From: Gymnopus androsaceus JB14
Taxonomy: Eukaryota > Basidiomycota > Agaricomycetes > Agaricales > Omphalotaceae
Direction of reading: 5' to 3'
Assembly (NCBI GenBank): GCA_009733575.1
Contig: ML769857.1
Location: 1 to 40,785, forward strand
Length of the DNA stretch: 40,785 bases
The notes under the pieces are model-generated. The model had not been told where the DNA came from and made no database searches. It was given only the letters and a program-made list of their open reading frames with translations. The position numbers and the translations under genes are program-made. Shown piece after piece: positions 1 to 40,785 of this stretch (the first letter of the stretch is position 1; every line of letters starts with the position of its first letter).

Positions 1-363
1 GCGACGCATGTGACTGCTTGCGCATGTTTGAACTTTGTTGCCACTTCTTCTTGAACCGCCACTACTGTGTTCGCCCGTTCTTTACTCCGGCAGAACTTCC
101 AAGCTAGACAGCGGTGAGCTTTCTCGTTTACAACCCTCTTACTCCTCTTTAGCCACTTGCCATCCCCAGAGCCAACGGTCGCCCAAAATTCTGTCCGAAG
201 GATTCGTCGTAGGCTCCGGGGCTGGATGGAGGCTGTAGAGGGGTAAGGGTGCTTTCATTTTTACCATCACATCCATTCGATTTATGACCTGATCTTTCCA
301 GAAACTCATAGCCAAGTATATATATACTACTACTCGTCCTATACTTCTCTGCTCCATTCTGCA
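1..363. other. Left edge, no gene recognised
   Basis: Open frames here lie on both strands over the same bases and none resembles a known family. The stretch is T/C-rich just before the ATG at 364, as is common upstream of basidiomycete start codons, so it probably contains the 5' leader and promoter of the fragment that follows. Confidence 0.4.
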
Positions 364-734
364 ATGCCACTCAAGAAGAACAAACGGTGAGATCAAAAGA
401 TATTCTACATCCATTTCATACTCACAATTATATACAGTGTATGCAATGTCCCAGATTGCCCATTTCCCTGCAATGGAAGGGATGCACGGGTGCATCTACA
501 CATGTACCATTCGCTGACGTCCACGGTCAAGGTTAATGGTGCGTAATTAGATGGTTCTGCTTCTGCTCACGCTAAACTATTGAAATAGACAATAACATCA
601 TTCTAAGGCGTCGCGAGGACGGTAAAATTCCATGCCCTTGTGGCGCCGAAAGGCATGCTCGTTATAGCTCCCACAAAATTCAAAAAATATTGAAGGAAAC
701 CCCGCACACCAGTCCAGATGATGATTCCAGCTAG
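364..734 (+). pseudogene. C2H2 N-terminal module related to the recombinase-helicase gene at 32.7 kb
   Basis: Three exons join in frame. Exon 1 is 364-386 and starts MPLKKNK. Intron 387-437 ends in ATACAG. Exon 2 is 438-538, intron 539-588 follows, and exon 3 runs from 589 to an in-frame TAG at 732-734. The product has a CxxxxC finger (CNVPDC, then HLHMYH) followed by RRREDGKIPCPCGAERHAR and HTSPDDD. The gene on the minus strand at 32689-32300 has the same order: MPPKKKDK, CSDPYC...HRRMYH, RRDDGKLPCAC..ESHAR, HPSPDDD. Intron phases match and exon 2 is exactly 101 nt in both. The linker and helicase do not continue here. The downstream frame belongs to another family, so this is either a chimeric gene or a truncated copy. 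The fingers probably bind DNA (family inference). Confidence 0.6.
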
Positions 735-858
735 GATGATGTTAATGGATGGTGCCCATGTACATAACTAATTAACTCTTGTTGCTCCGAACCAGTCTTC
801 CCAAATATATTTCATTGAATTACACAACTGTTAATAGGTTACGGGCCCTGAGCTCTAA

Positions 859-1961
859 AATCTGCGCATATATACATTATACATCGAGCTCACCAAACAC
901 TCTGAATCTGCAGACTCCCTCATCGCTAACGGTCCCAAGGAGGCTGCTCCTAAACGGAGGAAGCTCAATACAACGGTCGAAGCTCCCCTTCATCCCTGGC
1001 CAAACAGTCCTCTCCCTTCCTCTGCATCATTTGCTACCCCCTCCTCCAATGCTGCCCATCCTCACAAAATTTTAACTGCTCCCTCTTCTATCGTTGATCA
1101 TCCCTCATCACCCTCGAAGCGTAAGAATGGACGGGCGCATGACCGCCGAGCAAAGATACGGAAAACCAAACAGCAGCAGGCAGGACCGGGGCCTTCATCG
1201 GATACCTACGGCAAAGTTCTTTCCTATGGCACGGCTATTGAGGTCAAGGCAGATGCTACCGAGTTTCCTGCCGCCCAGGGAGCCGTTACCGGGAAGAAAG
1301 GGAATGTGGATGAACTGGGGGACGCAATTGCGAGGAAAAAGTTCTACACTGTTGTAGAACTTGTTTAACAAGCACGGTTTAGAGTGTATCCCTTCGGATG
1401 GCCGGTACGTTGTTTTGTCACGGTAGCTCTTTTGGTACTCACTTTGGCTTTAGAACCCCTTATCTGATTATTGACTGCGTCGGTCGAATTGTAGCTGTTC
1501 TGGCTGGTCAACCTGGCGGCGATTACTCGGAACGGCTATTGGATGCTCACAACGCCATGAAGGTGGAAGGTGCTAAAGCAGGATTGGGTAAAGTATCGCT
1601 GGATGGCGATCATCTTAGAGGTCGTTTTCCGGTGTACAACTGCAGGACAACAATGGGCATGGGGAGTCCTTGACCCGTTGTGATGAATCCGAAAGAGATG
1701 AAACCACTCATCTTACGATTAGTAGGGGACAGGGCTGTTATTCGGATGGCCCAGTATCAAAATTGTAAGTTATTGACTTCCTTTGAGGTTTTGACTGGTA
1801 CTAAATGCTTCTTGATTTCTGGTTGTTTTTCTTTATGGGCACCTCGCATTTACGCTGAATACGTTCACGTTCGAGATGCCATCCGTTCCGTCCTTAGTTC
1901 ACCCAAAAATTCCCCAACATTAGGAGGGAATTTCATCTCCACAATCGTTTTCCATGGCTAA
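859..1961 (+). pseudogene. Decayed agaricomycete dioxygenase-like family protein (N-terminal half)
   Basis: Frame 859-1368 has no ATG and encodes a Pro/Ser-rich region with a basic cluster (KRKNGRAHDRRAKIRK), plausibly nuclear targeting. The last part of this frame must shift by one base to continue as LFNKHGLECIPSDG. Intron 1405-1453 then joins to YLIIDCVGRIVAVLAGQP...LRGRFPVYN, and after the intron beginning at 1768 to APRIYAEYVHVRDAI. I recall this order of blocks (IDCxGRIVAVLAGxP, RGxFP, PKxYxxY) from an agaricomycete family whose missing C-terminal half looks like a 2-oxoglutarate/Fe(II) oxygenase; that assignment is from memory. An in-frame TGA at 1671-1673 lies between two parts that otherwise continue in the same frame. 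The HxD...H catalytic half is not visible downstream, so the copy cannot be active. Confidence 0.5.
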
Positions 1962-2036
1962 ACTGAGTCTTGTGAAGGGCAATACTCCTATATTACCCAA
2001 ACCGTCTAGTCCAATTTCTCCCTTTCCTCTAGTGCG

Positions 2037-2417
2037 CGCCCAAACGACCAGGACAATCTCGGGCGAACGGTAAACACGCTAAATGGTGTAAACCAATCAA
2101 GGAACCCCCCCGATTCGCATGTTACATCTCCTCGGGACAATACCTATCTTCCGTCCGTTGACGTTCCGATTCTTGAAAGCGAGCCGTATTCTTCTCGAGC
2201 TAGAAATATCTTTTACGGGGAGGCAATTTCTCAGGAAATCAAGGATCAAATCAAACTCCTTGCGCCTATGATGCTACGATGCATCATCACTCATATGCTC
2301 GGAATTGACGTCCAATTCTGCCACCTACTACAAAGAGCCACCTCATTGGCGATTGTTAGTACTTATTTCCTTTCCTACAGCTGTTCCCACATATTCATAT
2401 CTAATCAGTATAATTAA
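2037..2417 (+). CDS. Open frame of unknown function (probable exon of a decayed gene)
   Basis: A 126-codon frame without an ATG start runs to TAA at 2415-2417. It follows a pyrimidine-rich tract ending CCTCTAG at 2032, a likely 3' splice site. The composition looks like real coding (RPNDQDNLGR..., then a helical part containing LLAPMMLRCIITHMLGIDVQ). A good donor (GTTAGT) near the end suggests that the true exon stops before the TAA. I do not recognise the family. It could belong to the dioxygenase-like remnant upstream or to the frame at 2769. Confidence 0.3.
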   Translation, partial: RPNDQDNLGRTVNTLNGVNQSRNPPDSHVTSPRDNTYLPSVDVPILESEPYSSRARNIFYGEAISQEIKDQIKLLAPMMLRCIITHMLGIDVQFCHLLQRATSLAIVSTYFLSYSCSHIFISNQYN

Positions 2418-2768
2418 TTAGGTTCGGATTCTGGAATGGATTAGTGGCTGTTGTCCTTTCCAGTTGTTTGTGAACTCACGCTTCAACATTGTTTGTCGTG
2501 AGTCAACTAGTACTCCTGCCGAGTTATTCACATTGCAATACTCACCCATGACCCAGTTCGAGCCGACATTCACCCATTCGTTGATCATGGAGGGATTGTA
2601 TTTCTGCCATTGCCGGATGTTTTAGTGGCCTTAGAACGTTTGGTGATCCACAATATATCCTGCACTAATTGGGATGAAAGGCATTGATATAATAGTAGCA
2701 AGGTCTGTTCATCGACGGTTTACCCTTCAACTGTTTCTTAATTTGTCTTCCTGCAGTTTGACCCACTA

Positions 2769-3716
2769 TTGGGAAAAGCAACCTACACATACCGTGTAAA
2801 GGTCCTTCCAACCATGGCGAAAAACAGGGTGTGGTCTCGCATCCATCTTGATGGTTCTGGCAAGGAAACAGACACTTTTACTCATTTTGAGTATCCATTC
2901 ACACAGCCTGAACTTCAGACTATTGAAAGCCATATTCATCCTTTTTTTCATTTGCGCCCACATATGACAACAGGTCGATGGTCTTTTGGCGAGAAAGAGC
3001 CCACAAGAATGAGGTGCTCTTTTGGCAGAGCTTCTAATTGACGAAGACCTTCAATTAGTTTATGATTTTACCGTTGGCTGGCTTACAGGGGGGGGTATGA
3101 ATATTCCTTCTAACTTTATATACAATATTCCTCCTATCCCAAAGGGTGCAGATGCCGTAGATGACACAAGTCCCTTCGACGACTACGACAAGAACGAGAA
3201 GGGAAAAGGCCGAGTTAAGCGTCGCAAAGGTAAGCCAATATTTTCACAGCGGTTTTTGCTGGCTGCACTTAAAATACTTTTTCAGCCAACACAGAACCTG
3301 CACCTGAACTTCCTCGCGCGAAATCGAATCCTGGAAGCAAGATGCCCTCTTTGGCGCCGAAGGCTCGTTTGAGTCGCTCCATGCCTTTCAAGTTGTTCCG
3401 GTTGGAGGCGTCGACTGGAACTCTGCTGGATCAAGCCTTTAACATTGCCCGGGATGCTTTGACGAAGCTCAAAAATCCTTCAATTAAGCTTGAAGAGTTG
3501 CGCATGGAGCGCAGGACTCAATCTGCTACAGCATCGGTAACGTCGATTCCCCCCAACTCAAACATCCCGGAGAAATCCTCGCCTTTGTCCGAAAGGTCGG
3601 AACCTCCAAGCCCGCCTGAAAGGGCCAAAGCTAACCAGGGGCGTCAGTGCTACGTTGTTGACGAAGCTGGTGCTGGCATGGTCGCCGGTCCCTCTGGCCA
3701 TCGCCATGGGGGATGA
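2769..3716 (+). pseudogene. Unrecognised protein remnant, two exons, one frameshift
   Basis: Frame 2769-3041 (KATYTYRVKVLP..., HFEYPFTQPELQTIESHI) gives way after about residue 85 to the neighbouring frame at 3022 (AELLIDEDLQLVYDFTVGW, then YNIPPIPKGAD). The sense continues, so I read a one-base frameshift near 3020-3040. An intron at 3230-3285 (GTAAGC...TTTCAG, 56 bp) joins in phase to a Ser/Pro-rich, basic C-terminus that ends at TGA 3714-3716. The acidic stretch DDTSPFDDYDKNEKGKGRVKRRKG sits at the junction. I cannot name the family. The style (basic, low-complexity tail) and setting suggest a protein carried by a transposon. Confidence 0.35.
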
Positions 3717-3854
3717 AAGATACCGATAAATTTGGTACATCCCATCTTTTCTCTATCCTTTCTCATGAACTAATGCCGATGTCTTGCAGTTTACATTCCA
3801 CAAATTTCAGGCCAAGTACAATTACTTAAATGTTTTCCTTTTCCTACCAAGGGG

Positions 3855-4346
3855 GTGCAAAGAATTAAGCGCCCAACCGGGCGTTGGTTAGTTAGTCCAG
3901 CCGTCAGGCCAGAAAAAAAAAAGTTTGACACCCTTCCAATTGACCAATTTTCGGGCCATTTGGGGTATTTTTCAAATGTTCTAGAGCTTAGATTAGTTGA
4001 TAGGCAATCGATAGGCAATTGGGAGAGCTCCGGGCTCTACCTGCCTTTTTCACCATATCAGTTTTTGTTCAGTTTTTGGAAATGTCATCGGACGTATGTT
4101 ATTCAAATGACGGATATAATTGTTTTAAGATCTAATCATACTTACATCCAGAATCCGGACAATATTCAAATAATCAATGGCTTCACTACCTGTCCTAAAT
4201 GCGGTGAAAAAATCCACCTCGGTACAGTAGGACTAGCAAACTACTGCAAACTCCATAAGGACTTAAAGAAGTGTCTGTCAGACTGTATCTGTGGGATTAC
4301 TGTTTCAGTGGAGGACAAGGCAGCACAGAGAGCTGTTCAGTGTTGA
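3855..4346 (+). pseudogene. Remnant with a CPxCG zinc-binding knuckle
   Basis: Only the last third looks meaningful. Around 4190-4300 the frame reads CPKCGEKIHLGTVGLANYC followed by KLHKDLKKCL, a Cys-x2-Cys...H...C arrangement found in agaricomycete transposon-associated proteins. The first 100 codons have no recognisable feature and may be non-coding read-through. The frame ends at TGA 4344-4346. It may be the tail of a larger degraded element running from 364. Confidence 0.3.
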
Positions 4347-7247
4347 AAAAAAGGGTTGCGAGACGGTTTGGGTAAGTGATCAATAAGTGATATTGAATTT
4401 TAGTAGACAGCCATACTGATTTAATCATCCAGTATCATATGGAATGTGTCTCGCTTGATTTCTATACCAAGAGTTGAGCTGCGAGGCTTGTAGCAGCAGT
4501 GGTAACGGAAAACGCAGGTAGTAATCGTTATCTCATCTAGATATACCATACATATACCGTGGGAATGCTTACGTAGTTAGTCAGTCCAACCAGATGGTCA
4601 GTTCCAAAAAGTTTGACCTGCGGTCATCTTTTCGAAACTTTGCACCCCTTGTTTCCTACACTGCAGCATACGCACCTTTTGTATTCTTTTCATGTATAAC
4701 GAGTAAATTGATGTTTCTTCTCTACCTTATTTCCGAGCAAAGATATGCTACAAAAAAGAGAAACGGTTTGGGCTTTGGTGAGGTCGGTGTAATGGATCCG
4801 TTCGAGCTTCCGAGTTTTCACTGACACGTCTCTACAGTAACTTCTGCAACATTGACTGAAGAGCCAAAAAAAGTGACCAAAGGTGAAGCAGTCCGTCATG
4901 TTATTGATCTTCCGGCGTCCTATCTTCACTTGTGTCTCCGTTGAATGCAAATAGATATTACAGCCGATGGTGTACCCTACGGTTTTTCTGTAGCCTAGAA
5001 TATGACTTTGGAATAGGGTAAGGATCAAGCAAAATAAGTATTCCAGTGACTTACTGGTACTCATCACTTGGATACTCGTTTCAACTTTCACTTTATAAAA
5101 ATCATTGTACATACCACTAGATTGGAACAAAGTATGTATGCAATATCTAGACAATATAACTAATACTAATCAGTATCAATATAGATGAGTAATAAAGTAG
5201 CTACTCACCTCAGTTGTACAATGGTAGAACTGAGGTGAGGTGGTACATTGACGTATATAGGCTAATCTATCTAGTTATTGGTAAGCCGTGTGAGTGGAAG
5301 TAAAGTAGTAGATATCTATAAAGGGAAAGGTCAAAGCATTGATATAGGCATACAGGTCAATATCTTAACACAATGATATAGTAAAAATACAATAATAGTT
5401 ACATGACCGGTTACTAGAAAATTAAGTATATGACATCACGGAACCTGCACAACAGTGTCTGCCAGTGGTGATAGATGGTTATTGACCAAAATCATGGTAG
5501 ATAGACAAGAAATATGTTGAAATTCTAGCAAGATGTAGGCAGTGTCTATTGTAGCCATGCTGCTGGGCAATTGACACTGAAGGAACGGTGGATTAGGGAG
5601 AACTTGGGTTAGATGAACTCAACTCCTGTAATAAGACAACTTACAAAGTGTATTTCTACCAATCTGTAAACTGAGCAATTGTGCATACTCACAATGGATC
5701 GGTGAGAATACTAGGGCATGTGAAGGACAATAGAGGCCGACTGCGGGACAAAAAAAGGAAGGGAAAATGGCGCTGTAGATGCAAGGATTGCCACAGTGGC
5801 CAAGGAATTTGCCGACGCTACTTCATGGGCATTGAAGGTAGGTTGGGATGGGGACAGAGAAAAGAGGTGTCAAATAGAAGGGGCAAAGGTTACGACTCAT
5901 AAGCCCTACAGGAGAAGTGGATTTTGAAAGGACCATCGCTAGCAGTTCAGACGAATGAACGGCATTGGAAAGTAGCCCAAATTTGGGTCAAAAACAATGG
6001 CTAGAGATCCTATTGATATAAACAGTGGCATTGCTGCTGGGCTAGGAGAAGGAGAAGGGCCTTCCGAGGCAGTGCAAGATGGAGATTAGCGTCAGGCCAG
6101 GAGGCCGGAATGGAGATGGTAGCAGCATGCAGTTGAGAGATGGAGGAAGTTGTCAAATTGAAAATAGAGAATGTCGTTGGACACCCTAAATAAAGAAATA
6201 TGAATACAAGAAATCAGTTTTGGAATGTTTTGAAATGCAACCATAATATATGAGTGACGCCAAAAATGGACAAATTTCTGCCATGCTGATATGCGACTAT
6301 TCAGTCAACTTTTCTGTACCATAGATAAATTGAATGATATTTTACATTTGAACAACAACATTGAAAGCATGATTAAAAGATCTTAAATCAATACATTAAT
6401 CAGGTGATAAGAAAGGCTGGCTGATTTAAGTTGTATCAAAAGAAGTGAAAATAATACTGATTTAAATTTTTTCAAGATAGAGGAAAGCTGAAATAAAAGT
6501 CTTCATGTCAGTCAGCTATAATAACTAGTTGATACATGATATTTCTACAACCCTTTCGGAGCCCCTGAAAAATGCAATGAATTTTGATAATTCAGTATAA
6601 CTGACAGAACGCTACTGTGTCACAGCAGAGATACAACCATGTCTGCGTCGGAGATGCGACTGCATCCTGCATCAAACATTCAAGACCAAGCATGCATCAC
6701 GAGCACACCCAATCTAACGCAAAGCGATGGGTACCAATATAAGTCTTATCCAAGTGACATTGCTACATTACCTCTCATCCTCCAGCATCAGTAGTTTTAG
6801 TACATTTTGGATTATCAAACATTTGGAAAGTAATAAAGAGTAGAAAATATTAATTATTGAAGACATTCAAAAAAATTACATTACGTGATCTATTCATTAT
6901 CTAGAAAGATTGACCAGGACAGACCTTCCATAAGAGTAGTCGTAATGAGCAGCATGCAAGATGATATCATCAAGATTAATCACATCCTCCTTCTCTCCAA
7001 GTACTAAAGAATATGTTGTAGCAGAAAAATGAGGGTATCTGAGAAAAGGATCATAGAGTGCCTTGGATAACTGTTAATATGGCCTCACATGAAGATGAAC
7101 AGTGTCTCCCTTGTTTTTGATCTATTGAATTTGGCCAGTGATAGGTGCATCATCTGGAATGGGTTGGTATATAATGCTAGCCCTGCCTGCATGCAGTGGT
7201 ATCCAAGTGGGAAGCCCCCTTACATTGGTTAAAAGGAAGGAAGCAAA
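4347..7247. other. AT-rich gene-poor stretch
   Basis: About 2.9 kb without a frame I would call a gene. The open frames at 4594-4824, 4690-5154 (minus) and 5681-5902 are short, overlap on both strands and show no motif. The sequence is AT-rich and has the hairpin at 5204-5239. It most likely consists of old, decayed repeats. Confidence 0.5.
5204..5239. repeat. 12-bp perfect inverted repeat (hairpin)
   Basis: CTCACCTCAGTT at 5204-5215 and AACTGAGGTGAG at 5228-5239 are perfect complements around a 12-base loop. The similarity extends imperfectly outwards (GTAGCTACTCACC and GGTGAGGTGGTAC). There is no T-run after it and no gene beside it. It may be the core of a decayed short inverted-repeat element. 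Confidence 0.55.
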
Positions 7248-7605
7248 TCACGTGAACCGTTTAAATTGAAATGAGCTTGGATCAACAATAGCTCCTATAT
7301 CCTACAATTTTGAAGGTGATAGGTTCAGTGGATCTCAAGCAGTGAGTGCCTACACAAAGAACAAGATGAGTCACATGACCTGTTGAAATTGAAATGAGCT
7401 TGGATTAATGATAAGTTGTATATCCTATAATTTGAAGGTGATAGGTTCAGCGGTTCCCAGGCAGCAGGCTTCTACACTGCTGAAACACGTGACCGCAAAA
7501 GAACAAGGTGAGTCACATGACCGGTTCAAATTGGAATATACCTAGATTAAGGATACCTTGAATCCTACCAAGGTTTGAAGATAATAGCTTGAGCAGATTG
7601 CAGGC
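7248..7605. repeat. Three diverged tandem copies of a 120-140-bp unit
   Basis: Units start at about 7248, 7371 and 7513, each with TCAC(G/A)TGA(A/C)C, followed by AAATTGAAATGAGCTTGGAT and, later, GAAGGTGATAGGTTCAG. The third copy is more diverged and overlaps the last codons of the CFEM-like frame on the minus strand. CACGTG boxes occur at 7249-7254 and 7486-7491. Confidence 0.7.
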
Positions 7606-7902
7606 GACGGGCTACCCCCTGTAGGGGATCCCATCCTTGAAGCAGCGTTAGATGCACTACTCGTCCCCGTCAATGATGTCTCGCTACTGGAAGTAGATGT
7701 CCCACTCCCACTTCCAGACATAGATGCAGAAGTAGTCCCACTCGCAGAAGATGCAGAAGTAAACGAAGTTATGGAGAATGACACAGATATTGTCCCATTA
7801 GTAGCAAGTGCACAAAACTTCTGCATCAAGTCTTCAGCAGTAGGGAGCTCCGAGGTACAGGAGGATTGGATACAGGATATTAGGGAGGATGTGTAGTTTA
7901 AG
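7542..7902 (-). pseudogene. C-terminal exon of a CFEM-like, Ser/Thr-rich surface protein
   Basis: Reading from 7902 downwards, a pyrimidine tract ending TGCCACAG gives a good 3' splice site. The exon begins LNYTSSLISCIQSSCTSEL, followed by AEDLMQKFCALA. This cysteine spacing (C...C about 5 apart, then C about 17 later) matches the second half of CFEM domains. A Ser/Thr/Gly-rich stalk follows (TSASSASGTTSASMSGSGSG), as in GPI-anchored CFEM proteins that act at the cell surface. The expected N-terminal half (signal peptide and first four cysteines) is not visible between 7910 and 8200, and the hydrophobic GPI-attachment tail is missing. The final residues are instead read from the third tandem repeat unit. 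I take it as a broken gene; family assignment is moderate. Confidence 0.4.
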
Positions 7903-8273
7903 CTGTGGCAGGACAGCAACAAAAGGAGGGAAGAGGAAGAGAAGAAAATTCAGCTATTCAGCTCACTCCAACGTCATTGAAAGATGCACCTATTACGATA
8001 ACAACTCTCCAGGATGAAATTGGAGCATCTGGCTTCTGCAATGGTGGTTTTGACACAGGTGACAACTACAAAGAGAGGAACATAAATATTCATGCAGCAA
8101 AAAACAAATAGGCAAGAGGACAAGACAACGAGAGATAGGTAGAAACAAAGAAATGTGGCCAGCCTTAGCTAAACAAGAAATCAAAGTGACTCGGGAATAG
8201 CTCTAAGAAACGCCTAACACTCAACCAACTATCAACCTCTTGAACTACCTGATACCAACACTCAGATGCCATA

Positions 8274-8517
8274 CAGTGACGGCAACTATTGATGCACACC
8301 CCCAAATCGGGAAGGTGGGCGCTTAAGTGTTGTTCCTCATTGTACTGCCCAGAGAAATCATGATATTTGAGTATATTAGTACTCCACAATGCTTATTAGG
8401 TGTCATTTTGATGCAAGGAAGTCCAATGGGCTTTTTTTCGATGAGATATGGGGGCTCAAAGCGCTTAAGCGCCCATCGGCCTGATTTGGGGGTGTGCATC
8501 AATAGTTGTCGTCACTG
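8274..8517. mobile_element. Tc1/mariner-type MITE, copy 1 (244 bp)
   Basis: The terminal inverted repeats start CAGTGACGGCAACTATTGAT (left) and CAGTGACGACAACTATTGAT (right, reverse complement). They continue for about 45 bp through GCACACCCCCAAATC to GGGCGCTTAAG. Both ends abut TA (8272-8273 and 8518-8519), the target duplication of this superfamily. The inside has no transposase. Confidence 0.85.
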
Positions 8518-9846
8518 TAGGTGATGTTACAGACTAAACTTGGTCCAGATTTCAATGCTCAACAAGCAAGCAAACAATCAGGACCTCCATTCTCCAAAAG
8601 CAATGCCCAACCAATCTTTTCCCAGACATCTGTCAAAACATACCGCCAGCCCCGCAAGCACGAGCTCTGAAGGAAATCCTAGCAATCTTCAAGGCAGCAG
8701 CTCTAAACGCCGAAGCTGCAGCCTACAATATTCCTCCTCTTCTTGCTCCTAAACCTGCATACATCCTACGTGTACTGCATCCTCCGCCCCAGGCCCCAAA
8801 CCAACCAATCTGCTAATGTTGGCCCATAAGTTCCTGCTCTCAAACCACCAACAGAAAGCATCAAAACCAAAATTGCAAAACCTCCAAACAAAAGAAAAAG
8901 CAATTCAGGAAAGAAGTAATACTCGCTACAACGCTCAAGGAAGGCAAGTTTAGATGGGTGTTCCTGGAGTAGAGCTAGGAAGCATTGGAGAGCTCATTGA
9001 TGGTGAACCCAGATGCAGAGAAGTAGGTATCAGAGAGAAAATTGATGATACTGGCATGCCAGTGTAGCTTCCATAGCCACTGCCAATAGCAGGGGAGCCA
9101 GGGTTGGATTCCATTGTCCATCCTGAGCCTTGATGAACCATCTTGCCGCAAGAGTGCAGCTTGCCACCGCCCCATTTGGAGTGTAGACCAGCTTTTGTGC
9201 CACTAGATCTGGCTGCGACAATAACTTCTTCATTGGAGCCAGTGACTACCTGGACAGCGTGAAAGATGATTCGTATGGCATAACCCATACACACAAATAC
9301 GCCTCTAATTACACCAACACAGCTAGGACACAAACTGAGCAAAAAACCTGGATTTTTGTTCTATATTGCTCACCAAATCAGTAACTGAGCAAATGTGGTC
9401 GTCCTCTGGTGTATAGTCAAACTCATTAGATCCAGGTCAAACTTGAAAAAAATTCCAGGCGTTCCTTGACTATGTTCCATGATCCTGGTGTAATGAGTCA
9501 TGCTGTACTGATTGGTATGCAGGGGAGTGGAATGGGGAGCAATTGTTGAGTAACAAGCGAGCTCAGTTAGCGGATACAACCTCAGCAAGGAGGGAATCGA
9601 GCATTGAGAATGGGGGGAAAGAACGATTGATTAGCAAATTGTACCTACATACTTTATATACAGGAATGAATAGGGGTAATATGATGTGCTGAGCGGCCGG
9701 ACAATCAATGGCTAAGTGCTTATCCAACAGCGATATATGTTGTAGGTGCAACATGAAGGAAATACTGATATGCAATAAATGCTAGATACAATGTTCAGTC
9801 TTGGGAAGGTGGACAGTAGACATATCACTCACAATCTATTGCAGTT
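8518..9846. other. No firm gene; weak Ser/Gly/Pro-rich frame on the minus strand
   Basis: A 130-codon minus-strand frame (9342-8950) ends in a Pro/Ser-rich segment (SPSMSSPMLPSSTPGTPI). It has no domain and no clear start or splice context. Other frames here are short and mutually overlapping. Nothing else is supported. Confidence 0.3.
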
Positions 9847-10250
9847 TCAAAAGAGTAATCCAAAGGCTATGCTATAGTCAAATTGTGCAGTAACCTCAAT
9901 GCCAATGTGGGTGTGATGAAGAAGACAACATTTCTTCCAGAGAACGAGGACACCAAATCCATGAGTACGGAACTGCAATGCTTGCATTGCATTAAGATAG
10001 GTGACAAGCTGACCACGTGTGTTGCGAGCAATGCCACCGTCCCTTTCGATAGATGTATTGGTCGGGTTGCTCTTATCCAGTAAAAAGCCATTGCTTTCTG
10101 CATCGACCTTGAGCTCAAGAAAAGTCTCCATATTGCATGAGCAACAAAGGTTGTTGTTAGAGGGCTTTCCGTCTGAATAGACCAAGATGTCAGGTTTGAT
10201 TCTGTGATTGTTGAAAAATGCAGAGTCGGAGTCCAGCAAGGCAGAAGTAT
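9847..10250 (-). pseudogene. FunK1-type (fungal-specific) protein kinase fragment, N-terminal domain
   Basis: The minus-strand frame reads FFNNHRIKPDILVYSDG, then METFLELKVDAESNGF, then RGQLVTYLNAMQALQFRTHG, FGVLVL and VTAQFDYSIAFGLLF. The order KPDixxY, a short ExK, RGQLxxY, QFRTxxF and FDY is that of the domain preceding the kinase domain in FunK1 proteins. The kinase core itself is absent: the frame stops at about 9847 and nothing downstream resembles it. Upstream the frame is cut by the inverted-repeat element whose TTA duplication begins at 10250, so the fragment looks like a gene interrupted by a MITE and then truncated. Confidence 0.6.
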
Positions 10251-10252
10251 TA

Positions 10253-10411
10253 GAGCCTGTTTGGCAAAAGATAACATTGAACTTTGACCACTAAATCCTG
10301 CCCATATATAGCAAATGACTAAAAATTGAATGGTGGAGCAATTAGTCATTTGCTATATATAGGCAAGATTTAGCAGTCAAAGTTCAATGTTATCTTTTGC
10401 CGAACAGGCTC
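10253..10411. mobile_element. PIF/Harbinger-type MITE (159 bp, TTA duplication)
   Basis: Arms of about 65-70 bp begin GAGCCTGTTTGGCAAAAGAT on the left and GAGCCTGTTCGGCAAAAGAT on the right (reverse complement). They meet around a 23-base loop. TTA lies on both sides (10250-10252 and 10412-10414). It is inserted in the FunK1 remnant and has no coding capacity. Confidence 0.85.
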
Positions 10412-10462
10412 TTAACCATAGACCTAAACTAGCTAACTAAGGTACAAGGCTTTATATACTAA

Positions 10463-11261
10463 GGGTCCATTTGGTAGTTTCCACAGTGCAGTTCTACACG
10501 CAAGCGGGAATCGGATGATGGTCCGGTGACTTGGCAGGCCCATGGCAACTGTAAATATTCATAGTATTGTAGGTTTAATTGATTATTTATATCTTCCAGC
10601 AGCTATAAATGAGTGGACACAAGCTGCTATTGAAATTACACACACCTCATAACCTTTGCAGCAGCCCTCTATGCATCTACTGGAGTCAGCCCTATCATAC
10701 ATCAAAGCTCTGAGGCAGAGAATAAGTAGCTCAATAAGCTAATTCAAGGCCATCCAAAATGGATCTACAATGAGCTTAGTTTCCAGCTTCATGTGTTTAT
10801 ATTGTAGGTGATTGAACTCTGCCAAATGGCATTATGGGATACATGAAAGTGATCCATACATAGTAGGTATAGCCAATGCCCTTATTTTTGCCTCTACCAT
10901 GCAAAAACAGGGTACAGTGTTGTTGAAAGGCAAGGAAAGTGGCTGTAAGTAAAGAACAATACAAAAATGCATGTAACAGCTGTTCCAAAAAACCTAGGCC
11001 ACTTCAAAAAATTGTTTACATACAGCTCCCTATTGAGTTGCTACTCCATTTGATTCAATTGCCTATGAGTCCCACCAGAATTGAATGTCTTGCGTCACTG
11101 CAGCAAAATTACAAAGTGGCCTAGGTTTTTTTGGAACAGCTGAAAGTGCATGTATTTAAAATAGTATTTAAGCTGCTGTAGATCTGCCAAGTCACCGGAC
11201 CATCATCCAATTTCCGCTTCCCGCATGTAGAACTGAGCTGTGGAAACTATCAAACAGACCC
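10463..11261. mobile_element. Non-autonomous PIF/Harbinger-like element (799 bp, TAA duplication)
   Basis: The ends are inverted repeats of about 75 bp. The left starts GGGTCCATTTGGTAGTTTCC and the right, reverse complemented, GGGTCTGTTTGATAGTTTCC; both include GGATGATGGTCCGGTGACTT. TAA flanks both sides (10460-10462 and 11262-11264). No transposase is encoded. The termini differ from the 159-bp element next door, so this is a separate family. A smaller inverted repeat is nested inside. Confidence 0.8.
10977..11142. repeat. Nested 166-bp inverted-repeat element
   Basis: CAGCTGTTCCAAAAAACCTAGGCCACTT (10977-11004) is repeated in inverse orientation at the other end (AAGTGGCCTAGGTTTTTTTGGAACAGCTG), with one extra T. 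GCATGTA occurs close to both ends (10969 and 11148), but not symmetrically, so it is only a possible target duplication. No coding. Confidence 0.6.
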
Positions 11262-11407
11262 TAATTCCTTTTCAGTGTTTGGAACCACACAATTCACCAT
11301 TATATACCCATATGCTAACAGATTTTCCACAAAGCAATGAAAGACCCATTTCTAGTCGGCCCTGCCTAGGCGTCCTGCGAGGCGCACTATATTCTATTGC
11401 TCAGATC

Positions 11408-12071
11408 CACACCAAAAGTGCAAAAAAATCCGCTCGAATGAAATACTAGCTGATGTATAAACTTTTGTGTCAAAAATCACTTATGAGCAAAAATTTGACT
11501 GAAAGCTGATTATTCAGTCAAACAGCCTTGTTGAGTGAAAATATACATATCAGTACATTATTTAGATAAACCGAAAAAGGGCCTGAATCATAACATATCT
11601 GAGCTCCCGAAATGGTAAATGATTTGTCATATATTGCAAGTCAAATCATTCCGAGCGAAATATTTCCTTTCAGGTATATTTTCAGCCAATATGAAAAGTT
11701 GTATGAATAATCATATATCAGAATAACTGAAAAGCCACAACTGAATGTGGATATGACTTTCAGTTATTCTGATATATAATTATTCACAAAACTTTTCATA
11801 TTGTCTGAAAATACACCTGAAAGGAAATGTTTCGCTCGGAATGATTTGACTTGCAATATATGACAAATCATTTACCATTTTGGGAGCTCAGATATGTTAT
11901 AATTCAGGCCCTTCTTCAGTTTATCTAAACAATGTATATTTTCACTCAACAAGACCATTTGACTGATTAATCAAATTGCACTCAAATTTTCACTCATAAC
12001 TGATTTTTGACACAAAAGTTTATACATCAGCTAGTATTTCACTTGAGCAGATTTTTTTGCACTTTTGGTGT
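11408..12071. mobile_element. Foldback element of about 664 bp, GATC flanks
   Basis: The whole element is one long, nearly perfect inverted repeat centred near 11740, with arms of about 330 bp. The ends read CACACCAAAAGTGCAAAAAAATC on the left and ACACCAAAAGTGCAAAAAAATC on the right (reverse complement). GATC lies at 11404-11407 and 12072-12075, a possible 4-bp target duplication. There is no coding capacity and the superfamily is unknown. A partial third arm lies at 13113-13225. Confidence 0.8.
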
Positions 12072-12237
12072 GATCGTGGCGAGGCAGATCCTGGTCGTGG
12101 AGCCCCAGGAGAGGCACGTTGTGGAAACCTCAGTGATCCTACTCTGGTGGCGAACATGAACAGCAGCTGGTGCTTTCTGTTGTTCGGTGGCGTTCCTTCT
12201 TGAGAGTAGGGTTGGCCATCTCTTCTGAGTTTTCTTA

Positions 12238-12255
12238 GGGGGGGGGGGGGGGGGG
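12238..12255. repeat. 18-base poly-G run
   Basis: Eighteen consecutive G bases lie inside an otherwise mixed sequence next to the gag-like fragment. The run could form a G-quadruplex and is a place where sequencing length errors are likely. Confidence 0.9.
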
Positions 12256-12326
12256 TTCCATCGAAGTATAGGAGCATTGGGGATGTCGTCCAGATCTTTA
12301 AGCATTTTGGCAAGAGATATGGCATC

Positions 12327-12880
12327 GTGGTCAAGGCAAAAGTGGATACCCCAGATTCGGTGGCAAAGTTCCTTGAAGGGTCAAAACACTGCGTACAATT
12401 CCGTTTTTGGTTGACCGTAATTCTGCTCGCACTCATTGAACATGCACAAGCCATAACCAGAGATGCGCTTCACTTTGTCTCGTATTTGATAGAGACCCCA
12501 CCCCACTCTAGACCAGCAGCCATTGACTCCGACAACCATAACACGCCGGCCAACATGACCAATGTGTACAACCTCTGGGTTCCTATGCCCATTCCTAGGA
12601 CTTGGGATGCTCCTCATTTTAATGGTCGATACATTGGGGATTTTCTCAATCGTATCATCCAACACAGCACTTATGCTGGTATAACCAATGCAGACGAACT
12701 CGTCAACTATATAGTCGAGTATTTGTCGGACAAGGTTAAGGATCTCATCCTTTACATGGCGCTTGTGATATATAGTAAATCATTCATGATTTCAGTTGCT
12801 GTGAAAGCTTTTAGTTCAGCTTTTTTTTTTTTCATTTTAACCGGATACTCTACTGATATGTACATTATTGGTAAACTAGG
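12327..12880 (+). pseudogene. LTR-retrotransposon gag-like fragment
   Basis: The frame contains MPIPRTWDAPHFNGRYIGDF, then LNRIIQHSTYAGITNADELV, then NYIVEYLSDKVKDLI. Basidiomycete Ty3-type Gag proteins share this pattern: an MPxPxxxxAPxFxGR start, a helix, an aGixdxdxlv turn, and a YLxxxvkdl helix. The upstream 70 codons are less convincing and the frame loses sense after about 12770 (MALVIYSKSF). No protease, reverse transcriptase or integrase follows within the window. The Tc1-type MITE at 12883 sits just beyond. Confidence 0.45.
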
Positions 12881-12882
12881 TA

Positions 12883-13102
12883 CAGTGACGGCAACTATTG
12901 ATGAACCACCCCAAGAGTATTTAAATTGTCATTGTAATGGTTTCAAGCTTATTACTAGTCATAGCGAGTGTCTAAAATGCTGAAATATATTGTGTATATA
13001 CTAGACATTGTACTTTACAACATGAATGTAAAAAAGATACAAAATAGATCAGAATAACTGCTTTCCCAATTTGGGGTGGTTCATCAATAGTTGCCGTCAC
13101 TG
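12883..13102. mobile_element. Tc1/mariner-type MITE, copy 2 (220 bp)
   Basis: The ends match copy 1 at 8274 (CAGTGACGGCAACTATTGAT on both strands, then GAACCACCCCAA). TA flanks both sides (12881-12882 and 13103-13104). The interior is AT-rich and unlike copy 1. Non-coding. Confidence 0.85.
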
Positions 13103-13112
13103 TAGCTTGACT

Positions 13113-13225
13113 GAATGATTATTTTTTGCTCAAAATTCACTCATGAGCAATTTTTTATACAAAAGTTGGTGAATCAATCAGTATTTTGCTTGAGCGGATT
13201 TTTTTGTACTTTTGGCATGATTGGC
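13113..13225. repeat. Partial copy of the foldback-element terminus
   Basis: The sequence TTTTTGCTCAAAATTCACTC, followed by CTTGAGCGGATTTTTTTGTA and CTTTTGGCATGAT, matches the right end of the 11408-12071 element with scattered changes and small deletions. Only one arm is present. From 13226 to 13630 I see no gene or repeat. Confidence 0.65.
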
Positions 13226-13630
13226 AATGATGACATTCAATTGGCACCAGATTTCCGTACCAATTCAATAACGCAACTTGACTGAACAAAAAACAATAAT
13301 GGTTGACCTACAATAGACCTAGATACACAGTCATGTTAGGTTAGAACAGAAAAGGGGTGTAGAAATGAATTTATTGTGCCTGTGAGTGATAGAATCTAAT
13401 ATTCATTAGCTTGAATGCAAAAAAAAATAATGATATGGGGATGGTGGGTGGGCAAAAAGGTTGAAGGTAGTGAAAAGGATTGTATCAAAAGTTTATTCGA
13501 TCTCATGAAAGGAGTGAGGCCGAGGCAATGACATGTGGAGCAAAATGTAGACGTCTCTTATGATCAGGCTTCGCAGAACTAATACTTCAAAAGTATATGT
13601 ATATTTGCTATTTGCTACAGAATTATAGTA

Positions 13631-14843
13631 CTACAGAATACCTCTGCTGTTCTTCTTCTCCCTAGCCGTGACCAGTTCAGTCCACCGCTTCCTAGCTACA
13701 CCCTTTTGAGCCTCGGAAGATGCTCCCTTGGTATCAAGATAATACATCTTCCGAATTTTTGTCAACTCTTCATCTGAGTGAGTAGTTCCTAGCTCGAAAT
13801 AATGTGTTTTAAAAAGCCCCCTAAAGTTCTTCAGCTCCCATGCACAACACTCTCTAGACATTGGAGGCTCATCAGGGTCTTTCCAAGGCACATCAGTGCG
13901 GTTTATTATTGCCCACTGCCAGAAGGGCCCAGAACCAGCAAAGACCAGCACTTCATCTACCTCAGAGTATCGCTTGAAGTAAATGATAACATAATTCGCA
14001 AGAGCATCCTTAGCTTTGCTCAATTGAATATCCAGTTGGCACAAGAATACCACCCACTCCTGATTGCTATCAAACTTGTGCAGAGTATCCTGGCAGCCTG
14101 CTGCTCGCTTGATCTCAACCAATAGATCAGGCTCGCAGGCTCGCAACCGGAAACCTCCCAGGTGGAGAAATTTGTTCAGCAGCCTCTGCAACAAGCTTTG
14201 GTCCTGATTTGTGCATTCCAGAGTTGGATGGTCAAGTTTGATGTAGAGGACTTTTAGGACTGAAAAATCAGGAATGGCCTCAAAAAGCTGTTCAAGGGAA
14301 GTCCTGCTGATTGCAATGTCGACAATACTAGCCAAGGAAACTTTGGCATCACCTGAGTCCAAGTTGGGGTCTGGTTCTTCAGACTGAGATTCCACATCCA
14401 AATCTGGAATGACCTACAGTTCAATACTTATCAGTGTCTGAATAATCTGATAAGCAATATCAGGTCTGACTAACCTCTTCTTCAGAACCACCAGGGCCAT
14501 CCGTTCTGTTTGGATCATTAAGACTGGTTATTGATGAAGTGTCGGATACCTCATCCTGATTTGAATTCTGCCCTGCAGTATCATGATGCCCTGGAGAGTA
14601 CCACAGGACCCGTTGAGGGGCAACGATATGGAGAGGGGATATCGGTTTGACCCATTCTTCTAACGTGTCCTGCCAAAGAGAAAGATAATCATTCTTGAGA
14701 TTCCTGGGGTTAGTCTCAAAAGACCACCCAATTGCCTTGCAAAGAAGAATTCGAGTTGTAGAGATGAAGCTGCCGGGAACAGTTGCTTGCACTGTAATGT
14801 TATCCACTTTGGGTGTGGAAAGCTTGTCCTTTTTTGAATACAT
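13631..14843 (-). CDS. Uncharacterised protein with a PDxxxExK motif, two exons (383 aa)
   Basis: Exon 1 is 14843-14475, starting at the first ATG (MYSKKDKLSTP). The frame is open further back to 14873 but only via a GTG that directly follows TAG, so an upstream exon is possible. Intron 14414-14474 (61 bp, GTTAGT...CTGTAG) joins GSEEE to VIPDL in phase. Exon 2 ends at TAG 13631-13633. The protein has an acidic, Ser/Asp-rich middle (residues about 95-150). PDLLVEIKRA at about 218-227 is an Asp followed by ExK, as in PD-(D/E)xK nuclease-like folds. A C-terminal segment follows with VLVFAGSGPFWQWAIINR. The nuclease-like reading is inference; the spacing between the Asp and ExK is short. There are no stops or shifts. 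The 645-bp foldback element begins 72 bp upstream of the ATG and probably supplies its promoter region. Confidence 0.6.
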
Positions 14844-14915
14844 TGCTCTTTGGCAAGATTCAAGCAGCTTCACCTATCATGTGCCTGTTCCAAGGCTTGC
14901 CATTTGCCCTCATGT

Positions 14916-15560
14916 CACACCGCCAATGATTATACTTCAGCCAGGCTGAAGTACTGTGAGAAATGAATTATTTCAATGCATAAGATAAATGTCCTTTTTC
15001 ATACAAGTATATAAAATAAATATTTCAATGAACTTACAAAGGAATCACATTTAGACCCTCTGAATTTTGATTTTTAAACAGACTTCCGAAAGAGTGCTTT
15101 TCAATTGAGCTCTAAAAACAATAGTTTCAATGTGGACTGAATACTTTTACTTCACAATAAGAGTGAAAGCAACTATTTCGAAGAACCTTTCAGCTGGTTC
15201 CCGAAAGACAATACTTCGATGCTCGGGCTGATCCGGGCCACTGCCAAACCGGACAGCGAAAGGCAATCTTTCAGTGGAAAATTGAATTGTTCTTCGAAAC
15301 AATTACTTTCACTCTTATTGTGAAAGCAGGGCTTTCAAGTCCACATTAAATCTCTTGTTTCCAGAGTCCGATTGAAAGCTTCTCTTTTGCACATCTATAT
15401 AAATTTCTCAATTCAGAATGTCGGAATTCAATTTATTCATTGCTCTATTGAAATATACAACTTCTACATTTTTCTGAAAAAGTACACTTCATATAGGGAT
15501 TGAAATAAATTATTTCCCATTATACTTCAGCCAAGCTGAAGCATAATTATTGGCAGTGTG
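14916..15560. mobile_element. 645-bp foldback element, copy 1 (TGT duplication)
   Basis: The ends are CACACCGCCAATGATTATAC (left) and, reverse complemented, CACACTGCCAATAATTATGC (right). Each is followed by a 17-bp hairpin CTTCAGCC-N-GGCTGAAG. The arms are inverted over almost the whole length and contain recurrent TTTCAAT/ATTGAAA motifs about every 30 bp. TGT flanks both sides (14913-14915 and 15561-15563). Three-base duplications and a CAC end would fit CACTA-like or Harbinger-like transposases, but none is encoded. It fills the gap between the divergent genes at 14843 and 15578. Confidence 0.85.
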
Positions 15561-15577
15561 TGTCTCCCGCCGAAATC

Positions 15578-16030
15578 ATGTCTACCCCTCGCCTGCGTCC
15601 TAACTCTAAAAACCGTCTCAGCCAACCAGCTACCAAGATGCTCCCTTATACTGAGTACGGCCCCGCTGCTCTGGGATTTCTCTTCCTACCGGAAGAACTA
15701 GATCTACTCGCCTTGGACCGCAATCCTCATTATCGAACTCTAAAACAAATGGAGTCACCAGACACCGACACCCTTCTCACGATGTTCAGCATCCAGAGAG
15801 ACATGGTTGACTGCCTTTGCAGTGATATTTCCACCGTCTGGCCAAATGCATACATTTGCATTGTGAAACCCCCGAAATCTCGCATGTCGGAGTATGCAGT
15901 CGCTCTCGCCAATAATACACACCCAGAGCACTCCAAAATCCCAACTGCTGGGCAGATTATCGAAATACACAAGTTACTGAAGTGTTCAGAGAAGAAGGCC
16001 ACTTGGTATACTGATGATAACAATGTGTAA
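15578..16030 (+). CDS. Uncharacterised 150-aa protein
   Basis: A single open frame starts at the ATG at 15578 (MSTPRLRPNSKNRL), 17 bp after the foldback element, and ends at TAA 16028-16030. The composition is that of a real protein: a basic N-terminus, then a mixed helical region (EELDLLALDRNPHYRTLKQM) and AGQIIEIHKLLKCSEKKATW near the end. There is no signal peptide, membrane segment or recognised domain. An exon continuing beyond 16030 cannot be excluded. It is divergent from the gene at 14843 and shares the element between them as its 5' region. The function is unknown. Confidence 0.5.
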   Translation: MSTPRLRPNSKNRLSQPATKMLPYTEYGPAALGFLFLPEELDLLALDRNPHYRTLKQMESPDTDTLLTMFSIQRDMVDCLCSDISTVWPNAYICIVKPPKSRMSEYAVALANNTHPEHSKIPTAGQIIEIHKLLKCSEKKATWYTDDNNV

Positions 16031-16455
16031 ACCGTACGCCTTTATTCCCTTGATTTCGATACGCTTGACCTGATGATAAGTTATGTAGCAGTGTCCTGGT
16101 ACTTGCACATTCAATAACTGTTCATAAATATTCTCAATGTCCGCTCTGGTTCTATTACTTTCAGCTATGTATTTCTTCCTAATTTACGATCTATGATACT
16201 GCAATCAATATGATATGCATGTCAGTATTCTGTTTGGTTATCATATTCATTATGTTTGAGGCCCATGTTTACGCTTTTACACCCTTTGGAACTTGAAGGA
16301 CAAAACACGGGGTCAGTGTTTTGGCTTTGAATTGCGTGATTTCATCGGTGCAGGGTGAAGCGGCTGGATACTATTACTGGTTGAAGTTGGTTCATCTTCG
16401 AATCATCGAACTGGCACATGGCCAGACTTAACAAGCGTTGGAATGGCGATCATAT
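16031..16455. other. 3' flank, no gene seen
   Basis: AT-rich sequence between the 150-aa gene and the second foldback copy. No open frame of note and no clear repeat. Confidence 0.5.
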
Positions 16456-17100
16456 CACACCACCAATAATTATGCTTCAGCCTGGCTGAAGCATATTGGG
16501 AAATAAATTATTTCAATACCTATGCGAAATGTACTTTTTTTGCAGAATATAGAAGATAAATATTTCAATAGGCTGATGAATAAATTAAATTCCAACCTTC
16601 TGAATTTAGAACTTTATACAGATGTGCGAAAGAAAAGTTTTCAATTGGACTCTGGAAACAATAATTTCAATGTGGACTTGAAAGCCCTGCTTTCACAATA
16701 AGAGTGAAAGTAATTGTTTCAACGAACAATTCAAATTTCCACTGAAAGATTGCCTTTCGCTGTCCGGTTTGGCGGCGGCCCGGTCCGGCCCGAGAATTGA
16801 AGTATTGTCTTTCAGGGACTAGCTGAAAGGTCCTTCGAAACTGTTACTTTCACTCTTATTGTGAAGTAAAAGCATTCAGTCTGCATTGAAACCATTCTTT
16901 TCAGAGCTCCATTGAAAAATATTCCTTCAGAAGTCTGTCTAAAATTCAAAATTCAGAGGGCCCAAATGTAATTCTTTCATAAGATCATTGAAATATTTAT
17001 TTTATATACTTGTATGAAAAAGTACATTTATCTTATGTACTGAAATAATTCATTTCTCACAGTGCTTCAGCCTGGCTGAAGTATAATCATTGGCGGTGTG
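16456..17100. mobile_element. 645-bp foldback element, copy 2, inverted (TAT duplication)
   Basis: It has the same length as copy 1 and lies in the opposite orientation: its reverse complement begins CACACCGCCAATGATTATAC and follows copy 1 throughout with substitutions and few indels. Both ends carry the CTTCAGCC-N-GGCTGAAG hairpin. TAT flanks both sides (16453-16455 and 17101-17103), different from copy 1, so the two inserted independently. Non-coding. Confidence 0.88.
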
Positions 17101-17103
17101 TAT

Positions 17104-19054
17104 GTATCAACATGACCCAGAGTCTCTGTTCTACATCAAGCTATGCCTTGCTTACCGCTATGAAAAACCACTTTCTGAGCCGCGTTGGCAATTAACGCTT
17201 CTGCAGGAAAGGCCCGGAAGGACGCTGTCTACAACAATGACAATAAGTGCTGGATAAAACGCCATTTTTTGTTCGACCATTCTTTTCGAGCCGTGGCTGC
17301 AGAGCATCTATGCCTGGCTTCGACCTGGCAATAAAGGGCGGTCCAGATGACGATATTGAGGACTGGGCATTCGATGGCAAATATTTTATCCCAACATGTA
17401 TTATGAAGGAGCTAATGTCCTCCTTTGAAGGGAAACATCTCGAAACTCGATGCGGCAGCAAATAATTATTCTCCTTTGCACTTGAAAGTTGAACCGTATA
17501 ATGTACGTACAGATATTCCTTGGGTTTTGAAATATGAAGCGAGGAGATAAATCAGATAACTGATAAGTAGTCACGTTGAGCGTGATTTTAGTATACTCTA
17601 TTAAGCGCTTTGGCTCTATTGTCAACTTCCATGTCATTCCTGCTGCCATCGACGAACCCAACTTGGAGTCAGAATATACGCCGATTCGGATACCCTGCTA
17701 CAACACATTCAAGCGTAGTCCGCGCCCGGATGAAGTAAACAAGCTAGATTCTGAACGACGCATTTAAGTACTTGTGCAAGTTTCTTAGTTGCATTTAAAT
17801 CAGTCTCACAGCTCAGCTAGGTCTTTCTTTCAATAATTCACGATAGGATCTTGAATGCTTGGATGTGGCTTGCTGTTGAACAAAGATGGTGTGTGCAACT
17901 TCGTGTAATTCTAATTCTGAATCTATACTCATTATCTTCTTCTGCAGTTAGTTTTACGAGCCTGAGTTCCAGTGCCAGACTCTCAGACAACGTATCTCCC
18001 TCTCCAGCAGTTGTCAATTTGTTGAAATGTTATAGACTCAACACTCATTGTTCGACTAAAGCCACAATAGTTGCCCTACGGAGGAAAGGTGCGTAAATGA
18101 GATTCTCGTTCAATCATCACAATTATTGACCTACTACTCTACTAGCTATCGATAATTGTATTCTCAAGCTGCTTTATTACCTTCCGCTATAGTCATGGTG
18201 TCGCTGCTCTACCAATCGGACTGTCTCCTGGACTGGGGCATTTATTTCCTGCTGGAGTATATCATCTCCATCTGTATCTCCCTCTCCTCATCAGTCTCCG
18301 TCTCTATCGACATTCCTTCCCACCGTACACGGCCCTTCCTCACTCCCAGCTATGAGCGGTTCAAGTGTTTCACGTCCTTCCGACATATATCTTCTCTCCA
18401 GCTCGGGAAACAGGTTTCAGGAATGGTCCGAGGAGTGGTTGTGCTAGCGTCTTATCGACTGTGATAGGCTTAGAATTGGGTGGTTTTAGTTCACAGATCT
18501 CTGGCTTCTGCTCCGTTTTTTTAGTGGAAGCCATTCTCTCAAAGGTCCGTTTTCGCTGAAACTGTCTCCGGGCCAAATTACAGTGAATGCAGGGTAGAGA
18601 ATAGCATGTAGGAGCTCCCAGGTAAGTATTTGGTCTGGCTTTCTTTTGTTGTGCTGATAAATTGAAAAGTGCACTTGTCAGCTCGCAAATCCTAGGCTCT
18701 ACTCCTTTCCCGCTCTTACTGTATCGTTCCGCATGCTTTGGCACTACCTTATCCTAAAATGGTCCAGAGGCGCCTCCGTATATCGCTTTGAAGATGCTAC
18801 CGCTATTGGATACATTCTAAACAGATTTACTTCAGCTGTGGTTTGGGGCTCGGAAAGCGCGTTTTTTTTTCGGGAAGCGCAGTCCGCATACTTTACACGC
18901 CTCCGCCTCCGCCTGTCAACAACCGAATCGGGATCGTCGCTGTCCAACCGCACTGCTCCAAAGCCCAATCCTCCTCGACCTTCCTCTACCAAGCAACGAA
19001 GCATTTTCCCGGCCTATTGGGGTGCTCAACGAGGTGGAGAAGCAGCTGTTGGAG
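17104..19054. other. No confident gene; possible short coding remnants
   Basis: A frame from ATG 17308 to TAA 17463-17465 (MPGFDLAIKGGPDDDIEDWA) and one ending at 17767 (IDEPNLESEYTPIRIPCYNT) have protein-like composition and could be exons of one small lost gene. The longer frames at 17851-19062 overlap on several frames and show no domain. The first exons of the protease at 19055 should lie here, but I could not place a signal peptide or start. Confidence 0.3.
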
Positions 19055-20761
19055 GAGCCTAACACATGTGTTGTAGGCGACCTATCCGTACCTATCCAAC
19101 TTGGACCCACCGTCGCGATTGTCAATATCGACCGGCAGTAGTGACCTTTGGACTACCTCGAGCTTGCGTACCGCGACCTCCTGTGGGAGTCGCATTGTAC
19201 CGTCATACTCAACTACAACCTCATCCTTCAATAACTCTGGGTCCACTGTCACCATGAGCTACAGCGACTCCACGACTGGCACTAGCGTTACTGGTACTAT
19301 CGGATTCGACACCACTACACACGCCGGGATTGCCATCACAAACCAAGCCTTCACCGCTGTTAACGACGTACAGGATGGTGCTGCCGGTATCTTTGGCCTC
19401 GGATTCCCATCTGGGAGCGATATCCAGGCGAAATTGGTCGAGGCGCAGACAACAGGAGGAGAACCGCTGTCGAGCTCAGATGCTTTCCTCAATGATACGT
19501 ACAAGTATGGTCCATTGCTGACGAGGATTACGATGACGAACCAGTTGGAGGACGATCTTTTCTCTATTTCGTTGCAGTGGGACGAGATTGATGTTGGGTT
19601 AACAATGGAACGTTGACGATTGGGAAGTAGCCTGGTGCGATAGATAATTCGAGTTCGACGTGTGTACCTGTTAAGCTATACACACCTGCCGAAGGTGGTT
19701 TGGATCCTCCGTCGTTTGCTCCGAATAAGGTGCGTCTCGCAACTGCCTTTTTATCTCGCGCTTTGATGCTGAATCCGTTTTTCTTCTAGATATATCCCTT
19801 GTATGTCCTTCTGTCTTGTGCTCAGCCACGATTTAGTCTTCTGATATATTTTCAGCTGTTGGGAAAGCGACATTGACGGTGTGTTTCTCGATGGCAAGCT
19901 TCTCGCAAACTCAACTATTCCAGCGACTGGTGGTTTAGGCACCTCCCAGATTTCTGCTTTAATTGATACGGCATGTTTTTAGGTTACTACTACTCTTATA
20001 TTTTTCACATATTCCTCTCTTCCTAGGGTAATTCCCTCATCCGTGGACCCACTGACGTCGTCAACAATATCCTCACCACCGATACAACCCAGCCTCTACC
20101 TCGTCTGTCCCTTCGTTGCCATGTACTTCTGCGCATACCCTTGCGTTCCAGATTTTCCCGATAGATCCCAGAGACTTTATTAGTGAGACGAGCACAGATA
20201 CAAAGACTTGCGAGGAAAGCTCCGTTGTACCGACAGATCCTCCGGGTGTTGGAGCTCTGTTTAGCTGGAGATTGGGTAATCCATTCATGAAATCTTGAGT
20301 GCGACTTTCCTACCCCCCTTCATTCAGAGTATCCTTTTACTCTCTTTCCTTGTCGCACCTGATACTGATGGATGATTATTCAACTACAGAACGCTTGTGG
20401 CATTCCATTATGGAAACTTGACCAACCCTTCCGTCGACCCACCCATGATTGGGCTCCTCTCTATGGTTCCAGATAATTCGGCCGCACTGCTGACAGAAGT
20501 TGTAGACAATGCCCAAAGTGCATGGTGTTTCGAAAGTAAGTAACAGTCGGGCTGCATTCCTTGTTTGCGATTAATCATATTCCTACAGGTACAATCGAAG
20601 TCGCACCGACTGCTAGTGCCGCAGCTGAGGCAGCTGTGACTGTCATCCCTACGATTCCTGCTGCCAACAACGTTGCTTCTACCTCCTCGCCTGCTCCTTC
20701 GGTCGCTGCCGTACATTCGGATTCGAAAGCTCAGAAGAGGTTGGAGAGTTTAGGACGCTAG
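19055..20761 (+). pseudogene. Pepsin-like (A1) aspartic protease, broken in the catalytic loop
   Basis: The order of blocks is that of secreted fungal A1 proteases: VVGDLSVPIQLG, the first catalytic loop with SSDLWT, SGTVTMSYSDSTTGTSVTG-like strands, AAGIFGLGFP, DIDGVFLDGKLL, ISALIDT/GNSLIRGP (second catalytic Asp), PIDPRDFI, PTDPPGVGALFSWRLG, and an Ala/Ser/Pro-rich tail ending SLGR at TAG 20759-20761. At 19124-19136 the bases GTCAATATCGACCGG lack two nucleotides expected for VNIDTG, so the frame shifts in the first DTG motif. Further shifts occur near 19590-19650 and 20090-20130, and a stop follows PFMKS at 20298. Introns are visible, including 19971-20026 with a GC-AG boundary between IDT and GNS. 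The start and signal peptide were not found. The enzyme would act outside the cell; this copy cannot. Confidence 0.75.
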
Positions 20762-21528
20762 AAGATAGGAAGAAGGCAGGAAGGATTGGAACTTGGTTTA
20801 CGGAGTTGACCGAACATTCTCGTTTCGTGGCTACGTCTTTCAGTGAGTCCTTCGCCTCATAGATTCCAAAAGCGAACTAAATTGTTCATCTAGTAACGCT
20901 TTTAAACCGAATTCGACTCCGAACGCGATAATAGTGCGTTGTGATTCAATTCCTATAGACGCACCAGTCTTCCCATTCTACATCATACTTCCTACGCCCA
21001 GAGCTTCGACTTTGAATTTGGGTTTGCTTTTGGCTCTGAGTACCAATCGCGGGAGGTGAGGTTTTCATTCGTGTCGTTTTAGTTCATGATGCTAATTGTC
21101 CAGATTCAGATATACACTACTTATCACATTCCGGTACGTTGTTTACCTCTTTGCTTCAGCTATCTCTCCAGTACAATTACCGGCGACAGCTGTGCGTATA
21201 TTGCTTCCCTTCCTTTGCGTTCTTTATCCAACGAGTGAAATACACGTATGTGGCCGTGTGTCTGTACCGTTCTTGGTTCTCCCGTTCCTTCTACGTTTTC
21301 TTCCTTTGTCAACTACTTTGGGCGCAGTTCTGAACTCGTGTTCGTTTTGATTTTTTTACACAGGCCCGTGGACTTTCATCTCATCTCAATTATCAGTGGC
21401 GATATCCGCGATTAAGATTGCATTATCAGTCAAGGACGAGATCGTTCGTATTACACGCCAAGCAAGACTAGATTCACGGGCGTGAGGCTACTAATACGAC
21501 TACAACTACCACTGCGTTTACCGCTACC
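20762..21528. other. Intergenic, no gene seen
   Basis: Sequence between the protease remnant and the HMG-box gene. Two overlapping short frames at 21096-21350 are hydrophobic by composition but have no start context or homology that I recognise. Confidence 0.4.
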
Positions 21529-24040
21529 ATGCTCGCAGCACGAGGAGTGGAATATACAAGGTCTGTTTTTTGCATGCCTTGTTGTTCTTGATCCTGATAC
21601 GATATGTAGATGAAAATACAGGCACAGAACGAAAGATCAGACAGACGCATCTGGGACGGTTATTTGCAATACCAAAGGACTATTCTAGGTGAGTTGAATG
21701 ATTTCTTCCCTAAGTAAGATTATGAATCTACAGATCTAATTGGCCCTTTCACATTAGACGAAGCTATCATCAAAAAAAACGAACACAATTAACGATACAT
21801 CACGAGCACGGGAATGGGTCCAACTCATATCCATATCCTCCATATCAACAGCGGCAGGCGGGGGCTTCAGCTACGCCAAATATTAATATTACTTCGCCTA
21901 CATCTCCTCCGTTTAGGTGTTTGCCGCCTATCGACACGGACGGCAACGACGAAGATGATTATGAAGAGGAAGACGATGATACGCCTCTAGGAATATTGGT
22001 CGAGAACTCGGATTCGATGCCGCCAGGGATACTCGTGGACGAATCCTCTATATCTCCAGGCATCCCAACCCCACTCCCTTCTCCCAATGCTAACTCTGAT
22101 AGCGAGACCAGCATTGGGACTGGAGACTACTCCTACTCCTCCTCAAACGTTCAATTATACATTTCTCCCGGATATGAGTCTCGTTACTGGGACTGATAGG
22201 GAGGGCTTGGGTTCAGGATAGGCTAAAGGCGGTTCTTCGTCGATCATCGGTGCTGGTACAGGATCAGCATTCGATGGTGGCTTTGCAACTTGGCAAGCTG
22301 GGATGCCTCTGCAGTTAGTCCCAGTACCGACTACGCTGCAGCTATGGGCGGAGGCGGGAGCAACTCAACCATATCTCCTACTCACTACAACCACATCCCT
22401 CGACCCCCAAATGCCTTCATCCTCTTCCGTTCTGCCTTTATCCGGAGCCGTAAAATCTCCTCCTCAATCGAAGGGAACCATAGTACCCTCAGCAAGATCA
22501 TCGGACAGGTGTGGAGAGGGCTGCCGGAGCCGGAGAGGAAGGAATGGGAGGAGAAGGCGAGGATTGCGCAGGAGGAACATCGGATGAGGTATCCGGATTG
22601 GAGGTTTAGTCCCGCAGGCACCGGGGGAAGGGGTGCAAAGAATAAGGGTAATCGAGGGAGAGGGGGAAGAGGAAGGGAGAGGGAGAGGGAGAGGGAGGTT
22701 GAAAGCTGGAGTCGGGCATGAAGATGAGGAAGGTTCGAACCAGGAAAATGAAGATATGGAACAAGGACCGGGTATCCGACTTGCTCTCCCTCCTCCTCCT
22801 ACTCGTACTTCCGCCGCTTCAGGCTCGAAATCGAACCTTCACGGTGCAGAAGCTAATACAAACTCGGACTTGGATTCGATTACAGCTATGGCTAACGTCG
22901 ATGCGAATGCAAGTTCGGGTTTGAATACGAGGAATGATAGCGGAGAAGCTAATATTGTCAAGGAAGGGCCCTACCGCTGGTTCTACCCTCACTCTTCCTT
23001 CTGCTTCGACATCGAAATCCACCTCCGTCTTCAGCACCATTCGTTCTCGTGCTCGTGCAGGTCGTGGATCCAAATCACAATCTTTTGGCGCGAGCAATAT
23101 TGGTGTAGTTGAAGGTGAAAGCGCTGCCGAGGCTAACGCCGATGTTGATGCTCGTTCCGCTACCACCGTTGAGACTGGCCCCAATACGATGATGACGACT
23201 CGGTCAAGAACTCGGAGCAGTAGAAACTCGGCGCAGATTCCAACTGGTCTTCCTACTCCAACTCCCACAGGTATTATTTCCACTAGTACCGACGTCAACG
23301 TCGACCAGAAGGACAACGTATCCAAACCTAGACCTTCATCCGAAAATCAAGACGATGCTGGTGCTGGTACAGGTCGCGGGAGGTATAGCGCAGAGGCAAA
23401 GCGCAAAGGAAAAGCAAAGGAGCCCGAACAACGACAATCACGAGAACGAGAACGCGATCGAAACCAATCTAAATCCCGAACCCAAAGCATCATCGGATTA
23501 ATGGCTGCAGTCGCAAACGAAACTACCGCATCATCGTCCTCGTCTGTATTGGCAGAAGCCCGGGTTAATGCTATTGCCGATATGCTTGCGCGGGCGTTCG
23601 AAGGTCGGGCTTTAGAGGTGGCGGTGAGGTAGTGGGAGATGGTTGTGGAGAGGGAGAAGCAAAGGAAGAAAGGGACGGGACGGGAAAAGGAGAGGCGGAA
23701 AGGGAAGGGGAAGACTGGTGCGGATACGGATGCGAGTGAGAAGAAGGATGATGCAATTGGTGAGAAGGATTCGGCGACGGAAGAAAGATTAGTCGAAACG
23801 ACGAAGAATACAAGCGGTGGGGCAAAGATGATGTCGAAGAGCGTCTCGGAAGTGGATCAGAGAGCAAGGTTCAAGCACAAGATGACGGTAAACGTGGGAG
23901 GACGCTATACCCATCGCTCAATTTTACCTTTGGAGTACGTGGCCAAGAGGAATCTCCTTCGCACATCTTCAGCGAACGAGGGGAAGACTTTGGGTCGTTG
24001 CGAGGAACTGTTGATACCTATAGCGCTAACAGTCGTGTAG
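21529..24040 (+). pseudogene. MATA-type HMG-box transcription factor, frameshifted
   Basis: The HMG box lies at 22395-22607: IPRPPNAFILFRSAFI, then HSTLSKIIGQVWRGLPEPER, and EHRMRYPDWRF at its end. RPPNAFILFR and PDWRF are typical of fungal mating-type and PCC1-like HMG proteins that bind DNA in the nucleus. A plausible first exon starts at ATG 21529 (MLAARGVEYTR), followed by short introns and a frame with an acidic run (DDYEEEDDD). After the box the frame changes three times: 22721 to the frame of 22633, then to that of 22934, then past a stop at 23630. All these pieces have coherent Ser/Arg-rich composition. The first change coincides with a GGGAGA repeat at about 22675-22697, a likely slippage site. 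The gene is therefore probably dead, unless these are sequencing errors. Nothing shows whether it had a mating role. Confidence 0.7.
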
Positions 24041-25681
24041 GGGGTGTGCAGGAGGTTCCAAGTAAGTGTAGTGATTGTGTATTTCTTGTCCTTTTACTGA
24101 TTGTTTTCGCGTCTCTTTTCCTCAAGATCGAGTTCTAGTAACGAGACGGAAAGAGAACGCGGACGTGCCGGCGGAGAATGGGAGGAAATTGGGCGTACCA
24201 AGGCTCTCGGTATGGAGAAGCTGCTCTTTATTGCATCGAGGAATTTACCCGGAAATGGTGTCTATCATTCTTTCCCTTTCAAGCTTCCCATCGCAACGTT
24301 TCTGTCCCAGTTTCACATTCTCCCCTTGTCAACGTCATCCGGGCTTCTCGCTATCCACTCTTTCTCCCTTTCTTCCTCCGTCTTGATGCTGTTCGCTGGC
24401 GAATTCGAACTCCTTGAATCTGCATAGGGAATCGGCCCTGGATGGATTAGCTGTCTCAAGCAATGCGTCCGAGATATTCGATGCACAAGTGTGCATTCGT
24501 TCTTTCGATGTCTTTCGATGCTGAAAAACACCGCCGGAGGCTCATGGTTTTCTTCCGGGTTAGTTACGGCGTAATCGACGAGAGGGCCCATAGAGATGTG
24601 CTAAACGTTCGATCCGTCTCGAGTATGGTTCTTAGAGGTTGTGACCTCATACAGGGTTGGACTGAAAAATGTGACGGAAGAACTGTCAATGAGTCAGAGT
24701 GGCTATCCGAGTGCGCAGACGTCTCGAATTACATTCTCTTCGAACCACTACATGTTCAAGGCTTGTGGCGCTCGATCCATCTTTCACGGACGCTGCAAAT
24801 ACCGCTCCCAAAACACGCCCTCGGATTATACGTGTCGATACCTTCCTTTCCTTCCTTCCTCCATGTCCAATGTGTACATCCGCCCGTCAACTTCGACGAC
24901 CTGCGCTGTGGAATCGTACCAGAGAAATATGGATGGTTATAGGGAGTTCGTGTCTTCATGAGGACATTGGACACTTCGACGACGTCGGGACGAGTAGTTC
25001 TTTGCTTGCTCGGGCCTAGCCTTGTTCATTCATTGCTGTTTCAGTGATAAATTATTTTCACTGTCCATTTCTTGCCGGAAACGAACAAACAAGCCTTGAA
25101 AGATTCGACGCTACATCTGGGTCCTGCAGCACTCTGAATCGATTATCTTCCTCCTCTGTTAACGTCATTTATGTGATCTATCCTGGAACCTTATCTCTCC
25201 CTCCAGCTCAATGCGGGGCGCTTTTACAGGAGGCCGAACCTGCTATCACCGCCTCAGTGTCGAATGATGGGCCAGATCATTGGCAATTGCTGTCGCCGGT
25301 TCGTGGTGAAAGAATGGAGTAGATGTGGAGGAAATGGAGTTGGTACAGCGGTGAACCTTGGAATCCGTTCGTGATTTTTCTCATGTGTTTCTCTTTGAAT
25401 GTCCCTCAAATTTGTTGTCTTCGCAGTCATTACGACTCTTCAAGAGATCCGCAGTATCTATTATCAAAGCTCTCGCGTAGCAAAGATCGAAAATTTCAGA
25501 TCGATAGTCGTGGTGTGTACTGCTGTGACCTGCTTCTCAGGACAACTAGTTAAAACTGACTCTTGCTACAGGTCTAGCACAGTGCCGTCCGTCATGCCCG
25601 CAATGAAGTGGAATAAGGGTTATAGCGGGTATAGACTGCTGTTTCTTGTGATCACGACAATTCGAGGGTTATATTTAATGC
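24041..25681. other. No confident gene
   Basis: Many open frames up to 159 codons occur here, but they overlap on several frames of one strand, as expected for sequence of this base composition, and show no domain. The part at 24160-24240 could be a continuation of the decayed HMG gene. No repeat was recognised. Confidence 0.4.
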
Positions 25682-26433
25682 TACTATGAAGGAGGACATG
25701 CAGTACCTTGTTTTCTTTGTCCTCGTCTCGCCGGTGCCCTTTTATTTTCCTACTTCTCCATCTCTATGACTATTTGCACTTCTCCATCTGTCTCCAACCA
25801 CCATCACATTGCTGGCCGAATCTGCACCAAGACTAGTAGAGGCCTCATGCGGGCTGTTATCCACCTCCAATGCTCGCGATCTCAATAACGTCGGGCATAG
25901 GAAGGACTTGAGTGGAGGATTGAATTGTTGCCAGTTGTATACCCGTATGCCTTTCTTAGCGACCCGGAGTTACAAATCCACAACTTAACCTTTGGCTAGG
26001 AACCTGGCATAATTAGAATCTTTGACAATGGGCGCCATGTTATCTGTTGTTTGCCTGAGACTAAGAATCGGGGAGCTGCCTTGGAAAGTTTGAGTGAGTA
26101 ACCGGTATGTGAATGCCTCTATTTTTGGCATACCACCATCTAATCTCAATGGGTCGATTTACTAGGTGTACAAGGCTCCTCCACTCACGTCCGGCGTCCA
26201 TCTTTCTACTTCACCACGCTCAACTGCATAGCTTGTGCCGTCTTCTAAAGGTTCATCGGATTCCTCTGCACTTGGTCTGCATCTCTTCCCACTATGATAT
26301 ATTTATATTCGTGGCATGTCCTAGAAGTTGGAGAAGTGCGAATAGTCGTAGAGATGGAGAAGTAGGAAAATAAAAGGGCGCCGGCAAGACGAGGACGAAG
26401 AAAACAAGGTACTGCATGTCCTCCTTCATAGTA
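25682..26433. repeat. Inverted repeat with 106-108-bp arms
   Basis: The arms are 25682-25787 and 26326-26433, about 540 bp apart. Each starts TACTATGAAGGAGGACATGC and contains TTTATTTTCCTACTTCTCCA. They differ by a few changes that are mostly transitions. Both translate outward-in as YYEGGHAVPCFL and LAGALLFSYFSIS, so they may derive from a coding segment of a repeated gene. The bases between and the flank to 26933 show no gene. Confidence 0.65.
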
Positions 26434-26933
26434 GGGCAAGGAGTTGCACCAAGCTGGAAGTGCAACTTTCATCATAGCGCTCCTAGTGCATTAGGATTTT
26501 TTGGGTCATGCCCTTTTAGCATCTTCGGGGACGTATAGGCTTGACGCTGGTCCTTTCAGCAACTACTCAATCACCATGGGTGACTTACGAGCCGCCATAC
26601 GCATGGCTCGGTTTCAAACCGAAATCTACTGCTGCCATCTTTAGCCTTCTCGTTACCCTCCTTCTCTCTTGGTAACCTCGAATTCCGCGAGGGTGGAAGC
26701 CACGAGTGTGACGTGAAATGACGACTGGCAGTCTTGGATTCGGTAGCTCGCTCATGAACCGGAATGGGGTGCAGAGTCAGATTTGGACAAGGATGTGGAC
26801 ATTCGAGGTCAAGCTCAGGCTCAAAATGATGAAGGGGTACTTGAGGCTCGAGTGCCTCTGCGTCACCTATGCAGGAATGGTACCTTAACAAATGCCCTGA
26901 ATTTGGGTTGCTTTGCAACTAAAGTTACTTGTA
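26434..26933. other. Downstream flank of the recombinase-helicase gene
   Basis: A minus-strand frame of 115 codons (26918-26571) directly follows the stop codon of the large gene but has no recognised domain. It is the likely 3' flank; I see no terminal repeat that would mark an element end. Confidence 0.35.
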
Positions 26934-29900
26934 TTAATGGGTAGGTCTAGTTAATTTGTACCAAGAAATAATGTAGCATACAAAGTTATGTACTTGGGTT
27001 TTTGTTACTGGTTCGTGGAGCCATCTTTTGAGATGTGAAATATCGGTAAGCTGGGAAGGGTTAATTCCCAGGTCGTTTGCGAGAGCTCCTTCAAAAGCAT
27101 CCTTATTGGGATGCTTGCTGGTATGGCCGAATATGAGTGCAATGAGGTGAGGTACCATAGGGACAAGGGTTGGATTTGGTGCCTCGGAATCGTACACCTG
27201 ATAGGGACATTGGGTGGGGTCAAAAGGCTGCTCAGGAATGGGAGGATGATTGCAAGGTCGATGCAATGGGACCCAGCAGTGCCAGCAGTACAGCCAGTTC
27301 TGATTTTGACTCCAAGATATTTTTAACTGGCCTTCATGCATTTCAAATGCCAAATGACGCTGGTGGTTTGTATCTGGCATGTGCTGCTGGCCGTAGACCC
27401 AGCAATCAAGACAGCCATGAGCATCTGCCGAGTCCAATATCTTCTTAAATTCTATGAGCTGCTGCTCACTAGCAGCACGTTCAGCACATAATTCTGCAGC
27501 ATTAGTTTGGACGGTTATTGGAATTTGTTTTGAAGAGGGATTTGTTGGATCAGAGAGGACGAGAGGCTTGTTAATCTGTGGAAAGTTGGCTAGGGAGAGA
27601 TGGAAGGGAATCTGATAATAAAAGTCAGTAAAATCCATAACAAGTAACAATGAGAATTACCAGAGCTGCTTTTTCACAATTGGAACATAATTCCCCATCA
27701 AGTGCAGCGCAAGACCAAGTCTCGCGATCCAGTGCAGCAAAGCCAAGACGAAGACATTCAGAGGAACGGAGGAGACGCCGCATCTCCTCACGTCCAGAAT
27801 GGTCGGGATTAGAAGGAGCTAAAGTATGAGGAAGGGCAGACCAAAAAGTGTGGCAGACAGCTGGGATATTATCACGTCCAGCCTGCCCTGTTTCCTGCAC
27901 CCAATTAATGAGCTCGCGAGGGTTTTTGTGGATCGTAATTCGAACATGAGGATAGTTGATGTCTTGGCCAAATGCCTGATCATGGGTGCACAGCATCCAG
28001 CGATCAGAGAAGCTCTTCCCTTTCCTCCAGACCTCCGTAGCCTTGTCTCGGGCTTCATTGTCAAGGTCACCGTGGTACACTGGAGACTTTAAAGTCTCGC
28101 ACAGAGCATTCACGTCATCAATCATCTGGCAAAAGATAATTCCTCGTTCTTTCCCTTCGAGCTGCACTCCCTGGCCATTCACAAGGCTCTCAATTCTTGG
28201 AAGAATATCGGTGTCATCATCTATCTTCTCCATCAAGTATTTCAAATTCTTCCGACCAGTATAATGCCGGATTTCATCCACTATAGTTGGATCGTGAATC
28301 TGCATTTGTTCCAGGAGGTAGGGTATCGACCGAGGCATAAGTGTGGCTGATAGGAAAGTAATGGGGACGGAGGTGGAAGTGAGGTGGTAGAATAACTTGA
28401 AGCATGGATGGAAGGACTCATCCACCAGTATTTTGTGTGCCTCATCTATGAAAATTCGCATAAGACGTTGGCGAATTGTGCCACAGGTAACCCAGTCCAT
28501 AAACTCGTCCGTTCCAGCTTTGCGAGCTGATACAAGTAAATATCTCAGCCGTATCCACATCCACACCGCTTTCCTTCCAAACTCCTCCAATTATCCCCTG
28601 CCCCATTAACTGAAGTCTCAAGTCTTCCGTTGAGAATGATTAAAGGACTTATGACTATGAAAAGCCTGCCAGGGAAGAGTTTTGTGGCACCAAAAAAGGA
28701 CATGGACTTGCCCCCACCCTGTTTCGAGCACATACCGAGGATGTGGAGATTACTTCGAACACTATTGATGAGCTGTGCTTGCTCGGGACTGGTAAAGGCA
28801 TTCGAATTTGCGGCGAACCACAACCTGAAGTGCCTGCTTCACTATGAGGGTGGACTGGAACGACGGCGAGGGTTTCGATAAGGAGGAACTTGACCTGCAT
28901 GGATGGATGACGTTGGTAAGTCTGAGTATCGAGTGCGACTCGAACATCCGTCATTAGGAAATGCTGCGTTTCGAAGTTCCATCCCCTCGAACCGGAGGTA
29001 ATGTGATCTTGAAGGGATCGGAACTGAGATTTGATGAGCTCAGTTGTTGCTATAGAGTTTTGACCAGCTCCATCCTAGAAACATTAGAATCTGAACTGAA
29101 ATAATTAAATTTATACTCACCGGAGACTCAGGCATGATCTTGCCTTGTAGAATAGGGTGCAAGAGGCCAACAAAAGCCTGCCAACGTACTGAGACCTGTT
29201 GCATATTCGCAATTGCATCAGGTGCAATGCGAGTACCCTTTCCAACCTCATCCAGCCCATAGTGAGCACGTCCAACGTCTACTGAGTGGTTGAACTGCTG
29301 GTGGGCCGCCCAGACATTTTCATCTTCCTCCTCTCGGGTCAGAAAGCTGCATGATGTAGTGTAGATAAGGACGCAGGACATGAATTGTCGAAAGTCCGCA
29401 AGTTTAAGTTCTACTCCAGCGTTAATTCGGTTGTGCTCGCCGAGGACCTTGGTAAAGTCTGCACTCTTCATCGATTTACCCCGACAGACGAAGAGCTCAT
29501 AAAAATAGGGCTGGCAGTTCATCTTGTCGGAACCAATATAGCAGCTGATGTATCCAGCAGTCTTATACAGAACGGATACAAGAAGAACAATAAGACGATT
29601 GACCTGGTAAGCTGGAGTGCGTGCTATAAGTCGACCTGCACCAGTGATGGATTGAGTTTTTGAATACTCAGTGGTAATGGTGAGGAACCCATTGATGAAG
29701 AAGACATTTCGTGTATTTTGAGGATGATTTGCAAATAGTAACTTGTCCATCTCTGTTCCTCGAGCGCCGCCACCCCAGGTAGTAACGGTAAGGTAGAAAA
29801 GGCCTTTTACGACATCGTCAAGTTCCTGGAACCACTCGCTGATGCAAGCTGGTGTAATGTTAGAACCAAGGAGGAAAAAAATAAATAAAAGACTTACTTC

Positions 29901-32689
29901 GATTCGGGACAAGTTTACCATCAACCCATCCAAAAAGTCTCGAATTTTCAGCAAGATAGACTAGAAGTCTATTGCTGAATTGCGCTAACCCATTCTCGTC
30001 TTCCTCAAGGAATGAGTATCGCTCCGTATCCCTACCTATCTGGTCACGGAACCACCTAGACTGCCCGCTTTCGTCCGGCACCATCCCCTGATCGATATGT
30101 TCAAGGATATCGAGATATTCACACCCACGGAAGAGACTCTGGATCTTTTCCGATACATCAGCAAGATTTCGTTGGATATTCTTCATAAAGGATGGAATAT
30201 GAACCGGGAACCCGTCAATAGACAGTGTTCTACGATCACGCGACCAGAGAAAACGCGCGATTCCCTGCTGCCGATATGCGATCGAGCTCAAGAGACGCAT
30301 GCTCTGGCGGAGGGAGTTGAACAAGACTTGCTTTCCCTCCGTGATGAACACGCGGATGCTGGAAAAAGCCCTAAATAAACCATCGTTAGCTGAAATCAGT
30401 ATAGAAAGAATATAAATCGCTTACTCAAATGAATCACCGTTGAAATCGTCCAGAATAAGAAGGATTTGTTGTCCTTCAGAGGCCCTGAAGCACCACTGGG
30501 CTCGAGCAATGAGAGGAGTGATGGCGTGAGCGCGGGCAAACTGGCCATGCTGTTTGAGATTAGCAGCGACCAAGAAACGCGTAAAAGGGCACATTTTATC
30601 ATCGCGAATGAATTCTGCACTAGCCTTTGAGAGCACAAGCCAAACCGCATAGTGGACCATCTCCTTCAGAGTCGGACGCGGGAGAAAATTCCGTTCAAGT
30701 TCCCCGTACAGAAGTAATAAATGGGCTTTGAGATCAGGGTGCAGAGGTATCGGAAAAGAGTCCATGGGCGTTTGCTGGTGAATGGTGAGGAAGCACAAGA
30801 ACTGTGTAATACAGTCGGCGTCCCGATTCACAGTCTTTCCGAACTCTTGAGGGCGTCGAAAGGGTTGACTCTTCAACTCACCACTGTAGAAACAATTAAG
30901 TGCTTTGCAGCTGAGGAATATAGATTCACTTACTTGATGTCTGCAGTCAGAAGGTACCGCCGAGTTAAAACAGGGATCTCTGTGATTTTAGGTACCATTT
31001 CTTGGTAGTACTCTGCTACAACCACACGGAGAAGAAGGAAGGCAGGATCAGAGAAATGCTCTGATGCCTTAGCAGTCTTAATCAGGTTTTCAATATGGAC
31101 TCCCTGAATCATCTCGTCCCAGTGAGATTGCGCAAAGACGGCGCATTTTTCACGATCACTAGAAGCGAGGTTGAATACTTCGTTATGTGCGAGGAGGTCA
31201 CAAGCCTCCGCTGCTTGAAGAAAAAGATCAATTCCGCCTGATTTCAAGACTTCCAGAGACGGAGGGATTACTTCGATGTAGGAGCGATACTGTTTTACTC
31301 CGTTCAATGCTTGGCACTTGACTGTGACCCGGGAACGATTCCTCGATTTCACTGTTGGATGGCAGGATGACTGGTGTTCCCGAAGGGATTCTCGATTCGC
31401 AAAGACATGACCCTTGCAATTGTCCACCATACACTTTTCTCCGTTCACAATCTTCACACCTGCAATTGGGTGAATAGGAGCCTGTACCACCTTGGGAGGA
31501 GATGGATCAAACCCTCTGAGCGAACGAATTGCAGAAAGAATAGTAACAGCAGATGGTAGATGTGTCTGAAGGGTGGTATTTGTGTTCCGATAGTGCTTCC
31601 GAGCTTTGTGACGGTAAATATTGTCATAGTTGAATATTGTTTGGCATTCGGGTTCGATACAAACAACCAGATTGTATACAGGGTCGACTTGGATGCCATA
31701 TTGAAAAAGGAACGACCGCAGATCTTCTGAACGTCCATCAGATGGAGGAAGGGCATCGAAATCTTTCACGTTTGCCCCTTCATTAACATCTTCGCCTTCG
31801 GATTCCGATTCACGGCCTAAAAATGTTTGTTTTGTGAGGCTTAAATTAAACGTATCGAAAGCTATACACACCGTCTGTCTGGCATTCCAGATCATCGTCG
31901 TCTCCCTCTTCCTCCCGCTCATTCTCGTCCGAGAAATCTGCACCCAAATCAACGTCCATTGAATCGTCTTTGTCCACGCTCAAATCTTGTCCGTCGGCCA
32001 TGGGAAAATCGACGCGGGCAAGAGCAGGTGGCTCTGCGAATGTTTCCGCATTCGTGGAGCTGTGATCCACGTCAATGGCCATTACATCTTCTTCTGGATC
32101 AACTTGTCGGGCGTCGAACACCAGAGAAGGGGTTAAACGCTCAGAGGAAGATCTTTGAGCTGGGGAAGAGGGTGCTAGAGGGATGAACGGCAACCCAGGT
32201 GCAGCAGGTGCGCTGATGGAGGTAGAGGTCGAGGCGGTAGCAGTTGGAGCGTCGGAGGTGGGATCTACAGGGTTTGGAGGAGGTCGTGGAGGTGCCAATA
32301 TCTGGAAAGGCATGTCGCCGTAATTATCATCGTCGGGAGAAGGGTGGGGGGTTCTGCGGGCCATACTGTATATATTGTAAAAGTTAAACCTAGCGTGAGA
32401 TTCGGCAGCACAAGCGCAAGGCAGCTTGCCATCATCACGACGGTCGAGAGTCACTCTCATACCTTTATATATCGTTAACGTTAGTAGTAGAATAACCGTG
32501 AACGACGCACCTTCAAACATGACCGTACGCATTGGCGAATGATACATTCTCCGATGGGCATCTTCATCATTTCCATGGTAGGGAAAACGACAATAAGGGT
32601 CGCTGCAGACGCTATAAGAAATGGTCAGTAGAGGGTAGATATAGATAAAAGGTTTGAACTTACAGCTTATCCTTCTTCTTTGGCGGCAT
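26934..32689 (-). CDS. Zinc-finger / tyrosine-recombinase-like / RecQ-type helicase protein
   Basis: It starts at ATG 32689 (MPPKKKDKL). My exon model is 32689-32664, 32611-32511, 32462-31872, 31816-30934, 30883-30425, 30370-29898, 29848-29121, 29074 into the helicase, and finally 27611-26934 after intron 27612-27660. The first seven exons give 1,087 codons with no stop. Domains in order: a CxxxxC finger (CSDPYC...HRRMYH, residues about 11-33); a Pro/Ser/Asp-rich linker; two more fingers typical of OrsD-like proteins (CIEPEC...HKARKHY and CMVDNC...HQSSCH); a helical core (SQPFRRPQEF); a recombinase-like segment (listed separately); a RecQ-type helicase (GGGKS, IDEAH, FLSATLMP); and a tail with CSNC and CWHCWVPL. 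At least two frameshifts fall between the Walker A and DEAH regions, so the helicase may be inactive. The recombinase label is my structural reading, not the usual annotation of this family, which resembles telomere-linked helicases. Confidence 0.75.
27661..28843 (-). other. RecQ-like helicase core with altered motifs
   Basis: Motifs in order: SPEQAQLINSV, Walker A QGGGKS, VISPLIIL (Ia), YLLVSARKAGTDEF, IFIDEAHKI (II), ITFLSATLMP (III), GIIFCQM (IV), YHGDLDNEAR, QAFGQDINYPHVRITIH (V) and WVQETGQAGRDN (VI). Motif VI normally reads GRAGRD; here the first Arg is Gln. Motif V normally has a Gly where this copy has Asp (GQD), and two extra residues precede it. The reading frame changes near 28815-28843 and again between about 28560 and 28625. 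ATP binding and unwinding would be lost or impaired in this copy. Confidence 0.7.
29121..29848 (-). other. Tyrosine-recombinase-like domain inside the helicase protein
   Basis: Exon 7 codes for LFYLTVTTWGGGARGTEM (R874, codon at 29762-29760), a strand with FLTITTEYSKTQS (K908, 29660-29658), IARTP, a helical stretch, FTKVLGEHNRINAGVELK, LADFRQ (R998, 29390-29388), and AAHQQFNHSVDVGRAHYGLD with H1032 (29288-29286) and Y1041 (29261-29259). Tyrosine recombinases carry R, K, HxxR, H/W and Y in this order, and the H-to-Y distance of nine residues equals that of the common GHSS...Y box. The box II histidine is Ala (ADFR). Residue numbers depend on my exon model. The function would be DNA strand cleavage and rejoining, by inference only. 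Confidence 0.6.
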
Positions 32690-32833
32690 TGTCGTTCACG
32701 CGAATGAGGTAGAAATTCCGACAAATTTAACAATAGATTGAGATATGTAAAATTATAGGGCCAGCGACGAATTGGAGCGCGTGTTGAACGATTAGAGTGG
32801 CCAAGTTGGAAGTTGAGAGCAGAAGAAGAAATA

Positions 32834-32854
32834 AGCGCCGAATATATTGGCGCT
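32834..32854. promoter_or_regulatory. Palindrome upstream of the recombinase-helicase start
   Basis: AGCGCC and GGCGCT flank an AT core (GAATATATT), about 145 bp upstream of the ATG at 32689. Its symmetry and position suggest a binding site for a dimeric regulator or for the protein's own zinc fingers, but this is only inference. Confidence 0.25.
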
Positions 32855-32970
32855 CGAAATACACACCGAGTATCATAAGGTATCATAAACTTCTGCAAAT
32901 ATCAATGTGCTTCATTTTTTCAACTTAAACTGTACAAACCCTAAAGTATGTAATTCCTGAATTTGACGAT

Positions 32971-33216
32971 TTAAGGTGAACGTTGACACTGAGCCGAGAA
33001 GAGGTCAAAATTTGGTGGGCAATGCAATCGCGTTTTGGCAGGAGTCGGCAATCCCCGAACCTGCACTTCCATCTCTTTCCTTGCTTGAGAGCGTTCAACT
33101 TCAGTTACAACTGTTGGATAATTTTCGAGCACCCTAATTAGTCTATATAAATGTCCCGTCCAAGCCTCAAAAGTACAAAAAAAATTGTTCACCTCTACCG
33201 GGCCAAAAAAGCCCAA
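32971..33216 (-). pseudogene. Fragment related to the one at 34551-34744
   Basis: The minus-strand frame contains VTEVERSQARKEMEVQVRG. Continuing with a one-base shift gives GIADSCQNAIALPTKF, which matches GIAGACQNLSALPTNF in the plus-strand fragment at about 34610-34670. The two copies lie in opposite orientation about 1.5 kb apart. The family is unknown. Confidence 0.4.
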
Positions 33217-33566
33217 AATGGTGAGATTTTCAAACTTGAATATTTTATTGTTCTCATCTCGCCCATGTGAATGGACAGACCTTTAAAGTACATGTATAAG
33301 AGCTTATATTATAAGTCTGAAAGGGAACGGACTCGAACTGCGTTCAGATGAAAGAGATTTATCGCAAATTTATCGTCGGATTGCACTTCTTGTACCGATT
33401 GCGGATAATTCTAATCAGAAACCCGATTACAGGCAGAAACCCTTGACTTTCCAAAAACACTATTCAGAAACCTTACCGGATCCCAAGAGCTTTCCGGAGG
33501 CACGGCGGGATTATAAATTGATAATAGATAAGATATGCACTGGTAGAAAGCAACCGCTGGACAATC

Positions 33567-33881
33567 ATGGTTCCGCTTCCTGTCATTATGGGATTGGATG
33601 GCCTCAAATCCAACTCATCTAAGTTGGGCGAGGCTTCGAAAACAGCACTAGACTACATCACGTCTCACATTCGTTTGCATTCGTTATCCCTCAAAGTCCA
33701 GACTTCAGAGGGAAATTATCTCACCAACCTCAATGTTTGGATTGAACAGGTTGACTTTACCACTGGAAATCCCGAACATAGTATGGATGACCTTATTCTC
33801 AAGGCCGCCATATGGCACAACGATATGTACTTTATTCAAAATAGTCCAATCTGTATGTACGTCAATATTGTATTAAACTAA
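33567..33881 (+). CDS. Uncharacterised open frame, 104 codons
   Basis: It starts MVPLPVIMGLDGLKSNSSKL and continues with protein-like sequence (YITSHIRLHSLSLKVQTSEG, then MDDLILKAAIWHNDMYFIQ). A likely donor, GTACGT, occurs near 33857, so the last codons are probably intronic and another exon may follow. No domain is recognised. It sits among transposon fragments and is probably one itself. Confidence 0.35.
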   Translation: MVPLPVIMGLDGLKSNSSKLGEASKTALDYITSHIRLHSLSLKVQTSEGNYLTNLNVWIEQVDFTTGNPEHSMDDLILKAAIWHNDMYFIQNSPICMYVNIVLN

Positions 33882-33946
33882 CGCTGTTCCGGACATCCAG
33901 TTATTCTATGACCTAGCTGGTGACAGCTACTGCAATGATATGCCCT

Positions 33947-34240
33947 TCACTTTGTTGGAGGCTCTTCATTTTCATCATCTACATCTTCTCTTTGTCGACG
34001 TTTGCTGGTAGGGCCTCCCCCACATGCGCAACCTTCAAGTGCTCCTGTGATACGTGCCGTTCTTGGTCGGCCTTTAGGGTTGTGCCTTAGGGGATCATGA
34101 ATTTCACCTTCACGAGCTTCATTTTCCTGGGTTCATTTAAATGAGGGAGTATGAGAAAAGCCTGCAAAAATGACATACAGAAAAAACCAAACTTGATTAA
34201 GGCCTGAGATGATATCATCTAATTGTTCCTGAGTTTGTAC
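33947..34240 (-). pseudogene. MULE-like transposase C-terminal tail
   Basis: Exon 34240-34193 reads VQTQEQLDDIISGLNQ. Intron 34127-34192 (GTTTGG...ACCCAG) joins in phase to ENEAREGEIHDPLRHNPKGR, continuing PRTARITGALEG, then CACGGGPTSKRRQRED and a stop at 33949-33947. A DP...KGRPRxxRixxxLEG block before a basic Gly-rich tail is characteristic of the C-terminus of many fungal MULE transposases. The catalytic part is absent upstream. Confidence 0.5.
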
Positions 34241-34247
34241 ACCTTTG

Positions 34248-34848
34248 TACTATCGATGTACCAGTAATGCACCCGTACCTAGTAATGCACTTTCGGAGAA
34301 AAATGTTTGCGGAGGCGCATTTCCTTTCCATTTCCCTTGAAATTTTTACTGTAAACTCTTATACATGTATTCAAAAGACCAATCTACTTACTTTTATTAT
34401 TAAATATGAGTTAAATATTCAGGACTTTTGTCAACTCAGATTATCCAGGTGCATTTGCATTCTTGAGTCTCGGTACAGAGCATCAAAGTTTTCTGTACCC
34501 TGGGAGTCACAAAATATAATTTATAGGACTATATAACATTATTGAACACACTCCAGAGGTTCCAAACAAAGATGAATGTTCAACAGCTAGCAAAGAGTGT
34601 CGAAAATGCAGCTACAGGAATTGCCGGAGCCTGCCAAAATCTGAGTGCATTGCCCACCAATTTTGAACCTGTTGTCGGATACGTACTTCCTGGCAACACC
34701 AAAACATTATCTAAAATCGCCAAACTTTGGAATTGTAAACATTAAGGTATATTCTAATATACTACAAAGTTTGAAGACAGTTCGTCAAGTATCACAAAAG
34801 TTTTTCAGTATGGACATTTCCGAGTGCATTACTGGTACATCAATAGTA
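34248..34848. repeat. Short inverted duplication around GTGCATTACTGGTACATC
   Basis: TACTATCGATGTACCAGTAATGCAC (34251-34275) reappears inverted at about 34823-34847 with one change. It lies at the beginning of the MULE-like fragment on one side and in unrecognised sequence on the other, so an inverted duplication of part of this gene is likely. Confidence 0.45.
34551..34744 (+). pseudogene. Fragment related to the one at 32971-33216
   Basis: The plus-strand frame reads FQTKMNVQQLAKSVENAATG, then IAGACQNLSALPTNFEPVVG and LPGNTKTLSKIAKLWN, ending at TAA 34743-34745. It shares the GIA-(x)-CQN-(x)-ALPT(N/K)F block with the inverted fragment 1.5 kb away. No domain is recognised. Confidence 0.35.
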
Positions 34849-34970
34849 AAAGTTGTTGGATGCTATATGTATGTAGACGCCCTTTGTTTTGCATTCCAAT
34901 TTGGTTTAGCTCTTTTTTTTGTTCATGTGACTGCGTAGTTTATCAACCCCGCATTCCCACACTTCCCCCT

Positions 34971-35154
34971 CAGCTGTTGCTCTCATCTTGTTTGACATCT
35001 GAGGGGTAAGTTTTTCTGCTTTCAATACCTATGAACTCGTACTTATATTTGTTTAGTTTTTGTTTCCGTTCTCATTCCTTAGGTGATTGAATAACAGCTG
35101 TTGCTCTCATCTTGTTAACATCTGAGAGTTTTTGTTTCCGTTCTCATTCCTCAG
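34971..35154. repeat. Tandem duplicate, one copy lacking an intron-like 51-bp segment
   Basis: Copy 1 (34971-35082) and copy 2 (35095-35154) share CAGCTGTTGCTCTCATCTTG at the start and TTTTTGTTTCCGTTCTCATT near the end. Copy 1 contains 35006-35056, GTAAGT...TTGTTTAG, which is missing from copy 2 exactly at its GT and AG boundaries. One substitution and one small deletion separate the rest. No reading frame is recognised around it. Confidence 0.65.
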
Positions 35155-35457
35155 ACTTGACCTCCAACAGGTTATGGGCCTCTAAACCTCTGGTCTTTTT
35201 TAGGAACTTTTTCGGCGAACAAAAAATGGTTTAACGTCACTGTACAGCTCAAAACTCGGGGTTTTTTGATGGAATCGTGTTTCTGGTTTTTATGTGCAAA
35301 CATGGACAATTTGGGCAGTCCGTATGGGTACGATCCTGACAAACAGCATCCATACCATTGATTGACACAAAATGCTTCAATACCCCAATATCTGCACTGC
35401 AAAATCATTCCTTGATTCCTCGACAACCCAACACTACACCTGCAATGGTCCTCACAG

Positions 35458-36242
35458 ATGGTTGGCAATCCTGGTCAAGCGGCTTACATACAGAATCAGA
35501 CTCAATCATCCATGCCTTCTTTATTGTCATTTCCCCAATCCATTTCAAACACATTTCAGAGTGTATTACCAAATGTACAAAATTTTTTCCAACGAAATGT
35601 CCCTCTTCCTGTACATACTCCCGCTCCTCCTGCTCCTTTACCTACCACCATTGCTCCTCATGCTTGTGTACCTACTGTCACTGCTCCCATGAATCCAACT
35701 CCACGACCTTTGCCTTATTCTGCTTCTGCACCATTGCATCCCCTAAATGTGTCTGAGTGATTGCGCTCTCAACATTCCTTGGCTTTGATGCGCATTTCCG
35801 TGCACTTGCTAATCATTTCCGAACCTGATTTTTCTTCTAACCTTTCTTGTTCATGTTGTCTGATGTCACTTACAAGTTTTGTACCTTCACCAAAACCTTA
35901 CATTCATTTACCTTATCAAGCTAATATGTACCAGTACCTATTGCAGCTGCCCAACCACCAAGAGCCCCAGGTGCCAAGTCACCCCCCATCTGCAGTGGTA
36001 CAGCAGTACAACTCTCGCATCCAGCATCTGCAACCTTACCAACCCTATGCTACCGCTCATCTAGCAACCATAGGCGAGGATGCTATGATTGCTGGTTAAT
36101 TCAACCTCTGCACTCATTCTGTACTGCCGGCACCTGGAAATCCTGTACCGAGCACATTGCATCCCGGAGTCACGCCCCAACCACCAGCACACCTACCTGG
36201 AGTTGTGCAGCAAATGCCAGTGCACCCAGGATACATGCAATA
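35458..36242 (+). pseudogene. Proline/glutamine-rich protein remnant
   Basis: Frame 35458-35760 (MVGNPGQAAYIQNQTQSSM, then VPLPVHTPAPPAPLPTTIAP) stops at TGA. The same style resumes at about 35900-36099 (HLPYQANMYQYLLQLPNHQE, then PYQPYATAHLATIGED), and in a third frame at 36120-36242 (TVLPAPGNPVPSTLHPGVTP, then GVVQQMPVHPGYMQ and a stop). The pieces look like one low-complexity protein cut by frameshifts. It ends where the inverted minisatellite array begins. The family was not recognised. Confidence 0.4.
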
Positions 36243-36243
36243 G

Positions 36244-36408
36244 GATAACTGGTAATCACATGTGGAAAGTGCCTGGCTGGCAGGATAAATGGTAAATAAG
36301 CATAGGAAGCACCCACCAAATCAGGCAATGAGTGCGGAAGGTATCTGCAGACGGTTACGGAGTGTGAGAAACATCAGCGGGCGGTTAACAAGCACAGGGA
36401 GTGTCTGG
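36244..36408. repeat. Subterminal repeat array, left arm (165 bp)
   Basis: Diverged units of 30-40 bp contain a GGTAATnAG...GGGARGTG core. The whole array is the reverse complement of 38951-39115, with about 80-85 percent agreement by eye. Together they bound about 2.87 kb. Clustered short repeats near both ends in opposite orientation are typical of the subterminal regions of large DNA transposons. Confidence 0.7.
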
Positions 36409-36908
36409 AAATGGGCCAAGGCCTGACACCATGGTTCTGGATGCTGATGTCTTGAAAGCTAAGAAGAATATGCTTGAGCTTCAGTTTATACTTATGGATA
36501 TATCATTTAGTGTCTGATCAGATGTACACTCATTCAAAGCATCAAAGACTTGGAGGATACCCATATACATTGCAATTATAACTGTTATCATTGATAAGGA
36601 TGTCATGGAAGCATTGAGCAAGCTGCAGCTGCTCTGGTGACTGCCACCACAGGCCGATGACTATAAAATTGTCATTGAAGCAAAGTTTATACTGCTACAA
36701 AGGATCCTCCTTGTGTAAATCTTGGAGCTTTTTTATAACACTTGCAATATCACCACCAAGTGCAGAAACCACCTCCCATGCTTCACATTTCACAGTGCTC
36801 ACGATATTTGAGATCTGTCATGGCTCTAGAATATTTCTGGGAACACAATCTCATAGGATAGCCTGTACCTGATTGCAATTTAGAGTATCACGAAGATTTG
36901 CAACAATC

Positions 36909-37930
36909 TCATGATGAGCTGCAGTAGGAAATGAAGGAGCTGCCAGGCTGTTCCTCCAGGAGAATCTCTGGTGTATAGTTGTGCTCCCAGGCAATAGTTG
37001 TAACCTGCCACATAGTTGTTCCAAATACGCAGTTGAGATTGACATGTGCTTCACAGTCAGTGTGTCCTGACTCTCCAACATGATGATCTGCTGGATCAAT
37101 GTTGAGACAATGAGCAGATTTAGCATGTACATCACAGAATGAGTTTATGGATTTCACCATTATCATTCTTCTTGGATTGCCCCCTATGCCAGCAGTGTCC
37201 AAGCTGTTTATGGTAATCAAAAATAGCAAGAATAGCAGTATCAAGAGAGTCAAATGTTGATCCAATGTGAATGGAAGGGATGATGTTAACATTGGAGCAT
37301 GAAGCAACAGGATGACATCATAATGATTGTGAGATGGAGAAACTGAGTGGTGCTTATTCAATGAATTGGTAAAAGGTTTTATTTCCATAATATCAGGATC
37401 AATGATCTTGTTCCTCCCTTCTTTCTTGATAGCAAAGGCATGAGGAATATTTGTAATATTAAGATCTACATCTATCACTTTTGTCTTCACTGTCATCTCC
37501 TGTTTTGCTTTCTTTGTTGATACTTTCTCTTTCTTTACCATGGGTGAAGGAATTTAAGTTGTAAGATCAATGATCTCAGCAGGATGGGAGGGCAGTGATG
37601 AAGTAAGATTGAACAGCATGGGAGTGGGAGCAGTCAGGTTCAATAATGAAGTAGAGATAGGCAGCAGAGGTACTGGAGGCATTGATGGAGCATATGGGGG
37701 CAGTTCCAAAATTGGTGAAGGTGATGTGGGCAACAAGGGAGCCGGTTGCAAAATTGCTGCAGTCAAAGTCTGGCTAACAAATTTGAATATTGGATGCTTA
37801 TTCTAAGGGCAGTTTACTTAGTAACTAATAAACACCTTGATAAAAATTCACTTACAGTGGGCGCAAACAAATTGTAGTCAGAGTAGTTAACAAAAAATCC
37901 AAGCAAGACACTCTCAGGCTCTGGTAGTAC
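36909..37930 (-). pseudogene. Unrecognised gene remnant between the inverted arrays
   Basis: Exon 37930-37856 reads VLPEPESVLLGFFVNYSDYN, then LFAPT. Intron 37803-37855 (GTAAGT...CCTTAG, 53 bp) joins in phase to NKHPIFKFVSQTLTAAILQP and a Pro-rich stretch. An in-frame TAA at about 37554 separates EIIDLTT from a basic segment in the same frame (MVKKEKVSTKKAKQEMTVKT) that runs on to 36909. The Lys-rich part and the later HVGESGHTDCEAHVNLNC segment suggest a DNA-associated transposon protein, but I cannot assign a family. From 36409 to 36908 nothing else is supported. Confidence 0.4.
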
Positions 37931-38080
37931 TCATATAGTGCAAGGACAAACCCAGCTTGATTTAGGCTAGAATGAGAATTAATCAGTCATCATAGAGTGT
38001 ATCTGACTAGAATATGGATATACAGATGAACACTGCAAAGCTATGAAATGGTAACTCAAAAGGACATACAAAGCACATTC

Positions 38081-38317
38081 TCAATACTCTTGAGATGTGT
38101 TGTTGGTCCAACTGGGGACAAATGGATCTATCCAAGATTCAACATAGCTGTAAGCAGCTACTCCACAACTCAGCAACCAATATCCATGTTGCTCAAGCTC
38201 TTCTTCTACAACTGATTGAGGCAAAGAAATATCAGAGCCTGAAAGAAGATCTTGCAATGTGTCAGGCCTTGGCTCATTTCCAGACAGTCCCACTTGCATA
38301 CTTTTTGCCCTTTGCAT
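38081..38317 (-). pseudogene. Short coding remnant inside the inverted-array unit
   Basis: The minus-strand frame reads SMQVGLSGNEPRPDTLQDLL, then DISLPQSVVEEELEQHGYWL and WIDPFVPSW. It looks protein-like and lies upstream of the 37930 exon on the same strand, so it may be an earlier exon of the same lost gene. No domain was recognised, and 38318-38950 holds no other gene that I can support. Confidence 0.3.
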
Positions 38318-38950
38318 ATGATTTGATCATTTCAAAAAGAAAAGATTGATGGTGTCAGTCACCAAAGAGCTTCGGATGTTCCCCAGTGGCCAGAGCATTC
38401 AACAAAGCCTGACTCCATCAATCATAACTTTCAGAAGTTGCAATTGAGGCAAGTTATAGTTACACAAGCTCAGTAGAGGGTTTCAGGGAAAGGGAAATGA
38501 GGGCTGTATTCAGTAAACTAAGTACAGAGCACTAAGTAGTACTAGATTAGATACATCAACTGGCTATGAGATGGCAATGAGATGGGGTACAGCAGAGGTA
38601 ATACAGTATGAGGGACATTAAAATGAGAGGATTTTATCAGTGTAAGGTACAAGTTCAAGAAGATAACTACTTATCTGCTGTTATCCAGATTTAAATATTC
38701 TTATGCTTCACCAAGTGAGCCAGGCGCGGTGCATGTGTTGAAAGCAAGTGGCGAGATGATGTTGTTACAAAATTAGTGACTGAAGGCTCTGTGCCTATGA
38801 AAGGTGAGCAACGGAGAAGAGGAATGGTAGCATGAGGGGAATGTGAGTGAAGAACTGGTGAAGAACAACAAACAAACAATCCGGGTGGTTTGAAGCTGAT
38901 GTAAGCCAATTCCCCATTTGGGCATCATGTGTAAAGGATGAAAAGTCAAA

Positions 38951-39115
38951 ACCTGACACTCCCTGTGCTCATTAAGCACCCACTGATGTTTCCCACGCTC
39001 TGTAACCCTCTGCAGATACCTCCCACACTCATTACCTAAAATGCGGGCACTTCCCATGCTTATTTACCATTTATCCTGCCTGCCGGGCACTTTCTATATG
39101 TGATTACCAGTTGTC
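38951..39115. repeat. Subterminal repeat array, right arm (165 bp)
   Basis: Inverted partner of 36244-36408 and of equal length. The unit core here reads CACTCCCTGTGCTCATTAAG, with later degenerate units CACGCTCTGTAACC, CACACTCATTACC and CATGCTTATTTACC at 30-40-bp steps. Two further weak units extend to about 39160. Confidence 0.7.
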
Positions 39116-39175
39116 CTGCCTTCCAGGTGCCTCCTGCACTTGATAACCATCCATCAGGCCCTCCTGACAACTTAC

Positions 39176-39332
39176 ACAGCCACCTAAAGTGTATAAGTAG
39201 ACCAGTGTTCTACTAAAGGCCTAAGCCTTAAGTACATAGGCCTTATGTTAAGGCCTTAACATAAGGCTTTAGGATTTCCCTCGGATCCATTAAGGCCTTA
39301 ACCCTTCCGAAAGGGCTTAAGTGGCTGTGTCC
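39176..39332. repeat. Inverted-repeat block with a perfect 28-bp palindrome
   Basis: ACAGCCACCTAAAG near 39178 pairs with CTTAAGTGGCTGT at 39318-39330. Between them a 28-bp perfect palindrome (39240-39267, centred on AAGGCCTT) and several extra AGGCCTTA motifs occur. No target duplication is visible. It lies 80 bp before the hAT gene and could be that element's 5' subterminal region. Confidence 0.6.
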
Positions 39333-39414
39333 CGAGAGCCAAAGCGAAATATGTACGTATATAGGAAATATGTACGTATGTAAGAATAAACTTTTGGTTT
39401 TTACCTTTAACTCA

Positions 39415-40785
39415 ATGTCTACGAAGGCTAACGTTCTCTGGAAGTATTTCCATAAAGGAGAAAAGCAAAATTCAGCTCACTATGCAACCTACTGCCTCGG
39501 TTGTCTTAATAATGCCAAGGAATCTTTGAGAGAAGATTACGAGGAAAGAGTTCGGGATGCTGATGAAGCGACGCGTTTCAATGAGGAACAAAAGTGGTTT
39601 GACGATGGTGCGTACAACTGGCATCAATCCAATGACTTACTGATACTATAATCATCTTTTTTCCTTAGCTTGTCAGGCTGTACCAAGTGTTCGAGGCGAC
39701 AAACATGCATTTATTGCCCATTTAATCGGATCGAAAGCAAATAAAGAGTGCGAACATGCTTCTGAAGAAGCTAAATCGGAGGCTAGAGCCCAACGCCATG
39801 CAGAGCGCGATACCGCATCGAAAAAAGCTCCTCGGACAACACAGACAAAATGAAAACTTGCCGAAATGAACTCCCAGTCCAACGAACCTTCAGCCAGCAC
39901 TAGCACCCAGCCGCCTCCAAAAAAAGCGAAAAAACAATTGCTCAAGACTTACAATGCGCTCAATATGCCTTTCGGAGATGACGAGAAATGCGCGGTACAA
40001 GCCCAGGCACTCCGTGCAATTGTAGCAACAAACTCGCCAGAGACTCTTTTCGAGAATCCGGAAATGTTGAAGCTGTTTGCAATGCTTCGCAAGGAATCTC
40101 CAGCTGTAATACTGACGGCGAGGGTAGTTGGTGGACGTCTCTTGAACGATGCTGCAGAGAAGGCAAATGACAAGCTGAAAAGAGTGATGAAAATCAGAGA
40201 ACTTGGGCTTGTGTGAGTCAATTCAATACTTTACCTTATTCTTCCCTATACTGAAGCCTTCAAAATAGTCAAGATGGATGGAAATCGAGGAAAAAGGACT
40301 CTTTGAATGGTTTATGTACCAATGTCGATTTCAAAGTAAGCGAGAAATTCAACTTACATCAGTATACAATTTCTGATGGTCCCAAGACCTATCCAATTGA
40401 TATCATGGATGAACGGCAGACAACAAGGATGGCCCTGCCCAATGTCAGCAATTCGAGGAAACAATTGATCGCATTGAGATGGAATATGACTGTACCGTCA
40501 TCTATTTCCTGACCGATGCTGATGGTGGTAGCAAAAAGGGCGTATTCTCCTCGTGAAAAAACGGCCTCACTTGCTCGCTCCATCATGTTGGTCCCACCAG
40601 GTACGATCCGCTCTAACTCCTATATCAATTTCTTACCAACGTATCTGCCAGTTCCAGCTTCAACTCGGTGACTACTTCAAAGTGTACACGTTCGGTGCCA
40701 AGGTAGCTGAAGAGGCAACATTCCTCATCGGCTGGCTGAATAATCATGGAAAGGTCCGTAAAATCTTCGACAAGGCCCAAGCAAG
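39415..40785 (+). pseudogene. hAT-superfamily transposase with BED-like finger, decayed, runs off the window
   Basis: It starts at ATG 39415 (MSTKANVLWKYFHKGEKQNS). W..F.KG...N..HYATYCLGC is a BED-like zinc finger. Intron 39608-39668 joins DD to ACQAVPSVRGDKHAFIAHLI. An in-frame TGA at 39851-39853 interrupts the exon, which resumes in the same frame as KLAEMNSQ. Intron 40215 to about 40270 leads to DGWKSRKKDSLNGLCTNVDF. Then come EETIDRIEMEYDC, IYFLTDADGGSKKG, a one-base shift, RPHLLAPSCWSHQ, an intron ending CCAG, and FQLQLGDYFKVYTFGAKVAE with IGWLNNHGKVRKIFD. The DGW, DADGGSKKGR, CxxHQ and LGDYFKV blocks mark the catalytic RNase H-like domain of basidiomycete hAT transposases. One stop and at least two frameshifts show it is inactive. 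The C-terminal dimerisation region lies beyond the edge. Confidence 0.8.

What the first reader, a model, noticed from the sequence alone, without database searches (positions are those of the whole stretch)
29121..29848. Tyrosine-recombinase constellation embedded in a RecQ-like helicase protein
Exon 7 has R (in GARGTEM), a strand Lys, DFRQ, and HS followed by Y nine residues after the His, in the order and spacing of tyrosine recombinases. It sits between zinc fingers and a RecQ-type helicase in one continuous 1,087-codon frame. I confirmed the codons of R874, K908, R998, H1032 and Y1041 on the minus strand. Such proteins are usually described only as helicases. A fused recombinase would recast the family as mobile elements that cut and unwind their own DNA.
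Basis: partly seen in the sequence, partly recalled or inferred. Interest (0 to 1): 0.88.

Follow-up and report, generated by a model that had tools for sequence, protein, structure and literature searches.

The report
Hidden DNA-cutting recombinase in fungal helicases
A family of mushroom genes listed as helicases or hypothetical proteins also encodes, between zinc fingers and the helicase, a domain predicted to fold like tyrosine recombinases and carrying five of their key residues, so the protein likely cuts and rejoins DNA as well as unwinding it, which would give a mechanism for how these repeated genes spread.

The parts
32664..32689 (-). exon 1, start codon
   Evidence: spliced open frame
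32511..32611 (-). exon 2, N-terminal Cys/His finger-like stretch
   Evidence: spliced open frame; motif read from sequence, no profile match
31872..32462 (-). exon 3, rest of N-terminal module and acidic linker
   Evidence: module repeated in own genome
30934..31816 (-). exon 4
31359..31685 (-). OrsD domain (PF12013), residues 284-392
   Evidence: (E 5.3e-06, 27.3 bits, cut-off 26.6)
30425..30883 (-). exon 5, region before the catalytic domain
   Evidence: mostly helical in the relative's model
29898..30370 (-). exon 6, region before the catalytic domain
29121..29848 (-). exon 7, predicted tyrosine-recombinase-fold catalytic domain
29760..29762 (-). Arg874 codon (first catalytic Arg)
   Evidence: R in 36 of 36 rows
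29658..29660 (-). Lys908 codon (beta-hairpin Lys)
   Evidence: K in 36 of 36 rows
29388..29390 (-). Arg998 codon (second catalytic Arg)
   Evidence: R in 35 of 36 rows, one gap
29286..29288 (-). His1032 codon
   Evidence: H in 35 of 36 rows, one R
29259..29261 (-). Tyr1041 codon (predicted nucleophile)
   Evidence: Y in 36 of 36 rows; 9 after the His column in 35 of 35 rows counted
27625..29074 (-). RecQ-type helicase region, frame broken in this copy
   Evidence: RecQ identity of the relatives' domain
26934..27656 (-). C-terminal Cys/His-rich region after the helicase
   Evidence: 27614-26949 similar to P0001 residues 1493-1716 (53.6%)

Best explanation
Exon 7 encodes a domain predicted to fold like the catalytic domain of tyrosine recombinases, with the R-K-R-H-Y residues kept in 34 of 36 aligned sequences, in a gene family that also encodes OrsD zinc fingers and a RecQ-type helicase, and it likely cuts and rejoins DNA to move or copy the element that carries it. 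Shown by calls: the residues, their conservation, and the fusion order OrsD, this domain, RecQ in relatives. Predicted: the fold. Inferred: the zinc-finger and OrsD part would bind the element's DNA; Tyr1041 would attack one strand and form a 3'-phosphotyrosyl link, as in Cre and XerD; and the RecQ motor would open or migrate the strands so that the element is excised or copied and joined elsewhere, perhaps at chromosome ends. The window copy has an open recombinase frame but a broken helicase, so it is likely no longer self-sufficient.
Confidence: 0.65

Rival explanations
1. The domain is an active cutting and rejoining enzyme, but it serves chromosome ends (telomere or subtelomere maintenance, topoisomerase IB-like or telomere-resolvase-like) and not transposition; the RecQ motor supplies unwinding as in RecQ-topoisomerase partnerships.
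For: The residue set R-K-R-H-Y without the HxxR His equals the topoisomerase IB pentad (recalled), and topoisomerases IB and protelomerase TelA are among the structural matches, TelK in the whole-protein search. OrsD and RecQ sequences are described near telomeres in Ustilago maydis (PMC10532341, passages), helicase plus DUF3505 at subtelomeres in Colletotrichum higginsianum (PMC5576322, passages) and RecQ genes in Agaricus bisporus (PMC7473861, passages).
Confidence: 0.2
2. A former recombinase domesticated for DNA binding or protein contact, with no remaining catalysis, as in Crypton-derived host genes.
For: Yeast genes Cbf2 and Gcr1 keep similarity to the Crypton recombinase domain without the catalytic site (PMC3212892, passages). 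The HxxR His is missing.
Against: The two catalytic Arg, the Lys and the Tyr show no variation in aligned rows with a letter, while most other columns vary; a domain kept only for binding would be expected to lose the Tyr.
Confidence: 0.09
3. The five residues are a chance constellation in an unrelated helical domain.
For: Sequence methods see no recombinase; Foldseek alone gives no match at 0.001.
Against: Four of the five are among nine columns without variation out of 242; ranks 1-43 of the structural second look are one superfamily; the His-Tyr distance is 9 in 35 of 35 rows counted.
Confidence: 0.05

Closest known systems
Telomere-linked RecQ helicases of fungi (TLH; Ustilago UTASa/UTASb, Magnaporthe TLH1, fission yeast tlh genes)
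   Same: RecQ-type core without the RQC domain; OrsD beside RecQ in U. maydis, helicase with DUF3505 in C. higginsianum (that DUF3505 is OrsD is recalled); repeated, partly broken copies.
   Different: Location at telomeres not shown for this window; a recombinase domain is not mentioned in the passages read; U. maydis UTASb is there suggested to derive from a homing endonuclease gene; no TLH sequence could be compared here.
Tyrosine recombinases (Cre, XerA, XerH, XerD, lambda Int)
   Same: Predicted catalytic fold; Arg, hairpin Lys, Arg, His and Tyr with the same last distance of 9.
   Different: No HxxR His; Arg-Lys and Arg-His distances mostly 34; no detectable sequence similarity; fused to OrsD fingers and a RecQ helicase.
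Crypton DNA transposons
   Same: Eukaryotic tyrosine-recombinase genes whose ends are hard to define (PMC3212892, passages).
   Different: No GCR1_C domain reported by Pfam in the window protein or five relatives; a helicase is present, a word the Crypton paper does not use (0 occurrences).
Protelomerases TelK and TelA and topoisomerase IB
   Same: Same superfamily fold and the R-K-R-H-Y set (recalled).
   Different: Weaker structural match than Xer and Cre; no RecQ fusion known to me (recalled).
AcademH, KolobokH and Helitron helicase-bearing transposons
   Same: Element-encoded enzyme together with a helicase (PMC10799480, passages).
   Different: Helitrons use an HUH nuclease (PMC12730594, passage) and AcademH and KolobokH a DDE transposase (recalled), not a tyrosine-recombinase fold.

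Membership tests
Tyrosine recombinase / topoisomerase IB superfamily | Catalytic-domain fold | tested here: met
   [not shown]
Tyrosine recombinase / topoisomerase IB superfamily | Nucleophilic Tyr, two Arg and hairpin Lys conserved | tested here: met
   R 36/36, K 36/36, R 35/36 with one gap, Y 36/36
Tyrosine recombinase / topoisomerase IB superfamily | His (or Trp) nine residues before the Tyr | tested here: met
   H 35/36, one R; distance 9 in 35 of 35 rows counted
Canonical tyrosine recombinase (phage integrase type, PF00589) | His of the HxxR box | tested here: not met
   Residue three before the second Arg is R 20, A 11, T 2, S 1, Q 1
Canonical tyrosine recombinase (phage integrase type, PF00589) | Profile match | tested here: not met
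   No Pfam integrase hit at E up to 1; hhalign null
Tyrosine recombinase / topoisomerase IB superfamily | Covalent Tyr-DNA intermediate and strand exchange | not testable with these tools
   needs purified protein
Crypton transposon | GCR1_C DNA-binding domain (CryptonF of fungi) | tested here: not met
   Pfam scans of the window protein and five relatives list none at E up to 1
Crypton transposon | 4- to 6-bp direct repeats at the ends | tested here: inconclusive
   Ends could not be defined from diverged copies
Telomere-linked RecQ helicase | RecQ-type helicase core lacking RQC domain | tested here: met
   In five relatives scanned: DEAD in five, Helicase_C in four, RQC in none; RecQ-like by sequence; broken in the window copy
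Telomere-linked RecQ helicase | OrsD domain with the helicase | tested here: met
   PF12013 in the window protein and in four of five relatives scanned, one of the four below the cut-off; note that the A. bisporus paper found no other domain in its subtelomeric RecQs
Telomere-linked RecQ helicase | Subtelomeric position | tested here: inconclusive
   TTAGGG x3 occurs 80 times in the genome, on none of the six contigs with sizeable copies; C216, with a remnant, has one about 26 kb away; contig ends were not examined one by one
Telomere-linked RecQ helicase | Sequence relationship to a named TLH | not tested

The most novel reading that the evidence does not exclude
The telomere-linked RecQ helicases found across fungi are the transposases of one old class of mobile element, built as OrsD zinc fingers, a tyrosine recombinase and a RecQ helicase in one protein, which cut, unwind and reinsert their own DNA at chromosome ends; they are not host telomere helicases.
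Probability: 0.34. Interest if true: 0.92.

Novelty: new variant of a known kind. Interest (0 to 1): 0.78.

Why it matters
Subtelomeric RecQ genes have been reported at fungal chromosome ends since at least 1998 (reference titles), their role is still debated, and one telomere-to-telomere study found no domain beside the helicase core in them (PMC7473861, passages). If the OrsD-RecQ genes studied here carry a working recombinase, their spread, their presence or absence between varieties and their pile-up at chromosome ends would get a testable enzyme, and a single Tyr-to-Phe change becomes a decisive experiment. It would also be a rare natural joining of a strand-cutting recombinase with a RecQ motor.

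Tried and rejected

Element ends: flanks of the window gene and of C407, C216, C330, C409, C495 and C563 places were compared. Similarity of the window gene to two C407 places runs to 32841, about 150 bases upstream of the start codon; further out come other repeats; no shared ends or target duplications were found. C463 and C216 share 8.4 kb at 96.4%, which may be a segmental duplication or haplotypes; it was not used as evidence for transposition.

Telomere linkage: TTAGGG x3 occurs 80 times in the genome, on none of the six contigs with sizeable copies; a two-unit tract lies at C463:3683 and none in the window or the other fetched stretches scanned.

Rows dropped: of 47 proteins returned, 12 were left out of alignment A4. 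Counted afterwards: P0039, P0040, P0041 and P0043 have all five residues; P0005, P0008, P0016, P0021, P0024, P0044 and P0046 lack letters at some or all; P0047 is a bacterial-type RecQ by its domains and was not aligned. P0022 has a gap at the second Arg and was skipped in the distance count; P0017 has Arg for His. Two rows of the selection script (last two: helicase and exon 4, window against C407) compared pieces out of frame and are not used. P0026 has a short Lys-Arg distance (66), probably a gene-model gap.

Literature: ten searches of open-licence PMC papers. From titles, abstract starts and term counts of the rows listed (lists were cut) no paper stood out as joining a tyrosine recombinase with OrsD, RecQ or telomere-linked helicases in fungi; subscription papers and preprints were not covered. 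Of seven papers opened only passages were seen.

Full report
What was checked. The only Pfam match in that frame at E up to 1 is OrsD at residues 284-392. The RecQ-type part begins after the next intron at 29074 and is read in all three frames between about 28,960 and 28,520, so the helicase of this copy is broken; a later stretch (28590-27625) still resembles a helicase (Helicase_C, 23.0 bits against a cut-off of 23.5).

Relatives. Three protein searches returned 47 different proteins, from Lentinula, Collybiopsis, Marasmius, Moniliophthora, Armillaria, Termitomyces, Lyophyllum, Tricholomella, Suillus, Boletus, Lanmaoa, Hygrophoropsis and Laetiporus, plus several without a name; the third search scored only the candidates sharing most words. 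Their given names are hypothetical or uncharacterized protein, DNA 3'-5' helicase, helicase ATP-binding or C2H2-type domain-containing protein, and P-loop hydrolase. Of five scanned, four had OrsD (one below its cut-off), all five a DEAD domain, four Helicase_C and none an RQC domain. The helicase is RecQ-like by sequence: E 1.3e-21 to a chain named ATP-dependent DNA helicase and 1.5e-19 to one named RecQ, TIGR00614 for three of four scanned, all under that model's cut-off.

Conservation. Over 38 proteins, counting rows with a letter: R 36/36, K 37/37, R 33/33, H 34/35, Y 35/35. Over 36 rows (window and 35 proteins) the nine columns without variation among 242 are T868, G870, R874, K908, Y959, F964, R998, Q999 and Y1041, gaps set aside. 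Over all 47 returned, 37 have all five letters, one has Arg for His, eight lack letters and one is a bacterial-type RecQ. The distance from the His column to the Tyr is 9 in 35 of 35 rows counted; Arg-Lys is 34 in 31 of 35 and Arg-His 34 in 31 of 35. In fetched Cre (W315-Y324), XerC, XerD and lambda Int the last distance is also 9. The distant P0045 keeps all five at 24% identity to P0020 and 15% to exon 7. The residue three before the second Arg is never His.

Copies in the same genome. The exon-7 protein matches 12 places on 8 contigs. Six contigs, the window's included, carry sizeable copies, and all six keep the five residues, although C407 has a frame break inside the domain, so that its first Arg lies in another frame, and C277 a stop. 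C463 and C216 carry decayed remnants in a shared 8.4-kb segment at 96.4% identity. Between C816 and C277 the domain has pN 0.08 against pS 0.76, the helicase pN 0.19 against pS 0.83; window against C407 (from residue 895) pN 0.16 against pS 0.80. So the domain has been held by selection, more tightly than the helicase in the one pair where both were measured. A FastTree tree puts the window and C407 copies with Lentinula and Collybiopsis proteins and the other four together in a deep clade; in the rest the tree broadly follows taxonomy, which fits old vertical descent with duplication as well as old mobility.

How it likely works. Fingers and OrsD would bind the DNA, the recombinase domain would nick and rejoin through Tyr1041, and the RecQ motor would open the strands. 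That the target is the element's own DNA is inferred from multiplicity and decay; it is not shown. The absence of the HxxR His brings the set close to topoisomerase IB and protelomerases (recalled), so an end-joining or end-resolving role is the main rival.

What is known. In U. maydis the UTASb repeat holds a conserved core, an OrsD domain or both, near telomeres or upstream of UTASa with the RecQ motifs; the paper says UTASb may derive from a homing endonuclease gene (PMC10532341, passages). In C. higginsianum three element families with helicase and DUF3505 domains sit at subtelomeres, one also with a DDE transposase and one with retrotransposon domains (PMC5576322, passages; that DUF3505 is OrsD is recalled). 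In A. bisporus var. burnettii 19 subtelomeric RecQ gene models are reported, absent from var. bisporus, and no domain other than the helicase core was found in them, hence no OrsD either (PMC7473861, passages). The architecture makes it plausible that the present family is the mushroom branch of the telomere-linked helicases, but no TLH sequence was compared. It is not filed as a Crypton: GCR1_C was looked for and not found.

Verdict. The recombinase-like domain is very likely real; its fold and catalysis are predicted; its role in mobility or at telomeres is open and directly testable. None of the rows listed by my ten library searches stood out as reporting the combination. On checking, the odds of the best explanation and of the novel case were lowered slightly, because the A. 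bisporus paper found no OrsD and the tree mostly follows taxonomy.

Noticed in passing
window 361-737 (+): Orphan copy of the gene's N-terminal zinc-finger exons, ending in a stop; no match to the rest of the protein was reported next to it. In the whole genome this N-terminal module matches 35 places on 15 contigs, against 12 places on 8 contigs for the recombinase exon.
   Followed up: partly
[not shown]
   Followed up: no
window 32880-33402: A separate repeat of about 523 bases just upstream of the gene, with 13 near-full copies at 71-85% identity and further partial ones in the genome (capped list).
   Followed up: no
window 25681-25789 and 26326-26434: 109-base inverted repeat, 94% alike, just downstream of the gene.
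   Followed up: no
L022 and L024 (C463 and C216): 8.4-kb shared segment at 96.4% identity containing a decayed, internally deleted copy with the same in-frame stop, and a sharp right boundary.
   Followed up: partly
L045 and L048 (C409 and C495): About 3-kb repeat pair at 91.5% carrying the N-terminal module; no recombinase or helicase match in the 4.5 kb fetched, no clear ends or duplications.
   Followed up: partly
G000, many contigs: Short TTAGGG tracts, often in pairs 79 bases apart, 80 matches of three units; most lie away from contig starts, and contig ends were not checked for each.
   Followed up: no
window 19077-19613 and 22227-22718 (+): Open frames with an aspartyl protease match and an HMG-box match.
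   Followed up: no
P0045: Unnamed JGI protein of 1,258 residues without an OrsD match that keeps the five residues and a RecQ core at 24% identity to P0020, a possible bridge to other fungal groups.
   Followed up: partly
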